Source: Cloacibacillus sp. An23 (GTDB lineage Bacteria > Synergistota > Synergistia > Synergistales > Synergistaceae). Taken from it: a DNA stretch of 64,000 nt. Of the stretch, positions 1-64,000 are shown piece after piece. Below the pieces are notes generated by a model, which saw nothing but the letters and a program-made list of their open reading frames with translations, searched no databases and was not told where the DNA came from. The translations under genes and the position numbers were made by a program. Positions within the stretch are counted from its first letter, which is position 1, and the number at the start of each line of letters is the position of its first letter. The stretch covers positions 1-64,000 of the forward strand of contig NZ_NFJQ01000005.1 of assembly GCF_002159945.1 (NCBI RefSeq), given 5' to 3'.

Positions 1-302
1 AATGAACAGGCTCCTCGCTCTTCGCTGCACGTATTCTTCCTCTCCGCGGTTTGCACGCCCGCTTACGCTTCGCTTACAAACCGCTTCGCCTTCTCCTCAT
101 TATTCCCCTGTCATGGTGCCTGCGCTCTTTTTAGGAACCGTGGCCCCTCGCCGAGCGCATGATTAAGTATATCAGCGTTTAGCGAGAAGTCAATCAATAC
201 TTCTTGTAAGCTTTTTAGCTAGGGTAATAGTTAAAAGTATATTTATTGCTACAATATTTCCATTATTATCATAAATGTCATAAACGGGCTAGACTTTATA
301 TA
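1..302. other. intergenic sequence, AT-rich in its right half
   Basis: I find no convincing gene here. The left part (about 1-160) has short inverted arms around 50-95 (CGGTTTG/CAAACCG on the minus strand). The right part (about 160-300) is strikingly AT-rich compared with its surroundings. It ends at a strong hairpin with a T-tract on the plus strand, so an unseen plus-strand transcript (for example a small RNA) could end there. Confidence 0.4.
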
Positions 303-347
303 AGTTATGGCGGCGTTTATCAGTAAACGCCGCCATAACTTTTTTTG
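303..347 (+). terminator. strong intrinsic terminator, probably bidirectional
   Basis: A perfect 17-bp inverted repeat (303-319 and 324-340) has a four-base loop and is followed on the plus strand by seven T. On the minus strand it lies 45 bases after the recA stop and is followed by TTATAT, so it may also end the recA transcript. Confidence 0.8.
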
Positions 348-391
348 TTATTTTTTCTTTGATTTCTGTTTTTCTTAACACGCGCTCGGCG

Positions 392-1525
392 TTATTCTTT
401 TTCTTCCGTGATGTCGAGCTTAAGGACGCCTTCTTCAAGGAGCGCCTCGACGTTGTCTTCGAGGGTGTTTTCTTCGTGTTCTTCCTGCTTCGCCGGTTCG
501 TCCGCAAGGCCGAGGCCCGCGGCTACTTTGTCGAGCACTTCTTTCGTTATCTCGGCCATGAGGTCCGGGTGCTCTTCTATATATTGGGCGGCTGCGTCTT
601 TGCCCTGCGCCATCGTTTCGCCTTTGTAGGCGATCCACGAGCCTTTGCGCTTGACTATTTCCCGGTCGAGCGCCATGTCGAGTACCGCCATTCCTTTGGG
701 GACTCCTTTGCCGTAGATCAGCGTCGTGTGAGCTGTGCGGAACGGCGGCGCCTGTTTGTTTTTGACTACTTTGATGTAGAGTTCATGGCCTATTACTTCG
801 TCGCCGCGCGTCACCTGTTTGCCCCGGCGCACTTCGATTCTTACAGAGCTGTAGAATTTGAGCGCGCGTCCGCCGGTAGTGGTTTCGGTCGGGCCTTGGC
901 TGTATCCGGAGCTTATCTGGGCGCGGAGCTGGTTGATGAATATTACCGTCGTGTTGCTTTTCGCTATGGCTGCGGTGAGCCGGCGCAGCGCGTAGCTCAT
1001 GAGGCGCGCGTGAAGGCCTACTTGGCGCCCGCCCTCGTCCATTTTGCCGTCTATTTCGGCCTGCGGCGTGAGGGCCGCTACTGAGTCTACAACGACGAGG
1101 TCTACGGCCCCGCTTCTTACGAGCGTGTCTAATATGTAGAAGGCCTGTTCGCCGCTGTCGGGCTGCGAGAGGTAGAGGTTCGCCGTGTCCACTCCCAGCG
1201 ACGCGGCGAGTCTCGGATCGAGCGCGTGTTCCGCGTCTATGAAGGCGGCGATGCCGCCGGCTTTCTGCGCTTCGGCCAGGATGTGCAGCGCTATGGTGGT
1301 TTTCCCGCCGCCTTCGGGGCCGAATATTTCTATTATGCGTCCCCGCGGCACTCCGCCGATGCCGAGCGCCACGTCGAGCGGAAGTATGCCGCTGTGTATG
1401 ACCTCGACGGCGCGCTGTACTTCGTCGCCGAGCCGCATTATCGCCCCGTCGCCGAAGCGTCCCCTTATCTCGCTGAGCGCCTGTTCCAGAATATCTTCGC
1501 GTGTTGCCGCTGCTTTCTTTGCCAT
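392..1525 (-). CDS. recA: recombinase RecA
   Basis: RecA forms the ATP-dependent strand-exchange filament and drives LexA-type self-cleavage. The 377-residue length is normal for the family. The Walker A motif GPEGGGKTT (about 69-77) differs from the more usual GPESSGKTT but keeps Gly-Lys-Thr. LVVVDSVAAL (about 143-152) is the Walker B region, FINQLR follows, and the C-terminal tail is acidic. GGAGG lies nine bases before the ATG. It is the last gene of a minus-strand run with rimO, pgpA, cinA and thpR, a neighbourhood seen in many bacteria; the 66-base gap after thpR shows no terminator. Identification is secure. Confidence 0.99.
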   Translation of the reverse strand: MAKKAAATREDILEQALSEIRGRFGDGAIMRLGDEVQRAVEVIHSGILPLDVALGIGGVPRGRIIEIFGPEGGGKTTIALHILAEAQKAGGIAAFIDAEHALDPRLAASLGVDTANLYLSQPDSGEQAFYILDTLVRSGAVDLVVVDSVAALTPQAEIDGKMDEGGRQVGLHARLMSYALRRLTAAIAKSNTTVIFINQLRAQISSGYSQGPTETTTGGRALKFYSSVRIEVRRGKQVTRGDEVIGHELYIKVVKNKQAPPFRTAHTTLIYGKGVPKGMAVLDMALDREIVKRKGSWIAYKGETMAQGKDAAAQYIEEHPDLMAEITKEVLDKVAAGLGLADEPAKQEEHEENTLEDNVEALLEEGVLKLDITEEKE

Positions 1526-1591
1526 CGTTCAGCCTCCGTTTCGTTCATTTTCGGATAGATTATAACAAAGACTAAGCTGTTCACACAATGT

Positions 1592-2185
1592 TTACAGCGC
1601 ATAAATTTTTAGAGGCGTGTATATCGGTCCGCGCGGCGTAAGCTCGCTGCGCATGAATATAACCTCACGCACCGTCCACGGCGGGAGGTCGGGGCCGCAG
1701 GATTCCAGCGAGCGCAGGGCTTCGGCGGAAAGCGGCGCCGCTTCGCCGCGCCGTCCGAGCGTTATGTGCGGCGAGAATTTTTTGCGTTCTTTCGCGACTC
1801 CGCGCCGGGCGGCCAGGTCGTCCGCGGCGCGTGCGAGTTTTGCAAGCTTTTCCGTGTCGCCCGCTATTCCCGTCCATATTACTCGCGGCGCGGACAGTTT
1901 GGGGAATCCGCCGGCACCGCGCGCGGACAGTTCGAAGGCGCCGCGCGGAAGCTCTTTGTCGAGGAGCGACGAGACGGCGCGCGCCATTTCCGGCGGTATC
2001 TCGCCGCAGAATTTCAGCGTTATGTGTATCGTCTCCGGCTTCACCCAGCGTATGCCGGCTTCACGAGTTTCGCGCTTTTTCGCTTCGATCCACGAGCCGA
2101 GCGCTGTTATATGGCTTTGCGGGAGTTTTACGCAGACGAAGGTGCGGAGCAGCGGCCCCGCGAACGCGGGGATGCAGCCGCTCAT
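1592..2185 (-). CDS. thpR: RNA 2',3'-cyclic phosphodiesterase (2H family, LigT/ThpR)
   Basis: Member of the 2H phosphoesterase family, which opens 2',3'-cyclic phosphates on RNA ends. Both signature HxTx motifs are present as HITL at about residues 54-57 and 140-143, the second inside FSPHITLGR. The frame stays open further upstream, but the ATG at 2185 is preferred because it overlaps the cinA stop codon as TAATG, typical of translational coupling, and the protein (197 residues) then has family length. It lies between cinA and recA in the operon. Confidence 0.9.
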   Translation of the reverse strand: MSGCIPAFAGPLLRTFVCVKLPQSHITALGSWIEAKKRETREAGIRWVKPETIHITLKFCGEIPPEMARAVSSLLDKELPRGAFELSARGAGGFPKLSAPRVIWTGIAGDTEKLAKLARAADDLAARRGVAKERKKFSPHITLGRRGEAAPLSAEALRSLESCGPDLPPWTVREVIFMRSELTPRGPIYTPLKIYAL

Positions 2186-2670
2186 TATTCCGACTCCGCG
2201 AAGGCGACGAGCCGGCGCAGGACTTCTTCGACGGTCTGCCGCCGCACTGAGGCTCTGTCTCCGTCGAATACGCGGCTGAAGGTCTCTGTCCCGTATTCGG
2301 ATGAGAGACCGAACCATACGGTGCCGACTGGCTTGTCTTTGCTGCCTCCGCCTGGGCCCGCGATGCCGGTGACGCTCATAGCGACGTCAGCGCCGTATAT
2401 GCAGCGCGCGCCGCGCGCCATCTCGGCGGCGCATTCGGAGCTGACCGCGCCGTGCTTGTCGAGCGTTCCGCGCGATACTCCGAGTATATGTTCTTTCGCA
2501 GTGTTCACGTATGTGACTGCGGAGCCGAAGAAGATGTCCGAGGCCCCGGCGACGCACGTTACGGTTTCCGCGATCATTCCGCCCGTACAGGATTCCGCCA
2601 AAGCGAGCGAAAGCCCTTTTTCGCGAAAGAGATTTATGACGCGGGCGGCAAGCTCTTCTATGTTTTCCAT
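2185..2670 (-). CDS. cinA: CinA C-terminal domain protein (nicotinamide-nucleotide amidohydrolase type)
   Basis: A 161-residue protein consisting only of the CinA C-terminal (PncC-type) domain, which in characterised members deamidates nicotinamide mononucleotide for pyridine nucleotide recycling. Visible signatures are ESCTGGM, VVSGVS-like substrate-loop sequence and GIAGPGGG. The N-terminal molybdopterin-binding-like domain of full CinA is absent. Its stop codon overlaps the thpR start by one base and 16 bases separate it from pgpA, so it belongs to the rimO-recA operon. Enzymatic activity is inferred from family only. Confidence 0.9.
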   Translation of the reverse strand: MENIEELAARVINLFREKGLSLALAESCTGGMIAETVTCVAGASDIFFGSAVTYVNTAKEHILGVSRGTLDKHGAVSSECAAEMARGARCIYGADVAMSVTGIAGPGGGSKDKPVGTVWFGLSSEYGTETFSRVFDGDRASVRRQTVEEVLRRLVAFAESE

Positions 2671-2686
2671 TTTTATACGCCTGCCT

Positions 2687-3175
2687 TTATCTGCCTATCG
2701 CGGTCAGAATCGCCGTCAGCCCTTCTTCAAAGAGGAGCCAGTGGATGAAGCGCATCAAGAGGTTGACGATTATTCCGCCGGCGATGTCGTCGGCCATTAT
2801 CCCGACGCCGCCGGGTATCTTGTCGAAGCGGCTTACCGGGAACGGCTTGACGATGTCTATTATTCTGAAAAGGAAGAGCGCCGGGACCGCGTAGCTCATG
2901 TCGAAGCCCCAAGAGGCGAGCCACACTCCGACGACCTCGTCTATGACGACCTCGCCGGGATCGTCGCGTTCCGCTGCCTTCTCGTATTTGCCGGCGGCGA
3001 CGCAGCCGAGCGCGGCGACTGCGGCGATCAGCCACAGCGGCACGCCGCCCGCGAGCATCCATACGGCGCAGCCCGCGACTGAGCCGATCGTACCGGGCAT
3101 TCTCGAAAAGCGCCCTATCGTCCCGACCGTCGCGACGAGTCCGTACCACGTTTTCATCTCGGGAATAAGTATCAC
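2687..3175 (-). CDS. pgpA: phosphatidylglycerophosphatase A
   Basis: A 162-residue integral membrane protein that dephosphorylates phosphatidylglycerol phosphate in anionic phospholipid synthesis. The diagnostic PgpA motifs are all readable: DDPGEVVIDEVVG, FRIIDIVKPFP and GGVGIMADDIAGG, with acidic residues that bind metal in the family. Several hydrophobic segments surround them. The start overlaps the rimO stop by four bases, so it is co-translated in the operon. Confidence 0.95.
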   Translation of the reverse strand: MILIPEMKTWYGLVATVGTIGRFSRMPGTIGSVAGCAVWMLAGGVPLWLIAAVAALGCVAAGKYEKAAERDDPGEVVIDEVVGVWLASWGFDMSYAVPALFLFRIIDIVKPFPVSRFDKIPGGVGIMADDIAGGIIVNLLMRFIHWLLFEEGLTAILTAIGR

Positions 3176-4470
3176 AGCGTCTCCTCCCCTATCATGTCGT
3201 GGGGCATTGCCTCGGTGATTTTAACTGTTATCATGTCGCCTTCTTTTAGATCCTTTCTTATGCTGCGCACTTCTATCAGGCCGTCCACCTCGGGCGCTTC
3301 GCGGAACGAGCGGCCTTCGGCGTAGCCTTCATCGTGCGCGACTCTGTCTATGAGCACCGTAAGCTCGCGTCCGACGAATGTCTGCTGGCGCTCGAATGAT
3401 ATTTCCTCCTGCGCCCGCATCAGCTCGTCGAGCCGCTTTTTCTTCGTCGCCTCGGAGACCTGCCCAGGCATGTGCTCCGCTGGCGTGCCCTCCTCGGCAT
3501 AGTAGATGAACGCCCCCATGCGGTCGAAGCGCACCTCCCTGACGAATGCCATCAGGTTGTCGAAATGCTTCTTTTTTTCGCCGGGGAAGCCGACCATGCA
3601 GGTCGTGCGCAGAGTGAAATCTGGGTTTATCTCGCGCGCCGTGCGGAAAATAGAGCGCAGCGCGCCTGGCTTTATGTCGCGGTTCATCAGAGCGAGTATC
3701 TCCGGGTCGCCGTGCTGTACCGGGATGTCGAGATATGGGATGATCTGCCGTCCGGCGCCGACGCGCTCAAGCAGCTTCGGCGTCACGCGCGTCGGATGCA
3801 GATATAACAATCTTATCCATACGTCGTATGGCAGCGAGCTTTCGAGGGCGTTCAGCAGCTCGATAAGCCCGGCTCCGCCTCCCGAACCGCCGTCCATGCC
3901 GTAGACGGTGAGGTCCTGCCCGACCACGCAGAGCTCCCGCGCGCCCTCTTCAACAAGCTGCTGCGCCTCCTTCACAATAACATCGACGGGCAGGCTGCGC
4001 AGCGGCCCGCGTATCGACGGGATAGCGCAGTAGGAGCAGCGGTTGCCGCAGCCCTCGGTGATTTTCAGATAGCGCGTGAACTTAGGAGTGGACGGCAGGG
4101 AGCCGCGCCTGCGCGCGCCGTCGAGCGGAGTCGCGAGACTTTTCAGCACGCTCTCCCAGTCCTCCGTCTCCGCCCAGAAGTCGACCGAAGGTATCTCCGA
4201 GGTGAGCCCCTCGCGGTAGCGGTTTACGAGGCAGCCGACGACTCCTATCTTTTCAAGGCGGCCCTTGAGCTTCAGCTCCTCGAGGTCGAGTATAGCCTCT
4301 ATGCTCTCTTCCACAGCGGGACGGATGAAGCCGCATGTGTTGACGATCGCCGCCGACGCGTCCTCGACCGCCGGAACGAGCTCGTGCCCCGCGGCCTTGA
4401 GCGCGCCGGCGAGACATTCGCTGTCCACTCTGTTCTTCGCGCAGCCTAACGTAAGCAGATATATCTTCAT
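3172..4470 (-). CDS. rimO: ribosomal protein uS12 methylthiotransferase RimO
   Basis: Radical-SAM methylthiotransferase that modifies an aspartate of ribosomal protein S12. The N-terminal UPF0004 domain carries its three cluster cysteines in LLTLGCAKNRVDSE, VNTCGFI and VVGCLV. The radical-SAM CxxxCxxC is CGNRCSYCAIPS near residues 141-148. A TRAM-like domain closes the protein, rich in basic and acidic strands. The 432-residue length is usual. The opening sequence separates RimO from the tRNA enzyme MiaB. It overlaps both pgpA and the upstream asparaginase-like gene by four bases. Confidence 0.95.
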   Translation of the reverse strand: MKIYLLTLGCAKNRVDSECLAGALKAAGHELVPAVEDASAAIVNTCGFIRPAVEESIEAILDLEELKLKGRLEKIGVVGCLVNRYREGLTSEIPSVDFWAETEDWESVLKSLATPLDGARRRGSLPSTPKFTRYLKITEGCGNRCSYCAIPSIRGPLRSLPVDVIVKEAQQLVEEGARELCVVGQDLTVYGMDGGSGGGAGLIELLNALESSLPYDVWIRLLYLHPTRVTPKLLERVGAGRQIIPYLDIPVQHGDPEILALMNRDIKPGALRSIFRTAREINPDFTLRTTCMVGFPGEKKKHFDNLMAFVREVRFDRMGAFIYYAEEGTPAEHMPGQVSEATKKKRLDELMRAQEEISFERQQTFVGRELTVLIDRVAHDEGYAEGRSFREAPEVDGLIEVRSIRKDLKEGDMITVKITEAMPHDMIGEETL

Positions 4471-5465
4471 ATTTTATATAGCTCCGCGATATTGTCCGAA
4501 ACCGGCTGATTCTGCATATAAAGGCTCAGGCCGTTGTGAGTGAGCCCAGCCGCGATGCCGAGCGTCATGCGGATGCGCGCCTTGAAAGGATTCAGCCGGC
4601 CGCCTGTCATCACGCCGAGTTCTTCAAGCTTTTCGAACGAACCCTCGAAGTCGTTCGTCTTGTGGACGCTGCCCTGAAAGCAGCGCGACACTATCGCGAC
4701 TTCGACGCGGCTGCGCACGAGGTTCCGTATCATCGGCACCCACGAAGGCGGCACGTTTCCGGCGCCGAAGCCGGCCAGCACCAGCCCCTTGAGCTCGCGC
4801 GACGACATCAGCGACGAAAGCATCCTGTCGCCGCCGCCGAGAGAGGCCCACATGATCTCGACGTATGGGACTTCCTCCTTAGGACGCACCGCGAGGAAAA
4901 CGGGGCGCTTCGGCTCACGCAGGAACTTCAGCTCGCCGTTAAGCAGCTTCCCCACCGAGCCGCGCAGAGGCGACTGGAAGGCGCTGTCCGGCGACTCCGT
5001 GTCCACCAGCACCGCGTCGTCCGCGCCGAAAAGCTCTCCGCTCGAGCAAATCAGCACGCCCTTGTTCTGCGCGGCGGGCGATAGAGCCGCGAGCACCGCG
5101 CAGTGCAGATTCATCAGCCCTTCTTTCACCCCGGCGCGCCCCTGTACCATAAGATTGGCGAAAATGACGGGCTCGCTGCGCTTCCAGAGAAGATTCACGA
5201 GATAGGCTATCTCCTCCATGACGCCGCAGCCGGAGACGACGATGATCCCCGCGTACCCCTCCGCGGCGACGGACTCGAGCATCTCCTCCATAGCGAGAGT
5301 CATCGGTATCGAATAATGCGTGCTCGGCTGGCAGCTCCACTCTTTTATATCGCAGCGCAGCGCGAGCTCCTCGGGCAGATAGTTCAGGAGAGTGGCTGGA
5401 TCCGCGTTTTCGTCGGCTGAGAAGTTGCCCGCGATGACGAGCGCGAGTTTCGGCAACGGATGCAA
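4467..5465 (-). CDS. asparaginase-family protein lacking both catalytic threonine motifs
   Basis: About 332 residues with the overall layout of type I/II asparaginases. The C-terminal domain matches well (GLVLAGFGAGNVP, then VEVAIVSRC). However, the first catalytic motif, normally TGGT, reads IAGNFSAD, and the second, normally HGTDTMEE, reads SGCGVMEE. Both nucleophile threonines and the Thr-Asp pair are therefore gone, so amidohydrolase activity is doubtful. An ATG at 5483 is in frame, but GGAGG sits inside that extension exactly seven bases before a TTG at 5465, so I prefer the TTG. It is first in the rimO-recA operon. Confidence 0.75.
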   Translation of the reverse strand: MHPLPKLALVIAGNFSADENADPATLLNYLPEELALRCDIKEWSCQPSTHYSIPMTLAMEEMLESVAAEGYAGIIVVSGCGVMEEIAYLVNLLWKRSEPVIFANLMVQGRAGVKEGLMNLHCAVLAALSPAAQNKGVLICSSGELFGADDAVLVDTESPDSAFQSPLRGSVGKLLNGELKFLREPKRPVFLAVRPKEEVPYVEIMWASLGGGDRMLSSLMSSRELKGLVLAGFGAGNVPPSWVPMIRNLVRSRVEVAIVSRCFQGSVHKTNDFEGSFEKLEELGVMTGGRLNPFKARIRMTLGIAAGLTHNGLSLYMQNQPVSDNIAELYKI

Positions 5466-5527
5466 TACTATTCCTCCATCCATATAGTAGACATAACGGC
5501 GGCGGAAAGCTTTTCCTCCGCGCCTGC

Positions 5528-5556
5528 ATTGTAGCGCAAAGCGCGCGCGGTTTCAA
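5528..5556 (-). promoter_or_regulatory. promoter of the rimO-recA operon
   Basis: On the minus strand TTGAAA (5551-5556) and TACAAT (5528-5533) are spaced by 17 bases, a near-consensus sigma-70 promoter. Transcription would start near 5521, about 55 bases before the first gene. Confidence 0.75.
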
Positions 5557-5630
5557 ATTACGCCGTTTTTAATAGACTTTTAACGGATTTCATATATCAT
5601 ACTAGCAACAATAGAGAGAGGAGTTTGGAT

Positions 5631-6278
5631 TTGGAAGCGATACTTTCTTTCTTCGGAAGCTGCGCGGCGCTCTTCGGAGAGCTCATCGGCTGGCTCGTGG
5701 ACGTGATAGGGCACATGGGATACGCCGGCATAGTCGGCCTGATGTTCCTGGAGTCGTCGTTCTTCCCATTCCCGAGCGAGGTCGTCATGCCTCCGGCGGG
5801 CTACCTGTCGTGGAAGGGCGAGATGAACATCTTTCTCGTCATCGGCGCGGGCATCGCCGGCAGCATACTCGGAGCGCTCTTCAACTACTGGATAGCAGTC
5901 CGCTGGGGACGCCCCTTCTTCGAGAAATACGGGAAATACGTGTTCGTCACGCACGAGTCGCTCGACAAGGCCGAAGTGTTCTTCGCGCACCACGGTCACA
6001 TCAGCACATTCACCGGACGGCTGCTCCCAGTGATACGGCAGTACATCTCGCTCCCCGCCGGACTCGCGCGTATGCCGCTGCCGCAGTTCTGCTTCTACAC
6101 GGCGCTCGGCTCCGGCATCTGGGTGACGATACTGACGCTGCTCGGCTACTTCCTCGGCAGCAACGAGGCGCTCATCCACGAGGAGCTGCACAAGATAACG
6201 CTTCTGCTCGCCGGCGGCTGCGCCGTACTCGTCGCGATATACGTAATAATCAACAAAACAAGAAAACGAGACAGATAA
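5631..6278 (+). CDS. DedA family membrane protein
   Basis: About 215 residues with the DedA/VTT fold, a family implicated in lipid flipping and envelope homeostasis (substrates of bacterial members are only partly defined). The signature near the N-terminus is [19 protein letters not shown]; the second is [20 protein letters not shown], containing the conserved arginine and proline. Four to five hydrophobic segments follow and the C-terminus is basic. Two in-frame TTG codons compete; the one at 5631 lies seven bases after GAGGAG, whereas the one at 5625 is only one base away, so 5631 is chosen. A terminator follows directly. Confidence 0.9.
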
Positions 6279-6282
6279 CGAA

Positions 6283-6316
6283 AAGCCCGCCGCTGTGAAA
6301 CGCGGCGGGCTTTTTT
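6283..6316 (+). terminator. intrinsic terminator after the DedA gene
   Basis: A ten-base stem (AGCCCGCCGC/GCGGCGGGCT) with an eight-base loop is followed by six T, a few bases after the DedA stop codon. Confidence 0.9.
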
Positions 6317-6706
6317 ACGCTTTCGGGCGCGCGCCTCAGGCGACGCCGCGGACGTTCGGAAAGCCACGGCCCGTTTCATACGCCTTACGAAACAGGCCGA
6401 CGCTCGCGGAGGCGTCAGCCCGTCGGACGGTCAGCCCGTCGGACGAACGATGCGCCAGCCGCACGCGGATGCGATTTTATGTACGCTTACGCGGGCGGCG
6501 CTCCGCGCGATAAACCTGACGTTTCCGGCTGCTTCGTGAGGCGGCTTGCTTATAACCGGCCGATGCGGAGGCAATACAATAATTTTTGCCGCGCCCGTTC
6601 AGCGCGGACGCCGTCTTCACGTGAGCCGCGCGCGGATTCGTTAAAGCACCGCGCGTGAATTTTGCGCCGGGATTTATGCGCGGTCGTTTTTCGTAATTTT
6701 CCGCCG
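6317..6706. other. intergenic region without a recognisable gene
   Basis: About 390 bases between the DedA terminator and the 3' end of the sugar permease. Long open frames here have no family features or ribosome-binding sites and look like chance frames in GC-rich DNA. The only structure noticed is a short tandem repeat at 6414-6445. Confidence 0.5.
6414..6445. repeat. two perfect 16-bp tandem copies
   Basis: GTCAGCCCGTCGGACG occurs twice back to back (6414-6429 and 6430-6445). No function is apparent. Confidence 0.8.
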
Positions 6707-7684
6707 TCAGCCGTTCGCCCCGTTTTCGCGCTTGTTCTTCGCCGCTACGGCGTAGAATGAAACGGAGAGCAGAAGGACGAGGCCGTCTACGAAGCGCGTC
6801 CAGAAGCCGGACCAGCCGGAGCTTACGATGCCGGCCTCTATCGTGCCCATCATTATGGAGCCGACCGCCGTGCCCCAGATCGTGCCCTTGCCGCCGTATA
6901 CGGAGGTGCCGCCGATGAATACCGATGCGAAGACGAGCAGCAGATAGCCCTCGCCCTGCGTCGGCCACCAGTTGCCCATTTCCGCGGTCGCGAGCACGCC
7001 CGCGAGCCCAGCGGCGAAGCCGAGGAATGCGAACACGCCGGCGCGCGCCGCGCTTACAGGCATTCCGAGCATCCGCGCTACGTCTATGTCGTCGCCGATG
7101 AAGCGCAGATCGTCGCCCCACGAGGTACGATGATAGACGAGCGCCGCCGCGCCGGCAAAGAGCAGCGCCCAGACGGACTGCATCGGAAGAAAGCCTCCGA
7201 CGCGCCCCGTCAGCACGGCAAGCTCGGGGTTGTCCATCATGAGCGCCATGCCGAGCGGTATCGCCGTGCCGCCCGAGAGCAGCATGACGGCGCCGCGCCA
7301 GAAGAAATCGAAGCCTATCGTCGCGACTATCGCTGGCACACCCGTCCACGTTATCATAAGGCCGTTGACAAGCCCGATGGCGAGCCCCGCCGTTATCCCG
7401 GCGGCCGCGCCTAGCAGTACGGAGCCGGTGGCCTTCGCCGTCCACGCGAATACGAAGCCGGACATAGCCATGTTCGACGCAAAGGATAGGTCCATCTCGC
7501 CAGTTACGACTACAAGCGTCATAGCCGTCGCGACTATCATTATGAAGGGTATCGTGGAGAGGAAGGTCATGTATATGCTCGCGGATAAGAAAGCCTCGGG
7601 CGAGCGCACTGCGAAGAAGGCCCATAACGCGAAAAGCACGCCGGTGATTATCATCTGGTCCTTGCTGTTTTTTATAAAGCTCAT
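6707..7684 (-). CDS. sugar ABC transporter permease (CUT2/RbsC type)
   Basis: A 325-residue inner-membrane permease with about nine to ten hydrophobic segments. Family features include the VTGEMDLSFAS stretch near residue 60 (cf. TGGIDLSVG of RbsC) and the late FIGGTSVYGGKGTIWGT motif typical of ribose/fructose-type permeases. The ATG at 7684 overlaps the ATPase stop codon as ATGA, so the longer open frame upstream is not used. It completes a binding protein-ATPase-permease operon. The exact sugar cannot be told from sequence. Confidence 0.92.
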   Translation of the reverse strand: MSFIKNSKDQMIITGVLFALWAFFAVRSPEAFLSASIYMTFLSTIPFIMIVATAMTLVVVTGEMDLSFASNMAMSGFVFAWTAKATGSVLLGAAAGITAGLAIGLVNGLMITWTGVPAIVATIGFDFFWRGAVMLLSGGTAIPLGMALMMDNPELAVLTGRVGGFLPMQSVWALLFAGAAALVYHRTSWGDDLRFIGDDIDVARMLGMPVSAARAGVFAFLGFAAGLAGVLATAEMGNWWPTQGEGYLLLVFASVFIGGTSVYGGKGTIWGTAVGSIMMGTIEAGIVSSGWSGFWTRFVDGLVLLLSVSFYAVAAKNKRENGANG

Positions 7685-8418
7685 CGCTCCGCCTCCATCA
7701 GCCTGGCGAATAGGTCGTGCTCGGTCAGCTCGTCCTTGCGCCACTCGCCGAATACCTTGCCGTGCGAGAGTATGACGAAGCGGTCCGCGACGCGGTATGC
7801 GTGCTCTATCGTGTGCGTGATGACGACGACGGAGCGGCCTTCGGATTTGAGCATGCGCATAAAATCAAGGACTTTTTCGGACTCGCTCACCGCGAGCGCC
7901 GTAGTCGGTTCGTCAAGGATGACCACGCCTGCTTTGAAATACATCGCGCGGCCTATCGCCAGCCCCTGGCGTTCGCCGCCGGAAAGAAGCCCAGCTGGAG
8001 TATCCGGCGATATGCCCGCGCCCGAAAGGCCGAGACGCGAAATGATTTCAGCGGCGGCCTCGCGCTCGCGCTTCGCGTCGATGAGGCCGAAGCGCGTCTT
8101 GACGTGCCGCCCGGCGAAGAGGTTGCGCCAAAGCGGCTGCGAAACGCCGAGCGCCCTGTCTTGATAGACGGCCTCGACGCCGAGGGCGCGGGCGCGCGCA
8201 ACGCTGAATCTCGTCACGCGCACGCCGTTTATCTCGACGTCGCCTTCGTCCGGCGCGTATAGGCCGGAGATTATTTTTATAAGCGTTGACTTGCCCGCGC
8301 CGTTGTCGCCGAGAAGCGCCGTTATCTCTCCGCGGTCAAGCGAAAAGTCCACGCCCCGAAGGGCGCGGACGCTTCCGAAAGATTTGCGGACGCCCCGCAT
8401 CTCCAGGATTTTATTCAT
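7681..8418 (-). CDS. sugar ABC transporter ATP-binding protein, single-domain
   Basis: A 245-residue ATPase with Walker A GDNGAGKST (about 37-45), signature LLSGGERQGLAIGRA, Walker B VVILDEPTTAL and switch histidine in VVITHT. Most CUT2 systems use a fused double ATPase (RbsA, about 500 residues); this is a single domain as in FrcA of the Frc fructose system, so it presumably works as a homodimer. It lies seven bases after the binding-protein gene and overlaps the permease start by four bases. Confidence 0.92.
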   Translation of the reverse strand: MNKILEMRGVRKSFGSVRALRGVDFSLDRGEITALLGDNGAGKSTLIKIISGLYAPDEGDVEINGVRVTRFSVARARALGVEAVYQDRALGVSQPLWRNLFAGRHVKTRFGLIDAKREREAAAEIISRLGLSGAGISPDTPAGLLSGGERQGLAIGRAMYFKAGVVILDEPTTALAVSESEKVLDFMRMLKSEGRSVVVITHTIEHAYRVADRFVILSHGKVFGEWRKDELTEHDLFARLMEAER

Positions 8419-8425
8419 ATTTTCG

Positions 8426-9394
8426 TTAACGTATGGCTTTCTCCGCGAGAGGCGCTATCTGCTCTATGTTGTCCTTCGTGACGAAGCCGCCCGCCGTATC
8501 GACGTAAATTCCTCCGAAGTTGCCGCGCTTGTTGAGCACTATCTGGTTGACGGCGAGATAGGCCATCATGTAGGGCTGACCTTCGGAGACGAGGCCGACG
8601 TAGCCCGCCTTGATCGCGTCCGCCGTAGCGGGCGAGAGACTGAATCCGGCTATCTGCACAGCGCCAGGCTTGATGCCAGCGGAGCGCAGCGCCGTCCCGG
8701 CCTGCGCCGTCAGCGCCGCGTGGTCGATGACGATGAGTTTGCAGTCTTTGTGCGAGGCGATGTAGCCGGTGAGTATCGGAGCGCCGAGAGCCGCTTCTTT
8801 GTTGGCTTCCGGCGAAATTTCAAGATAGTCAACCTCGAGTCCGGCCTTCGTGAATACGTCGGTCATAGCCTGCGCGCGGAGGCCGCGTCCAGGAACGCTG
8901 CGAAGTCCCCAGATAAAGACCTTGTCGCCTTTTTTGAGGCCGAAGTGGCTGATGCAGCGGTTCGCCATCATTTCGCCCTGGCCGTAGTTGTTCACGCCGA
9001 TGTAGCTGAATCCCTGCGGCTGGAAGCGCTCGAAGGTCTTAGGCAGCGGCGTGTCGACGCACATGACCTGTATGCCCTGCTTGAAGGCCTGGTCGATGAG
9101 CGGCATATATGCGTCGTCGCCTGGCGCGCCTATGACGACCATTCCGTCAGGCTTCGTCGCCATGCCCTGCTTGAAGCTCGTTATCATCTTCTCCGCGTTC
9201 CAGTCGGTGTAGACGAATTTGATGTCCACGCCGAGCGCGTCTGCGGCCGCCTGCGCGCCGTTCTGGAGCGTGCGCGCGTAAGGCTCGCCGGGGCTGCCGC
9301 CCGCGTCGAACCATACCGTCAGCTTGTTCCCGGCGGCGAAGGCCGTGCCGCAGAAGAGCATGAGAGCGGATAATGCTGCAAGACAAAGTTTCAT
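8426..9394 (-). CDS. sugar ABC transporter substrate-binding protein
   Basis: A 322-residue periplasmic protein of the ribose/galactose-binding (Peripla_BP_4) type. A classical Sec signal peptide (Lys near the N-terminus, hydrophobic core, cleavage likely after AFA near residue 21) precedes the mature protein. VVIGAPGDDAYMPLIDQA and the downstream CVDTPLP region match the two-lobed fold of this family. GGGAG lies upstream of the ATG at 9394. It is the first and presumably most expressed gene of the operon, behind a leader of almost 300 bases. Confidence 0.92.
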   Translation of the reverse strand: MKLCLAALSALMLFCGTAFAAGNKLTVWFDAGGSPGEPYARTLQNGAQAAADALGVDIKFVYTDWNAEKMITSFKQGMATKPDGMVVIGAPGDDAYMPLIDQAFKQGIQVMCVDTPLPKTFERFQPQGFSYIGVNNYGQGEMMANRCISHFGLKKGDKVFIWGLRSVPGRGLRAQAMTDVFTKAGLEVDYLEISPEANKEAALGAPILTGYIASHKDCKLIVIDHAALTAQAGTALRSAGIKPGAVQIAGFSLSPATADAIKAGYVGLVSEGQPYMMAYLAVNQIVLNKRGNFGGIYVDTAGGFVTKDNIEQIAPLAEKAIR

Positions 9395-9700
9395 CGTAAA
9401 AACACTCCCTTATTTGATTTTTGTATTACCGGCAAAATTGACTGCACGCGCGCGCCGAAAGCGCGCGACGCCCGTGGCTCCGCGTCTCCGAAACCAGCCG
9501 CTGCGAAACGGGGCGCCTCCTTGTCTTTAGGGTCGATTATCGTCCCGTTATGCGGAGCGGCGACGTCCGGCCGATTTTTCCCGCGCATAGATGCATTCCA
9601 TGCACTTGACCGGATTCTCACAGGCTCATACCGAACGCGCCCTCCTTTCGTGAAAGGATAAACTTACTCCGCCATGATATACTACCGGGCGGGGTTTGCG
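9395..9700 (-). promoter_or_regulatory. long leader of the sugar ABC operon
   Basis: About 250-300 untranslated bases precede the binding-protein gene. Reading the minus strand, a TATCAT-like -10 lies near 9675. A hairpin CCTTTC/GAAAGG and a distal pairing TCCGGTC/GGCCGGA follow, and a GC-rich hairpin lies closer to the gene. I could not assign it to any riboswitch class by its conserved core (no cobalamin, TPP, FMN, glycine or purine consensus). An open frame of 76 codons inside it has no ribosome-binding site and is not called. Confidence 0.35.
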
Positions 9701-9774
9701 TAAAAACATTGTTCTGAGGAATAAAACAAAATAAGCGAGGGCGGCGCCTGGCGCGGATGCGTGCAGCTTAATTT

Positions 9775-10089
9775 TTACGGAGCCGTAAGGTTTTCAGAAC
9801 TGCGGCGTAGGTGGGTCGATGGCGTGAAATTCACATGATGGTATAATACGGATAGGAAGAGAGAGGCCCCCGCCGGAAGGGAAAGCAGGGGGATGAATCC
9901 TCTCCCGGTCTGTCCAAGCTGAGGTGGAGACTCAGCCCAGACGTTTAAGGCCGAGTATTGTGACTGACGTTGGCGGATGAACTCAGCCAAAACTGCTACT
10001 GCTAGGAGAGATGCACAAGCTCCTAGCAGTAGCAGTTTTGCTGTCAAGAGAAGCCATTCATAGAATGAACGCTCTCCATTGTCAGCCAT
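9775..10089 (-). CDS. small hydrophobic protein, candidate type I toxin
   Basis: A 104-residue frame beginning MADNGERSFYEW, followed by a strongly hydrophobic helix (about residues 12-37) and a basic stretch (EFIRQRQ), then a less ordered tail. A purine-rich Shine-Dalgarno (AAAGGGGG) lies eight bases before the ATG, but the same bases form a 7-bp hairpin (10096-10102 with 10111-10117) that would hide it. The hydrophobic helix is encoded by a perfect 20-bp inverted repeat (9989-10008/10020-10039). A promoter drives transcription toward the ORF (10169-10197) and another lies opposite (9839-9847). This matches type I toxin loci, but I know no homologue. Confidence 0.45.
   Translation of the reverse strand: MADNGERSFYEWLLLTAKLLLLGACASLLAVAVLAEFIRQRQSQYSALNVWAESPPQLGQTGRGFIPLLSLPAGASLFLSVLYHHVNFTPSTHLRRSSENLTAP
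9852..10045 (+). ncRNA. candidate structured antisense RNA
   Basis: An extended -10 element (TGgTATAAT, 9839-9847) would start a plus-strand RNA near 9852. The RNA contains four successive hairpins: GAGAGG-CCCCC paired with GGGGG-CCTCTC (about 9861-9905), a nested GTCTG/GCTGAG...CTCAGC/CAGAC (9908-9942), GGCCGAGT with ACTCAGCC (about 9950-9988), and a perfect 20-bp stem (9989-10039) ending in four T. It is complementary to most of the small minus-strand ORF, as expected for an antitoxin RNA. Inference from structure only. Confidence 0.45.
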
Positions 10090-10168
10090 CCGTCATTCCC
10101 CCTTTCCGCCGGGGGAAATCCCTTTAGCTGGCAGACCCGGCATCACTGCCAAAGGCCCTTCCGCTAAC

Positions 10169-10197
10169 ACTATACAGATACTATTGCTGTAAGTCAT
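10169..10197 (-). promoter_or_regulatory. promoter for the small hydrophobic ORF
   Basis: On the minus strand ATGACT (10192-10197) and TATAGT (10169-10174) are 17 bases apart, giving a leader of about 75 bases that includes the SD-sequestering hairpin. Confidence 0.5.
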
Positions 10198-10245
10198 GCC
10201 CACAGCTTAGCTATTTACGCGCTTCAGTAATTTCATCAGCTTGGC

Positions 10246-10274
10246 AAAAAAATGGGAGAGGCTTTCGCCTCTCC
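10246..10274 (-). terminator. terminator after the nitroreductase gene
   Basis: GGAGAGGC/GCCTCTCC (10255-10262/10267-10274) with a four-base loop, followed on the minus strand by seven T. Confidence 0.9.
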
Positions 10275-10282
10275 GCTTTGTT

Positions 10283-10822
10283 TTACAGAGTTTTGAGAAT
10301 TTCGCCGAGCGGCCTGCGCTTCTTCGGGCGTACCGTCCCGTCCTCGGCGTAGCCGACGGCTACTATAGCGCGGATCGTGTCGCCTTCGGGCAGGCCGAGC
10401 AGCTTAACTACCTCCGGGCTCGTGAAGCATCCGATGATGCAGGTCGCGAGGCCGAGGTCGGCTGCCTCCAGCACGAGGTATGCCGTCGCCATGCCGACGT
10501 CGCCCTCGGAGAAGCGCTTCGCGTCGTGGTAGTGCTCCATGACTACGGGCATAAGCTTCGGCTCTTCTATCTCGGAGACGACGATGAAGGCCGGAACTTT
10601 TTCGCTCCACGCGTTGAGCCCGATCTCCTGCGTCATCTTCGCAAGAGCCTCGCGCGTCTTCGGCTCCGTCACTATCGTGAAGCGCCAAGGCTGGCTGTTG
10701 CAGCCCGACGGCGCGAGCGCGGCGGTCTCGACGCAGCGTTCGAGCAGCTCTGGCTTTACCGGCTCTTCCTTAAAATTGCGGCAGCTCTGGCGGCGTTCCG
10801 CAAGTCCGCGAAAACTTTCCAT
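10283..10822 (-). CDS. nitroreductase family protein
   Basis: A 179-residue FMN-dependent oxidoreductase of the nitroreductase superfamily. The N-terminal RRQSCRNFKEEPV is the usual R-x-S-x-R-x-F phosphate-binding motif of FMN. APSGCNSQPWRF is the second FMN-binding motif and the GLATCIIGCF segment is typical of the family. Substrate is unknown; many members reduce quinones or nitro compounds adventitiously. Its start lies 15 bases after the UPF0173 gene, suggesting co-transcription, and a terminator follows. Confidence 0.92.
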   Translation of the reverse strand: MESFRGLAERRQSCRNFKEEPVKPELLERCVETAALAPSGCNSQPWRFTIVTEPKTREALAKMTQEIGLNAWSEKVPAFIVVSEIEEPKLMPVVMEHYHDAKRFSEGDVGMATAYLVLEAADLGLATCIIGCFTSPEVVKLLGLPEGDTIRAIVAVGYAEDGTVRPKKRRPLGEILKTL

Positions 10823-10837
10823 CCCCGCGCTTTCTCC

Positions 10838-11530
10838 TTAGAATTCCAGCGTCTCGCCGGGCTTCATTATCACGATCTCGGTGCCCGGCGCGTTCTCGTG
10901 CGCCTGCATCGCGAACACCTTCGGGTCGGCCTTTATCGGCGGGAATGTGTCGTAGTGCATCGGCACGGCCTTGAGCGGACGGATGAACTCTACGGCGCGC
11001 GCGGCGTCCTCGTAGTCCATCGTGAAGTAGCCGCCTATCGGCAGGCAGGCGACGTCGATCTTCTCCGCTTCGAGCAGCTTCATCTCCATCGTGAGCCCAG
11101 TGTCGCCTGAGTGATATACCTTACGTCCGTCCACTTCTATGACGAAGCCGCAGGCGACGCCGCCGTAGCGAGGCTTTCCGTCCTCGATGATCGGGTCGCC
11201 GTGCCACGCCGGCGTAAGTTTCACGCGCCCGAATTCGAAGCGCGCGCGCCCGCCGATGTGCATTCCTTCGACCTTGATCCCCTGCGAGGCGAGCCAGCCG
11301 GCCGTCTCGTTGCACGAGAATACCGTCGCGCCGGTGCGCTTGGCTATCTCTATCGTGTCTCCGAGGTGGTCTCCGTGGCAGTGCGTGAGGAATATCGCGT
11401 TCACGTCGGTGAAGTCCGCGGCTTTCGCCGCCGCGAGCGGATTACCGGTGAGGAAGGGGTCGATGAGTCCCTTCAGCCCGGTCCCCTCGATGTAGAAGGC
11501 GCTGTGTCCCAAGTAACGAAGTTTCGGCAT
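10838..11530 (-). CDS. UPF0173 metal-dependent hydrolase (metallo-beta-lactamase fold)
   Basis: About 230 residues with the metallo-beta-lactamase fold. The metal-binding motif THCHGDHLGD (HxHxDH) lies near residue 50, followed by a histidine in WHGDP, the aspartate in HSGDTGL and the last histidine in MHYDTFPP. These features match UPF0173 proteins, whose physiological substrate is not known. An in-frame ATG exists at 11548, but GGAGGT directly follows it and serves the ATG at 11530, so that start is chosen. It is followed closely by the nitroreductase. Confidence 0.9.
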   Translation of the reverse strand: MPKLRYLGHSAFYIEGTGLKGLIDPFLTGNPLAAAKAADFTDVNAIFLTHCHGDHLGDTIEIAKRTGATVFSCNETAGWLASQGIKVEGMHIGGRARFEFGRVKLTPAWHGDPIIEDGKPRYGGVACGFVIEVDGRKVYHSGDTGLTMEMKLLEAEKIDVACLPIGGYFTMDYEDAARAVEFIRPLKAVPMHYDTFPPIKADPKVFAMQAHENAPGTEIVIMKPGETLEF

Positions 11531-11653
11531 TTTTGATATTACCTCCATACCCTTGTATTTGTTTCGTGCTTTTCCTCAAAGCTATTATAAATTATACAGC
11601 GCCGCTCTCACAAGCGCGCGCTCGAAAGCGCGGCCGCATGTCCGGCGCGTATG

Positions 11654-11689
11654 AAAAAAGACGGCGCGCCGCGACGGCCGCCGTCTTTT
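11654..11689 (-). terminator. terminator after aspS
   Basis: Minus-strand stem AAAAGACGGC/GCCGTCTTTT with a GC-rich loop and a run of six T, about 33 bases beyond the aspS stop. Confidence 0.85.
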
Positions 11690-11721
11690 CGTATTTTTAT
11701 GGATTTCGCCGGAGGCCGCGC

Positions 11722-13509
11722 CTAGGCGAGAGGTTCGACGACTTTTATCGAAAGCTCTTCGAGCTGCTTCGGCTCGACCTCGGAGGGGGCCTCCGTCATC
11801 GGGCACTGGGCTTTCTGGTTTTTCGGGAAAGCCATCACGTCGCGTATCGACTTGCTGCCGGTCATGAGCATTACGAGGCGGTCGAGGCCGATGGCGAGCC
11901 CTCCGTGCGGAGGCGTGCCGTAGCTGAGGCCTTCAAGCAGGAAGCCGAAGCGCTCCTTCGCCGCCTCGGGCGTGAAGTTTAGCGCGCGGAAGGCGAGCTG
12001 CTGCATTTCGGGGTTGTGTATCCTTATCGAGCCGCCGCCGAGCTCAGTGCCGTTGAGCACGACGTCGTAGGCGCGCGAGCGGACTTTGCCGGGCTCGGTG
12101 AGCAGGTGCTCGACGTCCTCGTCCATCGGAGCGGTGAAGGGATGGTGGACGGCGGTGTAGCGTCCGCTCTCGTCGTCCCATTCGAAGAGCGGGAACTCCG
12201 TCACCCAGAGGAAGCGGAAGCCCGCCTCGACCATGCCGCGCGCGCGTCCGAGCTCGAGGCGTATCTGCCCGAGTATCTCGCAGGCTTTGCGCCAGCTTTC
12301 GTCGGCCATGATGAAGAGCGCGTCGCCGTTCTCTATTGCGGAGAGCTCGCGCAGCTTCGCAAGCTGCTCTTCGCTGAGGAATTTAACGAGCGGCCCTTTG
12401 AGCTCGCCCTCTTTGACGAGGAAGTTGGCCATGCCCTTGGCGCCGAGCGACTTCGCGCGGCCTTCGAGTTCAGAGAGCTCTTTGCGCGAGAGCGTCGCGC
12501 CGCCGGGCAGGCGGAGGCCCTTTATCGTGCCGCCGTTAGCGACGAGCTGCGCGAATGGGTTCTCGCCGTCACGGAAGACTTCTTCAAGGCTGACCATCTC
12601 CATCGGGATGCGCATGTCGGGCTTGTCGATGCCGTATTTGTTCATAGCCTCGTCCCACGTCATGCGCAGGAACGGCGTTTTGACTTCGACGCCGTTGATT
12701 TCTTTGAAGAGCCCAGCGAGGTAGTTCTCGACGAGCGTCATGATGTCCTCTTCGGTGATGAAGCTCATTTCGAGGTCGAGCTGCGTGAACTCGGGCTGGC
12801 GGTCGGCGCGCAGGTCCTCGTCGCGGAAGCACTTCGCTATCTGCATGTAGCGGTCGCAGCCGCCGACCATGAGAAGCTGCTTGAAGAGCTGCGGCGACTG
12901 CGGCAGCGCGTAGAAGCAGCCGGGGTTGACGCGGGAGGGCACGAGGTAGTCGCGCGCACCTTCCGGCGTGGACTTCGTGAGCATCGGCGTCTCTATCTCT
13001 ATGAATCCGTTGTCGGCGAAGTAGTTGCGCGTGTAGCGCGTCACGTCGTGGCGGGTCTTGAGGTTTTTCTGCATCGAGTCGCGGCGGATGTCGAGGTAGC
13101 GGTATTTCATGCGCAGGTCCTCGTTGACCTCGTCCGCGTTGTCGAGCTCGAAAGGCGGCAGCTTCGACGGAGCGAGGACGATGAAGTCCTCGACCATCAG
13201 CTCGACCTCACCAGTCGCGAGCTCCGGGTTCTCAGTGCCTTCGGGACGCTTGCGCAGCGTGCCTTTGACGGCCAGCACGTACTCGCTGCGCAGAGCGCCC
13301 GCGCGCTCGTGAGCGTCGGCGTTGAGCTCGGGGTTGAAGACTATCTGCGTCACGCCGGTCTTGTCCCAGAGTTCGATGAAGATTATCCCGCCGAGGTCGC
13401 GGCGGCATCTGAGCCAGCCGTTGAGCACCGCTTTTTTGCCAGCGTCTTCGAGGCGCGGCGTTCCGCAGTACATGGTTCTGCGCCAAGAGGCGTCGAAATA
13501 TCTTTCCAT
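11722..13509 (-). CDS. aspS: aspartyl-tRNA synthetase (bacterial type)
   Basis: A 595-residue class II synthetase that charges tRNA-Asp. An N-terminal OB-fold anticodon-binding domain (about 15-105) is followed by the catalytic core with motif 1 around [19 protein letters not shown], motif 2 [18 protein letters not shown] and motif 3 [13 protein letters not shown] near the C-terminus. The roughly 100-residue bacterial GAD insertion domain is present (about 290-410). It starts 25 bases after hisS, so the two synthetases form an operon as in many bacteria. Whether it also charges tRNA-Asn cannot be told here. Confidence 0.97.
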
Positions 13510-13534
13510 TTATATGATCCTCTCCGGTTAAAAA

Positions 13535-14794
13535 TTATTGCTGTGCTTTGAGCTTGTTTATGAGCTGTTCTGTCGTCAGCTCTTCCTGCGTGCCGGCGCT
13601 CATATCCTTGACCGTGACGACGCCCTTTTCGAGCTCGCTCGCGCCGAGGATGCAGGCGTAGTTCGCCGTGTTGCCCGCGCTCTTCATCTGCCCCTTCATG
13701 CCGCGCCCCATATAGTCGAGGTCGGCCGAGATGCGGTGCATGCGCAGCTCGCGCGCGAGCGCCGCGGCCTCGATACGCGCCGACGGCTCGGCTGCTACGA
13801 CGTAGGCTTTGGTCTCGGGCTTTCTGCCGAAAGAGCAGCCCTGCGCCTCCATCGTGATGATGACGCGCTCCAGCCCCGAGGCGAAGCCGACGCCCGGCAC
13901 GTGCGGGCCGCCTATCGCCTCCGCGAGGTTGTCGTAGCGCCCGCCGCCGCATACGGCGTTCTGCGAGCCCAGGTCGCCGGACTGTATCTCGTAGGCGGTC
14001 TTAGTGTAGTAGTCTAGGCCGCGCACCAGACGCTTGTCGAGGACTACGGTCGCGCCTATCCTGTCCAGGCCGCGGCGGAGCTGTTCGAAGTGCTCTTTGC
14101 ACTCGTCGCAGAGATATTCCATGACCGACGGAGCGCCCTCTGTGACCTCCTTGCATATCGGGCTCTTGCAGTCGAGTATGCGCAGCGGGTTCCTGTCGTA
14201 GCGGCTTTTACATGTGTCGCAGAGTTCGTCGTAGCGCGGGCGCAGGTATTCCTGAAGCGCTTTGCGGTAGACGGGACGGCACTTGGGACAGCCGACGGAG
14301 TTCAGGATGACCTGGAGGTTCGAGAGGCCGAGCCTGCGGTAGAGCTCCATCGAGAAGTCGATGACCTCGAGGTCTACGAAGGCGTCCTGCGCTCCGAGGG
14401 CCTCTATGTCCATCTGCACGAACTGACGGTAGCGTCCCTTCTGCGGGCGCTCGTAACGGAACATCGGGCCGATGCTCCAAAGCTTAGCGGGCTGCGCTCC
14501 CTTGCCCATCTCGTTCTCGAGGTACGAGCGGACCATCGAGGCGGTCAGCTCGGGGCGGAGCGTGATGCTGCGTCCGCCCTTGTCTGTGAAGGTGTACATT
14601 TCCTTCTCGACGACGTCCGTCGTCTCGCCGACGCCGCGGCAGAAAAGCTCCGTATGCTCGAAGATGGGGAGATAAACTTCTTTATATCCGTAATCGTCCG
14701 CGACTTCGCGGCACTTCTGCGTCACGTAGGCCCATTTCCACGATTCGCCGCCGAGTATGTCCCTCGTGCCGCGCGGAGCCTTGACTGCTTCCAT
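13535..14794 (-). CDS. hisS: histidyl-tRNA synthetase
   Basis: A 419-residue class II synthetase. Motif 1 region, motif 2 (GPMFRYERPQKGRYRQFVQ) and the two histidine-specific blocks (LVRGLDYYTKTAYEI; then GGGRYDNLAEAIGG) are all readable, with motif 3 GVGFASGLERVI. The anticodon-binding domain forms the last 90 residues. A GTG at 14797 and an ATG at 14794 are adjacent; the ATG is eight bases from GGAGG and is preferred. It is preceded by a promoter-terminator arrangement (see 14854-14903) and followed by aspS. Confidence 0.96.
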   Translation of the reverse strand: MEAVKAPRGTRDILGGESWKWAYVTQKCREVADDYGYKEVYLPIFEHTELFCRGVGETTDVVEKEMYTFTDKGGRSITLRPELTASMVRSYLENEMGKGAQPAKLWSIGPMFRYERPQKGRYRQFVQMDIEALGAQDAFVDLEVIDFSMELYRRLGLSNLQVILNSVGCPKCRPVYRKALQEYLRPRYDELCDTCKSRYDRNPLRILDCKSPICKEVTEGAPSVMEYLCDECKEHFEQLRRGLDRIGATVVLDKRLVRGLDYYTKTAYEIQSGDLGSQNAVCGGGRYDNLAEAIGGPHVPGVGFASGLERVIITMEAQGCSFGRKPETKAYVVAAEPSARIEAAALARELRMHRISADLDYMGRGMKGQMKSAGNTANYACILGASELEKGVVTVKDMSAGTQEELTTEQLINKLKAQQ

Positions 14795-14853
14795 CACAAC
14801 CGCCTCCCTGCAATTTTGGACGGGCGGGATTTTTCCCCGCCGGAATATTTTTC

Positions 14854-14903
14854 AAAAAAACAGCGGCGCGCGCCGAAAAAGCCGCGCCGTTCAAATGATT
14901 ATA
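14854..14903 (-). promoter_or_regulatory. hisS leader: -10 element immediately followed by a terminator-like hairpin
   Basis: On the minus strand a TATAAT (14898-14903) is followed within about ten bases by CGGCGCG/CGCGCCG (14883-14889/14864-14870) and seven T (14854-14860). The hairpin lies between the RodZ-gene terminator and the hisS start. It could be an attenuator, or simply a second terminator of the upstream gene if the TATAAT is fortuitous. Confidence 0.4.
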
Positions 14904-14921
14904 TTACTTTATAACCGCGCG

Positions 14922-14958
14922 AAAAAACAAGAGCGCGGCGGCAAAATTGTCGCCGCGC
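14922..14958 (-). terminator. terminator after the RodZ-like gene
   Basis: Minus-strand stem GCGCGGCG/CGCCGCGC with a ten-base loop and a nearby T-run (14922-14927). Confidence 0.75.
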
Positions 14959-14985
14959 GCGTGGATTCCGCGCTTTCGCGTCCGC

Positions 14986-15957
14986 TCAGCGCTTGTCCGC
15001 GTCCGTCACCGCCCCGTCGCTCCAGTAGTATTTCGTCACGGGGTTCTTGCCGCCTCCGAGGGCCTTCGCCGACGCGCCGAACCACGCCGCGTCCGTAGCC
15101 GCCGGGTTGCCGCACCTCACGCGCAGCGGGCGCGGGCCGTTTACTCGGAATTCCTTTTTTTCGCCGGGCTTCATTATCCCCTGATAGAGCACTTTATCGC
15201 CCTCGCTTATGCGCATCCAGCTGTCGGCGCGCGCCGTGAGAGTCAACATCGGCATCTTAGCAGGCTGGGCCGGCCGCGCCGGAGCCGCAGGCTTCCGCTC
15301 CTGCGCTGGCGCATTCGCCGCCGCGGTCTGAGAAGGCTTCGGAGCCGGCTGTTCGCCGTCCATCCAGCTGAGGTCCACGGAGGCCGGGGCCGAGGCCTCG
15401 GGCGGCAGCGCCGCCGCGTCCGCCGAAACGTCTTCCGAGGCTGCGCGCTTTTCCTGCTGCTCGCGCACAATGGGCGCCGTGCCGCCCTCGAGCGGGCTTG
15501 TCGCAGACGTCGAAATCTCTCCGCGGTAGCGCAGCGTGACCCAGAAGGCCGCAGCGAGCGAGGCCGCGACGAGCAGATATATCCACATCCGCGGCGAGCG
15601 TTTGAACACGCCGGGCGTCACAGACATGTCCGGCTCCTCACGCGCTGCCTTGAAGTCCTCGAGCGTGACGTTGCCGCTTCTCGTCAGAGGGTCGTACTTC
15701 GTCCACATGTCAGGCGCGTTGAGGAACGCGCAGTACTGGCGCAGGAAGCTGCGGCAGTACGGGCCTTTCGGCAGAGCGCCGAGGTCTCCGTCTTCTATCG
15801 CGGAGATATATTTTTTTTGTATCTTGGTGGCCTCGGAGGCGTGCGCGAGCGTTATCCCCTGCGCCTCGCGCAGCTCTTTCAGTTTCGCTCCGAGCTCGTT
15901 AAGCTTGTCAGTCCCGTTGTCTCCGGCGGTTCCGCCGCCGTTCGTCTCAGCAGCCAT
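14986..15957 (-). CDS. RodZ-like helix-turn-helix membrane protein
   Basis: About 323 residues with RodZ architecture. The cytoplasmic N-terminal helix-turn-helix domain (about 20-90) includes LKELREAQGITLAHASEAT and YISAIEDGD. A single transmembrane helix follows (about 147-163, MWIYLLVAASLAAAFWV), then a Pro/Ala-rich periplasmic linker and a C-terminal beta-rich domain of DUF4115 type. RodZ links MreB to the cell-wall elongation machinery in rods. Several in-frame starts exist; AAAGGAGG is seven bases before the ATG at 15957. No mre genes are in the window, so the role rests on architecture. Confidence 0.8.
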   Translation of the reverse strand: MAAETNGGGTAGDNGTDKLNELGAKLKELREAQGITLAHASEATKIQKKYISAIEDGDLGALPKGPYCRSFLRQYCAFLNAPDMWTKYDPLTRSGNVTLEDFKAAREEPDMSVTPGVFKRSPRMWIYLLVAASLAAAFWVTLRYRGEISTSATSPLEGGTAPIVREQQEKRAASEDVSADAAALPPEASAPASVDLSWMDGEQPAPKPSQTAAANAPAQERKPAAPARPAQPAKMPMLTLTARADSWMRISEGDKVLYQGIMKPGEKKEFRVNGPRPLRVRCGNPAATDAAWFGASAKALGGGKNPVTKYYWSDGAVTDADKR

Positions 15958-16098
15958 CCGCATGCCTCCTTTATCCGTAGTATCGCCGCGCAAGACCCGG
16001 ACATGAACCGTGAGCGCGGCAGTCTTTCGCATTGCTTTAAATGATAGCTTAAAAGGCGGAAAAATAGAACAAGTAATATGGCGCGCGCCGCCGCCGTG

Positions 16099-16128
16099 TT
16101 GCCGCGCCTCCGCCCGTTGTGCTAATAT
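16099..16128 (+). promoter_or_regulatory. promoter of the iron/cobalamin-type ABC operon
   Basis: TTGCCG (16099-16104) and an extended TGCTAATAT (-10 at 16123-16128) are spaced by 18 bases, about 40 bases before the first gene. No obvious Fur-box or riboswitch consensus was seen. Confidence 0.55.
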
Positions 16129-16169
16129 GCGCGGAGATTCGCCGGAATTTTTTCGCAGGGGGCTTGGAA

Positions 16170-17222
16170 ATGAGATTTTTTATTTTTCTGTTCGCGGCCG
16201 TCTTCACCGCGTTTTCGTGGCTTCCCGCGCCGTGCGCTGCGGAGGAAGCGGCGCGCGGAGACGTAGGGCGCGCCGCGGTCGCAGGCGTTCTGCCGTTCCC
16301 GTCCGTCCTCTGCCTCTATCTCGGCTCTGCGGATAAAATCGCCGCGATCCCTCCAGCGTCGATGAGCGCGGCGCGCGAAGGGCTGCTCGGCGAGCTCTTC
16401 CCAAGCATACTGAAGGCCGATACATCGTTCGCCTCCGGCACAGGCGTCAATATCGAAGAGCTGATGACGCTGCGCCCGGACGTGGTGTTTTATCTCGAAG
16501 CAGACAAAACGACCGGACGCGCGCTGGAGAACGCCGGGCTGCGCGCCGTCGCCGTCTCTCCGTCGAAATGGGGCTACGACGTTCTGCGCACGTACGAGGA
16601 ATGGCTGAAGCTGCTGGCGGGAATATTTCCAGAACGCGCCAAAAACGCGGAAAGGGCCGTCGTGTACGGAAGGCGGACGCTAGAGCTGACGAAGGCGCGC
16701 GCCGCGAAGATCCCGCCGGGCGAGAGGCGCAGGGTGCTTTACATCGTGCGCGCGGAAAACGGCAGGATAATCACCTCCGGCAAGAATTTCTTCGGGCAGT
16801 ACTGGTGCGACTCCGTGGGCGCGGAAAACGCGGCGGAGGAGATAACGGCCGAGCGCTCGAACGCCGCCGTCACGATGGAACAGATATATAAATGGAACCC
16901 CGACGTGATACTGATAACGAACTTCACGAAGCTGACGCCGCGCGACGTTCTTTCGTCGCCGGAGTGGAAGCCCGTGAAGGCGGTCAAGCGCGGCGCGGTC
17001 TACAAGATGCCGCTCGCGCTGTACCGGACATATACGCCGGGGCCGGACGCGCCGCTGACTCTGCTGTGGACGGCGCGCGCGGTATATCCGGAGAGCTTCG
17101 GAGACATAGACCTCGCGAAGCAGGCCGTGAGGTATTACAAGGAAATTTTCGGCCTCGACGTGAGCGAGGAACGCGCGCGCGAAATTTTCTGCGCGCCGCT
17201 TGAAGGAGGCGCGGGCCGTTGA
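16170..17222 (+). CDS. ABC transporter substrate-binding protein (iron-siderophore/cobalamin type)
   Basis: About 350 residues. A signal peptide (MRFFIFLFAAVF, likely cleaved after the ACAA-like site near residue 23) exports it. The fold is the BtuF/FhuD type: LMTLRPDVVFYLEAD in the first lobe and YKWNPDVILITNF in the second, with a long joining helix. GGGGG lies seven bases before the ATG at 16170, so the longer open frame is rejected. FecCD-type permease and ATPase genes follow with overlaps. Whether it carries ferric chelates, haem or corrinoids is not determinable. Confidence 0.88.
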   Translation: MRFFIFLFAAVFTAFSWLPAPCAAEEAARGDVGRAAVAGVLPFPSVLCLYLGSADKIAAIPPASMSAAREGLLGELFPSILKADTSFASGTGVNIEELMTLRPDVVFYLEADKTTGRALENAGLRAVAVSPSKWGYDVLRTYEEWLKLLAGIFPERAKNAERAVVYGRRTLELTKARAAKIPPGERRRVLYIVRAENGRIITSGKNFFGQYWCDSVGAENAAEEITAERSNAAVTMEQIYKWNPDVILITNFTKLTPRDVLSSPEWKPVKAVKRGAVYKMPLALYRTYTPGPDAPLTLLWTARAVYPESFGDIDLAKQAVRYYKEIFGLDVSEERAREIFCAPLEGGAGR

Positions 17223-18223
17223 GCAGGCGCGCAGCGCTGATTTCGCTCTGCGCCGCCGCGCTCGTCTGCGCGCCGTTCGCGGCGCTTTGTTTCGGGCGTT
17301 TTCCGATTACGGCGGGCGACGCCGCCTCCGCGCTGTTCCCCGCGTTTTTCGGCGGCGGCGCGGAAAACGAGCTTGCCCGCGGCGTCGTTCTCAACATCCG
17401 CCTGCCGCGCGTACTGCTCGCGATGCTCGCGGGCGCGGGGCTCGCCGTCTCGGGCGCGGCCTTCCAGTCGCTTTTCTCAAATCCGCTCGCGACTCCGGAC
17501 ACCCTCGGCGTCGCTACCGGCGCTTCATTCGGTGCGGCACTCGGCATACTCGCGGGGCTTCCTCCCGCTCTCGTACAGATGTCGGCCTTCGCCGCCGGAC
17601 TCGCCGCCGTCGCCGTCGTGCTCGCAGTCAGCCGCGTGCGCGGCTCATCTCCCGTCATAATGATGATACTCGCCGGAATGGTCGTGAGCGCGCTCTTCTC
17701 GGCGCTAGTCTCGCTAGTAAAATTCGCAGCCGACCCGCAGGACGTTCTGCCTGCCATAACATTCTGGCTCATGGGCAGCCTCGCCGGCGCTACGCGGGAA
17801 AGCCTCGCGCTAGGCGCTCCCGCGATAATCGCCGGCGCCGCGGCCGTATGGCTCGCGCGCTGGCGTCTCAACGCCGCGTCGCTCTCCGAGGACGAAGCCG
17901 AGGCGCTCGGCGTGAACCTTCGCCGCCTCCGCGTCGCAGTGATTGCCGGGGCCGCGCTGATAACCGGCTCCGTCGTCTCTATGTGCGGCCTCATCGGATG
18001 GGTCGGCCTGCTCGTGCCGCACGTTTCACGAATGCTCTTCGGCGCGGACAACCGCCGCGTCGTCCCCGCGAGCCTCGCGCTCGGCGCGCTCTTCATGCTC
18101 GCGATAGACACGGCGGCGCGCAGCGCCGCGGCCTCCGAGATTCCGGCCTCGATACTCACGTCGATAATCGGAGCTCCCTTCTTCATATTTTTGCTGCGGC
18201 GCAGCGGAGGCGTAAGGGGATGA
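17219..18223 (+). CDS. FecCD-family ABC transporter permease
   Basis: A 334-residue permease with about nine to ten transmembrane segments, translated from a TTG that overlaps the preceding stop codon (TTGA) and has GGAGG nine bases upstream. Family motifs include NIRLPRVLLAMLAGAGLAVSG and FQSLFSNPLATPDTLGV near the N-terminus, and CGLIGWVGLLVPHVSRMLFG later. It would pair with the neighbouring binding protein and ATPase to import an iron complex or cobalamin-like compound. Confidence 0.93.
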   Translation: MSRRAALISLCAAALVCAPFAALCFGRFPITAGDAASALFPAFFGGGAENELARGVVLNIRLPRVLLAMLAGAGLAVSGAAFQSLFSNPLATPDTLGVATGASFGAALGILAGLPPALVQMSAFAAGLAAVAVVLAVSRVRGSSPVIMMILAGMVVSALFSALVSLVKFAADPQDVLPAITFWLMGSLAGATRESLALGAPAIIAGAAAVWLARWRLNAASLSEDEAEALGVNLRRLRVAVIAGAALITGSVVSMCGLIGWVGLLVPHVSRMLFGADNRRVVPASLALGALFMLAIDTAARSAAASEIPASILTSIIGAPFFIFLLRRSGGVRG

Positions 18224-19017
18224 CGTTCGAGACGCGCGGCGGGGCCTTCCGCTACGGCGGCGGCGAATGGACGGTGCGCGGCGTGGACTTCCGCGTCGGG
18301 AGCGGCGAGATATTGTCGATACTCGGCGCGAACGGCGCTGGGAAGACGACCGTCATACGCTGCTCCGCCGGCCTGCTGCGCTGGAACGATGGCGCGACAT
18401 ATCTCGACGGCGCTGATATAAGGACGCTGGCGCCGAAAAAATTCCGCTCCGCCGTAGGCTACGTGCCGCAGGCGCGCCCATCGGCCTTCGTCTACACGGT
18501 AACTGAAATGGTTCTGCTCGGGCGGCTGCCGCGCATGGGAGCCTTCGCCTCACCGTCGGCGGAGGACGGGCGAAAAGCGCGCGAGGCGCTCGAGCTCGCG
18601 GGAATCTCACATCTGAAAGACCGCCTGTGCAGCCGCATAAGCGGAGGCGAATACCAGATGGTCGTCCTCGCGCGCGCCTTGGCCTCCGAGCCGTTGCTGC
18701 TGATCCTCGACGAGCCGGAGTCGAACCTAGACTTTAAGAATCAGGCCCGCCTGCTCGGCACGGTCGCGTCGCTCTGCCGCGAGCGGGGCATGAGCGCCGT
18801 CTTCAGCACGCACTACCCGGAGCACGCGCTCGAACTTTCGCAAAAGTCCCTGCTCGTCATGCCTGGCGGCGGAACGCTCTTCGGCGCGTCTGAAGAGATA
18901 GTGACGGAAGAAAACCTCCGCGCCGCCTTCGGCGTCCCCGTCGCGCTGCACCGCTTCGAAGCCTTCGGCCGCGAGCGCATCTGCGTTGCCGCGGAGTACG
19001 GCGGCTCGCGCGAATAA
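18220..19017 (+). CDS. ABC transporter ATP-binding protein (FepC/BtuD type)
   Basis: A 265-residue ATPase with Walker A GANGAGKTT (about 37-45), Q-loop in VGYVPQ, signature RISGGEYQMVVLARAL, Walker B LLLILDEPESNLD and switch histidine in FSTHYPEH. The frame is open far upstream, but the ATG at 18220 overlaps the permease stop as ATGA and gives family length. Its last codons lie against the terminator of the opposite small gene at 19082-19243. Confidence 0.93.
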   Translation: MTFETRGGAFRYGGGEWTVRGVDFRVGSGEILSILGANGAGKTTVIRCSAGLLRWNDGATYLDGADIRTLAPKKFRSAVGYVPQARPSAFVYTVTEMVLLGRLPRMGAFASPSAEDGRKAREALELAGISHLKDRLCSRISGGEYQMVVLARALASEPLLLILDEPESNLDFKNQARLLGTVASLCRERGMSAVFSTHYPEHALELSQKSLLVMPGGGTLFGASEEIVTEENLRAAFGVPVALHRFEAFGRERICVAAEYGGSRE

Positions 19018-19052
19018 ACGAAAACCGCGTCTCCTTGACGGTGGAGACGCGG
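19016..19052 (-). terminator. terminator of the small minus-strand gene
   Basis: Ten-base stem CCGCGTCTCC/GGAGACGCGG (19025-19034/19043-19052) followed on the minus strand by TTTTCGTTT. Its loop contains the -35 hexamer of the opposite antisense promoter. Confidence 0.85.
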
Positions 19053-19064
19053 CACTGCTAAAAT
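19035..19064 (+). promoter_or_regulatory. antisense promoter facing the small toxin-like ORF
   Basis: TTGACG (19035-19040), 18-base spacer and an extended -10 TGcTAAAAT (-10 at 19059-19064) form a good sigma-70 promoter directed into the 3' end of the opposite ORF. Confidence 0.65.
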
Positions 19065-19070
19065 ACTCTC

Positions 19071-19118
19071 GGGTAGTTCAGCTACCGGAAATACTTAAGC
19101 GCCAACTCAAGTATTTTC
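19071..19118 (+). ncRNA. candidate antitoxin antisense RNA
   Basis: A short RNA starting near 19071 would fold into GGTAG/CTACC (19072-19076/19082-19086) and AAATACTT/AAGTATTT (19089-19096/19109-19116), the second followed by TTC as a weak AT-rich terminator. It is complementary to the last dozen codons and the stop codon of the small ORF, the usual 3'-overlap arrangement of several type I antitoxins. Confidence 0.45.
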
Positions 19119-19243
19119 AACAGCAGGCTAAACAGAGGGACGTATCGGAGTAGTGAGCTCGCGAAGTTACGTCCCTCTCGCCTTTTAAGATGCTTCCATC
19201 TTCTTCGGCGCTTCCGAGAGGTTTGTTCCATGTCAGGCGGCAC
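19082..19243 (-). CDS. 53-residue basic-hydrophobic peptide, candidate type I toxin
   Basis: The frame starts at a GTG with GGAGG seven bases upstream. It encodes a very basic N-terminal half (KRRRRWKHLKRREGR, about 11-25) and a hydrophobic amphipathic half (LLRYVPLFSLLLKILELALK, about 31-50) ending in Phe-Arg. It has its own TATAAT promoter element (19316-19321) and terminator (19016-19052). The Shine-Dalgarno is paired in a CTCCC/GGGAG tetraloop hairpin (19252-19265), and an antisense promoter faces the 3' end. Taken together these are type I toxin hallmarks; no homologue is known to me. Confidence 0.6.
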   Translation of the reverse strand: MPPDMEQTSRKRRRRWKHLKRREGRNFASSLLRYVPLFSLLLKILELALKYFR

Positions 19244-19251
19244 GGCCTCAC

Positions 19252-19321
19252 CTCCCGTCCGGGAGAAACTTCTTACTTCGAGTTCCCTTACCTCGAAAGT
19301 CCGTCAACTGAGCCGATTATA
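19252..19321 (-). promoter_or_regulatory. promoter and SD-sequestering 5' leader of the 53-residue ORF
   Basis: TATAAT lies at 19316-19321 with only a weak -35 (TTTATA, 19339-19344). The leader holds TTCGAG/CTCGAA (about 19277-19297) and the CTCCC-GGAC-GGGAG hairpin that pairs the ribosome-binding site. Confidence 0.5.
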
Positions 19322-19416
19322 CTATATGGATGTTATTTTATAAAAATATGCCGCGAAGATATGCTTTAGCCGCGTTCGCAAAAGTGCGCGGCCCTTGCGC
19401 GCACGCGGAGCTTTCG

Positions 19417-21066
19417 CTATTGCGTGCCGCCCGTTATCTTTATCCGGCCGTCGAGCTTCGGCTCGAATTTTCTGCCGAGCGCCTCGCCGCAGTAAAGGTC
19501 GAAAGCCTCTATCACGTTATATGGAGTTTCTTCCTTTTTAACGTAATCGAACTCGCGGCACATGAAGTCGGAGGCGGCGACGGAGTAGACTGCTCCGTCG
19601 TCGAACGGCTCCCATCCGCGCGCGCTTTCGACGGTCACGTTTCTGACGCGGTTTCCCGCGCACGTCACGCGGCGGTTCACGACCTCGGCGGGCTCGCCGG
19701 AAAGGTCTATCTCGAAGCGCAGCCCCGCGGCGTGGACGAATTCGCCGGAGTGCGTACGGCGTGCGTAGTCGTAACGCTCGCCGGGAGCAATTAGCGACGA
19801 AGCGGATATTTCAAGCTGTTCGCGTATCTGAGCGCCGGTCATGAGCAGGCGGCAGAGTTTGTCGCCGTATGGAATGAGGTCTAGCATGTCGGTGGACGAG
19901 AAAGGGCCGGGCGGCACGACGCGGCCGATGCGCAGCGAGCCGCCGTTGATGAAGCCTATCCTCGCTTGCGCCGCGTATCTGAAAGCCTCGGCCGCGAGGC
20001 TGCCGAACTCGTTTTCGCGCGTGCGCGCGGCGGTCCGCGTGCAGTCTACGGCGCGCATCAGCCCCATGACCGGGTTGCTGATTTTGAGCGCGGCGGCGAT
20101 TTTGCGCTGCGCCTCGCGGCCGGCCGCCTCGACTTCGGGCACGCCGCGCGTCTCAGGCGTCACGGAAAGCAGCTTCCACGAAGATTTCTCCGGCACGATG
20201 CCGCCGCCGTCCACGGTCACGTCGAAGCGCCCAGCGCAACGCCCGTCGAGGCCGGCCTGCCCTATCAGCGTGGCGTTCGCGCCGCCGCACACGATTATCT
20301 TTTCTTCCACAGCGTCGTGCGTGTGCCCTCCTGCTATCACGTCTATGCCGCGCACATCCTCCGCGAGCTTTTCGTCGAGCGGCAGCCCGATGTGGTTGAC
20401 GGCGACGACGGCGTCTACGCCCGCCGCGCGCAGCTCGCGGACGTGCTTTTCGGCGACGGCGGCGAGAGCGGCGTCTACCTCGAAGCCCTCCGGAAAACTC
20501 ACTATCGATTTGAGATCGGGCGTGACGAGGCCGAAGAGCCCGAGCCTCACGCCGCCGCGCTCTATTACCGCGCTCTTCACGAACCATCGTCCGACGGCTT
20601 CTTCGTCCTCGAATGTCACGTTCGAGGCGAGCACGGGAAATTTCAGCTTCGGGCCGAGCTTCGCGAGGGTTTTCACGCCGCCGTCGAAATCGTGGTTGCC
20701 GAGCACGCCGGCGTCGAAGCCGAGCAGAGCGAGCGCGCCGTACTCCGCTTCGCCCTCCGTGACGATTCCTTTGAGGCCGAGCATTACGTCGCCCGCTTCG
20801 AGCAGGAACACCGGCGCGCCGGATTCCTCCGCGATTTTCGCGCGTTCCGCCTCGACCAGCGCGAGGGCGCGCGCAAGGCCGCCTGTGCGCGCGACAGTCG
20901 GGCGGCCGTCCGCGTCCGCCGAAACCTCGCGGTATGGCAGTATGTAGCTGTGCGGGTCGTTTACCATGAGTATATGGAAGCGCTTTTCAGCCGAAGCGGG
21001 GAGCGCGAGAAGCAGCGCGGCGAGCAGCGCCGCGGCCGTGCGTTTCGTCATAGTCTTCGCGTTCAA
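19417..21066 (-). CDS. secreted 5'-nucleotidase / UshA-family metallophosphoesterase
   Basis: A 549-residue exported enzyme with a signal peptide ending near ASA (about residue 26). The metallophosphoesterase domain has its metal ligands in NDPHSY, EAGDVML, GNHDFDGG, NHIGLP and GGHTHD. The C-terminal 5'-nucleotidase domain has NGGSLR and PYGDKL, the substrate-pocket signatures. It probably releases phosphate from nucleotides outside the cytoplasm. The frame begins at a TTG eight bases after a GGAAGAG ribosome-binding site, with an ATG five codons later as alternative. It follows an unknown membrane-protein gene in the same direction. Confidence 0.92.
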   Translation of the reverse strand: MNAKTMTKRTAAALLAALLLALPASAEKRFHILMVNDPHSYILPYREVSADADGRPTVARTGGLARALALVEAERAKIAEESGAPVFLLEAGDVMLGLKGIVTEGEAEYGALALLGFDAGVLGNHDFDGGVKTLAKLGPKLKFPVLASNVTFEDEEAVGRWFVKSAVIERGGVRLGLFGLVTPDLKSIVSFPEGFEVDAALAAVAEKHVRELRAAGVDAVVAVNHIGLPLDEKLAEDVRGIDVIAGGHTHDAVEEKIIVCGGANATLIGQAGLDGRCAGRFDVTVDGGGIVPEKSSWKLLSVTPETRGVPEVEAAGREAQRKIAAALKISNPVMGLMRAVDCTRTAARTRENEFGSLAAEAFRYAAQARIGFINGGSLRIGRVVPPGPFSSTDMLDLIPYGDKLCRLLMTGAQIREQLEISASSLIAPGERYDYARRTHSGEFVHAAGLRFEIDLSGEPAEVVNRRVTCAGNRVRNVTVESARGWEPFDDGAVYSVAASDFMCREFDYVKKEETPYNVIEAFDLYCGEALGRKFEPKLDGRIKITGGTQ

Positions 21067-21153
21067 TTTCGTCTCTTCCTTCCGTTAGGGGCTTTTTCGT
21101 CTATTGCCGTAAGCAAGCGCGCGCGAAGCTGCGCGTCCGCTTTCGCCGTTTTT

Positions 21154-22326
21154 TTATAAATCTACTGGCTTCACGTTCACCACCAGGCTGAAGTTCCCGG
21201 TGCAGCTTATCAGGTAACGTCTCGCGTTTTTCATATTCCATTCAATACTTCTGTCTTCGTTGTACAGAGCGTTTTCGTCAAGCGAGAAGCCCAAGCATTC
21301 GGGCACGTAGAAATGCACCCATCTGCCGCCTGTCTCGCGGCTGATTCCGCCGTATCTGGTCACTGGCTCCGGCTGGCCTTTTCCGTAAGGGCCGGGGAGG
21401 CGCGCCGGCCTGCTCTTCGGGCTCAGCCATACAGTGGCTTCTTTGAGCCTGCCGCTTTGTATCTGCGCTATGTCCTCGCCGGCCCGGACGATGAGGGAGG
21501 GGATATGTTCGCTCACGACCATGTATCCGCCGAGGAAAATCGGGAAGGCGATCGAGAGGGCCATTATTTGGATAGCCTTGACCGTAATCATCCCGCGGCA
21601 CGCGGAAAATACGACGCACGCCGCGGACAGCAAAACCGCAGCAGCCACCGCCGAGACTATCGTTATGTACCAGAGGCGGTAGGCGCGTATAAGAGCCTCG
21701 GGCGACTGCGCGCCGCAGACGAGCAGCCGCATGAATACCGGGCTGATTGAAAGCCAAATCAGGCATATCCCGAAGAACATGCCGGCGAACGGAAGGAGCG
21801 AGACGAACGTCCGCCCCGCGAATTTTTTCGCCTCCGCCGCGGCTTCGGCGTCCCTGCGCCGCCGGGCCGCTTCACCGGCCGCGGCCTTTTCCGGGGCTTT
21901 GTAGGGGACGAAGGCGCCGAAGCCCGGTCCGACGCCGCCGAAAGAACCGCTTAAAGAATTGCTCTCGATAAAGGCGCGGTATTCACTGTGCAGGCGGAAC
22001 GTGCCGCGGACCGCGAAAACCCCGCCGGCGGCCAGCAGCCAGCCGGATATCCGCCCGCCGCCCCCGACGAGCGCCATCGCCGCGTCCGCGCAGGCGCAGA
22101 GCAGTAGCGCGACGGCGCACAAGCGGCTTTTCGTCGCCAGTATCACCGACGCCAGAACGAAAGCCGGCACGGCGACGGCGACGGCGGCGTAATCGCGCGA
22201 GACGGCCCCGGCGCAGAGGGATACCGCAGCGCACGAATACGCGAAGGCCAAAGCCGCCGTGACATTGCTCCGGCATTGCTTGGATGCGTATTTTCTGTAA
22301 AAAATACTTTTTGTCGTCCGTTCCAT
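21154..22326 (-). CDS. membrane protein of unknown function
   Basis: About 390 residues. Four hydrophobic segments in two pairs occupy roughly residues 20-100; an Ala/Arg/Lys-rich cytoplasmic linker (about 125-165) follows, then three further membrane segments (about 170-280) and a soluble C-terminal domain of about 110 residues ending in a hydrophobic strand. I recognise no family. GGAG lies eight bases before the ATG at 22326; an upstream in-frame ATG has no such site. It probably shares a transcript with the downstream 5'-nucleotidase gene, 87 bases away. Confidence 0.7.
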   Translation of the reverse strand: MERTTKSIFYRKYASKQCRSNVTAALAFAYSCAAVSLCAGAVSRDYAAVAVAVPAFVLASVILATKSRLCAVALLLCACADAAMALVGGGGRISGWLLAAGGVFAVRGTFRLHSEYRAFIESNSLSGSFGGVGPGFGAFVPYKAPEKAAAGEAARRRRDAEAAAEAKKFAGRTFVSLLPFAGMFFGICLIWLSISPVFMRLLVCGAQSPEALIRAYRLWYITIVSAVAAAVLLSAACVVFSACRGMITVKAIQIMALSIAFPIFLGGYMVVSEHIPSLIVRAGEDIAQIQSGRLKEATVWLSPKSRPARLPGPYGKGQPEPVTRYGGISRETGGRWVHFYVPECLGFSLDENALYNEDRSIEWNMKNARRYLISCTGNFSLVVNVKPVDL

Positions 22327-22457
22327 CAGCCATTCTCCGATAAAGACGGCTTTCCGCCGCCATGATATTGTACCAGACATTATAACCGCGTCTGGCGGGC
22401 GCGGAAAATCCGGCGCGCTGTTGACCTGAGCGGGCTCCAAGTCTTATACTCGGCCTT

Positions 22458-23624
22458 ATGTTTAGAACAGTCGCTATTCTTCTCGTGCTATATCCGCTCG
22501 CCCGTTTCGTCCTGCCGCTGCGCGCCTCGTGGCCCGTCAAGGCGGCATTGTCCGCGTTCATCGTCGCAGCCGCGTTCAAGCAGCAGTTCTTCACGCGCTT
22601 CGGCGGGCACTTCTTTTCGCCCGAGCTGCCGAAGCCGCTGATAGAGGGCTACACCGTCGTCTTCGCCGCTCTCGCCGCGCTCGTCCTGCTGACGCTATGC
22701 CGCGACCTGTGGCTTACCGCGCGCTGCGCCGCGCGCGCCGTCTCCGCCCTGCGCTCGGACTCCGGCAATTTTTACGGGATTTTCGACGGCTCCGGCCTTT
22801 CGCCGCGCGCCGCCGCAGCGATGCTCACGCTATCCGTCGCGGTCGGAGTCTACGGCGTTTACGAGGCGCAGCGCCAGCCGCGCGTCGTCGAGCGAGAGGC
22901 CGCGCTCGCGGGGCTTCCGCCAGAATTCGACGGCTGCCGCATAGTTCTGCTCAGCGACATGCATATCAGCGCGTCGCGCCGCGCGCCGTGGACGGAGGAG
23001 CTCGTCCGCCGCGTGGACGCTCTTTCGCCCGACCTGATACTGATAACGGGAGACTTCATCGACGGCGCCGTCAATGCGCGGCGCGCCGACGTCGAGCCGC
23101 TCGCCGGGCTGCGCGCGAAGGAGGGCGTCTTCGGCGTTTTCGGCAATCACGAGTATTATTTCGGATGGCGTGAATGGGGCGCGAAGTTCGAGGAATTTAG
23201 GATAAGGATGCTCGCCAACGAAAGCGCCGTTATCGAACGAGGCGGAGGCGCGCTAGTAGTCGCGGGGCTCGCGGACGAATACGCGCCGCGCGGCGGAGCC
23301 GAAGGGCCGGACGTTCGGAAGGCGCTCGCCGGGGCTCCCGAGGGCGCACCGGTCATACTGATGGACCACCGTCCGGGACGCGCGCTCGAGAACGCGCTGG
23401 CCGGCGCGGACTTGCAGCTTTCAGGACACACTCACGGCGGCATGGTCTGGGGGCTGGCGGAGGTCATCGCGAAGTACAACGGCGGCTATGTGAACGGCTG
23501 GTACGACGCCGGCGGCATGAAGCTCTTCGTCTCTCCCGGCACTGGGATATGGAACGGCTTCCTCGTGCGCATAGGCGTGCCAGCCGAGCTGACCGTGCTG
23601 ACGCTGCGCCGCGCCGGCGAATGA
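22458..23624 (+). CDS. membrane-anchored metallophosphoesterase
   Basis: A 388-residue protein with three N-terminal membrane segments (about 1-130) followed by a calcineurin-like phosphoesterase domain: LLSDMHISAS (DxH), LITGDFIDG (GD), FGNHEYY (GNHE), LMDHRP and SGHTHGG (GHTH). This is the architecture of the YkuE/YaeI group, which includes enzymes acting on UDP-diacylglucosamine-type lipids, but the substrate here is unknown. A GNAT gene begins two bases after its stop codon and a deaminase-like gene follows, suggesting one transcript. Confidence 0.9.
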   Translation: MFRTVAILLVLYPLARFVLPLRASWPVKAALSAFIVAAAFKQQFFTRFGGHFFSPELPKPLIEGYTVVFAALAALVLLTLCRDLWLTARCAARAVSALRSDSGNFYGIFDGSGLSPRAAAAMLTLSVAVGVYGVYEAQRQPRVVEREAALAGLPPEFDGCRIVLLSDMHISASRRAPWTEELVRRVDALSPDLILITGDFIDGAVNARRADVEPLAGLRAKEGVFGVFGNHEYYFGWREWGAKFEEFRIRMLANESAVIERGGGALVVAGLADEYAPRGGAEGPDVRKALAGAPEGAPVILMDHRPGRALENALAGADLQLSGHTHGGMVWGLAEVIAKYNGGYVNGWYDAGGMKLFVSPGTGIWNGFLVRIGVPAELTVLTLRRAGE

Positions 23625-23625
23625 C

Positions 23626-24075
23626 ATGGAAATAGTAAAAATCACGAAAAACAAAGAAAAGTATATACCGCTGCTGCTCATCGGCGACGAAGAGGAATCC
23701 ATGATAGCGCGCTACCTCTCGCGCGGCGAGCTCTTCGTCATGGGCGAGGGCGATACTGTCATCTGCGCCGCCGTCGTAACGGACGAGGGCGGCGGCACAG
23801 CGGAGCTGAAAAATATCTCAGTTTATCCCGAATTTCAACGGCGCGGTTACGGGCGCGCGATGCTGGGATTTCTCGAAACGTGCTGCAAAGAACGCGGCTT
23901 CTCGGAGTTCGTCATGGGCACCGGCGAGACGCCGCAGACGCTCGGATTTTACGAAAGCTGCGGATATTCGGTTTACCGCCGCGAGCGGGACTTCTTCACG
24001 AAAAACTACAGCCGCCCGATAATCGATAACGGCGTACTTCTGCGCGACATGATATATTTAAAGAAAGCTCTGTAA
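23626..24075 (+). CDS. GNAT family N-acetyltransferase
   Basis: A 149-residue acetyltransferase. The acetyl-CoA-binding motif A is visible as FQRRGYGRAMLGFLE (about 69-83), preceded by the beta-4 strand ELKNISVYPE, and followed by the C-terminal GFYESCGYSVYRR motif. The acyl acceptor cannot be predicted. It is tightly packed behind the metallophosphoesterase gene (one-base gap) and in front of a cytidine-deaminase-like gene (23 bases). Confidence 0.88.
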   Translation: MEIVKITKNKEKYIPLLLIGDEEESMIARYLSRGELFVMGEGDTVICAAVVTDEGGGTAELKNISVYPEFQRRGYGRAMLGFLETCCKERGFSEFVMGTGETPQTLGFYESCGYSVYRRERDFFTKNYSRPIIDNGVLLRDMIYLKKAL

Positions 24076-24098
24076 AAAGCGAAAGGGGAGCGCGATTC

Positions 24099-24500
24099 AT
24101 GGAAAAACGCGGACTTGAGCCGAAGGACTGTGAGCTTATCGAGACGGCGCGCGCTGCGATAGCGCCGTGCTACGACGGCGAGACCTTCCGCCACACAGTC
24201 GGATGTGCGCTGAGATGCGCCGGCGGGAAAATCTACCGCGGCGTCAACGTCTATTCGCTACACGGCTCATGCGCCGAGCCCGTCGCGATAGGCGCGGCGG
24301 TCATGGACGGCGCGCGCGGCTTCGACTGCATCGTCGCGGTACACGGCGGGGACGGCCGCATAATGCCGCCCTGCGGCAACTGCCGCCAGATACTTTCCGA
24401 CTACATGCCCGGCTGCTGGGTCATCGTCGGCGGCGAGGACGGCCCTTTCAAGGTGCGCGCGAGAGACCTCATCCCGTTCGCCTACGAGGCCGAATATTAA
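24099..24500 (+). CDS. cytidine deaminase-like protein (blasticidin-S deaminase/CDA superfamily)
   Basis: A 133-residue zinc deaminase. The metal-binding and catalytic motif reads HGSCAEPVA (Cys-Ala-Glu, as in tetrameric cytidine deaminases) and the second half is PPCGNCRQ (PCxxC). The glutamate serves as proton shuttle in the family. Compared with true cytidine deaminases the sequence lacks some surrounding conservation, so nucleoside specificity is uncertain and the protein may act on a related base. GAAAGGGGAG precedes the ATG. Confidence 0.85.
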   Translation: MEKRGLEPKDCELIETARAAIAPCYDGETFRHTVGCALRCAGGKIYRGVNVYSLHGSCAEPVAIGAAVMDGARGFDCIVAVHGGDGRIMPPCGNCRQILSDYMPGCWVIVGGEDGPFKVRARDLIPFAYEAEY

Positions 24501-24671
24501 GGCGCGGGCCGCTTATTCGTCGGGCGGATACTTCTTGCCTTTTCAATACCGCCGTTTAAGCTTCTCCGGCTCGCGCAGGGGATTTTCCGCGCAATAGACC
24601 GTGAGCCGGAAAACGCGGAGCGCGCAATAAGCTTCACGGAAGCCATTGCGCGCGCAGTCAGGCTCGTAAAG

Positions 24672-24833
24672 CTACGCCGGCCTCCGCTCCGCGAACTTTT
24701 CGACGCAGCTTATCACGATATTCCTCAAACGCTCTTCGATGCGCTTCCCTACGCCGGGAATCTCGCGCAGGCTCGCGGCGAGCGCTTCGCCTCTTTCTCC
24801 GCGATTGACCGTATCTTTGATATAGTATTGCCG
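24672..24833 (-). pseudogene. possible remnant of a helix-hairpin-helix protein
   Basis: In the 360-base gap between two plus-strand genes the minus strand reads about 53 sense codons that look like protein, including LREIPGVGKRIEERLRNI, a helix-hairpin-helix DNA-binding motif of the kind seen in UvrC, RuvA and related proteins. No start codon or ribosome-binding site lies in frame upstream. It may be a decayed fragment or a chance reading. The rest of the gap (24501-24866) shows nothing else. Confidence 0.25.
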
Positions 24834-24866
24834 TAGGCTAAAATTTACGCAAGAGGTGAAGCTTTT

Positions 24867-25271
24867 ATGAAGATTCTCGTAATAGACGGACAGGGCGGAG
24901 GCATCGGGCGCCAGGTCGTGCAGGCGGTCAAGGCGGCCTTTCCCGACGCCGACATAACCGCTGTAGGGACGAACAGCACGGCGGCAGCCGCGATGCTGAA
25001 GGCCGGAGCCGACCGCGCCGCGACGGGCGAGAACTCCGTCAAGGTCTGCTGCCGCACGGCGGACGTGATAATCGGCCCCGTCGCCATCGTCATAGCCGAC
25101 GCGCTGCTTGGCGAGATAACTCCCGCAATGGCGGCGGCAGTCGGGCAGAGTTCCGCGCCGCGCATCCTAATCCCGGTCAACTGCTGCGGCAACATCGTCG
25201 CCGGAGTCCCCGACCTCACAATAACGCGCATGGTCGCGAGCGTCGTCGAGGAATTGCGGAAGCTCGCGTAA
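24867..25271 (+). CDS. DUF3842 family protein
   Basis: A 134-residue protein with a Rossmann-like start (MKILVIDGQGGGIGRQVV) and a second conserved segment RILIPVNCCGNIVAGVPD carrying a Cys-Cys pair. It matches the DUF3842 family, of unknown function and common in anaerobic Firmicutes and Synergistota. AAGAGGTGAAG precedes the ATG. It stands alone with its own terminator. Confidence 0.85.
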   Translation: MKILVIDGQGGGIGRQVVQAVKAAFPDADITAVGTNSTAAAAMLKAGADRAATGENSVKVCCRTADVIIGPVAIVIADALLGEITPAMAAAVGQSSAPRILIPVNCCGNIVAGVPDLTITRMVASVVEELRKLA

Positions 25272-25282
25272 AAGCTCGAAAA

Positions 25283-25314
25283 AAGCCGCCCGTTTATGGC
25301 GGCTTCGTTTTTTT
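25283..25314 (+). terminator. terminator after the DUF3842 gene
   Basis: AAGCCGCC/GGCGGCTT (25283-25290/25298-25305) followed by seven T. Confidence 0.9.
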
Positions 25315-25335
25315 ACTCGGCTGGCATGGGCTCTA

Positions 25336-26565
25336 TCAGATCTTTTCACGCCGCTTTTCAACTATACGCGAGATCCGTTTCTCCGTTTTTTCCGCCTCAT
25401 TAGCCTTTTTGCGCTCTATGTTCGCCATCCAAGCGTCGAAGTGTTTGTCGTTCTCTGTCTGCCATGCACTTTCCTGAGCGGCCCACCTGCGCAGTTCGGC
25501 GCGGTAGAGCGCTTCGTTTGCAGGGTCGAGCTCTATCAGCCTTTTTAGGTCGCGTTGTGCGCGGTGCCGTTTGGTAAAATCAGTGACTGCGGCGCGCGCT
25601 CGCAGCAGCCGCACGTCGTCCGGCTTTTCATATTTGATGCAGACGGGCTCGTATGTAGCGTAATGCAAACAGCACCATACGTTGAGTCCGTCCTGGCGCA
25701 TCCATAGCGAGCAGAAGGCTTCGAGCGCCGCGAGCCTCATGCAGAGCTTGTCGCGCTCAGGCATTTTGACCGACCAGCGGTAATTTTCCGCTTCGTTGAT
25801 GATTTCAAGCGGCGTCTTGTCCTCGAAGTGAAATCCACGCACGCCATCTTCGGCAATCAGTTCGCGCACGTAGTCGAAGGAGAAGGCCGAGGGCAGCGCG
25901 GCGAGCAGCGGATACTTGTCCAGTACTTCGCCGCATGATACAGAGGGCAGTTCCTTGTCCAGAATCTCGCGGAGCGTCGGGAGCTGCGGCTTGAGCCGCG
26001 GCGCGTCCTCCATTTCGTCAAAAGGCCACGGAAAGCCGAGACGCGCGGCGAAGTCCGTCATCTGCCAGCAGTCGCCGTAAGGGAAGCTGTCGCCGTCGTA
26101 GGCTTTCCCCTCTTCCTCAAGTTCGTCCGGCGGGCATTCGTCCCAGTCGACGTAGTAGCGCGCTATCTCGCGTTCGCCGTGTATCGGAAACCAGCCGACC
26201 AGCGTTGAGGGATTGCCGCTTAGCCGCAGCTTCTCGTCTTCTGAGACAGGTCCGAAATAGTCCGGCATTGTGCTGAAATGATCTTCGTCGTGTCCGCCGT
26301 AGAAGTCGTAGCCCCAGAAGCCGCCGTCGTAGATGTAGAGCAGCATAACCGGATTTTCCGCCGCGTCCGACAACGCCTTCGCGAGCGGCGCGAAGCCGAG
26401 CTCGCCGCACGCTATGAGCGCCTGCGTCCCCTCATGAGAATGAGCGTAACGGCAGGCCGTGAGGTCGATGTTGAAAGCCGCACTGTGAGCCGCCGTCTCT
26501 ACCGCCGCGCACGCGTCGTCTTCCTCGCATCCGGGAAAAAGCGCGAACTGTATAAAAACTCCCAT
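25336..26565 (-). CDS. hypothetical protein, cytoplasmic, acidic
   Basis: About 409 residues without signal peptide or membrane segment. The N-terminal 100 residues look like an alpha/beta domain (MGVFIQFALFPGC...); aromatic- and glycine-rich stretches (YIYDGGFWGYDFYGGHDEDH) follow, and the C-terminal 70 residues form a charged helical tail rich in Glu, Lys and Arg. The pattern of acidic, aromatic-rich segments recalls immunity-type or YwqG-like proteins, but no family can be named. GAAGGTG lies five bases before the ATG at 26565; the upstream in-frame ATG at 26586 lacks a site. Confidence 0.7.
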   Translation of the reverse strand: MGVFIQFALFPGCEEDDACAAVETAAHSAAFNIDLTACRYAHSHEGTQALIACGELGFAPLAKALSDAAENPVMLLYIYDGGFWGYDFYGGHDEDHFSTMPDYFGPVSEDEKLRLSGNPSTLVGWFPIHGEREIARYYVDWDECPPDELEEEGKAYDGDSFPYGDCWQMTDFAARLGFPWPFDEMEDAPRLKPQLPTLREILDKELPSVSCGEVLDKYPLLAALPSAFSFDYVRELIAEDGVRGFHFEDKTPLEIINEAENYRWSVKMPERDKLCMRLAALEAFCSLWMRQDGLNVWCCLHYATYEPVCIKYEKPDDVRLLRARAAVTDFTKRHRAQRDLKRLIELDPANEALYRAELRRWAAQESAWQTENDKHFDAWMANIERKKANEAEKTEKRISRIVEKRREKI

Positions 26566-26682
26566 AGAATCACCTTCGTCCGCCAAATTCAGACAGAAAC
26601 GTGGATTTTACATGCCGTCTATGAAGAAGCGGCGCGCCGCACAGGCCCGCCGCCTCTGTAATTTCCGCCGCGCGGCTATGAT

Positions 26683-27843
26683 TTACAGCCGTCCTATGAG
26701 CGCCGCGTAGAATTCCGCGGCTTTCGTTATCTTCGATATTTCGCAGTTTTCGTCGCGCATGTGGGCGAGCTTGTACTCGCCGGGGCCGAAGCCTATCGTC
26801 GGGATGCCCATGCCCACAGGCGTGACGGCGTTCGTACCGAAGTCCCAGAAGTCGTAGCGCGCGGGCGCTTCGCCGAAAGTATCAGCGTAAGCGGCGTCGG
26901 CGGCTTTTTTGAGCGGGGATTCCTCGTCGAGCTTCCACGCCGGGTGCAGCGGTTCGTAGACGAGCGGCGCGCCCTTCCAGCTCGTGCGGCGCAGCGTGCC
27001 TGTCTCCCACGACGCGCGCTTTCCTGCGACGAGCGAATCCATCTCGGCGCGCACTTTTTCTATCGTCTCGCCGAGCACGAGCCTGCGGTCGAGGTATATC
27101 TCGCACTCGCTCGGCACCGCGTTGAGCGAGGCCGTGACGCAGCTGATGTTCGACAGCACAATCGTGCCGTGCTGCCCGCCCTCGTGCGAGAGCTTTTCGT
27201 TGAGAGCCTCGACGCGCTCTATGATCTCAGCCATTTCGTAGACGGCGTTGATCCCCTTCTCGGGAGCGGAGCCGTGCGCCGACACGCCGTGCGTGATTAC
27301 GCGCATCTGAGCCTTGCCCTTGTGGCCGAGCGTTATCACGTCGTCCGACGGCTCGCAGATCACGACGAAGTCGGGGCGCATGTTCAGCTCCTTATACATC
27401 ATCTTGATGTTTTCGCCGTCGCAGTATTCCTCGCAGACGCTGCCGCTGACGCATACGCGCTTGCCGTCGAGCATGCCGCGTTCGCGCGCGAGCGCCGCGC
27501 CGTAGACCGACGCCGCGAGGCCGCCCTTCATGTCAACAGAGCCGCGTCCGTAGATCCGTCCGTCCTTTATCTCGGCTGCGAAAGGCGGCAGAATCCATTC
27601 GTCCGCGTCGTTTACCTCGACGTTGTCCATGTGCGAGTCGAAATGTATCAGCTTTTCGCCGTCCCCGATGAAGCCGACCGCGTTGCCCGTGCCGTCGATG
27701 AATGCTTCGTCGTAGCCGAGTTCGCGCATTTTAGCGAGCACCGCCTCGGCGACGCCGCCCTCCTCGTCCGAATAGCTGCGTATGCGCACGAGCTCGCGCG
27801 TGAATTCGACTGCGTCTCTTTCAAAGGTTTCCTCAAGCGCCAT
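26683..27843 (-). CDS. M20 family metallopeptidase (YgeY-like)
   Basis: A 386-residue zinc-dependent amidohydrolase. Metal ligands and catalytic residues are readable: HFDSHMDNVEV (H-x-D), YGRGSVDMKGG (Asp bridging two metals), SVCEEYCDG (catalytic Glu-Glu) and the final histidine in YKLAHMRDE. The dimerisation domain contains THGVSAHGSAPEKGINA. Similarity in layout is to YgeY, a protein of selenium/purine-linked clusters whose substrate is unresolved; other members are deacylases or peptidases. It follows a small unknown gene, separated by a weak terminator. Confidence 0.9.
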   Translation of the reverse strand: MALEETFERDAVEFTRELVRIRSYSDEEGGVAEAVLAKMRELGYDEAFIDGTGNAVGFIGDGEKLIHFDSHMDNVEVNDADEWILPPFAAEIKDGRIYGRGSVDMKGGLAASVYGAALARERGMLDGKRVCVSGSVCEEYCDGENIKMMYKELNMRPDFVVICEPSDDVITLGHKGKAQMRVITHGVSAHGSAPEKGINAVYEMAEIIERVEALNEKLSHEGGQHGTIVLSNISCVTASLNAVPSECEIYLDRRLVLGETIEKVRAEMDSLVAGKRASWETGTLRRTSWKGAPLVYEPLHPAWKLDEESPLKKAADAAYADTFGEAPARYDFWDFGTNAVTPVGMGIPTIGFGPGEYKLAHMRDENCEISKITKAAEFYAALIGRL

Positions 27844-27870
27844 AAAGGGCCCTCCCGTCGTGAAGTTATG

Positions 27871-27900
27871 AAAAAGGACGCGCCGCGGCGGCGCGCCCCG
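27871..27900 (-). terminator. weak terminator between the small gene and the M20 gene
   Basis: GGGCGCGCC paired with GGCGCGTCC (one G-T) followed by five T on the minus strand, 27 bases before the M20 start. It may reduce read-through rather than end the transcript. Confidence 0.55.
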
Positions 27901-27913
27901 TAAAATTCAAAAT

Positions 27914-28303
27914 TTATCCGTGGATTACGCGGTCTTCGTCGAAGAAGTCCGTGAGCGCCTTCTTGATGTAGCCGTCGACGATTTCCTCCGCGTTCCTCTG
28001 AATCTCGCCGCGGTGTTCTTCCAGGTATTTCGCCGCCGCGTCCTTTTCCTCTTCGGGAATCGAAGCCACGTCTACAAGGCACTCTATGCACTTCGCGCTG
28101 AACTCCGGCAGCTCGATATGGGCGAGCGCAGCCTCTTTCTCTTGGCGGCGGTGGACGCTCGTCTCGAACACCTTATGCGTCCCTTTGCCTCCCGCGTTCA
28201 TCTCGTCCGCGAAATGGCGCGCGTCCGTCTCGCTGTCGAATACGAGCACGGAGCCTACGCCGTCCTCCCCCTGACATACTACGGCCCAAACTTTTTCCTG
28301 CAT
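27914..28303 (-). CDS. small hypothetical protein
   Basis: A 129-residue soluble protein: an N-terminal alpha/beta part (MQEKVWAVVCQGEDGVGSVLVFDSET would be the first strands) and an acidic helical C-terminal part. Two cysteines occur in AKCIECLVD. No family recognised. GGAGG eight bases before the ATG at 28303 fixes the start; a longer in-frame reading upstream lacks a site. A TATACT -10-like element lies about 40 bases upstream. Confidence 0.75.
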   Translation of the reverse strand: MQEKVWAVVCQGEDGVGSVLVFDSETDARHFADEMNAGGKGTHKVFETSVHRRQEKEAALAHIELPEFSAKCIECLVDVASIPEEEKDAAAKYLEEHRGEIQRNAEEIVDGYIKKALTDFFDEDRVIHG

Positions 28304-28710
28304 GAAAAACACCTCCGAGATTTTGTTGTTTTGCTCGCCACTAGTATAAAACAAAACGCGCCGCATGAATATCTCGCGCGCGCAAATTACCCGCCTAGCG
28401 CGGGTGCGCGGCGCTGGATTTTTATTAAACGGCGGACGGTGAAAATGTCAGAATGAAAAACACCGTCATGCGGCGGAAACGCCGATATGAGGCAGATGTT
28501 ATAAGGCCGGCCGCCGCAGCGGCGGCCGAGGGCTGACCAAGCTTTCTTTCACCAAGAGACGCGCGTGATTTTATATCGCGCGCGTCTCTTGTATCCGGTT
28601 TTGAGACTTATTTTTCAACAATAACGACACTCTGCAAAAAAAACTATACAAATAAAAAATAACGGCCAAACAAGTGTCCGGCGGCGCTCCCCTGCCGCGC
28701 AGCAGTTCCG
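28304..28710. other. intergenic region with two GC hairpins
   Basis: About 400 bases. It contains GGCCGCC-GCA-GCGGCGGCC (about 28508-28528) and a longer hairpin with arms AAGAGACGCGCG/CGCGCGTCTCTT (about 28554-28591), neither followed by a T-tract. A 27-codon plus-strand frame starting at 28453 (MKNTVMRRKRRYE...) spans the first hairpin and lacks a good ribosome-binding site. The last 100 bases are AT-rich. No RNA family was recognised. Confidence 0.4.
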
Positions 28711-29736
28711 TTATCTTATTTCGCTTACCACCTTCGGCGGCAGCGGGCCTTCGTTCAGCATTTTTTCGTAGAGGGCTTCGGTACGCGACTGGATGCGTTC
28801 CATCGAGATGCCGAGCTGCTGCGCGTACCAGACGGCGCCTCCGGCGCCGACGCCCTCCTTTATGAAGCCCTTCTCGTAGTCGGCGAGGCCGGGGAAGCGC
28901 GAATGCGTAAAGTCGAGCGGAGCCGCGTACCAGTCGGCGCCTATTTCCCTTGCGTAATCCTCGAGGCGGCTCGTCGGGTCTATATGGACGTACTTCGTCG
29001 TCGCTACGAGCAGCCTGCGGTCGAAGCCCATGTCGCGCAGCAGAGCCGCGACAGCCATCATCTGCGTGCCGCCCGCGAGGACGACCTCGACGCCGCGCGG
29101 CAGGGCCGAAGCGTACGCGGCGACCGCTATCTGCATCGGGTCGCCGAGCTCGGCGGCGGCCCGCAGCCCCATGCCCTTCATGCCGCCGGGCTTAAGGCCG
29201 AGGCGCTCCGAGGTCTCCTTCCATATCTTTTCCTTAAGCGCGAGGGGGTTCTCAGGCCCGGCGGACGACACTGTACCGACGAAGCCGAAAGCGCGCAGCA
29301 GAAGCAGAGCAGTCGTCGTGCCGCCGGGCACGGACTCGGCAAGCACGACGCGCTTCACGCCTTCGTCGAGCCCGCGCGCGAGCTCCGCGGCGCGTTCCGC
29401 GATCTCCTCATAATCGGGGACGGCGCTCTCGAAGCGCATGTCGCGTCCGACGCTCTCGCTTATCGTGACGTGCGGAGAAGCCGGGGCTATCGACGTGCCG
29501 GCGCGCACAGTCATCGCAGGGAAGCCTGCTTCGAGCAGAGCCGCGCGCGTGACGACGGCGGGCGACGGATGGCCGAACGGGTCGAACGGCAGGGTCGGCG
29601 CGACCTTCGGCCTGTCGTAGAAGAGCATGTCCGCGTCCGCCGGCGCCGTGTACGGGAGCGCCTTTACGTCCGTCCCGGCGGCTGAAAGCCCGGGAATGCG
29701 AGCGAGCGCGGTCTCGCTGATGAATAATAGAAACAT
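28711..29736 (-). CDS. archaeal-type CobT homologue (UPF0284 family)
   Basis: About 341 residues of the TIGR00303/UPF0284 group, homologous to nicotinate-nucleotide:dimethylbenzimidazole phosphoribosyltransferase (CobT) but of the type usual in archaea and cyanobacteria. Family marks are ESVPGGTTTALLLLRAFGF, GPENPLALKEKIW and VVLAGGTQMMAVAALL, with the YEKGF(I)KEGVGAGG motif near the end (residues about 297-311). GGGGGAG lies nine bases before the ATG at 29736. No other cobalamin genes or B12 riboswitch are in the window, so its role in corrinoid lower-ligand metabolism is inferred. Confidence 0.82.
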   Translation of the reverse strand: MFLLFISETALARIPGLSAAGTDVKALPYTAPADADMLFYDRPKVAPTLPFDPFGHPSPAVVTRAALLEAGFPAMTVRAGTSIAPASPHVTISESVGRDMRFESAVPDYEEIAERAAELARGLDEGVKRVVLAESVPGGTTTALLLLRAFGFVGTVSSAGPENPLALKEKIWKETSERLGLKPGGMKGMGLRAAAELGDPMQIAVAAYASALPRGVEVVLAGGTQMMAVAALLRDMGFDRRLLVATTKYVHIDPTSRLEDYAREIGADWYAAPLDFTHSRFPGLADYEKGFIKEGVGAGGAVWYAQQLGISMERIQSRTEALYEKMLNEGPLPPKVVSEIR

Positions 29737-29933
29737 TAGTGATTTCTCCCCCTTACGCAAGTTCGTTTTGAGTGTTACAATGCGCGATAGGTGTTCCCCC
29801 GGAAACCGGCGGAGTACCGTTTTATTTTATTGAACGCCGCGTATGCGTCGGTATGACGCGCTTACGAGGACAATTATATTACGGCGGCGTCGTCTGCGCA
29901 CGGCAAGCGCAGACATTCAAAGGAGGAATATCC

Positions 29934-30551
29934 GTGGCTTCAAAGCTCGCCCCAACCAGAGGGAATCTCGTCAAGCTCACCAAGGACATGGCGATGGCGC
30001 AGTCGGGGCACGACCTCCTGGACCAGAAGCGCCAGGTGCTGATGATGGAGCTCGTCCGCTACATCGACTCCGCTAAGAAGATACAGGAGGATGTGGCGAA
30101 GATATTCCAGGACGCTTACGACGCTTTGCAGAAAGCGAACGTCTCTCTCGGCATCGACACCGTCGGCGACATTTCCGAATCTATCCCTATAACGACGGAC
30201 ATAACGGTGCGCCTGCACTCCATCATGGGAGTCGAGATACCGGACATCGACCCGCTGAACGGCGAGGCGATACCGAGCTACTCCTTCCACGGGTCGTCGG
30301 GCGCGATGGACGCGGCCTACGCAAAGTTCCGCCGCGTCATGGTGCTCCTGGCGCAGCTTGCGGAGATAGAGACGAGCGTCTACCGCCTCGCGGTGCAGAT
30401 ACGCAAAACGCACAGGCGGGTCAACGCGCTCGAGAAGGTCGTCATACCGAGGGACAAGGCCGAGATACGGTTCATAACCGACGTGCTGGAAGAGAGCGAC
30501 CGCGAAGACTTTACGCGTATGAAGCTCGCTCAGAAGAAAGTTAAAGAATAA
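29934..30551 (+). CDS. atpD: V/A-type ATPase subunit D (central stalk)
   Basis: A 205-residue subunit of the rotary central stalk. Long coiled-coil helices at both ends (N-terminal LAPTRGNLVKLTKDMAMAQS, a highly typical opening of subunit D; C-terminal RRVNALEKVVIPR) sandwich a short globular insert. It starts at a GTG with GGAGG seven bases upstream; a longer open frame to the left is not used. It is unusually the first gene of the operon, whereas in many bacteria and archaea D is last, after A and B. Confidence 0.93.
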   Translation: MASKLAPTRGNLVKLTKDMAMAQSGHDLLDQKRQVLMMELVRYIDSAKKIQEDVAKIFQDAYDALQKANVSLGIDTVGDISESIPITTDITVRLHSIMGVEIPDIDPLNGEAIPSYSFHGSSGAMDAAYAKFRRVMVLLAQLAEIETSVYRLAVQIRKTHRRVNALEKVVIPRDKAEIRFITDVLEESDREDFTRMKLAQKKVKE

Positions 30552-30582
30552 CAGCCTTCACCCCAAAGGAGGGATTTTTGCA

Positions 30583-30930
30583 ATGAGTACTCTTCAGGAA
30601 GTCCTGGCAGTCCTGCTGGGAGCAGAATCGGAAGCGAAACGCATAGTTGGCGACTCGAAGAACGAGGCCGAGTCTATGCTGCAGACGACGCAGGAAAAAT
30701 TCGCGTCGGAGCGCACGGGCCGCATGGCCGCGGCTCGAGGACAGGCCAAGGACGTAATGGAGGCCGCCCTCAGCTCGGCGAAGACAGAAGCGGAGCAGAT
30801 AGTGAACCTCGGCAAGGAGGAGCGCGAGCGTATGCAGAAACGCTTCGCCGAAAACGCCGACACGGTTATAGACTCCATCGTTTCTGAGATAGTGGAGGGC
30901 TACCTGTCTAAGAAAAGAGGCGGAATTTAG
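30583..30930 (+). CDS. V/A-type ATPase peripheral-stalk subunit (H/G-like)
   Basis: A 115-residue, highly charged, almost entirely helical protein (e.g. AESEAKRIVGDSKNEAESML and EAEQIVNLGKEERERMQKRF) typical of the right-handed coiled-coil subunit that pairs with subunit E to form the peripheral stalk. GGAGGGATTTTTGCA precedes the ATG. Its stop codon overlaps the next start (TAGTG). Assignment is by position and helical repeat pattern rather than a specific motif. Confidence 0.75.
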   Translation: MSTLQEVLAVLLGAESEAKRIVGDSKNEAESMLQTTQEKFASERTGRMAAARGQAKDVMEAALSSAKTEAEQIVNLGKEERERMQKRFAENADTVIDSIVSEIVEGYLSKKRGGI

Positions 30931-32027
30931 TGCCATTCTCAAACGGCTCGGCAACGGCCCTCGGCGTCAAGGCGCACGTGCTTCACAGCCAGCTTCTGAA
31001 ACCCGACGAATACTGGGCGCTGCTGGGGCTGAAATCCACTACGGAGATCGCCTCGTTCCTGAAACAGACGGCGGGCTATAAGGACAAGTTCGAGACGCTC
31101 GTTCCTGCGAACGTGCACCGTATCGACCTTGAGAACGCGCTGCGCTCGTCGGTGCTCGCGGAGGCTGAATCGTTCCTTTTCTATCTGCTCGGCGTATGGC
31201 GCGAGTTCTTCCTCGACTGGCTCAACTGGCACGAGGCGGAGCAGCTCAAGAGCATATTCCGCTGGATACGCTCGAAGAGGCTCGACCGCGACGAGATGCG
31301 CCGCAGGCTCTACCGCGTGCCGTGCTCGAAGCTGCCCTATGAGGCGCTGCTCAACAGCCGCGATTATAAAGAAGCGCTGGACGCGCTGGCAGACACTCAG
31401 TACTACGCAGTGCTGCGCGAACCGGTGCGCCGCCTCCTGAACGGCGAAAAATCGCTCTTCTCGCTCGAATTCGCCATCGACAACCTCGTCGAGACGAAGC
31501 TCTACGGCGACATCAACAAGCTGCCGTCACAGGAACGCAAGATACTCGAGCCTCTCTTCGGCGAACGTCTCGACCTTCTCAACCTGTATTATTTCCATAG
31601 ATGTATATGCTATTACAACATGACGATAGAAGAGACGATAAGCCGTATGCTGCCGGTCAAGCACAAAGTGAAGCCGAGCCACCTCAGGATACTTGCGAAG
31701 GGCGCGACGCAGGAGGAGCGCATAGAGACGATGGCGGAATATTTCCCCGCCTACGCGAAAATATTCTCAGACGCGATGAACGAGGACGACAAGGAGCTCG
31801 CGCTGGATATGTCGATAGACAGGTACATCTACCTCAAAGCCTACTCCGTGCTGAAAAACGGCGTCCCAGGCTTCCACACATCCATCGCGTACTTTATGCT
31901 CAAGGCGTACGAAGTCGCGGACATCATCCGCGTCGTCGAGGACGTGCGCTACAACTACGACCGCAACGTCGCTATAAAATATCTAATCAGGCCCATATTC
32001 AACGGGGGTGAACGCACATGGCAGTAA
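30930..32027 (+). CDS. atpC: V/A-type ATPase subunit C (d-type, membrane socket)
   Basis: A 365-residue, mostly helical subunit that seats the central stalk on the c-ring. The sequence is rich in aromatic-charged helices (REFFLDWLNWHEAEQLKSI; LDLLNLYYFHRCICYYNM) typical of the AC39 family. It begins at a GTG overlapping the stop codon of the preceding gene by one base, with GAGGCGGA upstream, and its 3' end overlaps subunit I by ten bases. Confidence 0.9.
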   Translation: MPFSNGSATALGVKAHVLHSQLLKPDEYWALLGLKSTTEIASFLKQTAGYKDKFETLVPANVHRIDLENALRSSVLAEAESFLFYLLGVWREFFLDWLNWHEAEQLKSIFRWIRSKRLDRDEMRRRLYRVPCSKLPYEALLNSRDYKEALDALADTQYYAVLREPVRRLLNGEKSLFSLEFAIDNLVETKLYGDINKLPSQERKILEPLFGERLDLLNLYYFHRCICYYNMTIEETISRMLPVKHKVKPSHLRILAKGATQEERIETMAEYFPAYAKIFSDAMNEDDKELALDMSIDRYIYLKAYSVLKNGVPGFHTSIAYFMLKAYEVADIIRVVEDVRYNYDRNVAIKYLIRPIFNGGERTWQ

Positions 32028-33988
32028 TGAAAATGGTCGCGCTGACCATGATAGGGCCTCAGTCGGAAATGGAACCCGTCGCCCGCCAGATGGTGCTGAC
32101 CGGCGGATTTCAGCCGCTTCCGCTCGACCTGCTCATCAACGACAGGTCTCTGCGGTCGAGGCTGACTACCGAGACGGAAAATCCCTACGACGTACTTCTG
32201 ACGAAAATCTCCGCGATATGGAAAGTCGCGGGAGAGGCCGTGCCGGACCCTCAGCCCGTGACTATCAAGAAGGACTTTACTCTTTCAAAGGCGCGGATGC
32301 TCGTCGACCAGACGTCGAAGAGGCTGCAGGTATGGGATCAGCGCCGGAGCGCGCTTGTGGACGAAGAAGAACTCCTTCAGGCCGCGAAACTGTTCGTCGA
32401 GGCGCTGGCTCAGACGCGGTTCGGACCGATGGACCTCGCGGACGGCAAGTTCGCGAAGGCGTTCTTCGGGTGCCTCTCGAACGACAACTTCCAGAGGCTT
32501 ATTGAAAGCACGGAGGAGTCTCCTATAGTCGTCAACGGACTGACTGTCTCCAAGGGCAACACGTGGGCGCTTATAATAACCGCGCCCGACTATGCGGAGT
32601 CGACGAAGAAGCTGCTCGACGCGGTTTACTTCAAGGAATTCTCGCTGAAGGAGATTGCGTCGCAGATAGAAGGAGACAATCCGCTCGAACTGCTCGAAAA
32701 GCGCATTTTCAACCATCAGCGCGCGATACGCGGACTTGCGAAAGCGGCGAAAGAGATGCTGCGCGAGCACCGCGAGGAATACGAGCTGCTTTTCTCCGAG
32801 CTCTACACGATGCAGCGCGTCTACGACGTCTGCAAGGGCCACGGCGAGGTCAGCGGCATGTTCGTGCTCTCCGGCTGGATTCCGGCCGACACCTACGCCG
32901 CGATAAGCGAAACGGTCGCGGCCGAAGCTCCTGGCACGACGCTCATCGTCGAGGACATGCGCGACATATCCTCGCTCGGCCTGCGCATACCCATAAAGCT
33001 CAAGAACAACCCGATAGTACGCTCCTTCCAGGACATCGTCGCGCTCTACAGCCTGCCGTCATACGGAGAGATGGACCCGTCGCCGTTCGTGGCGCTCTCG
33101 TTCGTTCTCTTCTTCGGCTTCATGTTCGGAGACGTCGGCCACGGACTGCTGATATACCTCGGCTCGTCGCTGCTCGTGAAACGCGGCATAATGCGCAGCT
33201 CGCTCGGGCGCGTCATGAAAATGGCGTCGATCGCCTCGGTCGTATTCGGCTTCCTTTACGGCAGCATATTCGGCATAGAGGACGTGCTGCCGGCGCTGTG
33301 GCTCAGCCCGATGCACGACATCAACAGGCTCATAGCGATAGCGATATGCGTCGGCGTGCTGATGATAAGCCTCGGCCTCGTGCTGAACATGGTGAAGCAG
33401 TACCGCGCGCGCGACTTCGGACGGCTTCTCTTCGACGGACAGGGAATGGCCGGGCTTCTGCTCTACTGGACGCTCTGCGCGCTCGCCATGATCTACATAA
33501 CCGGCGTGCGTATCTCTGACACGATAGCGAACGTCATGTGGGGAGGCGTCATAGTCATGCTCTTCCTCATGGTGTTCCGCGACGTGCTCGCGCGCTACCT
33601 GCTCCATCAGAAGGGGGACGGAGAGTCGCCCGTGCTCAACATGTTCGAGATAGTCCACAGCCTGCTCTCGTTCCTCTCGAATACCGCCTCGTTCGTGCGT
33701 CTTGCGGCGTTCGCGCTGAACCACGTCGGGCTGTCGCTGGCGGTCATAATGCTCTCCGACATGGTGCACACGCTTCCAGGAGGCATCGTGATGAAGGGCA
33801 TCGTGCTCGTGATAGGCAACCTGGTCATAGTAGGGCTCGAAGGGCTGATAGTCTTCATACAGACGCTTCGCCTCGAATACTACGAGTTCTTCAGCAAGTT
33901 CTACAAGGGGGGCGGCAGCGCCTTCAAACCGGTCGGATGGCGCAGGGAACGCGGAAAATACCAGAAAGCGGGCGCCGAAGAAATATAG
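32018..33988 (+). CDS. atpI: V/A-type ATPase subunit I (a-type, ion channel)
   Basis: A 656-residue subunit. The N-terminal 330 residues are cytoplasmic with long helices; the C-terminal half has seven to eight membrane segments and carries the stator half-channels. Landmarks are MFGDVGHGLLIYLG after the first membrane helix, and SFLSNTASFVRLAAFALNHVGLS, containing the essential arginine in the penultimate helices. The C-terminal YEFFSKFYKGGGSAFKP is the normal ending of family members. GGGGGTGAACGCAC precedes the ATG. Confidence 0.95.
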   Translation: MAVMKMVALTMIGPQSEMEPVARQMVLTGGFQPLPLDLLINDRSLRSRLTTETENPYDVLLTKISAIWKVAGEAVPDPQPVTIKKDFTLSKARMLVDQTSKRLQVWDQRRSALVDEEELLQAAKLFVEALAQTRFGPMDLADGKFAKAFFGCLSNDNFQRLIESTEESPIVVNGLTVSKGNTWALIITAPDYAESTKKLLDAVYFKEFSLKEIASQIEGDNPLELLEKRIFNHQRAIRGLAKAAKEMLREHREEYELLFSELYTMQRVYDVCKGHGEVSGMFVLSGWIPADTYAAISETVAAEAPGTTLIVEDMRDISSLGLRIPIKLKNNPIVRSFQDIVALYSLPSYGEMDPSPFVALSFVLFFGFMFGDVGHGLLIYLGSSLLVKRGIMRSSLGRVMKMASIASVVFGFLYGSIFGIEDVLPALWLSPMHDINRLIAIAICVGVLMISLGLVLNMVKQYRARDFGRLLFDGQGMAGLLLYWTLCALAMIYITGVRISDTIANVMWGGVIVMLFLMVFRDVLARYLLHQKGDGESPVLNMFEIVHSLLSFLSNTASFVRLAAFALNHVGLSLAVIMLSDMVHTLPGGIVMKGIVLVIGNLVIVGLEGLIVFIQTLRLEYYEFFSKFYKGGGSAFKPVGWRRERGKYQKAGAEEI

Positions 33989-34080
33989 GCCCGGCAAAAT
34001 CGCAACACCCGCGCGGATTTCATCCGCTGCGGCTTAACTTATAGAGAAAAAAGAAAAATTTAAAAAGGAGATGCGTTTCT

Positions 34081-34509
34081 ATGTTTGGACTTATGTTAAG
34101 CGGAGGCACTGTGGCGGCTCTTGTGATTGCGGGGCTCGTCCTCAGGAACAGGCAGATTGAGAACGGAAAGAAGATATACTCCGCCGCGCTCGCGGTATCG
34201 TCTATACTCGTGCTGAGCGGCGCGCTTATCGCGCTCTTCTCCGGCACGTCAGTCGCGGCGGAAGAAGCCGTCGCCGTCGCAAAAGAGATATCCGTCGGAG
34301 CCGGCCTCGGCTTCATCGGAGCGGCCGCAGCCACGGCCATCGCCTGCGTCGGCGCAGGCATTGCGGTGGCCAACGTCGGCTCCGCCGCGATGGGCCTCGT
34401 CGGAGAGAAGCCCGAGATGCTCGGCACCACGCTCATTTACCTCGGGCTCGCCGAAGGTATCGCCATTTACGGCGTCATCGTCTCGCTGCTGATAATCCAG
34501 AAGCTGTAA
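34081..34509 (+). CDS. atpK: V/A-type ATPase subunit K (c-ring)
   Basis: A 142-residue ring subunit with four predicted membrane helices (about 4-20, 36-55, 73-97, 116-140). The last pair is a normal c hairpin: GAAAATAIACVGAGIAVANV and, in the final helix, GLAEGIAIYG with the ion-binding glutamate near residue 125. The first pair lacks the glycine-rich repeat and any buried carboxylate, so one carboxylate serves four helices, as in the Enterococcus hirae NtpK ring. Whether the ion is sodium or proton is not settled by sequence alone. AAAAAGGAGATG precedes the start. Confidence 0.92.
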   Translation: MFGLMLSGGTVAALVIAGLVLRNRQIENGKKIYSAALAVSSILVLSGALIALFSGTSVAAEEAVAVAKEISVGAGLGFIGAAAATAIACVGAGIAVANVGSAAMGLVGEKPEMLGTTLIYLGLAEGIAIYGVIVSLLIIQKL

Positions 34510-34528
34510 GCTCGGGAGACTCAGGCAG

Positions 34529-34837
34529 ATGAAAGCGTACCTTGTGAGCGACAATCACGACTCCCTTGTAGGCATGCGCCTCGCCGGGATCGAAGGGACG
34601 CTTGTACACACGCCAGAGGAAACGCACGACGCCGTCAGGGAGGCGCTTAAGATACGCGACCTCGCGATACTCGCGATAACGGAGAAGGCCGCCGAAATGG
34701 CGGAGGACGCCGTGAAGCAGCTCCGCGAGCGCGGCGAGCTCCCGCTCGTCGTGGAGATACCGGACAGGTTCGGCACGAAGCGCGGTCCGGACTTCCTCAC
34801 GAAATACGTGCAGGAGGCCATCGGCGTCAAGATGTAG
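34529..34837 (+). CDS. atpF: V/A-type ATPase subunit F
   Basis: A 102-residue Rossmann-like central-stalk subunit: alternating strands and helices (AYLVSDNHDSLVGMRLAGIE at the start; LAILAITEKAAEMAE in the middle; LPLVVEIPDRFG later) and a short C-terminal helix. Length and pattern match subunit F of V/A ATPases. It lies 19 bases after subunit K with GGGAG upstream. About 100 bases, GC-rich and without a gene, separate it from subunit E. Confidence 0.9.
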   Translation: MKAYLVSDNHDSLVGMRLAGIEGTLVHTPEETHDAVREALKIRDLAILAITEKAAEMAEDAVKQLRERGELPLVVEIPDRFGTKRGPDFLTKYVQEAIGVKM

Positions 34838-34940
34838 CCCGCGGGCCGCGCTCATACTTTGGTTTTCCGGCGGGGCCGCTCCTCGCTCGCGCGGGGGGCT
34901 TCGCTCCTCTTTCGGGCCGGACCGACACAAGAGGTGAATA

Positions 34941-35558
34941 ATGATGAACGAAGTATCTACCGAAAAAGTCAATAATCTTAGAGACATAATACTCAACCGG
35001 GCCGGCGACGAGCGGAAAAGCAATCTGGCCCGGGGGCACAAGGACGCGGAGGCGTGGCTCGCGCGCGAGAATGAGAAACTCCAGCACGAGGTGGACCTCG
35101 TGCTCCAGGACGCGCGCAAGCGCGCCGAGGACATACGCCGCCGTCAGATACTCTCCGCGGAGAGGGACAAGTCCACGGAGACCCTGCGCCTTCAGAACAG
35201 GATACTCTCCGAGGCTATGGGCCGCCTTCAGGACAAGCTCGTGCATCTTAGGGAGAGAGAAGACTACGCGGACATACTCGCCGGGATGTGCATAGAGGCC
35301 GCAGAGATGCTCGGCGTCAAGACGCCGCTCAAGCTTCGCCTTGCGTCGATCGACGCATCTCTCGCGCCCAAGGTCATAGAAAAGACGCGGGCCTTCAACT
35401 CCGACATAGTGATGACCGCCGACGCCGACCCCGCGCCGATACTCGGCGGCTGCTGGGTCGTCACGGCGGACGGCCACAAGCAGGTGGACATGGACTGGCA
35501 GAGCGTCACGCAGGAGCACGCGGACACGCTCGCCGAGCGCCTGCTGCCGCTGCTCTAG
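34941..35558 (+). CDS. atpE: V/A-type ATPase subunit E (peripheral stalk)
   Basis: A 205-residue subunit. Residues about 1-110 form a long charged coiled coil (DLVLQDARKRAEDIRRRQI); the C-terminal part is the globular domain that contacts subunit B, with the conserved GGCWVVTADGHKQVDMDW stretch. Two adjacent ATG codons compete; AAGAGGTG is four and seven bases away respectively, so either may be used. It precedes subunit A by 18 bases. Confidence 0.9.
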   Translation: MMNEVSTEKVNNLRDIILNRAGDERKSNLARGHKDAEAWLARENEKLQHEVDLVLQDARKRAEDIRRRQILSAERDKSTETLRLQNRILSEAMGRLQDKLVHLREREDYADILAGMCIEAAEMLGVKTPLKLRLASIDASLAPKVIEKTRAFNSDIVMTADADPAPILGGCWVVTADGHKQVDMDWQSVTQEHADTLAERLLPLL

Positions 35559-35576
35559 CCTTAGGAGGGATGGCAT

Positions 35577-37379
35577 TTGGAACCGAAAAATAACGCCAAG
35601 CCCGTCCACAAGGGCACGGTAGAATTTGTAAACGGCCCTGTCATCAAGGCCGCCGGTATGCGCGACTTCGGAATGCGCGAGGTCGTCCACGTCGGCCCTA
35701 AAAAGCTGATGGGCGAGATAATCAAAATGGACGGCGACAACGCCACCATACAGGTCTACGAGGACACCGACGGGCTGAAGATTTACGAGGACGTGGCCGG
35801 AACCGGAGAGCCGCTCTCGATAGAGCTCGGGCCAGGCCTCATAGGCAGCTTCTTCGACGGCATAGGCCGCCCGCTCGACGCTCTGCTCGAGCACGAAGGG
35901 ATGTATATCTCCCCCGGCACGACCGTCAACATGATAAACCGCGACAGGGTGTGGGACATCACCCCAGTCGCCAAGGTCGGCGACATGGTCTCCGGAGGCA
36001 TGGTGCTCGCCACGATTCAGGAGACGCCGCTGCTCGTACACAAGATAATGGTGCCGCCGAACCTCGAGGGCGAGGTCATGTGGATAACGCCGTCGGGCAA
36101 GCACAGCGCCGGAAGCGACGCCGCGAAGATAAAAGACGCATTCGGGCGTGAAATTACGATACCGATAATACAGCGCTGGCCGGTCCGCACGCCGCGCCCG
36201 TACCGCGAACGTCTGCTGCCGAACGAGCCTTTCGTAACGGGGCAGCGCGTCATAGACGGCCTCTTCCCGCTCGCCAAGGGAGGTACGGCCTGCATACCTG
36301 GCGGCTTCGGCACGGGAAAGACCGTCACGCAGCACCAGCTCGCCAAGTGGGGCGATGCACAGGTCGTCATATATATCGGATGCGGCGAACGCGGCAACGA
36401 GATGACGGACGTTCTCGAGCAGTTCCCGGTGCTCGAAGACCCGCGCTCAGGGCGCCCGCTGATGGAGCGCACGATACTGATAGCCAACACCTCTAACATG
36501 CCGGTCGCTGCTCGCGAAGCCTCCATATACACGGGCATCACCATAGCGGAATATTTCCGCGACATGGGCTACGACGTCGCGATAATGGCGGACTCGACGT
36601 CACGCTGGGCGGAGGCTCTGCGCGAGCTCTCGGGACGCCTTGAGGAAATCCCGGCGGAAGAGGGCTTCCCGGCCTACCTGCCGAGCCGCCTCGCCGAGTT
36701 CTACGAACGCGCCGGCCGCGTCGTCACTATAGGCGGAGAGAACGGCAGCGTCAGCATCATCGGCGCGGTATCGCCTCCCGGCGGCGACTTCACAGAGCCT
36801 GTAACGCGCCACACGAAGCGATTCATCCGCTGCTTCTGGGGACTCGACAAGAATCTCGCCAACGCGCGCCACTACCCCGCCATCTCGTGGACGGACTCCT
36901 ACAGCGAGTACGCCTCCGAGGTCGACGGATGGTTCTGCGCCAACGTAGACCCGCGGTGGGGCGAGGTGCGCGACGAGGTAAGGAACATCCTTGCGGAGGA
37001 CAACAAGATACAGCAGGTCATCAAGCTCGTCGGAGAGGACGTTCTTCCCGACGACCAGAGGCTCGTAGCCTTCACGGCGTTCCTCATAAAGAACGGCTAC
37101 CTGCAGCAGAACTCTTTTACCGCGGACTCCTACTCGCCGCCGATAAAGGGCTTCGAGATACTCTCGGTCATTCTCGACTTCTACCACAAGGCGCTCGACC
37201 TCGTCCGTAAGGACATACCCATCTCCCTCATCAGGGAAGACGAGTCGGTCGACGCGATAACGCACCTGAGAGAGCTTCCGCCAGAAGATACGGACGGCTT
37301 CGAGAGAGTGCGCAAGCGCATCAACGAGCACCTCGACCGCGTGGCGGCGGAGCGCACGAAAAAGCTGAGGAGTGAATAA
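35577..37379 (+). CDS. atpA: V/A-type ATPase catalytic subunit A
   Basis: A 600-residue catalytic subunit. The P-loop is GGFGTGKTVTQ (about 240-250), the catalytic glutamate lies in IGCGERGNEM, and the arginine-containing SRWAEALREISGRLEE-like segment and EEGFPAYLPSRLAEFYERAG are typical. The extra non-homologous insert that separates A subunits from F-type beta is present (about 110-190). It starts at a TTG with GGAGG eight bases before it; the nearby ATG in another frame leads to an early stop. Confidence 0.96.
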   Translation: MEPKNNAKPVHKGTVEFVNGPVIKAAGMRDFGMREVVHVGPKKLMGEIIKMDGDNATIQVYEDTDGLKIYEDVAGTGEPLSIELGPGLIGSFFDGIGRPLDALLEHEGMYISPGTTVNMINRDRVWDITPVAKVGDMVSGGMVLATIQETPLLVHKIMVPPNLEGEVMWITPSGKHSAGSDAAKIKDAFGREITIPIIQRWPVRTPRPYRERLLPNEPFVTGQRVIDGLFPLAKGGTACIPGGFGTGKTVTQHQLAKWGDAQVVIYIGCGERGNEMTDVLEQFPVLEDPRSGRPLMERTILIANTSNMPVAAREASIYTGITIAEYFRDMGYDVAIMADSTSRWAEALRELSGRLEEIPAEEGFPAYLPSRLAEFYERAGRVVTIGGENGSVSIIGAVSPPGGDFTEPVTRHTKRFIRCFWGLDKNLANARHYPAISWTDSYSEYASEVDGWFCANVDPRWGEVRDEVRNILAEDNKIQQVIKLVGEDVLPDDQRLVAFTAFLIKNGYLQQNSFTADSYSPPIKGFEILSVILDFYHKALDLVRKDIPISLIREDESVDAITHLRELPPEDTDGFERVRKRINEHLDRVAAERTKKLRSE

Positions 37380-37381
37380 CC

Positions 37382-38764
37382 ATGCCGCAGGCTGAATATA
37401 TAGGCGTAAAAGACATAGAAGGGCCGTTCATACTCGTCGAAAACGTGACGGGCGTCGGCTACGGCGAGCTCGTTGACATACGCGACGAAAACGGCAAAGT
37501 CCGCCACGGGCAGGTCAAATCCCTCAGCGAAAAGGCGACGCTCGTGCAGGTGTTCACCGGCACTGGAGACCTCGTCCCGAACTCGACGAAGGTGCGCTTT
37601 CTCGGCAAGCCGCTCGAGGTCCACCTCTCGAAATACATGCTCGGGCGCACATTCAACGGACTCGGCGAGCCACGCGACGGCTGCGGCGAGATATACGGCG
37701 GCAAGCGCGTCAACATCAACGGGCTGCCGCTCAACCCGATGGCGCGCCAGTACCCGAGAGACTTCATACACACCGGCATCTCCGCGATAGACACGCTGAT
37801 GACGCTGATACGCGGACAGAAGCTGCCGATATTCTCCGGCAACGGTCTGCCGCACAACCAGCTCGCCGTGCAGATAGCGACTCAGGCGAAAGTCGTCGGC
37901 TCCGACGAGTTCGCCGTCGTCTTCGCTGGAATCGGCGTCAAGCACGACGACGCGGCATACTTCACGCAGGAGCTCTCGTCGCGCGGTCACTCGAACAACA
38001 TTGTGACATTCCTCAACCTTGCCGACGATCCGGTCATCGAACGTATAGCGACGCCGCGAATGGCGCTCTCGACCGCGGAATACCTCGCCTACGAGCTCGG
38101 AATGCACGTCCTCGTCATAATGACGGACATGACGAGCTACTGCGAAGCGCTGCGCGAACTCGGCGTTGCCGCGGGCGAAGTTCCGAGCCGCAAAGGCTAT
38201 CCGGCCTACCTCTACAGCGACCTGGCGTCGCTCTACGAACGAGCCGGCGTCGTGCGCGGCAGGAGCGGCAGCGTCACGCAGATACCGATACTAACGATGC
38301 CGAACGACGACATCACGCACCCGATTCCCGACCTTACGGGCTTCATCACCGAAGGGCAGATAGTCCTCTCGCGCGACCTCGACGCGAAAAACATCTATCC
38401 TCCGATAGACATACTGACGAGCCTCTCACGACTGATGAAGGACGGCATAGGCAAGGGCTACACGCGCGAGGACCATCCGAGCGTATCGAGCCAGCTCTTC
38501 GCATCGTACAGCCGAGTGCAGGAGGTCCGCTCGCTCGCCTCCGTCGTCGGCGAAGACGAACTCTCGAAGACCGACAAGTCGTTTCTGGCGTTCGGTAAGA
38601 TTTTTGAGGATCGCTTCCTGAAACAGGGCAAAGAGGACGACCGCGAAATCGGCTACTCGCTCGACATGGCCTGGGACATACTGGGCACTCTGCCGACTTC
38701 GGAACTCACGCGCGTCAGCCTCACCGAAATCAAGGAACACATCAAGAAAAAGGACGAGGAATAG
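37382..38764 (+). CDS. atpB: V/A-type ATPase subunit B
   Basis: A 460-residue non-catalytic nucleotide-site subunit. GQKLPIFSGNGLPHNQLAVQIA replaces the catalytic P-loop, as expected for B subunits; RDFIHTGISAIDTLMTL, EVPSRKGYPAYLYSDLASLYERAG and GSVTQIPILTMPNDDITHP are diagnostic segments. It begins two bases after the A stop codon with GAGGAG upstream, and the operon ends at a terminator 30 bases later. Confidence 0.96.
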   Translation: MPQAEYIGVKDIEGPFILVENVTGVGYGELVDIRDENGKVRHGQVKSLSEKATLVQVFTGTGDLVPNSTKVRFLGKPLEVHLSKYMLGRTFNGLGEPRDGCGEIYGGKRVNINGLPLNPMARQYPRDFIHTGISAIDTLMTLIRGQKLPIFSGNGLPHNQLAVQIATQAKVVGSDEFAVVFAGIGVKHDDAAYFTQELSSRGHSNNIVTFLNLADDPVIERIATPRMALSTAEYLAYELGMHVLVIMTDMTSYCEALRELGVAAGEVPSRKGYPAYLYSDLASLYERAGVVRGRSGSVTQIPILTMPNDDITHPIPDLTGFITEGQIVLSRDLDAKNIYPPIDILTSLSRLMKDGIGKGYTREDHPSVSSQLFASYSRVQEVRSLASVVGEDELSKTDKSFLAFGKIFEDRFLKQGKEDDREIGYSLDMAWDILGTLPTSELTRVSLTEIKEHIKKKDEE

Positions 38765-38792
38765 CCGCCTCGCAAAAATTACGGAATCGACA

Positions 38793-38819
38793 AAAAGCCC
38801 GCTTCGTGCGGGCTTTTTT
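38793..38819 (+). terminator. terminator of the V/A-ATPase operon
   Basis: AAAGCCCGC/GCGGGCTTT with a five-base loop (TTCGT) and six T. Confidence 0.93.
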
Positions 38820-38862
38820 GCCGCGCGCGCGAAAACGCGGTACAAACGCCGGCCGCCCTCTG

Positions 38863-38871
38863 TGCTATAAT
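38863..38871 (+). promoter_or_regulatory. extended -10 promoter of the homoserine dehydrogenase gene
   Basis: TGcTATAAT (38863-38871) lies about 40 bases before the ATG. The -35 position is poorly conserved, as is common with extended -10 elements. Confidence 0.55.
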
Positions 38872-38911
38872 TTCTAACCGAACACACAAAAATAAGACGG
38901 AGGACAGGCCA

Positions 38912-39928
38912 ATGATAAACAAAATAGCTCTAGCCGGGTGCGGCAACGTCGGGACGGCTCTTCTCGAAATTCTCCACGATAAAAAAGACGAACTGAAAGA
39001 AAAATACGGCTTCGAATACGAGGTCGTCCTCGTCAGCGACCTCATGAAAGGCGTCGTGATGGACGCGGAGGGCATAGACCTCGGCGCTCTGCTCGCTTCG
39101 ATAGACGAGACGCACACATTTGAAAAGCTTCCGCGCGCGGAGGGAACGTTTGAAGAACTTCTCGTGCGCTCCGGCGCGACAGTGCTCGCAGAATGCACGC
39201 CGACGAACCTCAAAACAGGAGAGCCAGGCCTCTCGCACCTGCGCGCGGCGCTCTCGCGCGGAATCAGCGTAACGACCACAAACAAAGGGCCGATAGCGGT
39301 CGCCTTCGACGAGCTGACGGCGCTCGCGGAAAAGAACGGAGCGAAGCTCTCCTACGAGGGCGTAGTAATGAGCGGAACGCCGCTCATCGACATGATGAAA
39401 AACGGAATAGCCGGCTGTTCCGTCCTCAAGCTCGAGGGCATCCTGAACGGCACGACGAACTTCATGCTCACGAAAATGGCCGAAGGCGCGGAATACGGCG
39501 CGGCGCTCGCCGAGGCGCAGTCGCTCGGCTACGCCGAGGCCGACCCGACCGGCGACGTAGAAGGATGGGACGCGGCCGTAAAAGTATCGATACTTGCGAA
39601 GATACTCTTCGGCGCTGACATCCCCGTCGATAAGGTCGAACGCACGGGAATAACGAAAATCACGCCTGCGCAGATAGAAGAGGCGAAGAAGAACGGACGC
39701 GCCGTCAAGCTGCTCGCGGGCCTCGCGAACGAAAAAGGCGGCCTGCGCGCTTATGTTGCGCCAGTCGAAGTGGAGGCTTCGCACCCGCTCGCCTCGATAA
39801 ACGGCGCGGCCAACGCGATAACCGTCTCCACAGACAACCTCGGCGACGTAACGCTCATAGGCCCCGGCGCGGGCCGCAGGGAGACGGGGCAGGCCCTGCT
39901 CGGCGACATGATACGCATGAGCCGCTGA
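38912..39928 (+). CDS. homoserine dehydrogenase-like oxidoreductase, without ACT domain
   Basis: A 338-residue NAD(P)-dependent dehydrogenase. The nucleotide-binding start is IALAGCGNVGTALLEIL, the catalytic half contains EGVVMSGTPLID, ILNGTTNFMLTKM and AEADPTGDVEGWDAAVK, all typical of homoserine dehydrogenase (reduction of aspartate semialdehyde toward threonine, methionine and isoleucine). The C-terminal regulatory ACT domain of longer enzymes is missing, suggesting no feedback by threonine. GGAGGACAGGCCA precedes the ATG. It is single, between two terminators. Confidence 0.88.
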   Translation: MINKIALAGCGNVGTALLEILHDKKDELKEKYGFEYEVVLVSDLMKGVVMDAEGIDLGALLASIDETHTFEKLPRAEGTFEELLVRSGATVLAECTPTNLKTGEPGLSHLRAALSRGISVTTTNKGPIAVAFDELTALAEKNGAKLSYEGVVMSGTPLIDMMKNGIAGCSVLKLEGILNGTTNFMLTKMAEGAEYGAALAEAQSLGYAEADPTGDVEGWDAAVKVSILAKILFGADIPVDKVERTGITKITPAQIEEAKKNGRAVKLLAGLANEKGGLRAYVAPVEVEASHPLASINGAANAITVSTDNLGDVTLIGPGAGRRETGQALLGDMIRMSR

Positions 39929-39953
39929 CGCGCCGTCCAAAAGAATATTATAA

Positions 39954-39993
39954 AAAACGAGCCGCGCGGGAGTTTCCTGCGCGGCTCGTTTTC
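39954..39993. terminator. bidirectional terminator between convergent genes
   Basis: AAACGAGCCGCGC/GCGCGGCTCGTTT flanked by T on one side and A on the other, so it can end transcripts of both convergent genes. Confidence 0.9.
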
Positions 39994-40020
39994 TGTCATT
40001 CGGCTGTTTCTTTATACCGC

Positions 40021-42351
40021 CTACTTCTTTCTTCTCATCGCCGCGAGCGGCGCGAGAGCAAGCAGCGCCATCGCGCCGAAGCCGGCGCTGCATCCGCCGC
40101 CTCCGCCGCCGCCATTATGCGGCGTGTCAGGCGTTGGGTCGTCGGGGACAGGCTCCGGGGCGGGCGTTCCAGCTTCGGACACCGTCACGGTGCAGCTTTC
40201 CTCGTAGCTGTATCCGTCGGTGGTGACGGCGGCCGCCGTTATCGTCGCGCTTCCCGCCGCGTGCGCAGCGACCGCGCAGCTTACGCCCTCACTGCTCGTA
40301 ACCGTAGCGACGGCCTCGTTATCGCTGCTCCACGTCACGGAGGCTATTTTGTCAGCCGTTCCCTCAGGAAGCAAAGAGGCCGTCAGAGTACCTTCCTTGC
40401 CGGCCTCGAGCGTCAACGCCGCGGGCGATAAACTCAGCCCCTCCGAGCTGCGGTCGGAGACCGTCACGCGCGCCGTCAGCGTCAGCGTAGACGGCGCGCT
40501 GGTATCTATCGTCATGTCCTCATAATTCATAGCGTAAAGCTCCGCCGTCACGGTCAGCGTCGCCGTGCCGAGCGAGTTCCCCGTCAGCGATATCGTGCCG
40601 TCGGAGTTGTACGTCGTGGTCGCGATTCCTTCTGGTTCGACGGTAACGCCGGTTATTTTCGCGTGCTCAGCGAAGTTTGCGGACGCGGCTGGAAGTGTCT
40701 GGATTTTCATCGTAGATGTCGCGCCGTTCTTCAGCGTGAGCTCGGATGATTCAAAGGCGAGAGTCGCGACGGCCTTCTCGGTTATCTCGGAGGACGGCTT
40801 AGACTCTGGTACACTAACGCCACCGTTATTCACGCCAATCCCACTTTCCGCCGTTTCTTCCGCCCACGTCGAATTTTCTACTGAAGCCGTATTCTCTACG
40901 CATATTCCTACGACACCACCCGAAGCTTTCGCCTCGCTTACGGAATCATTTGTAATCGTTCCAGAATTAACACAGCCAGAAATCGCGCTTTCGCAGCCGC
41001 CAACAATGCCGCCCGCGTAAAGAGAGTCTCCGTCAACCTTACCTATTGTGACACTCCCGCTGTTCACGCAGTTCGTAAGCTTTGCTTGAACTAATTTGGT
41101 ACTATAGTCGTTGTATCCAACAACGCCGCCTACATATACGTCGGCCTCATTAGCTTCAACCGCGTCGGTAAACGAAACGCTACCGATGTTTGACGAGGAG
41201 GTAACTGCCGTGTTCTTAAGATAGCCGCCGATGCCGCCCGCGTACATTGTTTTTCCAGTGCCGGATACCGCCACCGTCCCGTAATTCACACAACCGTCAA
41301 TCGTGCCCGCTTTTGTCCCGGCGCCATAACCCGATATGCCGCCCGCAGATGTAACGCCTTCACTCGCAGATGATACGTTAGTACTTACATTTTCTGCCAC
41401 CACAGAAGCTTCGGCTGCGTTGATACAGGCTGTTATCGTCGATTTTTCAGACCTGCCGGCTATACCGCCTGCATAATTGATGTCCGCACCTTTTGCGTGG
41501 ACTATGCCGCTGTTCGTACAGCCTGAAACAACCCCTAACGAGATTTCTCCAACAATTCCGCCGACAATGTTATTTTCTGGCTCTCTATTCGCTTTATTTA
41601 AATCGAATTGATTATTGCTTACAATAGTTCCGCTGTTCGAGCAGTTCTTTATTTCACCTTCATCACTGGAACAGTGGGCAGCTATTCCTCCCACAAACAG
41701 AGAAAGCTCACTGCTGCGCGACTCAGAAAAGTCAATGGCTATGCTGATATCGCCAGTATTTGAGCTGTTATATATCCTGCCGTTCAGTAAAGACGTTATA
41801 CCGCCGACATAGACTGAATATGTCTTGCTTATAAAGCTTTTTGATGTTACCAGCGATATATCGCCGTCTACCGTGAGGTTCTGCACAACGCCGTCGGTCG
41901 AGACATTATAAAAAAAACCTAGACGCAGGCTAACAAACGAGGATGCACCATCATCATCACCGTTCGTTATTACATATCCGCTGACAGTATGGCCGCATCC
42001 GTCAAAGACACCGTTAAAGGCATTTAACGAAGTTCCTATCGGCGTCCATTCCGTCGGCTCGCCATTTTCTGAGAGGTCTATGTCCTGCGTGAGCTGCGCG
42101 TTGATAGCATTATTACCGCTGTTGACTTGCTGCGCAAACCAGAGCAGTTCAGAGGCGTTCGTTATCTGGTAATAGTCGCCGCTCATCGAAGGCTGAGCAG
42201 GTTCGAGCGCGTTCGCCGCGGGAGTAAGGAGCGCGGCGGTGAAGAGACAAGCTAGGAGAAGTCCGAAGACACTACGAGTGAGTGAGTGAGTGAGTGAGTG
42301 AGTGAGTGAGTGAGTGAGTGAGTGAGGAAACCCTACTATAAAACACGACAC
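40021..42351 (-). CDS. Synergist-CTERM surface protein, candidate phase-variable
   Basis: A 776-codon frame. After a Ser-Leu-Thr-His repeat from the tetranucleotide tract comes the signal peptide core (FGLLLACLFTAALL, cleavage near ANA). A long beta-repeat region with GLUG-like units (e.g. YAGGIGGYLKNTAVTSSSNI) covers about 130-490; two bacterial Ig-like (Big_2) domains follow (about 530-730). The protein ends with a Gly run, CSAGFGAMALLALAPLA and MRRKK, the Synergist-CTERM sorting signal. The frame given opens at a GTG without ribosome-binding site. A better start, ATG at 42370 with AAGGA upstream, is one base out of phase and stops at once after the twelve GAGT repeats, so expression should depend on repeat number. 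Confidence 0.85.
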   Translation of the reverse strand: MSCFIVGFPHSLTHSLTHSLTHSLTRSVFGLLLACLFTAALLTPAANALEPAQPSMSGDYYQITNASELLWFAQQVNSGNNAINAQLTQDIDLSENGEPTEWTPIGTSLNAFNGVFDGCGHTVSGYVITNGDDDGASSFVSLRLGFFYNVSTDGVVQNLTVDGDISLVTSKSFISKTYSVYVGGITSLLNGRIYNSSNTGDISIAIDFSESRSSELSLFVGGIAAHCSSDEGEIKNCSNSGTIVSNNQFDLNKANREPENNIVGGIVGEISLGVVSGCTNSGIVHAKGADINYAGGIAGRSEKSTITACINAAEASVVAENVSTNVSSASEGVTSAGGISGYGAGTKAGTIDGCVNYGTVAVSGTGKTMYAGGIGGYLKNTAVTSSSNIGSVSFTDAVEANEADVYVGGVVGYNDYSTKLVQAKLTNCVNSGSVTIGKVDGDSLYAGGIVGGCESAISGCVNSGTITNDSVSEAKASGGVVGICVENTASVENSTWAEETAESGIGVNNGGVSVPESKPSSEITEKAVATLAFESSELTLKNGATSTMKIQTLPAASANFAEHAKITGVTVEPEGIATTTYNSDGTISLTGNSLGTATLTVTAELYAMNYEDMTIDTSAPSTLTLTARVTVSDRSSEGLSLSPAALTLEAGKEGTLTASLLPEGTADKIASVTWSSDNEAVATVTSSEGVSCAVAAHAAGSATITAAAVTTDGYSYEESCTVTVSEAGTPAPEPVPDDPTPDTPHNGGGGGGGCSAGFGAMALLALAPLAAMRRKK
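40039..40098. repeat. 60-bp direct repeat, copy 1 (3' end of first Synergist-CTERM gene)
   Basis: Identical base for base to 42722-42781; encodes the start of the shared C-terminal sorting signal. Such long nucleotide identity between paralogues, beyond codon level, suggests recent duplication or gene conversion. Confidence 0.9.
42276..42326. repeat. tetranucleotide tract (GAGT)12 GAG
   Basis: Twelve perfect tandem copies of GAGT (CTCA/ACTC on the coding strand) at the 5' end of the surface protein frame. Slipped-strand mispairing would change length by four bases and shift frame. With the ATG at 42370, in-frame expression needs eleven or fourteen copies. Confidence 0.97.
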
Positions 42352-42387
42352 AAGATAAATCAGATTTCATTTTTAGTCAATCCTTTC

Positions 42388-42588
42388 TTACACTATTGCC
42401 GCACCGACGCCGTTTTCCGCTAAGTACGTGATATTCTCCTCTGTTTTGAGCATACCTTCTTCTCTGTTGATTTTAGTTTCCAGCTTACTATTGATATATA
42501 CAATAAACAAATTAGTTTGTAAAGGAAGTTTTCTTGAGCTTACTCTAATCTTTGTGCACCGGACAAATTCGCGTGCTTTACACGTCAT
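42388..42588 (-). CDS. small hypothetical protein preceding the phase-variable gene
   Basis: A 66-residue frame starting MTCKAREFVRCTKI, with AAGGACGG five to six bases before the ATG. It is charged and lacks a signal peptide. The stop codon is 17 bases before the ATG at 42370 and the intervening bases include the AAGGA ribosome-binding site of that start, so it could be translationally coupled to the surface protein. Base composition is AT-rich compared with neighbours. Family unknown. Confidence 0.4.
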   Translation of the reverse strand: MTCKAREFVRCTKIRVSSRKLPLQTNLFIVYINSKLETKINREEGMLKTEENITYLAENGVGAAIV

Positions 42589-42700
42589 TTTATCCGTCCT
42601 TCCGCGCATGGTAAGGCGAGGAAGCCGTCAAGCTTAGTCGCTGCGTCCGGCGGCTTCCTCATCTCCGCGTAGTTTGCCTCGCTCCTCCGCGCACAGGAAT

Positions 42701-44629
42701 TTACTGTTTTCCACGCAGCCTCGCCGCGAGCGGCGCGAGAGCAAGCAGCGCCATCGCGCCGAAGCCGGCGCTGCATCCGCCTCCGCCGCCGTGACGCGGC
42801 GCCTCGGGGGCGGGGGCGGGCTCGTCCGGTACGGACGGGAGCGGGACGTCGGGCCACATCGGGGGCGGCGTTTCTCCCGGTTCGCCGGGGCCGGAAGGTA
42901 TTACTATGCCGCCGGGCTGTTCGCCCTCGGGTTCTTCGGGCAGCGGCGGTTCTTCGCTTCCTGCCTCGCGTACCCAGACGAGCGCGGTGACGAGAGAGCG
43001 CGACGGCGACGATCTATTGACCGCTCCGTCCGCGCCGCTTCTGTAGGTTTCGGCGTAGGCCGCGAGCAGAGATACTCCAGGAGCTTTCGCGGTTACTTTT
43101 ATAACATTTCCGCTGATTTCAGCAGCGGCGTGCTCCGGCGGCTCGACGTAAGCCTCGCGCAGAGCGTAGTAGCGCGCTGGCTCGGACGGCGTGCCCGGAT
43201 GCGCGTGGAGCGATACGCCGGCTTCGGCCTCCTCGCCTTCTTCTACGCCGACTATCACGGGCGTGAGGCTCGGGAATGCCGTCGCCACGAAGCCGCTTAT
43301 TTCATCCCGCGTCAGCGACTGTGCGTTCGCGACGTTCCTGTCGCCGTAGCCTACCGGCGTGGTTCCTTCGGAGAAGGCCACGTCGTGTATGTCGGCGTTG
43401 GGGTATTTGTAGCCGGTTATGCCGCCCGCGACGAATCGTCCGGCGGAGACCGCGCCGCTGTTGACTGAGGAGCGCAGCTCGGTGCCGTATATTTCTCCGG
43501 CGAGTCCGCCGACTCTTGCGCTCGAGGACGCGTCGCCCGAGACGGCCCCGACGTTGGTGCAGTTGTATATGACGTTGGATGATGAGAAGCCGCCGCTGCT
43601 CCACCCTGCGATTCCTCCGGCGTAGGCGTAATAGGCCGCGCCAGAGGCGGAGACGCTTCCGGTGTTGTAGCAGTTCGCCGCCGCAGAGCCGGAGTAAAGC
43701 TGAGCGGCTATGCCGCCCGCCGTTATGTCGCTGTCGCGCCCAGTTCCGCCGACTGCCGCGACGTTTACCGCGTCGCGCAGCACCGCGCCCGAAGCGTAGG
43801 CCGTCACGCCGCCTGCCAGGCTGTAGGATATTATCTCGCCCTGGTTCCTGACGCATGAGACGGAGCCGTTTTCGACGCTTCCGGCTATGCCTCCGGCGTA
43901 GGCGCGGAATTCGCCTGCGTCCGCCGTCTCTATTCTGCCGCTGTTGTCGGAGAACAGTATGCTTCCGCCGCTCTGCGCTCCGGCGAGGCCGCCCGCGACG
44001 GCGTAGTCGGCCGACGCTTCGGTAGTGACGTTTCCTTCGTTGACGCAGTATATTATGTGTCCCTCTGAGTATCCGGCAAGACCTCCGGCGTAGGCGTAGG
44101 AGTCGCGCCCGGCGCCCTCGCCCGCAAGCTTCGTTTCAACGGCTCCGAGGCATCTGTAGAGGACGGCGCCTTGCCCCAGGCGCGCCGTTATAGCTCCGGC
44201 GGCCGAGACCTCCGCGGCCGGGGCGCACTCTATTTCGCCGCGGACGGTGAGGTTCGCTATCTGCGCGCCTTCCCCCTCGACGTTCAGAAAGAGGCCGGCG
44301 CAGCTCGCGGCTTTGCCCGCGGCCTCGCCATCGCGCATTTCGGCGGTCGTTATATTAAGTCCCGTTATTTTGTGGTTGCAGCCGTTGAATTTCCCCGCGA
44401 AGGGCGTTTCGCGCGTCCCGATGGGCGTCCACGGCTCGCCGCCGAGGTCTATGTCGGCGGTGAGAAGCACGGTCTTCCCGGCGAAATCCTCCCCGGCGTT
44501 TACGCGCTCGCGAAAGCCGATCAATTCCGCCGCGCTTCCTATCGCCAGATCCTCCGCCCATGCGTGTGACGGGAGCGCCGCAAGTATGAGCGCCGCCGTG
44601 ATCGCCAGGCATCTTCGCAGTTTTAGCAT
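42701..44629 (-). CDS. Synergist-CTERM secreted protein with GLUG-like repeats
   Basis: A 642-residue paralogue of the preceding surface protein. The signal peptide (MLKLRRCLAITAALILAALP, cleavage near AWA) is normal and free of nucleotide repeats. The central part (about 100-430) is built of GLUG-like units (e.g. YAGGLAGYSEGHIIYCVNEG), an irregular beta-helix pattern also found in adhesins. A short Pro/Glu/Gly-rich stretch leads to GGGGCSAGFGAMALLALAPLA and a basic end, the Synergist-CTERM signal for sorting and anchoring. It probably sits on the cell surface; ligand unknown. Confidence 0.88.
   Translation of the reverse strand: MLKLRRCLAITAALILAALPSHAWAEDLAIGSAAELIGFRERVNAGEDFAGKTVLLTADIDLGGEPWTPIGTRETPFAGKFNGCNHKITGLNITTAEMRDGEAAGKAASCAGLFLNVEGEGAQIANLTVRGEIECAPAAEVSAAGAITARLGQGAVLYRCLGAVETKLAGEGAGRDSYAYAGGLAGYSEGHIIYCVNEGNVTTEASADYAVAGGLAGAQSGGSILFSDNSGRIETADAGEFRAYAGGIAGSVENGSVSCVRNQGEIISYSLAGGVTAYASGAVLRDAVNVAAVGGTGRDSDITAGGIAAQLYSGSAAANCYNTGSVSASGAAYYAYAGGIAGWSSGGFSSSNVIYNCTNVGAVSGDASSSARVGGLAGEIYGTELRSSVNSGAVSAGRFVAGGITGYKYPNADIHDVAFSEGTTPVGYGDRNVANAQSLTRDEISGFVATAFPSLTPVIVGVEEGEEAEAGVSLHAHPGTPSEPARYYALREAYVEPPEHAAAEISGNVIKVTAKAPGVSLLAAYAETYRSGADGAVNRSSPSRSLVTALVWVREAGSEEPPLPEEPEGEQPGGIVIPSGPGEPGETPPPMWPDVPLPSVPDEPAPAPEAPRHGGGGGCSAGFGAMALLALAPLAARLRGKQ
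42722..42781. repeat. 60-bp direct repeat, copy 2 (3' end of second Synergist-CTERM gene)
   Basis: Identical to 40039-40098 and in the same orientation 2683 bases apart. Recombination between the copies would delete most of the first gene's replacement segment and fuse the two C-termini. Confidence 0.9.
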
Positions 44630-44733
44630 CGCGCGTTCCTCCTTTTGTCGTTTTTACATTGCATAATGACGCTATTATTATACAACGGCGCGCGTGTCGG
44701 GCGGCGCGGAATTTCACACCGGGACGCGCGCGC

Positions 44734-44773
44734 AAAAAAAGCGGCGGCGCCGGATCGCTCCGTGCGCCGCCGC
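44734..44773 (-). terminator. terminator after the VOC-family gene
   Basis: GCGGCGGCGC/GCGCCGCCGC (44741-44750/44764-44773) with a run of seven T on the minus strand. Confidence 0.9.
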
Positions 44774-44801
44774 TAGTTTTAGGAAGTCCGCCGAAGTTCC
44801 G

Positions 44802-45164
44802 CTATTTCTCCGACACTATCTCGAGCCAGTAGCCGTCGGGGTCTTCTATGAAGTAGATGCCCATGTCGGGGTTTTCGTAGCAGACGCAGCCCATTTCGCC
44901 GTGGAGCTTACGCGCGGCTTCGAAGTCCCTGACCGTGAAGGCGAGGTGGAACTCGCACTCGCCGAGGTCGTAGCGCTCCTTGCGGTCGAAGAGGTATGTC
45001 AGTTCGAGCGTGAAGGGCGTCTCGCCGTCGGAGAGGTAGACGAGAGTGAATCCATCGCGCTCGACGCGGCTCGCTTCGGTAAGGCCGAGCGCCTTTTTAT
45101 AGAACGCGAGGCTTTTTTCCAAATCGAGCACGTTGAAGTTGAAATGATTGAATCTGAATCCCAT
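44802..45164 (-). CDS. VOC family protein (lactoylglutathione lyase-like)
   Basis: A 120-residue protein with the paired beta-alpha-beta-beta-beta modules of glyoxalase I/VOC enzymes: FNHFNFNVLDLEKSLAFYKK in the first and CEFHLAFTVRDFEAARKLHG in the second. Metal-site positions are plausible (His in FNHFN, Glu in LELTYL, His in FHLAF, Glu in WLEIV), close to glyoxalase I. Substrate is a methylglyoxal adduct at best guess. It follows the purine permease gene by 12 bases and shares its transcript. Confidence 0.88.
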   Translation of the reverse strand: MGFRFNHFNFNVLDLEKSLAFYKKALGLTEASRVERDGFTLVYLSDGETPFTLELTYLFDRKERYDLGECEFHLAFTVRDFEAARKLHGEMGCVCYENPDMGIYFIEDPDGYWLEIVSEK

Positions 45165-45176
45165 TTTCAGCGCCTC

Positions 45177-46481
45177 TTACATGAAAGCCCTGTTGAGTAT
45201 GAAGAGCACGGCGAGGCCGTAGAGCAGCCAGTTTATCTCGCGTCCGCGTCCCATGAGGACCTTCAGCGCGACGTACGAGAGCACGCCGAATTCGATGCCG
45301 GCCGCGATGCTGTACGCGAAGGGCATCATGAAGAAGGCTATCAGCGCGGGGAAGAATTCCGTCCAGTCGTTGAACTCCATCTCCTTGAAGCCCATCATCA
45401 TGTAGCCGCCGACCATTATAAGCGCCGGAGCCGTGGCGCAGGCGGGGACTATCGAGATTATCGGGTTGAAGAACATCGCGAGGAGGAAGAGCACTGCGAC
45501 GGTGAGCGCGGTCAGCCCAGTGCGTCCGCCCTGCTCGACGCCGCTCGCGCTTTCGACGAAGGTCGTGACAGTCGAGGTGCCGAGCACGGCGCCCGCCGCC
45601 GTCCCTATGGCGTCGGACATGAGCGCCTGGCTGGCCTTCGGCAGGCGGCCTTTTTCGTCGAGCATGTTGGCGCGGCTGGAGACTCCGACTAGCGTCCCGA
45701 CGGTGTCGAAGAAGTCAACGAAGAAGAAGGCAAGCGTGACGCTCCAGAAGGCCGGCTGCATCAACATCGAGAAGTCCATCTTCATAAATATCGGAGAGAG
45801 CGACGGAGGCATCGAGACTATGCCTTCCGGCATCTTCGCGACGCCGAGCGGTATCGCGGCGGCGGTGACGGCGACGACGCCTATCAGTATGCCGCCCTTG
45901 ACGCGGCGCGCCTCGAGCGTGACCATGAGCAGAAGCCCCGCTATCGACAGCAGCGCGGGGATGTTGCCGCGCAGATGTCCGAGGCCGAGCAGGACGGCCG
46001 GGTTGTCCACGATTATACCGGAGCCCTGAAGGCCGATGAAGGTGATGAAGAGCCCGATGCCCGCCGAGACTCCTATCTTGAGCGTCTTCGGTATCGAGTT
46101 GACGACCTCTTCACGGACTTTCGTGCATGTGAGGATGATAAAGATAATACCTTCGACGAAGACCGCGGCGAGGGCCACCTGCCACGGTATGTTCATACCG
46201 AGCACGACGGTGAAGGCGAAGAAGGCGTTGAGCCCCATGCCTGGCGCGAGCGCGAACGGATAGTTCGCGAGGAACGCCATAAGGAACGTCGCCAGCGAAG
46301 CGCCCAGACATGTCGCCACGAGGACGGAGCCGAAGGGCATTCCGGTCTCGGAGAGTATGCCCGGGTTGACGAAGATGATGTAGGCCATCGTGACGAAGGT
46401 CGTGACGCCTGCCATGATCTCCTTACGGACGTCGGTGCCGTGTTCCGAGAGCTTGAACTGCCTCTCAAACCAAGAGTTCAT
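45177..46481 (-). CDS. NCS2-family purine permease (AzgA/PbuG type)
   Basis: About 434 residues with 12-14 membrane segments. The N-terminus (EIMAGVTTFVTMAYIIFVNPGIL) is the signature of AzgA-type guanine/hypoxanthine permeases, and GMGLNAFFAFTVV plus STVTTFVESASGVEQGGRTG are the two half-helix motifs that bind the base. GGAGG eight bases before the ATG at 46481 gives the start. The VOC gene downstream is transcribed with it. Hypoxanthine, guanine or adenine is likely; the exact base is not predictable. Confidence 0.92.
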   Translation of the reverse strand: MNSWFERQFKLSEHGTDVRKEIMAGVTTFVTMAYIIFVNPGILSETGMPFGSVLVATCLGASLATFLMAFLANYPFALAPGMGLNAFFAFTVVLGMNIPWQVALAAVFVEGIIFIILTCTKVREEVVNSIPKTLKIGVSAGIGLFITFIGLQGSGIIVDNPAVLLGLGHLRGNIPALLSIAGLLLMVTLEARRVKGGILIGVVAVTAAAIPLGVAKMPEGIVSMPPSLSPIFMKMDFSMLMQPAFWSVTLAFFFVDFFDTVGTLVGVSSRANMLDEKGRLPKASQALMSDAIGTAAGAVLGTSTVTTFVESASGVEQGGRTGLTALTVAVLFLLAMFFNPIISIVPACATAPALIMVGGYMMMGFKEMEFNDWTEFFPALIAFFMMPFAYSIAAGIEFGVLSYVALKVLMGRGREINWLLYGLAVLFILNRAFM

Positions 46482-46733
46482 GCAAAATTCCTCCCAAAGA
46501 TTTTTTTGCCGCCTCACGCGGCGCGCGCCGTTATATCCCCGCGCCGCGAAAACGCGAAAAATACTGGATTATTATACAGCGATTACGCGGGAGCAACGAC
46601 GGTTTAGCGCAAAAGCTCCGGGTCTTTTTCTTACGCGCGCAGGGGTCGTTAAAATTACTGATTTTTTACAATCGGCGCTTGCATTTGCAGTACAAAAGAG
46701 CGGATAATATTATCGGTAAAAGGAGATAAGCGA

Positions 46734-47108
46734 ATGAACTATTTTGCCGGTCAATTAAGAAAGTCATACTGCGCCGTGCTTCTCACGGTCTTCTACGTTC
46801 TGCTTCAGGCGTTCGTTATGCTTTCCGACGTTGCCGACGCTTCTCCGAATCTGCTCGACGTACAGAGCATGAACATGGTGCAGACCATCAAGAGCGTCAA
46901 CGACGACGCTACGGTCGCCCAGCGCGCCGCTTTCGCGCTTTTCTTCGCGCATCTGGGCTGCGCCGTGCAGCCGAGGCCGCTGACCGACGCTTTCTCGGCC
47001 GGGCTCGACGCGACGCTGCGCCGCATTCCCGCGTGGGAGTTCTGGAACGCCGAGGTGGGGGACGCCCAGGAGGCGCGCCCTTCGTCGGACATGGTTTTTA
47101 GAAAATAA
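46734..47108 (+). CDS. small exported or membrane-anchored hypothetical protein
   Basis: A 124-residue protein with an N-terminal hydrophobic segment (about 11-31, CAVLLTVFYVLLQAFVML) that can act as signal peptide, possibly cut near ADA at residue 36. The rest is soluble and ends with a charged tail. AAAAGGAG precedes the ATG by eight bases and a TAATAT element lies 35 bases upstream, so a real gene is likely. No family recognised. About 150 bases separate it from the activase gene. Confidence 0.7.
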   Translation: MNYFAGQLRKSYCAVLLTVFYVLLQAFVMLSDVADASPNLLDVQSMNMVQTIKSVNDDATVAQRAAFALFFAHLGCAVQPRPLTDAFSAGLDATLRRIPAWEFWNAEVGDAQEARPSSDMVFRK

Positions 47109-47262
47109 TTCCGACTTTCCGCACACTCACTCTTTTTCTTTTCAGATAAAAATCATCCGCCGGAGATGAACGCGCAGATACCGCGCGCCGGCGGGCCGTG
47201 CCGTCGCCGCGCGCAGCGCCGCCCAGGGGACGGAAGAACGGCATACCAGGAGGTATGATAAG

Positions 47263-50200
47263 ATGCAGCTTCTTCACGCTGGACTCGATATAGGCTCCAC
47301 TACGGCTAAGGTCGTGGTGCTAGACGAATACGACAGAATAATTTTCAGCCGCTACAGCCGCCATTTCGCGGATATCCGCACCGCGGTCAGCAGGCTTGTT
47401 AACGAGATCAAGGACACCTTCGCCGGCTCGCGCTTCACTCTCGCGATGGCGGGCTCCGGCGCGCTCGAAATAGCGCGCGGCATGGACGTGCCGTTCACAC
47501 AGGAGCAGATAGCATGCACCGCGAGCATCGCGCGCTTCCTGCCCGGAGTGGACGTGTGCATAGAGCTCGGCGGCGAGGACGCCAAGATAACGTTCTTCGA
47601 CCCTGCCGGGGCCGAGCAGCGCATGAACGAGACCTGCGCCGGCGGCACCGGGGCGTTCCTCGACCAGATGGCGACGCTCTTCGGCACCGACGCGGCGGGA
47701 CTCAACGAGATGGCGAAGGGATACAAGACGATATATCCCGTCGCTTCGCGCTGCGGAGTCTTCGCCAAGACGGACGTTCAGGCTCTGCTGAACGACGGCG
47801 CGTCAAAGCCCGACATCGCGGCCTCGATATTCCAGGCCATCGTCAACCAGACGATAAGCGGCCTCGCATGCGGGCGCAGGATACAGGGGAGGGTAGCCTT
47901 CCTCGGCGGTCCGCTCTACTTCCTCTCCGAGCTGCGCAAGCGCTTCTCCGAAACGCTCAAGCTGCCGCCTGAGCAGTGCATATTCCCTGAGAATCCGCAC
48001 CTCTTCGTCGCGATGGGAGCGGCGATAAGCGCGAAGCAGAACGGCGCGGTCGCCGCCGAGGTGATACAGAAGCGCGCGGAGCACTTCTTCATCTCGCACA
48101 AGGAAGAGAAACACTCGATACTGCCTCCGCTCTTCAGCTCCGAGGCGGAGCTTGAAGCCTTCTCAGAGCGCCACTCCAAATGCGCCGTGAAGCGCGTGCC
48201 GCTCGGCGAATATAACGGCGACGCCTATCTCGGCATAGACGTGGGCTCTACGACGACGAAGGTCGTGCTGATCGGTTCGCAGGGCGAGCTGCTCTTCTCG
48301 CGCTACAAGATCAACGGCGTGGGCGAGCCGGTCAAGACCGTGCGCGAGGTGCTTAAAGAGCTCTATTCGCAGATGCACGGCGGCGTCACGATAAAGTCCA
48401 GCGGCGTCACCGGCTACGGCGAAAAGCTGATACAGGCGGCCTTCGGCATAGACGCCGGCGAGGTCGAGACGGTCGCGCACGCGCGCGCCGCGGGCTTCAT
48501 ACTTCCCGGCGCGGACTTCGTCATAGACATCGGCGGACAGGACATGAAGTGCCTGCGCATCAAGAACGGCGTCATCGACGGCGTATTCCTCAACGAAGCC
48601 TGCTCGTCGGGCTGCGGCTCGTTCCTCCAGAGCTTCGCGAAGTCGCTCAACATGGAGATGGACGAGTTCGCGCGCGCCGCGGAAAAGTCCGAAAATCCAG
48701 TAGACCTCGGCTCGCGCTGCACGGTGTTCATGAATTCGCGCGTGCGCCAGGCGCAGAAGGAGGGCGCGGCGATAGAGGACATCTCCGCCGGCCTCGTCTA
48801 CTCCGTCGTGCGCAACGCGCTCTACAAAGTTTTGAAGATAAAGGACCCGTCCGAACTCGGCGAAAAAATAGTCGTGCAGGGCGGCACATTCAAAAACAAC
48901 TCGCTGCTGCGCGCCTTCGAGCTCGTGACCAAACGCGACGTTGTGCGCCCCGATATTTCGGAACTGATGGGGGCGTACGGAGCGGCGCTCATATCGCGCG
49001 ACAACGCGCCCGAAAAGAGCGGGCTGATCGACGCCGAAGGGCTGGCGCGCTTCCGCGCCGACAGCACGACGCGCCACTGCTCCGGATGCGGCAACAAGTG
49101 TCTGCTGACGCTGACGAAATTCGGCGACGGCAAGACGTACATATCCGGCAACCGCTGCGAACGCGGCGCGTCCGTCTCCGAAAAAGGCGCTCTGCCGTCG
49201 AACATATTCGCAAAAAAATACCACAGGCTCTTCGACTGCTACAAGCCGCTCGCCGCGTCGGAGGCTCCGCGCGGAGTGATAGGCGTGCCGCGCGTGCTGA
49301 ACATGTACGAGGATTATCCGTTCTGGTTCACTATCCTGACGAAGCTCGGCTTCAGCGTGCGCCTCTCGTCGAAAGCGCCGGACGAGAACCTCGGCATAGA
49401 CACGATACCGTCGCAGACCGTCTGCTACCCGGCGAAGCTCGTCCACAGACACATAACTGACTTGCTCGAGTCGGGAGTGGATACTATATTCTACCCCGTC
49501 ATGCTCCGCGAGACGAAGGAATTCGCCGGCGCGCAGAAAAACTACAACTGCCCCGTCGTCACTGGCTACCCCGACGTCGCGCGGCTGAACATAGACAGGC
49601 TCCGCGAGCCCGGCGTGCGCTACATAAAGCCGGAGCTATTCATCGAATCCGACAAAAGCGTAAAACTGGCGCTTGAAGAGGCGTTCGCGCCATTCGGCGT
49701 GACCGGCCGCGAAATTTCAAAGGCGGTGGCGGCGGCGCGCGAAGAGATGGCGAACTACAAGCGCGACATAGAGCGCTTCGGGCTGGAGGCGCTGCGCGAG
49801 CTTAAAGAGCGCGGCGGCACAGGCATAGTCCTCGCCGGACACCCGTACCACCTCAGCCCCGAGGTCAACCACGGAATACCCGAACTCATCAACAGCTACG
49901 GGGTAACGCTCTTCACCGAGGACTCCGTAAGCTGGATGGCGAAAGACATAGAGAAACCCGGAGACGTCGAAGCCGTAGACCAGTGGGTCTACCACTCGCG
50001 CCTCTACCGCGCCGCGATGACGGTCGCCTCGCACCCGGACTTCAAAAACGTCGAGCTCGTGCAGTTCAACTCCTTCGGCTGCGGCCTCGACGCGATAAGC
50101 GCCGAGCAGACCGCGGACATACTGACTCGCGCAGGCAAGCTCCACACGCTGATAAAGATAGACGAAGGCAAGAACAACGGCGCCGTCAAGATACGCATCC

Positions 50201-51486
50201 GCTCGCTGCTCGCGGCGATAAAAATGCGCAGGAACAATCCGGAGGCCGTACACGACGCGCCGCGGCCCGCGGCGGAGCGCCCGCGCGTGACCGAGACGAA
50301 GGGGCGCGTGCTCCTCTGCCCGCCGCTCTCGAACTATCACTTCCAGTTCCTCGGCGCGGCCTTTGAAAGCGCGGGAATACGCCTAGACGTGCTGCCCGAG
50401 GGCACGCGCGAGACTGTCGAGCTCGGCCTGCGCTACGTAAACAACGACGTATGCTACCCGGCGATGATGGTCGTCGGCCAGTTCATACAGGCGCTCAAGA
50501 GCGGAATGTACGACCCCGACAAGACCGACTGCCTCTACGCACAGACCGGCGGGGCCTGCCGCGCGAGCAACTACGTCCACCTGCTGCGCCGCGCGCTCGA
50601 CGCCGCCGGCTACCCGCAGGTGCGCGTCCTCGCCGCCAACCAGCAGAAGGGCGGCGACGCTGAAAAGCTCGAAGTTCCGCTCGGCACCTACTGGCGCGCG
50701 CTTATGGCGATAAACTACGGCGACGTCCTTATGCGCCTGCTTCTCCGCACTCGCCCCTACGAGACCGAAAAGGGCGCGGCGGACGCGCTATACGAGAAAT
50801 GGTGCGAGGCGGCGCGCGCCAACGTCCGCGACGGCAAATGGGGGACTTTCAAAAAGAACGTCCGCGAAATGGTACGCGAATTCTGCGCCGTCCCGATAGA
50901 GAACGTCAAGCGCCCGCGCGTCGGCATAGTCGGAGAAATACTCGTCAAATACCACGCCAACGCGAACGAACACCTCGTGGACCTCATAGAGAGCGAGGGC
51001 GGCGAAGCCGTCGTGCCGGACATGGCTAACTTCCTGGCCTACTGCATGTTCGACCCGATATACTCGCATCAGAAACTCGGAGGACGCTTCCTGCCGCGCG
51101 TCGGCGGCGAGACCGCCGTCTGGCTGCTCGAGCGCGTCAAGGCCCCGATAGCCGAGGCGATACGCGGCACGCGCTACGGCGAGGCGCACGGCATAAAAGA
51201 GCTGGCGAAGCTAGGCTCATCCGTAGTCTCCCAGTCGAACCAGGGCGGCGAAGGCTGGCTCCTCACCGCCGAAATGGTCTCGCTCATCGAGAGCGGAGTG
51301 AAGAACGTCCTCTGCGTCCAGCCCTTCGCCTGCCTGCCGAACCACATCACCGGCAAAGGCGTGGTCAAAGAGCTCAAACGCCGCTTCGAAGGCGCGAACA
51401 TCCTTCCGCTTGACTACGACGCGAGCGTCAGCACGACGAACCAGCTCAACAGGATAAAGCTCCTGATGGCGACGGCAAAAGCATAA
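47263..51486 (+). CDS. giant 2-hydroxyacyl-CoA dehydratase activase-like protein (fused BadF/BadG and D-component domains)
   Basis: A 1407-residue fusion. Two ASKHA-fold activase domains (BadF/BadG/HgdC family) occur in tandem: DIGSTTAKVVV near residue 6 with GGEDAKITF, and DVGSTTTKVVL near 325 with GGQDMKCLR and CSSGCGSFLQS, which carries a cluster cysteine. A Cys-rich segment CSGCGNKCL follows near 605. The last 740 residues have two DUF2229/dehydratase-like parts, e.g. PSQTVCYPAKLVHRH and NNDVCYPAMMVVGQF with conserved Cys. Such fusions occur in anaerobes; by homology they activate or resemble radical dehydratases, but the reaction is unknown. AGGAGG lies upstream of the ATG. Confidence 0.88.
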   Translation: MQLLHAGLDIGSTTAKVVVLDEYDRIIFSRYSRHFADIRTAVSRLVNEIKDTFAGSRFTLAMAGSGALEIARGMDVPFTQEQIACTASIARFLPGVDVCIELGGEDAKITFFDPAGAEQRMNETCAGGTGAFLDQMATLFGTDAAGLNEMAKGYKTIYPVASRCGVFAKTDVQALLNDGASKPDIAASIFQAIVNQTISGLACGRRIQGRVAFLGGPLYFLSELRKRFSETLKLPPEQCIFPENPHLFVAMGAAISAKQNGAVAAEVIQKRAEHFFISHKEEKHSILPPLFSSEAELEAFSERHSKCAVKRVPLGEYNGDAYLGIDVGSTTTKVVLIGSQGELLFSRYKINGVGEPVKTVREVLKELYSQMHGGVTIKSSGVTGYGEKLIQAAFGIDAGEVETVAHARAAGFILPGADFVIDIGGQDMKCLRIKNGVIDGVFLNEACSSGCGSFLQSFAKSLNMEMDEFARAAEKSENPVDLGSRCTVFMNSRVRQAQKEGAAIEDISAGLVYSVVRNALYKVLKIKDPSELGEKIVVQGGTFKNNSLLRAFELVTKRDVVRPDISELMGAYGAALISRDNAPEKSGLIDAEGLARFRADSTTRHCSGCGNKCLLTLTKFGDGKTYISGNRCERGASVSEKGALPSNIFAKKYHRLFDCYKPLAASEAPRGVIGVPRVLNMYEDYPFWFTILTKLGFSVRLSSKAPDENLGIDTIPSQTVCYPAKLVHRHITDLLESGVDTIFYPVMLRETKEFAGAQKNYNCPVVTGYPDVARLNIDRLREPGVRYIKPELFIESDKSVKLALEEAFAPFGVTGREISKAVAAAREEMANYKRDIERFGLEALRELKERGGTGIVLAGHPYHLSPEVNHGIPELINSYGVTLFTEDSVSWMAKDIEKPGDVEAVDQWVYHSRLYRAAMTVASHPDFKNVELVQFNSFGCGLDAISAEQTADILTRAGKLHTLIKIDEGKNNGAVKIRIRSLLAAIKMRRNNPEAVHDAPRPAAERPRVTETKGRVLLCPPLSNYHFQFLGAAFESAGIRLDVLPEGTRETVELGLRYVNNDVCYPAMMVVGQFIQALKSGMYDPDKTDCLYAQTGGACRASNYVHLLRRALDAAGYPQVRVLAANQQKGGDAEKLEVPLGTYWRALMAINYGDVLMRLLLRTRPYETEKGAADALYEKWCEAARANVRDGKWGTFKKNVREMVREFCAVPIENVKRPRVGIVGEILVKYHANANEHLVDLIESEGGEAVVPDMANFLAYCMFDPIYSHQKLGGRFLPRVGGETAVWLLERVKAPIAEAIRGTRYGEAHGIKELAKLGSSVVSQSNQGGEGWLLTAEMVSLIESGVKNVLCVQPFACLPNHITGKGVVKELKRRFEGANILPLDYDASVSTTNQLNRIKLLMATAKA

Positions 51487-51502
51487 AACTGCAGTTCCAC
51501 AC

Positions 51503-51546
51503 GGCGGCGCGCTTTCCTCCCCAGGAAAGCCGCCGCCTTTTTATTT
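51503..51546 (+). terminator. terminator after the activase gene
   Basis: GGCGGCG..CTTTCC paired with GGAAAG.CGCCGCC, followed by TTTTTATTT. Confidence 0.92.
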
Positions 51547-51559
51547 ACGGCGCCAAGCC

Positions 51560-51791
51560 GTTAAAACGTATATAGTGTTTTAACTTTTACATAAAAACGC
51601 AGTCGTTCCACGAATCTTCTGCGCGGAACCTCAGTCTTAAGCACCGAGGCCAAAGCAGAAACGATATAGCCCAGTATGAGATTATGCAGTACGTGGCAGA
51701 GGGTTCGCAGAGTCCGCCCCGCTTCATCGGGCACATAGGCGTTGGGGGACGGCATAGTTTTTAATGAAAAGTTAAACGTCTATAAAACGAG
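51560..51791. mobile_element. MITE-like or IS-remnant element with imperfect inverted ends
   Basis: About 230 AT-rich bases bounded by imperfect inverted repeats: 51567-51598 and 51757-51789 share, in opposite orientation, CGT-TATAG, TTTAACTTTT and AAAAAC. The left end also holds a perfect 8-bp hairpin, GTTAAAAC/GTTTTAAC (51560-51567/51577-51584). Inside, the minus strand has a 64-codon frame (51561-51755; VPRRRFVERLRFYVKVKTL at its end) without ribosome-binding site, which might be a transposase remnant. No target-site duplication was identified with certainty. Confidence 0.4.
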
Positions 51792-52062
51792 ATTTGCTTA
51801 TTGTAAGTAAAAACGATGCCGCCGCGGAGCTCTCGACTCGGCGGCAGACTTGATGCAAAGGCATGAAGCCTAATCGGTCGCGCCTTTGAAGCAAGCAGTC
51901 AGCCCTCAGCCTGCATGGGCGACACCGCAGACAGGCGGGACGGCGTTTCAGCGGAAAGTATGCCGCGCCGGGACCGCTCGCCCGCCGCCGCGCGTTCGGC
52001 ACTTTGCCTGAACCCCGGCGACGTTCACCGATGCGGCCGGCCCGCCGCGCGTCTTCTTCGGT
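51792..52062. other. intergenic region with one hairpin
   Basis: No gene is supported. A stem GCCGCCG/CGGCGGC lies at about 51812-51846. A 76-codon minus-strand frame here has no ribosome-binding site and no recognisable family. Confidence 0.4.
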
Positions 52063-52689
52063 TCAGCGCGCCGATTTTTTTATGACGGCCAGCTCATCTT
52101 CAGAGAAACGTTTGTCCTTGAAGTAGAAAGCAAAATCCTCGCCGGTTATGCGGCGTATCACGCGGCAGGGATTGCCGGCGGCGAGCGACCAGTCGGGTAC
52201 GTCTTTCGTCACTACGCTGCCCGCAGCTATCACGCAGTTGCTGCCGACGGTGACGCCCGGCAGAATCATCGCGCCGCCGCCTATCCAGACGTTGTCGCCT
52301 ATCGTCACCGGCGCGCCGTATTCGTAGCCGGCCGCGCGCGCCGCGGGGTGGAGCGGATGGCCCGCCGTGTAGATGGCGGCGTTAGGGGCCATGAGGCAGT
52401 TGTCGCCTATCGTGACGCGGCAGACGTCGAGTATGGTGCAGTTGTAGTTGATATAGAGATTTTTCCCGGCGCGTATGTTGAAGCCGTAGTCGCAGAAAAA
52501 GGGCGGGTTTATTACCGCGTTCTCCGATTCCCCGAGAAGCTCCGATGCGATCGTCCTATGCAGTTCGAGGTCGTCGAAAGGCGCGCGGTTGAGACGGTCG
52601 AGCAGCGCGCGGCAGCGGCGGTACTGCGCGAGCACCTCTTCGTCCGGTATGTACGGCAGTCCCGCGTCACGGCGTTCTATATTATTCAT
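52063..52689 (-). CDS. sugar O-acetyltransferase (maltose/galactoside acetyltransferase type)
   Basis: A 208-residue enzyme of the LacA/Maa family. An N-terminal helical MAC domain (about 10-60) is followed by a left-handed beta-helix of hexapeptide repeats, e.g. VTIGDNCLMAPNAAIYTAGHPL (conserved His of the active site) and VTIGDNVWIGGGAMILPGV, and the C-terminal VIAAGSVVTKDVP. It transfers acetyl from acetyl-CoA to sugars or glycosides. Length is usual. It is transcribed from its own start with GGAGAG upstream; no linked sugar genes. Confidence 0.93.
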   Translation of the reverse strand: MNNIERRDAGLPYIPDEEVLAQYRRCRALLDRLNRAPFDDLELHRTIASELLGESENAVINPPFFCDYGFNIRAGKNLYINYNCTILDVCRVTIGDNCLMAPNAAIYTAGHPLHPAARAAGYEYGAPVTIGDNVWIGGGAMILPGVTVGSNCVIAAGSVVTKDVPDWSLAAGNPCRVIRRITGEDFAFYFKDKRFSEDELAVIKKSAR

Positions 52690-52756
52690 CGTTTTCTCTC
52701 CTTCCAGATTTGTCGCGCACGTGGGCGCACAAGGATTATACGCGCGCCGCGCTCAA

Positions 52757-52799
52757 AGAAAAACGCCGGAGCGGAAATTTTTCACCGCTCCGGCGTTTT
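52757..52799 (-). terminator. terminator of the oxidoreductase operon
   Basis: AAACGCCGGAGCGG (52761-52774) pairs with CCGCTCCGGCGTTT (52785-52798), with T-rich sequence after it on the minus strand. Lies 20 bases beyond the last operon gene. Confidence 0.9.
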
Positions 52800-52818
52800 A
52801 TGCTTTTTTTCTTCGCGT

Positions 52819-53754
52819 TTAGGCTCTGCCGCACTTTCTGAGCAATTTCGCCCAGCTCGCGTCGGCGTCGCGCTGCGCCTCTTCGACTAGGTCGAGCCGC
52901 TCCGCGCCTTTTTTGAAGAGATGCGCGTAACGTCCCTGCGCGCGCAGGAAATCTTCTATCGAGACCTGCTTTTTAGGCTCGTAGGATAGCTTGTACTCCC
53001 CGTTCACGACTTCGTAGACGGGCCAGAATTTGCTGTCCGCGGCCATCTGGCATATCTCGACCTGACGCGACGGGTCTATCTTCCAGAAGAGCGGGCAGGG
53101 GACGAGAACGTTGACGAAAGCCGGCCCCGGCGTCTCGACGGCGCGTTTGACCTTCGCGATGAGATCCATCGGGTTGTGCAGCGTCGTCTGCGCGACGTAG
53201 GGGATGTCGTGCGCCGCTACGATTTCGGTCAGGTCCTTCGCGCGCTGGAGCTTTCCGGGCGCGGCGCTTCCGGCCGGAGACGTCGTCGCGTTTGCGCTCT
53301 GCGGCGTCGCGCTCGAGCGCTGCGCGCCGGTGTTCATGTAGCCCTGGTTGTTGTAGCAGATATAGGTGAAGTCGTGCCCGCGCTCGAGCGCGCCGGATAG
53401 AGACTGGAGGCCGATGTCGTACGTTCCTCCGTCTCCGCCGAAGGCTACGAATTTTATTTCCTTGTCTATCTTTCCCTTTTTGCGCAGCACTTTGTAGGCA
53501 GCCTCGATGCCCGAGACGCCCGCGCCCGCGTTTTCGAATGCTATGTGCATGTAGGGCATGCGCCACGCGCTGTACGGGTAGACGGTCGTCGAGACCTCCA
53601 TGCAGCCGGTCGCCGCGACGACGACGACGGGGTAATCGACGCCCATGAGCGCCTGGCGCACCGCGGTCGGCGCTCCGCAGCCGGGGCACATGCGGTGGCC
53701 CTGCGTGAGCGGGTTCTGTTTTTTCGTGAGTTCCTTTATGTTAATCGCGCACAT
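52819..53754 (-). CDS. 2-oxoacid:ferredoxin oxidoreductase subunit beta
   Basis: About 311 residues, thiamine-diphosphate-binding subunit of a POR/VOR-type enzyme, which oxidises or forms 2-oxoacids with CoA and ferredoxin. Cluster cysteines begin with CPGCG near residue 23, followed by the TPP motif GDGGTYDIGLQSLSGALERG and NNQGYMNTG. The fold and YPYSAWRMPYMHIAF segment are typical of archaeal-type pyruvate or 2-ketoisovalerate enzymes. AAGGAG lies eight bases before the ATG at 53754; an upstream in-frame ATG has no site. It overlaps the alpha gene by 14 bases. Confidence 0.92.
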   Translation of the reverse strand: MCAINIKELTKKQNPLTQGHRMCPGCGAPTAVRQALMGVDYPVVVVAATGCMEVSTTVYPYSAWRMPYMHIAFENAGAGVSGIEAAYKVLRKKGKIDKEIKFVAFGGDGGTYDIGLQSLSGALERGHDFTYICYNNQGYMNTGAQRSSATPQSANATTSPAGSAAPGKLQRAKDLTEIVAAHDIPYVAQTTLHNPMDLIAKVKRAVETPGPAFVNVLVPCPLFWKIDPSRQVEICQMAADSKFWPVYEVVNGEYKLSYEPKKQVSIEDFLRAQGRYAHLFKKGAERLDLVEEAQRDADASWAKLLRKCGRA

Positions 53755-54937
53755 CTTCGCCGCTCCTTTCAAGCAATCCTATGAAGCGCGCGGATGCGTC
53801 GTAGTCGTTCTTCATCATGCGCTCGAACACTGCTCGCGCGTCGGAGGCGAAGAAGTCGCGTCCGCCGAGGCCGAAGACGTATTCCTGCACGGGCACGCGC
53901 TGCTCGAGGCCGTAGAGCGCGCTCTTGACTTCGGCCGCGAGCGGGGCCGTGCCGCCTATGCTCGCGCTGCGGTCGAGCACCGCGACACCCTTTTTGCCTC
54001 CGGCGAGCCGCGCGAACTCCTTCACCGGGAACGGACGGAAGAATCGCACGCGCAGCAGCCCGGCCTTCACGCCTTCGTCGCGCAGTTCGTCCACGACGTC
54101 CTTGACGACCCCTGCCGCCGACGACATCACGACGACGAGATATTCCGCGTCGTCCGCGCGGTAGTCCTCTACGGGCGCGTAGTAACGTCCGGTCTCCTTC
54201 TCGAGCTCCGCGGCGAGCTCTTCGTAGACTGGGAGGACGTTGTTCATGCCCTCCATCTGGTTGCGCTTTATCTCGAAGTAATATTCCGACATCGTGAAAG
54301 AGCCGTAGGAGACGGGGTTGTCGGTGTCGAGCAGCGGATAGGCGGCCTTGCGCTCGCCCACGAAGCGGCGCACCGTCTCGTCGCCGAGCAGCTCGACTGG
54401 CTCGTAGCAGTGGCTCGTGATGAATCCGTCCTGGCATACGAAGACCGGCGTAAGCACGCGCGGGTCTTCCGCGAGGCGTACGGCGAGAAGCACGGAGTCG
54501 TAGACCTCCTGCGCGTCCTCGCAGTATATCTGCACCCAGCCCGAGTCGCGCTCAGGCATGCTGTCGGAGTGGTCGCAGTGGATGTTGACCGGCGCGCCGA
54601 GGCAGCGGTTGACTAGGCCGAAGACTATCGGCGCGCGGAACGCCGCCGCTATCGGGAATATCTCGTGCATGAGAGCGACGCCGTTGGCCGACGAGGCGGT
54701 CATGACGCGCGCGCCGGAGATAGATGCGCCGACGCAGGCCGATATGGCCGAGTGCTCGCTCTCGACCGCGACGTATTCGGAATCCACTTTGCCGTTCGCG
54801 ACGAAGTCCGCGAAACGCATAGGGATTTCCGTGGACGGCGTTATCGGGTAGGCAGCCACGACGTCGGGATTTATCTGGCGCATCGCCTCCGCGAAGGCGA
54901 GGTTGCCCGAGGTCATTACCTTTTTCTTATCTGACAT
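53741..54937 (-). CDS. 2-oxoacid:ferredoxin oxidoreductase subunit alpha
   Basis: A 398-residue subunit with the pyrimidine-binding half of the TPP site. VAAYPITPSTEIP and YVAVESEHSAISACVGASISGARV are the standard motifs, with TSSANGVALM, and the CoA-related C-terminal domain (LLRVRFFRPFPVKEFA; VAVLDRS). Compared with KGOR-type alpha subunits it lacks an N-terminal gamma domain, consistent with a separate gamma gene. Substrate choice between pyruvate, 2-oxobutyrate and branched 2-oxoacids cannot be read off directly; the isoleucine leader upstream favours the latter group. Confidence 0.92.
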   Translation of the reverse strand: MSDKKKVMTSGNLAFAEAMRQINPDVVAAYPITPSTEIPMRFADFVANGKVDSEYVAVESEHSAISACVGASISGARVMTASSANGVALMHEIFPIAAAFRAPIVFGLVNRCLGAPVNIHCDHSDSMPERDSGWVQIYCEDAQEVYDSVLLAVRLAEDPRVLTPVFVCQDGFITSHCYEPVELLGDETVRRFVGERKAAYPLLDTDNPVSYGSFTMSEYYFEIKRNQMEGMNNVLPVYEELAAELEKETGRYYAPVEDYRADDAEYLVVVMSSAAGVVKDVVDELRDEGVKAGLLRVRFFRPFPVKEFARLAGGKKGVAVLDRSASIGGTAPLAAEVKSALYGLEQRVPVQEYVFGLGGRDFFASDARAVFERMMKNDYDASARFIGLLERSGEDVRD

Positions 54938-55271
54938 GCGCGCCGACCTCCCCCGGGTGTTCTCCCGACATAGTTTCCTCTTCGGCGAACGAAGATTCGG
55001 AGTGCATCGTTATCGCTTTGGTCGGGCAGAGCCGCTCGCATATCGCGCAGCCTTTGCAGAAGAAGAGGTTGATTCCCGTTACTTTTCCCTCCGCGTCGAG
55101 CTCTATCGAGTCGTCTGGGCACTGTATCCAGCAGCGGAGGCATGAGACGCATTTCTTCGTATCTATGACGGGGCGCATAGAACGCCACAGCCCCGTCTGC
55201 ACCTTCAGAGCGGAGGAACCGAAGGCTATCGTCGCCATCGGGACCTCCTGCCAGCATTGCGGTTTACTCAT
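54927..55271 (-). CDS. 2-oxoacid:ferredoxin oxidoreductase subunit delta (2[4Fe-4S] ferredoxin)
   Basis: A 114-residue electron-transfer subunit with two four-cysteine clusters: CVSCLRCWIQCP (about 41-52) and CKGCAICERLCP (about 72-83), each with the CxxCxxCxxxCP spacing. N- and C-terminal extensions are typical of delta subunits. The start overlaps the gamma stop codon by four bases and the end overlaps the alpha start by about ten, so translation is coupled along gamma-delta-alpha-beta. An internal ATG twelve codons in (MATIAFGSS) is a possible alternative start. Confidence 0.93.
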   Translation of the reverse strand: MSKPQCWQEVPMATIAFGSSALKVQTGLWRSMRPVIDTKKCVSCLRCWIQCPDDSIELDAEGKVTGINLFFCKGCAICERLCPTKAITMHSESSFAEEETMSGEHPGEVGAHVR

Positions 55272-55840
55272 GCGAAGACCGCCTCGCTGCGTCCGCGGAG
55301 TATCGCGCGGCGGTTGGCCTCGAGCACGGGCTTCGGCAGTTTCGTCATCTTGCTCGTGAAGTGGTTGACGAATGACTCGACCGGGACGTCGGTGAATACG
55401 TGCGAAAGCGCGCCGAGCAGCGGGGCGTTCGGGCGGTTCTGCCCGAGCTCCTCCAGCGTTATCTTCGTAGCGTCCACTACGAGCACTTTAGCCTTCGACG
55501 ATACGCCGAGACGGCGGCGCAGCTCCTTCGCGTTCTCCGCGCTGTTGACGAGGTAGACGGCGTCGTCCGCGGTTCCCTCCGTCGGGTTCGCGCTTTCGAC
55601 CATCGTCGGGTCTACTACGACGACTATATTCGGGTTCTGCACTCCGCAGCGGCGGCGTATCGGAGAATCAGAGACTCTGTTGTAGGCGCGTATCGGAGCG
55701 CCCTGGCGCTCCGCGCCGTACTCGGGGAAAGCCTGCACGTGCTTGCCTTCCTCGAAAAGGACTTCGGCGAGTATCGCGGAAGCGCTCTTCGCTCCCTGTC
55801 CGCCGCGTCCGTGCCATCTTACTTCAAGTGTCTTGTTCAT
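55268..55840 (-). CDS. 2-oxoacid:ferredoxin oxidoreductase subunit gamma
   Basis: A 190-residue catalytic-accessory subunit: EVRWHGRGGQGAKSASAIL is the conserved GRGGQG motif near residue 11, followed by FPEYGAERQGAPIRAYNRVS and PNIVVVVDPTMVE. It is the first structural gene of the operon, 46 bases after the attenuator, with AAGGAGGAAACACCA before the ATG. All four subunits present means a complete enzyme. Confidence 0.94.
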   Translation of the reverse strand: MNKTLEVRWHGRGGQGAKSASAILAEVLFEEGKHVQAFPEYGAERQGAPIRAYNRVSDSPIRRRCGVQNPNIVVVVDPTMVESANPTEGTADDAVYLVNSAENAKELRRRLGVSSKAKVLVVDATKITLEELGQNRPNAPLLGALSHVFTDVPVESFVNHFTSKMTKLPKPVLEANRRAILRGRSEAVFA

Positions 55841-55885
55841 TGGTGTTTCCTCCTTGCATAAAACCGCAGTAAAAATTTTTGCACT

Positions 55886-55921
55886 AAAAAAGGGGCCCTT
55901 TCAAATTTGAAAGGGCCCCTT
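55886..55921 (-). terminator. leader terminator (attenuator) of the oxidoreductase operon
   Basis: A perfect 14-bp palindromic stem (GGGGCCCTTTCAAA with TTTGAAAGGGCCCC) followed by six T on the minus strand, placed between the leader peptide and the gamma gene. The 5' arm (55914-55921) can instead pair with GGCTCCTT inside the leader peptide coding region. Confidence 0.93.
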
Positions 55922-55969
55922 ACTCGTCTGGTCAAACGGCGCTAAACGCCGTTCCTACGAGAAGGAGCC
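55914..55969 (-). promoter_or_regulatory. antiterminator structure
   Basis: Three nested pairings can form in the RNA: GGCUCCUU (55962-55969) with AAGGGGCC (55914-55921, one G-U), CUCGU (55957-55961) with ACGAG (55923-55927), and AACGGCG with CGCCGUU around the leader stop codon. The outer helix uses the terminator's 5' arm, so the two structures exclude each other. A ribosome stalled at the isoleucine run leaves the 5' arm free; a ribosome reaching the stop codon covers it. Confidence 0.8.
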
Positions 55970-56019
55970 GCGTTAATAATTATAATTATTATGTTATTGT
56001 TGGTGATGCTTCTTAACAT
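55942..56019 (-). CDS. isoleucine-rich leader peptide controlling the oxidoreductase operon
   Basis: A 25-residue peptide beginning MLRSITNNN, then six consecutive isoleucines at residues 10-15 (codons ATA ATA ATT ATA ATT ATT), ending NGV. GGAGG lies exactly seven bases before the ATG. The promoter (56051-56079) would start transcription about 25 bases upstream. Downstream lie the pause/antiterminator hairpins and the terminator, the classical arrangement of amino-acid attenuation. Seven of 25 residues are isoleucine, so charged tRNA-Ile should be the signal. The rare ATA codons could increase sensitivity. Confidence 0.88.
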   Translation of the reverse strand: MLRSITNNNIIIIIINAAPSRRNGV

Positions 56020-56050
56020 AACGCTTCCTCCGTTCCCGCAAGATGACGAC

Positions 56051-56079
56051 ATATTATCATCGGCCGCCTTGAGTGTCAA
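56051..56079 (-). promoter_or_regulatory. promoter of the leader-oxidoreductase operon
   Basis: Consensus TTGACA (56074-56079) and TAATAT (56051-56056) at 17-base spacing on the minus strand; transcription start expected near 56044. Confidence 0.9.
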
Positions 56080-56154
56080 ATCCTTCATAAATTATCTTTG
56101 TAAGGTGAAACCGGCGCTGGTGGAATATTTTTGTAAGAGTTACGGCGTTTTTAC

Positions 56155-56865
56155 CTAACGAAGCCCCTGCCGGTAGCTGCGAACACGCAGCAAAAGCGCC
56201 TGGTGCGCGCGGTGTCCGTCGCAGAAGGACATGAAGCGCACGAACCTGTCCATCCAGCCGCCTATCACGCCTACCCCCTTGCCCATCGTGAAGGCAGCGG
56301 CGACCGTGCCAAGCCCGAGCCCGCGCACCTCGCCGAGGAAGCAGAAGGTCAGAGCCGCCGTCACCGCGAGGCATATCACGTCGAACGATATCTTTATCTT
56401 CGGGTACGAGACGCCCGTGATGAAGGCCAGCTCGCGCGGGAAAAGGTCGGTCGGGATTATCGGCATGCGGCAGCGGTTCGAGAGCGCGATGCCGAAGCAT
56501 ATCACAGCCCAGCTTATGAAGAAGTAGACGACGCGCCACGAGAAGCCGTCGGGCAGCAGCGTCATCCACTTTTCGTGAACGTCCATCATAAAGCTGAAGG
56601 CGAAGCCGACCGCGAAGCTAAACAGATACTGCGGGACGAACCTCCGGCGCATGACCATTAGGCTCGCGACGAGCAGCGTCTGGAATATGAAGGTCCACGC
56701 GCCGAGCGTGAGCGCCGGGAAAGACTCGGAGAAGGCGTAAGGGACGCTCGAAATGGCGGAGATCCCCGCGCCCGAGTAGAGCATCAGCAGAACGCCGAAG
56801 CTGTTTATCACTATTACCGCCGCGAGCGCCGCTTCGCCGCGCATCGTCGTCAGGTGTCTTTTCAT
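56155..56865 (-). CDS. YczE/YitT-like integral membrane protein (DUF6198 type)
   Basis: A 236-residue protein with five to six membrane segments. SGAGISAISSVPYAFSESFP in the first loop and the MPIIPTDLFPREL segment are typical of the YczE/YyaS group, membrane proteins of unknown function. The basic C-terminus is cytoplasmic. It has its own short leader and lies just upstream, in transcription order, of the promoter for the leader peptide; about 75 bases separate them. Confidence 0.82.
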   Translation of the reverse strand: MKRHLTTMRGEAALAAVIVINSFGVLLMLYSGAGISAISSVPYAFSESFPALTLGAWTFIFQTLLVASLMVMRRRFVPQYLFSFAVGFAFSFMMDVHEKWMTLLPDGFSWRVVYFFISWAVICFGIALSNRCRMPIIPTDLFPRELAFITGVSYPKIKISFDVICLAVTAALTFCFLGEVRGLGLGTVAAAFTMGKGVGVIGGWMDRFVRFMSFCDGHRAHQALLLRVRSYRQGLR

Positions 56866-56997
56866 CGTCTCATCGCTTCCGTAAAAAAATCGGCAGGGCG
56901 GCGGTTGTACGCCGTCCCGTTACGGGTGCAGAGTATAGTACCGCGCCTGCGGATTTTCAAGGGGCGCGGAAAGCTGCGGAACGCGCGCGCCGCGCTG

Positions 56998-57426
56998 TCA
57001 GCCTTCGGCGCTTTCCTCCGCCGCGTCCCTTCCGTTCCAGCGGCAGGCGCGCATGTCGGCGCGCCCGTCCGGCGTGAACTTCACGCCCTCGGCTTCAAGC
57101 TTCGCGCGGCGCAGCTCCGCATAGCTTCCGCCCGTGATCGAGCCGTCGGCCATCACGACGCGCTGCCACGGCAGGTCGTCGGGGCAGCGGCGCATGGCCC
57201 AGCCCACCTGGCGCGCAGCGCGAGGAGCGCCTATCATGCGCGCTATCTGCCCGTACGACGCGACGCGCCCGTACGGTATGCGCCGCACTACGGCGTAGAC
57301 GCGCTCGTAAAAAGCGCCCCCGCCGGACTCTACGCGCTCTGTTGCTTCGCCTTTATCTTTTCCGCCATGCGCGCGCCCGCATCGTATGCCGCGCGCAGTT
57401 CCTTCGGAAATTCGTTTTTCTTCCAT
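56998..57426 (-). CDS. alkyltransferase-like protein (MGMT family without the acceptor cysteine)
   Basis: Residues about 36-115 match the O6-alkylguanine-DNA alkyltransferase C-terminal domain: FYERVYAVVRRIPYGRVASYGQIARMIG (helix-turn-helix with arginine finger) and then PWQRVV, where real enzymes have PCHRVV. The cysteine acceptor is replaced by tryptophan, as in ATL proteins that flag alkylated bases for excision repair. The only ATG lies about 97 bases inside the preceding flavodoxin gene; no other standard start is seen between, so the true N-terminus is uncertain. Confidence 0.8.
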   Translation of the reverse strand: MEEKRISEGTARGIRCGRAHGGKDKGEATERVESGGGAFYERVYAVVRRIPYGRVASYGQIARMIGAPRAARQVGWAMRRCPDDLPWQRVVMADGSITGGSYAELRRAKLEAEGVKFTPDGRADMRACRWNGRDAAEESAEG

Positions 57427-58004
57427 TCCGCTTTTTCCGTCTCGTCCCAGCCGCCGGCGTCGTATTTCGAGTAATCGGTAAACTGGTAGGTGTTGAAGGC
57501 GCAGACGCGCTCCGGCTTCGTGAATGCCCGCCCGATGAAATTTTCAAAGAACGCAAGAGGGCCGTCCGCGCACTCGTAATGTTCGTCGAAGTACCGCTCG
57601 CTCGTGTTCATCGTGTAGATCATCGCCGTCTCCGGCTTTTTGGGCGAGAGCACAGGATAGCCCTTTCCGTAGCTGATGAACTGGAACGTCAGGCGCTCTA
57701 TGAAGGCGTGGAGCGGCGGCGTTATGGTGCCAAGATAGACCGGCGAGGCGAAGGCCAGGCCGTCCGCCTGCGATGCCGCGGCGAGCAGATCGGTCGCGCC
57801 GTCGCGCCATCCGCACCTGCCGAACGACGGTCCGCCTTTCAGCTTGCAGGCGAAGCAGCTCCTGCATCCGTTGAAGTCGAGGTCGTACAGGCGCACGGTC
57901 TCGACCTCGGCCCCGGCCTCCGACGCGCCGCGCGCGAAGCTCCCGCACATCTGGGCCGTGTTCCAACCCTTGCGCGGCCCGCCGTCGAATATGTAGATTT
58001 TCAT
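57330..58004 (-). CDS. flavodoxin-like NAD(P)H-dependent FMN reductase family protein
   Basis: A 224-residue flavoprotein. MKIYIFDGGPRKGWNTAQM is the phosphate-binding loop of the NADPH-dependent FMN reductase/iron-sulfur flavoprotein family, and FASPVYLGTITPPLHAFIERL the second flavin motif. Three cysteines in CRSCFACKLKGGPSFGRCGW resemble the compact Fe-S motif of such proteins. It probably carries electrons from ferredoxin or NAD(P)H to unknown acceptors. The next gene (alkyltransferase-like) starts inside its 3' end. Confidence 0.85.
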   Translation of the reverse strand: MKIYIFDGGPRKGWNTAQMCGSFARGASEAGAEVETVRLYDLDFNGCRSCFACKLKGGPSFGRCGWRDGATDLLAAASQADGLAFASPVYLGTITPPLHAFIERLTFQFISYGKGYPVLSPKKPETAMIYTMNTSERYFDEHYECADGPLAFFENFIGRAFTKPERVCAFNTYQFTDYSKYDAGGWDETEKAEWKKNEFPKELRAAYDAGARMAEKIKAKQQSA

Positions 58005-58027
58005 AAAGCGCTCTCCCTCCCGAGAAT

Positions 58028-58585
58028 TTAATGAACTCCGCAGTCGCGGCAGCCGGGCTTTATCCCGTCGAACGAATTATAAAATATCGTCTGCTCCGGC
58101 GCGAGGCGCTTCTCATGGAAGGGCGACGGAGCGGCGTCCTCTGCCGGATAGCCGAGCGGCAGTATCGCTATTGGGACTATATAGCTCGGAAGCTCGTAGA
58201 GCTTCTTCACTTTCGCCGGATCGAAGTAGCCGACCCACGTCGAGCCGAGGCCGAGCGATGCTGCCTCGAGCATCATATGAGTCGTGACGATGGCGGCGTC
58301 GGTCTTGCCGTGGTCGCGTCCGTCGAAGGAGCTCTTCGCGCTCGCGACGTCGTCGTAGCAGACGAGCAGCGCTAGCGGCGCGTTGAAGTGGTACGGCGTG
58401 CATTCTTTGAGCTTCGCGAGCGCCTCTTCGCTTTCTATGACGAGCACGCGCTGCGGCTGGTAGTTGACCGCCGTCGGCGCGCAGCGCCCCGCTTCGAGTA
58501 TCGCTTCGAGCTTTTCGCGCTCGACCTTTCTGTCGGAGAACTTTCTCACAGAGTAGCGTTCTTTCGCGAGTTTCAGAAAATCCAT
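58028..58585 (-). CDS. nitroreductase family protein
   Basis: About 185 residues. The FMN-phosphate motif ERYSVRKFSDRKV stands near residue 8 and RCAPTAVNYQPQRVLVI is the second FMN segment; GLGSTWVGYFDPAKVK is the third. A C-terminal CRDC may bind metal. It is divergent from an HxlR regulator, a common pairing in which the regulator controls the reductase. GGAG lies 11 bases before the ATG at 58585; the open frame continues upstream without a site. Confidence 0.9.
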   Translation of the reverse strand: MDFLKLAKERYSVRKFSDRKVEREKLEAILEAGRCAPTAVNYQPQRVLVIESEEALAKLKECTPYHFNAPLALLVCYDDVASAKSSFDGRDHGKTDAAIVTTHMMLEAASLGLGSTWVGYFDPAKVKKLYELPSYIVPIAILPLGYPAEDAAPSPFHEKRLAPEQTIFYNSFDGIKPGCRDCGVH

Positions 58586-58704
58586 TTTTTTCGTTTCTCC
58601 TTTCGCCTGCGTTTTATAGTATGATGATAGCCGCGCCGTGAAAATGCGCAAGTATGCAGTTTTTTCTGTTTTACTATCTTTTGGAAAGTTTGAGGCGGTT
58701 GCTG

Positions 58705-59097
58705 ATGTCGTGCGAAAACGGGAAAAACGACGCTGAGAACGGAAGCCGCGCGGCGGAGTGTCCCGTCGTCTACGCGCTCCGGATAATCGGGCAGAAATGG
58801 CGGCTGCCGGTAATGTGGCATCTGTATCAGCGGAAGTCCGCTCGATACAGCGAGCTGAAGCGCTCGATAAACGGCGTGACGAACATGATGCTGACGAAGG
58901 CGCTGCGCGAGCTCGAGGCGCGGGGGCTGATCGAGCGCCGCCAGTACGAGGCGGTGCCTCCGCGCGTGGAGTATTCGCTGACGGCCCGCGGCGCGTCTCT
59001 CATACCGACGCTCGACGAGCTGTACAAGTGGGGCGAGGAGCAGATGCGCATAGACGGCGCGCAGCGTGTTGACAGCCCGGCTCGGCCTCACATATAA
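58705..59097 (+). CDS. HxlR family transcriptional regulator
   Basis: A 130-residue winged helix-turn-helix regulator. CPVVYALRIIGQKWRLPVMW with the conserved cysteine near residue 19 and the RYSELKRSINGVTNMMLTKALRELEARGLI recognition-helix stretch are family signatures. HxlR proteins sense aldehydes, quinones or redox changes through the cysteine and control divergent reductases; here the adjacent nitroreductase (58028-58585) is the likely target. GAGG lies nine bases before the ATG at 58705. An upstream in-frame ATG at 58654 lacks a site. Confidence 0.88.
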   Translation: MSCENGKNDAENGSRAAECPVVYALRIIGQKWRLPVMWHLYQRKSARYSELKRSINGVTNMMLTKALRELEARGLIERRQYEAVPPRVEYSLTARGASLIPTLDELYKWGEEQMRIDGAQRVDSPARPHI

Positions 59098-59346
59098 TTA
59101 ACCGTCCGTATTCGGACGGCGCGGCTTTGGGGCCGCGCGCCGCATGAAGATTCTTCGCACCGCGTATCGCTTGCAGGATGAAATTCTCATTTCTTCTAAC
59201 CGCCGGGATGGATTCGCGCGGCACGAGGATGTTTGTGCCGGACGTACACGGGGGGACAGACGCATAATTTTTCGACGCGCAGGCGTTTTCAGCGCCGCGT
59301 GCCGGCTGTGCGCGCCCCGCGATATTCAGGAGGTAACTTTTAGATA

Positions 59347-61149
59347 ATGCAGGAAATTCAGGAAAGATTTACAGATTTTGATTTGAAGCCGGAGCTTCTG
59401 CGCGCCATAGAGCGCAAGGGCTTCGAGCACCCGATGCCGGTGCAGACCGCCGTGCTGCGCGACGAAAGCCTGATCGACAACGACGTGATCGTGCAGGCGC
59501 GCACGGGCTCCGGCAAGACGCTCGCCTTCGCCCTGCCGCTGCTGAACCGCATGGAGCCGGGGGCGCGCACGCCGCGCATCATCGTGCTCTCTCCGACGCG
59601 CGAGCTGGCGCAGCAGACGGCGCGTGAATTCGCGTGGCTCGGGGCGGACATGGGCGTGCGCGTCGCGACGCTCGTAGGCGGCCTAGATATGGAGCGCCAG
59701 ATACGCTCGCTGCGCGAGGGCGCGTCTGTCGTCGTAGGCACGCCGGGACGCATTCTCGACCACCTCCGCCGCGGCACGCTCAAGACCGAGGACATAACGA
59801 GCGTCGTGCTGGACGAGGGCGACCACATGCTCGACATGGGCTTCCGCGACGAGATGGAGGCCATCCTCCAGGCTATGGACCACGTGGAGCGCACGTGGCT
59901 ATTCTCCGCGACGATGCCGCCCGAGGTGCTGTCTCTGACGAAGCTCTATCTCGACGCGCCTAAGAAGATCTCGCTCGTCTCCGACGTCGCCTCGCACAGC
60001 GACATCACGCAGAAGGCCTACATCATTCCGTCGCGCCGCCGCTTCGAAGGGCTCGTCAACGTCCTGATATGGGAGAACCCGAGCAAGTCGCTGCTCTTCT
60101 GCGGCACTCGCGCCGAGACGCAGGACATTGCAGACCGCCTCTGCGACATAGGCTTCCGCGCGACGGCGATACACGGCGACATGAGCCAGCGCGAGCGCAA
60201 CAACGCGCTTTCGGCGCTGCGCGGCGGCCGCGTCTCGATACTCGTCGCGACCGACGTAGCGGCGCGCGGCCTCGACATCGACGCGGTCAGCCACGTCATA
60301 CAGTACGGCCTGCCGCAGAACCTCGAGGCATTCGTCCACCGCAGCGGACGCACGGGGCGCGCTGGACACGAGGGCAGCAACCTGATACTTCTCACCGCGC
60401 GCGAGGCGCGTCAGTTCAAGTTCATGCTCCATCAGTCGCACTCGAAGCTGACGCTCGAATGGATACCGGCTCCCGACGCCGCGGAGATAGAGGGCCAGTC
60501 GCGCATACGCTTCGAGAACAACATCATCGAGCACGCGCTCGAGTCGGACGAGTTCGAGGAATGGGCGCGCGAGCTGCTTTCGCGCGAGGAAGCGCCCGTG
60601 CTCGTCTCGGGGCTTCTCGCGAAGGCGTACGGAGATCAGCCGAGCGGCTATTCGATACGCGAGGACGTGCAGCTCGAGATGGACCGCGAAAAAGGCCGCC
60701 GCGACGCGGCGCAGCGCGGAAACGGCAGGGACGCCGCGAGACGCGAGCGCTACAAGCGTCCCGAGATGACCGGCGGACTTTCCGTGCAGTTCGCGGCCGG
60801 GCGCAACGACGGCTGGGAGGTCGGCCCGCTGCTCGGCGCGATATGCCGCGGCGCGGGTCTCGGACGCGAGGACGTCGGCAACATCCGCCTGCGCGACACG
60901 AGCGCCGTCGTCGAAATTTCGCCGCGCGGAGCCGCCTTCATAGAGGGACGCCGTGAGCGCCTCGAAAAAGAGGGGCTGCCGATAGCCGCGATGCGCGAGA
61001 TAACTGGCGAAAGCCGCGCGAAACGATACGGCGACCGCCCGCAGCGCCGCGAAGGCCGCGAGCCGCGCGAAGGGCGCGAAAACTTCCGCCCGCGCGCGAG
61101 ACGCGACGGAGAATCCGGCGCGCGCAGAAGGCTTCCGAAAGAAAAATAA
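59347..61149 (+). CDS. DEAD-box RNA helicase with C-terminal DbpA-type RNA-binding domain
   Basis: A 600-residue helicase. The Q motif region, ARTGSGKT (I), SPTRELAQQ (Ia), GTPGR (Ib), DEGD (II, instead of DEAD), SAT (III), ATDVAARGLD (V) and HRSGRTGRAG (VI) lie in order between about 20 and 345. A C-terminal ~75-residue domain (about 475-550) resembles the DbpA RNA-binding fold, with an Arg-rich tail. It probably acts in ribosome assembly or RNA decay. The leader of 240 bases is long, as in many cold-induced helicase genes. An AGGAGGT ribosome-binding site lies 12 bases before the ATG. Confidence 0.93.
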   Translation: MQEIQERFTDFDLKPELLRAIERKGFEHPMPVQTAVLRDESLIDNDVIVQARTGSGKTLAFALPLLNRMEPGARTPRIIVLSPTRELAQQTAREFAWLGADMGVRVATLVGGLDMERQIRSLREGASVVVGTPGRILDHLRRGTLKTEDITSVVLDEGDHMLDMGFRDEMEAILQAMDHVERTWLFSATMPPEVLSLTKLYLDAPKKISLVSDVASHSDITQKAYIIPSRRRFEGLVNVLIWENPSKSLLFCGTRAETQDIADRLCDIGFRATAIHGDMSQRERNNALSALRGGRVSILVATDVAARGLDIDAVSHVIQYGLPQNLEAFVHRSGRTGRAGHEGSNLILLTAREARQFKFMLHQSHSKLTLEWIPAPDAAEIEGQSRIRFENNIIEHALESDEFEEWARELLSREEAPVLVSGLLAKAYGDQPSGYSIREDVQLEMDREKGRRDAAQRGNGRDAARRERYKRPEMTGGLSVQFAAGRNDGWEVGPLLGAICRGAGLGREDVGNIRLRDTSAVVEISPRGAAFIEGRRERLEKEGLPIAAMREITGESRAKRYGDRPQRREGREPREGRENFRPRARRDGESGARRRLPKEK

Positions 61150-61159
61150 AACGCATCCG

Positions 61160-61185
61160 GGCCGCGCGAAATGCGCGGCCTTTTT
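61160..61185 (+). terminator. terminator after the helicase gene
   Basis: GGCCGCGC/GCGCGGCC with a five-base loop (GAAAT) and five T. Confidence 0.9.
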
Positions 61186-61218
61186 CATGCGCGCGAGTTA
61201 ATGACAAATTTCGCGAAA

Positions 61219-61247
61219 TTGACAGCGCGCCGCCTTCTTAATACAAT
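61219..61247 (+). promoter_or_regulatory. promoter of the EIIC gene
   Basis: TTGACA (61219-61224), 17-base spacer and TACAAT (61242-61247), starting transcription about 35 bases before the ATG. Confidence 0.85.
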
Positions 61248-61285
61248 CCACATGAAATTCATCGTTAAACGGGGCGGTATATAAA

Positions 61286-62314
61286 ATGTCGTCGGAATCC
61301 AACCCTCTCTCCGCTTTCCTCGCGCGCAAGGACATTCGGTTTTCTTTCTCGCGCTACTTCGTGGACGCGCTCGGCGCGATGGGCGTCGGGCTCTTCGCGT
61401 CGCTCATCACCGGGCTGATACTCAAGACGATAGGCTCTAAGTGCGGCCTCGCGATACTCGTCGAGTTCGGCGGCCTCGCGGGACAGATGGTCGGCCCCGC
61501 CATAGCCGTCGCAGTCGCCCAGGCGCTGAAGGCTCCCGCTATGGTCGTCTTCTCGTGCGCCGCAGCCGGCTTCGCGGGCAACGCCTGGGGCGGCCCCGTC
61601 GGAGCCTTCGTCGCAGCCATCGCCGGGGCGGAGTGCGGCAAGGCCGTCTCCAAGGAGACCCCCGTCGATATAATCGCGACGCCGGCGCTCACGGTCATAG
61701 CGGGCATGACGGCGGGAAAACTCATCGGCCCGCCCGTCAGCGCGATGATGTCGGCGCTGGGCGTGCTCATCATGCGCGCGACGGAGCTTCAGCCCGGCCC
61801 GATGGGGGCGCTCGTCTCCGCGATAATGGGCATGATACTGACTCTGCCCATATCGAGCGCAGCGATAGCCGTCGCCCTCAACCTATCTGGAATCGCGGCC
61901 GGAGCCGCGGCGGTCGGCTGCTCGACGCAGATGGTCGGCTTCGCCGTCATGTCCTTCCGCGAAAACGGAGTCTCCGGGCTGCTCTCTCAGGGGCTCGGCA
62001 CCTCGATGCTCCAGATGCCGAACATCGTGCGCCATCCTATGATATGGATACCGCCTACTCTCGCGAGCTTCATCCTCGGCCCTATATCGACAGTCGTCTT
62101 CGGTATGACGAACGTGCCCTCCGGCGCCGGCATGGGGACGAGCGGCCTCGTAGGACAATTCGGCGCGATAGAGGCGATGGGAAGCTCGCCAGCCGTGCTG
62201 ACGCAGATAGCGCTGATGCACTTCATCCTGCCCGCCGTCCTCACTCTCGCGATAGCCGAGGCAATGCGGAGGATGAATCTCATAAAGCCCGGCGAGATGA
62301 AGCTCGACTTATAA
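61286..62314 (+). CDS. orphan PTS EIIC-like membrane protein (PF13303 type)
   Basis: A 342-residue polytopic protein, eight to ten membrane segments. The sequence matches PTS_EIIC_2 proteins (e.g. FVDALGAMGVGLFASLITG at the start and GMTNVPSGAGMGTSGLVGQ late). No EIIA, EIIB, HPr or EI genes are present, so it may not be a phosphotransferase transporter; similar stand-alone proteins are widespread and poorly characterised. A PepSY protein follows 43 bases later. Confidence 0.85.
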   Translation: MSSESNPLSAFLARKDIRFSFSRYFVDALGAMGVGLFASLITGLILKTIGSKCGLAILVEFGGLAGQMVGPAIAVAVAQALKAPAMVVFSCAAAGFAGNAWGGPVGAFVAAIAGAECGKAVSKETPVDIIATPALTVIAGMTAGKLIGPPVSAMMSALGVLIMRATELQPGPMGALVSAIMGMILTLPISSAAIAVALNLSGIAAGAAAVGCSTQMVGFAVMSFRENGVSGLLSQGLGTSMLQMPNIVRHPMIWIPPTLASFILGPISTVVFGMTNVPSGAGMGTSGLVGQFGAIEAMGSSPAVLTQIALMHFILPAVLTLAIAEAMRRMNLIKPGEMKLDL

Positions 62315-62360
62315 TCTGTTATCATATACGCATAATAATTCCGTTTGGGAGGTATCCGTG

Positions 62361-62882
62361 ATGAAAGTAAAACTGTTTGCCGGAGCCGCGCTCTGCCTCG
62401 CGCTGATTATGGGGGCCGGCGCATGCGCGCCGCTGTGCGCAGAGGAGATAAGCCGCGAGCACGCGCTAGAGACGGCGCTCAAAAACGCGGACGTGCCGCG
62501 TAAGGACGCCTACAACGTGAAGATCGAACGCGACGAGGAAAAAGGCATCGCCGTCTACAAAATCGAATTCGAGACGCGCTACGGCGACTACGGCTTCGAG
62601 GTCGCGCGCGAGAGCGGGCGCATAATCGGAGCGGACTACGAGGTGGACGAGAAGTGGCTCCATGCGCTCGGAGGCAGCCCAGTCAGCATCGACGAAGCGA
62701 AGCGCATCGTCCAGAAAAAAGTCTCCGGCTCCCGCTTCAAGGACATCCGTATGCGCCGCGAGGGCGGCGGACACGAAGCGCGCTACGAAGGCGAGCTCTT
62801 CCACGAAGGCATAAAATACGAATTCGAGATAGACCCGAAGACGGGCCGCATATTCGACTGGAACGCCGATCTGCGCGGCTGA
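62361..62882 (+). CDS. exported PepSY domain protein
   Basis: A 173-residue protein with a lipoprotein-less signal peptide (hydrophobic core about 5-20, cleavage near CAEE at residue 27) and two PepSY units: VKIERDEEKGIAVYKIEFET (with GRIIGADYEVDEK) and RREGGGHEARYEGELFHEG (with TGRIFDWNADL). PepSY domains are thought to modulate proteases or bind metal. The GTG at 62358 and ATG at 62361 compete; GGAGG is eight bases from the ATG. Confidence 0.88.
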   Translation: MKVKLFAGAALCLALIMGAGACAPLCAEEISREHALETALKNADVPRKDAYNVKIERDEEKGIAVYKIEFETRYGDYGFEVARESGRIIGADYEVDEKWLHALGGSPVSIDEAKRIVQKKVSGSRFKDIRMRREGGGHEARYEGELFHEGIKYEFEIDPKTGRIFDWNADLRG

Positions 62883-62975
62883 CGCTGACGGCGGCGCGCC
62901 GTTTTCCCGCCGCTTCGCCTGGCGTAAAGGCTGCGAAAGCTTCGCGCGCGCAGCAGGAAAATAACCGCGTTTTGA

Positions 62976-63018
62976 GAAACGGCCGCGGCGCTTCGGCTGT
63001 CGCGGCCGTTTCCTCATT
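62976..63018 (+). terminator. terminator after the PepSY gene
   Basis: GAAACGGCCGCG/CGCGGCCGTTTC with a 13-base loop and TTTTT shortly after. Confidence 0.85.
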
Positions 63019-63156
63019 TTTCCCCGGCTGCGTCCATGCCGCTGCGCGATCGCGCGCCGCCATGCGATACTTTTCTTTTCGCCTTGTCCGGCAATTGCCG
63101 CCGCGGCACGCCGCCATCCTGTTTTATTGTCCTTCCGTTAAATTTTATCGAAAAAA

Positions 63157-63185
63157 TTGACAAACGAATTGGATTGATGTAAAGT
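63157..63185 (+). promoter_or_regulatory. promoter of the glutamate synthase domain gene
   Basis: TTGACA (63157-63162), 17-base spacer and TAAAGT (63180-63185); start expected near 63192. Confidence 0.85.
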
Positions 63186-63215
63186 AAAAAGACACATTAC
63201 GGTACGGACAAAGAC

Positions 63216-63256
63216 GTCCACGAAAACTGTCAACGCAGTTTTCGTGGACTTTTTTT
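63216..63256 (+). terminator. intrinsic terminator inside the leader of the glutamate synthase domain gene
   Basis: A perfect 14-bp stem GTCCACGAAAACTG/CAGTTTTCGTGGAC with a six-base loop and seven T stands only about 25 bases after the start of transcription and 25 bases before the gene. It would produce a short RNA of about 65 bases unless overridden. Confidence 0.9.
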
Positions 63257-63280
63257 GTCCCGGCAGGGGGGAAGGCATTT

Positions 63281-64000
63281 ATGAAAGAGAACGACGCGGG
63301 CTTTCAGCGCGAGGGCGCTTTCAGAAATCTTTCGGGGTGCGCCGTGAGCGCGATCATCGACCGGAGCGGGGGAACGGTGAACGGAGGCGACATCATACGC
63401 TCCATCGCCGTGATGCGCGACAGGAGCAACGGACTCGGCGGCGGATTCGCGGGGTACGGGATATACCCGCAGTACAAGGATCTTTACGCTTTTCACGTCT
63501 TTTACGACGACGCGCGCGCCAAGAGCGAATGCGAGAGCTATCTCGACGAATACTTCGACGTGGTGAACCTTTCGAAAATTCCGATACGCAGGATTCCGCA
63601 GATCCACGACGTGCCGATGATATGGCGCTACTTCCTGCGCCCGCTGAAGACGCGGCTCGAGGAATTCATGGTGAGCGATGACGACTACACATGCCGCCGC
63701 GTCATCAGCATAAACACGAAAATAGAGGGCGCTTACGTTTTTTCTTCCGGCAAGAATATGGGCATTTTCAAGGGCGTCGGATATCCCGAGGACATCGGCG
63801 AGTTCTACCGCCTCGAAGAATACGAAGGCTACTGCTGGACCGCGCACGGGCGCTATCCAACCAACACGCCCGGCTGGTGGGGCGGCGCGCACCCGTTCGG
63901 CCTGCTCGGCTATTCCGTCGTCCACAACGGAGAGATAAGCTCGTACGACACGAACCGCCGCTTCATAGAAATGTTCGGCTACCGCTGCAATCTTCAGACT
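63281..64000 (+). CDS. glutamate synthase amidotransferase domain (GltB N-terminal domain type, partial)
   Basis: The first 240 residues of a class II glutamine amidotransferase of the archaeal-type split glutamate synthase; it runs off the window. The catalytic cysteine is probably Cys20 in SGCAVSAI, so residues 1-19 would be a propeptide removed on maturation, unlike enzymes that start Met-Cys. Other signatures are GGGFAGYGIYP near residue 50 and RYPTNTPGWWGGAHPFG with VVHNGEISSY near 200-225. In such split systems separate proteins carry the FMN and ferredoxin parts; they would lie to the right. GGGGAAGG precedes the ATG. Confidence 0.9.
   Translation, partial: MKENDAGFQREGAFRNLSGCAVSAIIDRSGGTVNGGDIIRSIAVMRDRSNGLGGGFAGYGIYPQYKDLYAFHVFYDDARAKSECESYLDEYFDVVNLSKIPIRRIPQIHDVPMIWRYFLRPLKTRLEEFMVSDDDYTCRRVISINTKIEGAYVFSSGKNMGIFKGVGYPEDIGEFYRLEEYEGYCWTAHGRYPTNTPGWWGGAHPFGLLGYSVVHNGEISSYDTNRRFIEMFGYRCNLQT

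Follow-up and report, generated by a model that had tools for sequence, protein, structure and literature searches.

The operon for a four-subunit 2-oxoacid:ferredoxin oxidoreductase in Cloacibacillus sp. An23 is preceded by a leader that has the parts of a ribosome-mediated isoleucine attenuator. The explanation that we prefer, at a probability of roughly two in three, is that an attenuator read by charged tRNA-Ile controls an anabolic oxidoreductase, most likely a 2-oxobutyrate synthase. Its components differ in strength. Control of the operon by such an attenuator appears nearly certain from the arrangement of the leader, and it is highly probable that the enzyme is anabolic and serves isoleucine supply. 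That its product is specifically 2-oxobutyrate, formed from propionyl-CoA, CO2 and reduced ferredoxin, seems probable in view of the regulation and of the gene content of these genomes. The 2-oxobutyrate would then feed IlvBH, IlvC and IlvD to give isoleucine.

Leader anatomy and predicted alternative structures

All parts of the attenuator are located on the minus strand of the An23 contig, at positions 56079-55886 of the window (the whole 64-kb stretch of DNA that was analysed). The initial annotation had described a consensus promoter here. A sigma-70-type promoter is indeed present, with TTGACA at 56079-56074, a 17-nt spacer and TAATAT at 56056-56051 preceded by TG, and it is near-consensus (10 of 12 matches) rather than perfect. 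A TTGACA-type -35 element and a -10-like hexamer are found at the corresponding place in 23 of 23 orthologous leaders. Elsewhere in the window, on the plus strand, a promoter that matches the sigma-70 consensus at 12 of 12 positions (59069-59098, 18-nt spacer) is situated about 250 nt upstream of a DEAD-box-helicase-like ORF at 59347.

The leader peptide, MLRSITNNNIIIIIINAAPSRRNGV, is encoded by an ORF of 25 codons at 56019-55942 that is conserved in the 23 orthologous loci, and a Shine-Dalgarno sequence, GGAGG (56027-56031), lies 7 nt upstream of its ATG. Six consecutive Ile codons (ATA ATA ATT ATA ATT ATT, 55975-55992) constitute the putative sensor, so that peptide, ribosome-binding site and Ile run are all found as first described. 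Of the Ile codons in the window, ATA is used most (56%) and ATT least (9%), so the Ile run is not merely a run of rare codons. ATA and ATT are decoded by different classes of tRNA-Ile, and most of the orthologous runs mix the two codons, by which both classes are probably addressed. Other sites with five consecutive ATH codons are few in the genome, and none of the five inspected is a leader with a Shine-Dalgarno site and a terminator.

Two structures are predicted beyond the Ile run. The 5' arm of the antiterminator (region 2; GGCTCCTTCTCGT at 55957-55969) is situated inside the Ala-Ala-Pro-Ser-Arg codons and, as GGCUCCUUCUCGU in the transcript, begins 5 nt past the last Ile codon. It is predicted to pair with the 3' arm (region 3; ACGAG-T-AAGGGGCC at 55914-55927, ACGAG-U-AAGGGGCC in the transcript) around an AACGGCG/CGCCGUU inner hairpin (AACGGCG-TTTAG-CGCCGTT, 55935-55953) whose loop contains the leader stop codon. 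The intrinsic terminator, which the initial annotation had correctly recognised as a 14-bp stem with a T tract, lies at 55921-55886; it has a 4-nt loop, its hairpin folds in 23 of 23 leaders, and 45 nt separate it from the gamma gene. The terminator draws its 5' arm from the 3' part of region 3, so that antiterminator and terminator are mutually exclusive. The 161-nt leader transcript folds far better than its shuffled versions (z = -7.8, 0 of 200 shuffles as good), and the predicted energies in the An23 leader are -33.5 kcal/mol for the antiterminator segment versus -26.7 kcal/mol for the terminator segment. Both alternative structures are predicted to fold in each of the 23 leaders. In folds of the leader that end just past the stop codon, a pairing of region 2 with the 5'/Shine-Dalgarno region is predicted, at a mean probability of 0.56-0.91 across the 23 leaders, as would be expected of a protector structure that forms when the ribosome is absent.

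In the mechanism suggested by these predictions, a shortage of isoleucine would stall the ribosome in the Ile run and leave region 2 free. Free region 2 would pair with region 3 as it emerges, the 5' arm of the terminator would be consumed, and transcription would read through into gamma, delta, alpha and beta. When isoleucine is sufficient, the ribosome would reach the stop codon in the inner hairpin and mask region 2, and the terminator would form. Where the leader is not translated at all, region 2 could pair with the Shine-Dalgarno region, and termination would be favoured too. From this geometry we infer the sign of the response: a stall would give read-through, implying an operon that is on at low isoleucine and suggesting an anabolic role for its product. 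Enzymes of the POR/VOR type are usually treated as catabolic, and these organisms ferment amino acids, so that one might think of an enzyme that removes 2-oxobutyrate or branched 2-oxoacids under a leader working in the opposite sense, with a stall leading to termination. This is very improbable, since in 23 of 23 leaders the antiterminator uses the 5' arm of the terminator, starts just past the Ile run and holds the stop codon in its inner hairpin, an arrangement by which a stall would free the antiterminator and completion of the peptide would mask it. The removal of an isoleucine precursor at low isoleucine would also make no sense.

Conservation and codon content of the leaders

When 61 genomes were searched for gamma, 24 Synergistaceae (family f1, An23 included) had a close orthologue among the loci returned, and the leader unit is present upstream of gamma in 23 of these 24 loci. 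The comparison of relatives proposed with the initial annotation thus revealed conserved Ile runs and helices ahead of the orthologous gamma genes, with some compensatory changes. In each of the 23 leaders, 5-6 consecutive Ile codons precede a C-terminal part with the conserved sequence AAP(P/S). The Ile run begins 18-21 nt upstream of GCGGCTCC, with which the antiterminator arm starts, and GCGGCTCC precedes the stop codon by 27 nt in every one of them. In the alignment, 98.9% of the antiterminator cells are paired, versus 36-53% when the partner is slid by 1-3 columns, which upholds the initial proposal of an exclusive antiterminator built from the 5' arm of the terminator and the codons after the Ile run. 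Two antiterminator pairs are changed on both sides; most pairs are invariant, hence the covariation is thin. In the one remaining locus (L024, genome G035) the attenuator has been lost naturally: gamma is kept, as is a promoter-like sequence 344 nt upstream of it, and the leader and terminator are missing.

No leader was found ahead of gamma homologues outside the Synergistaceae (L027-L032; five at 61-65% identity and one at 50%), nor ahead of those in other phyla (L059-L083 and L085-L091). Its retention in 23 of 24 Synergistaceae loci, together with its absence from homologous operons elsewhere, indicates that the leader is not there by chance. A search of 188 Synergistota genomes with a core pattern of 37 bases, 3 mismatches being allowed, gave matches in 30 of them, and its reversed control gave no match. 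Synergistaceae account for 28 of the 30, and gamma lies downstream wherever the downstream gene was read. The core occurs twice in G165 (C50 and C52) and in G179 (C221 and C104), with some copies at contig ends, as a result of duplication or of assembly. All counts of conservation and association given here are affected by the shared ancestry of the genomes. No family of Rfam 15, T-box or other leader RNA, reached its gathering score (Thr_leader scored 20.9, with 55 needed). Four sequence features that characterize an attenuator were found: a short translatable reading frame with consecutive Ile codons, a terminator before the first gene, a predicted exclusive antiterminator overlapping the leader codons, and conservation. 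Sequence comparison supports the leader, its alternative structures, their conservation and a specificity for Ile only.

A calibration of this specificity is provided by a second attenuator, with leader peptide and terminator, ahead of ilvH-ilvC-ilvB-ilvD in Synergistaceae (G000:C3 upstream of ilvH, before L109:5758; L116-L118, L121 and L123-L144). The ilvH leader of An23, MRVNNISNVINVVVVIISSGSPEVTGA, has a Val/Ile run without Leu; that of G008 includes SLVLVLVLLISSGSPEVADA. The count covers 25 genomes with an unambiguous leader, G007 and G025 being excluded for a divergent LeuA-like gene and a single Leu. The run is without Leu in 8 of 8 genomes that have no LeuA-grade match and contains Leu in 17 of 17 that have LeuA (Fisher p = 9e-7, kinship ignored). 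Since the codons of the ilvH leader track the products of its operon, an Ile-only leader implies an Ile-specific product. As a separate observation, a 472-aa divergent LeuA-like protein at L110:6776-10728 (G000:C6) has as its neighbour a protein in which a xylose-isomerase-like TIM barrel is fused to an AMP-binding enzyme, and a similar-looking pair is present at L117:8597-12271 (G007), the domains being those determined in G000 only. The pair adjoins the homodimeric PFOR in G000 and ilvD in G007.

The oxidoreductase and its likely product

Domain matches agree with the four-subunit 2-oxoacid:ferredoxin oxidoreductase that had been assigned downstream of the leader. On the minus strand, the gamma subunit (Pfam POR, PF01558; 55840-55268) is followed by delta (2x[4Fe-4S] ferredoxin type, PorD family; 55271-54927), alpha (POR_N and PFOR_II; 54937-53741) and beta (TPP-binding, PorB-like; 53754-52819, with the ATG at 53754, a putative start chosen on reading the ORF, preferred over the TTG at 53772 given in the program-made ORF list), that is, the domains expected of a POR/VOR enzyme. 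The best match in the PDB is the Pyrococcus furiosus-type POR (9bt4). The enzyme passes the cut-offs of two subfamily models, TIGR02175 and TIGR02179, and none of the substrate-specific pyruvate synthase/VOR models of NCBIfam exceeds its curated cut-off; pyruvate-type models score higher than 2-ketoisovalerate-type ones for alpha (365 vs 340 bits) and for beta (341 vs 275 bits). Between the leader-bearing enzymes and the leaderless ones outside the family there are 0 fixed differences in beta and six in alpha. As far as sequence can tell, the leader-bearing enzyme is not visibly specialised, and the six alpha differences are uninterpretable without a structure-based map of the pocket.

Enzymes of the PFOR type can be promiscuous. 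Since the nearest relatives are pyruvate-type and alpha and beta barely differ from leaderless homologues, an ordinary pyruvate synthase or oxidoreductase might merely be tied to isoleucine supply, e.g., in a general starvation response. An Ile-only sensor would be poorly suited to such an enzyme, however, because pyruvate also feeds valine, leucine and alanine, and the ilv leaders in these genomes use Val or Leu codons when valine or leucine is a product. The An23 genome also encodes, apart from this operon, a homodimeric PFOR about 1185 aa in length, and an ordinary pyruvate enzyme under this leader is accordingly improbable.

A clue to the product comes from G041 and G058, members of another Synergistota family, in which the same Ile attenuator core is followed by a gene of the serine/threonine-dehydratase-like kind (L145:420-1388 in G041; L146 in G058). 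The leader in G041 is MSDMHHDTAPFTCSFCSAIIIITSAAPPRRTGA, and the antiterminator and terminator of this gene's leader are also predicted to fold. The gene encodes a 322-aa PLP enzyme. Among PDB entries it matches serine dehydratase-like and L-serine dehydratase/L-threonine deaminase proteins best, and its matches to serine/threonine dehydratases in NCBIfam are below cut-off. Neither genome carries the oxidoreductase operon or has a close gamma homologue, the gamma-type match being weak (E about 1e-7). Deamination of threonine yields 2-oxobutyrate. The denominator shared by an Ile attenuator on the oxidoreductase and one on a dehydratase-like gene would thus most simply be 2-oxobutyrate for isoleucine.

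Two substrates had been proposed in the initial annotation, propionyl-CoA, which would give 2-oxobutyrate, and 2-methylbutyryl-CoA. We infer the direction of the reaction and its substrate from regulation and gene content rather than from the enzyme, and on this basis propionyl-CoA is favoured, because of the attenuator on the dehydratase-like gene, the Ile-only leader and the higher scores with pyruvate-type models. Carboxylation of 2-methylbutyryl-CoA to 3-methyl-2-oxopentanoate under the same attenuator would bypass IlvBH, IlvC and IlvD and would be equally Ile-specific. The IlvA of An23 makes a second source of 2-oxobutyrate look redundant, and related species are proteolytic gut and rumen anaerobes (PMC3709534), both of which speak for such a bypass. 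It is nonetheless unlikely, given that the matching attenuator in the other family controls a dehydratase-like gene, that alpha and beta are scored as pyruvate-type rather than 2-ketoisovalerate-type, and that ilvC and ilvD are retained in nearly all these genomes.

With ilvC and ilvD present in nearly all genomes searched, the onward path from 2-oxobutyrate to isoleucine is in place. Fifteen genomes have an IlvA (TIGR02079 type) over cut-off, among them An23, where the match is strong (605 bits vs a cut-off of 441), and most close relatives with the operon, so that the carboxylating route would not be their only source of 2-oxobutyrate. No Ile leader is present upstream of ilvA in An23. Citramalate synthase was rejected as a source, since none is over cut-off among the 61 genomes; a partial match of 356 bits occurs in G032, which is without the operon.

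Genus g12 (G012, G028 and G035; 96, 93 and 87% complete) has the operon together with ilvC and ilvD (fragmentary ilvD in G028), and neither a threonine-deaminase-like match above about 100 bits nor a citramalate synthase over cut-off was found in it. Methylmalonyl-CoA mutase-type genes in this genus are a possible source of propionyl-CoA. The genus also has a pyruvate formate-lyase-type gene, and the formation of 2-oxobutyrate from propionyl-CoA and formate could be an alternative there (PMC7476758); that paper argues that pyruvate formate-lyase may have this part in some of the anaerobes for which the ferredoxin-dependent synthesis was reported. Three genomes (G002, G007 and G025) are without the operon, IlvA and CimA alike, so missing known routes are no proof of a carboxylating one, and with several genomes only 55-90% complete, single absences weigh little. 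Among cultured relatives is Cloacibacillus porcorum, a member of the Synergistaceae. It forms propionate and failed to grow when isoleucine was the substrate (PMC3709534).

Relation to known systems and implications

The ilv, leu, his, trp and thr attenuators of proteobacteria have in common with the Synergistota leader a promoter, a Shine-Dalgarno site, a short ORF with a run of regulatory codons, an antiterminator and a terminator that exclude each other, and a likely 1:2 protector pairing. On the other hand, no sequence homology to them was found with Rfam, the run consists of Ile codons only, and the target is a ferredoxin-dependent oxidoreductase. The ilvH attenuator of the Synergistaceae shares the layout, with a codon run, G+C-rich codons after the run and a terminator before the first gene, but it has Val/Ile or Leu/Val/Ile codons and a different core sequence. 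The subunits and domains of the enzyme are the same as in the P. furiosus-type POR and other gamma-delta-alpha-beta POR/VOR enzymes, from which the Synergistaceae operon is distinguished by its predicted Ile attenuator.

Reports that anaerobes form 2-ketobutyrate from propionyl-CoA in a ferredoxin-dependent reaction go back to 1969 (Buchanan 1969; Monticello 1984; Eikmanns 1983; as cited in PMC7476758). To the extent that these studies are described there, both the proposed chemistry and its purpose, isoleucine supply in anaerobes, are the same. Whereas that synthesis is known biochemically, the Synergistaceae case is a regulated operon that would be tied to isoleucine by its sequence. The attenuation mechanism itself is classical, and the ferredoxin-dependent carboxylation of propionyl-CoA towards isoleucine has long been known to biochemists. 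In the open-access literature, no paper was found that connects Ile attenuation with a ferredoxin oxidoreductase. Within that literature, the new elements are the oxidoreductase as target, the phylum-level setting, and the placement of one attenuator ahead of two unrelated enzymes that likely make a common precursor. We lean, with some reserve, towards a wider generalization, namely a dedicated Ile-attenuated 2-oxobutyrate synthase in Synergistaceae and an attenuator that serves as a portable Ile module ahead of different same-precursor enzymes across lineages.

These findings are evidence that Synergistota use ribosome-mediated attenuation. In this phylum the codons of a leader may be read as a label of the operon product and may aid enzyme assignment. 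Which enzyme carboxylates propionyl-CoA in some anaerobes is questioned in PMC7476758, and the Ile-attenuated operon names candidate genes. If the explanation is true, the Synergistaceae operon would comprise the genes for a long-known reductive route to isoleucine.
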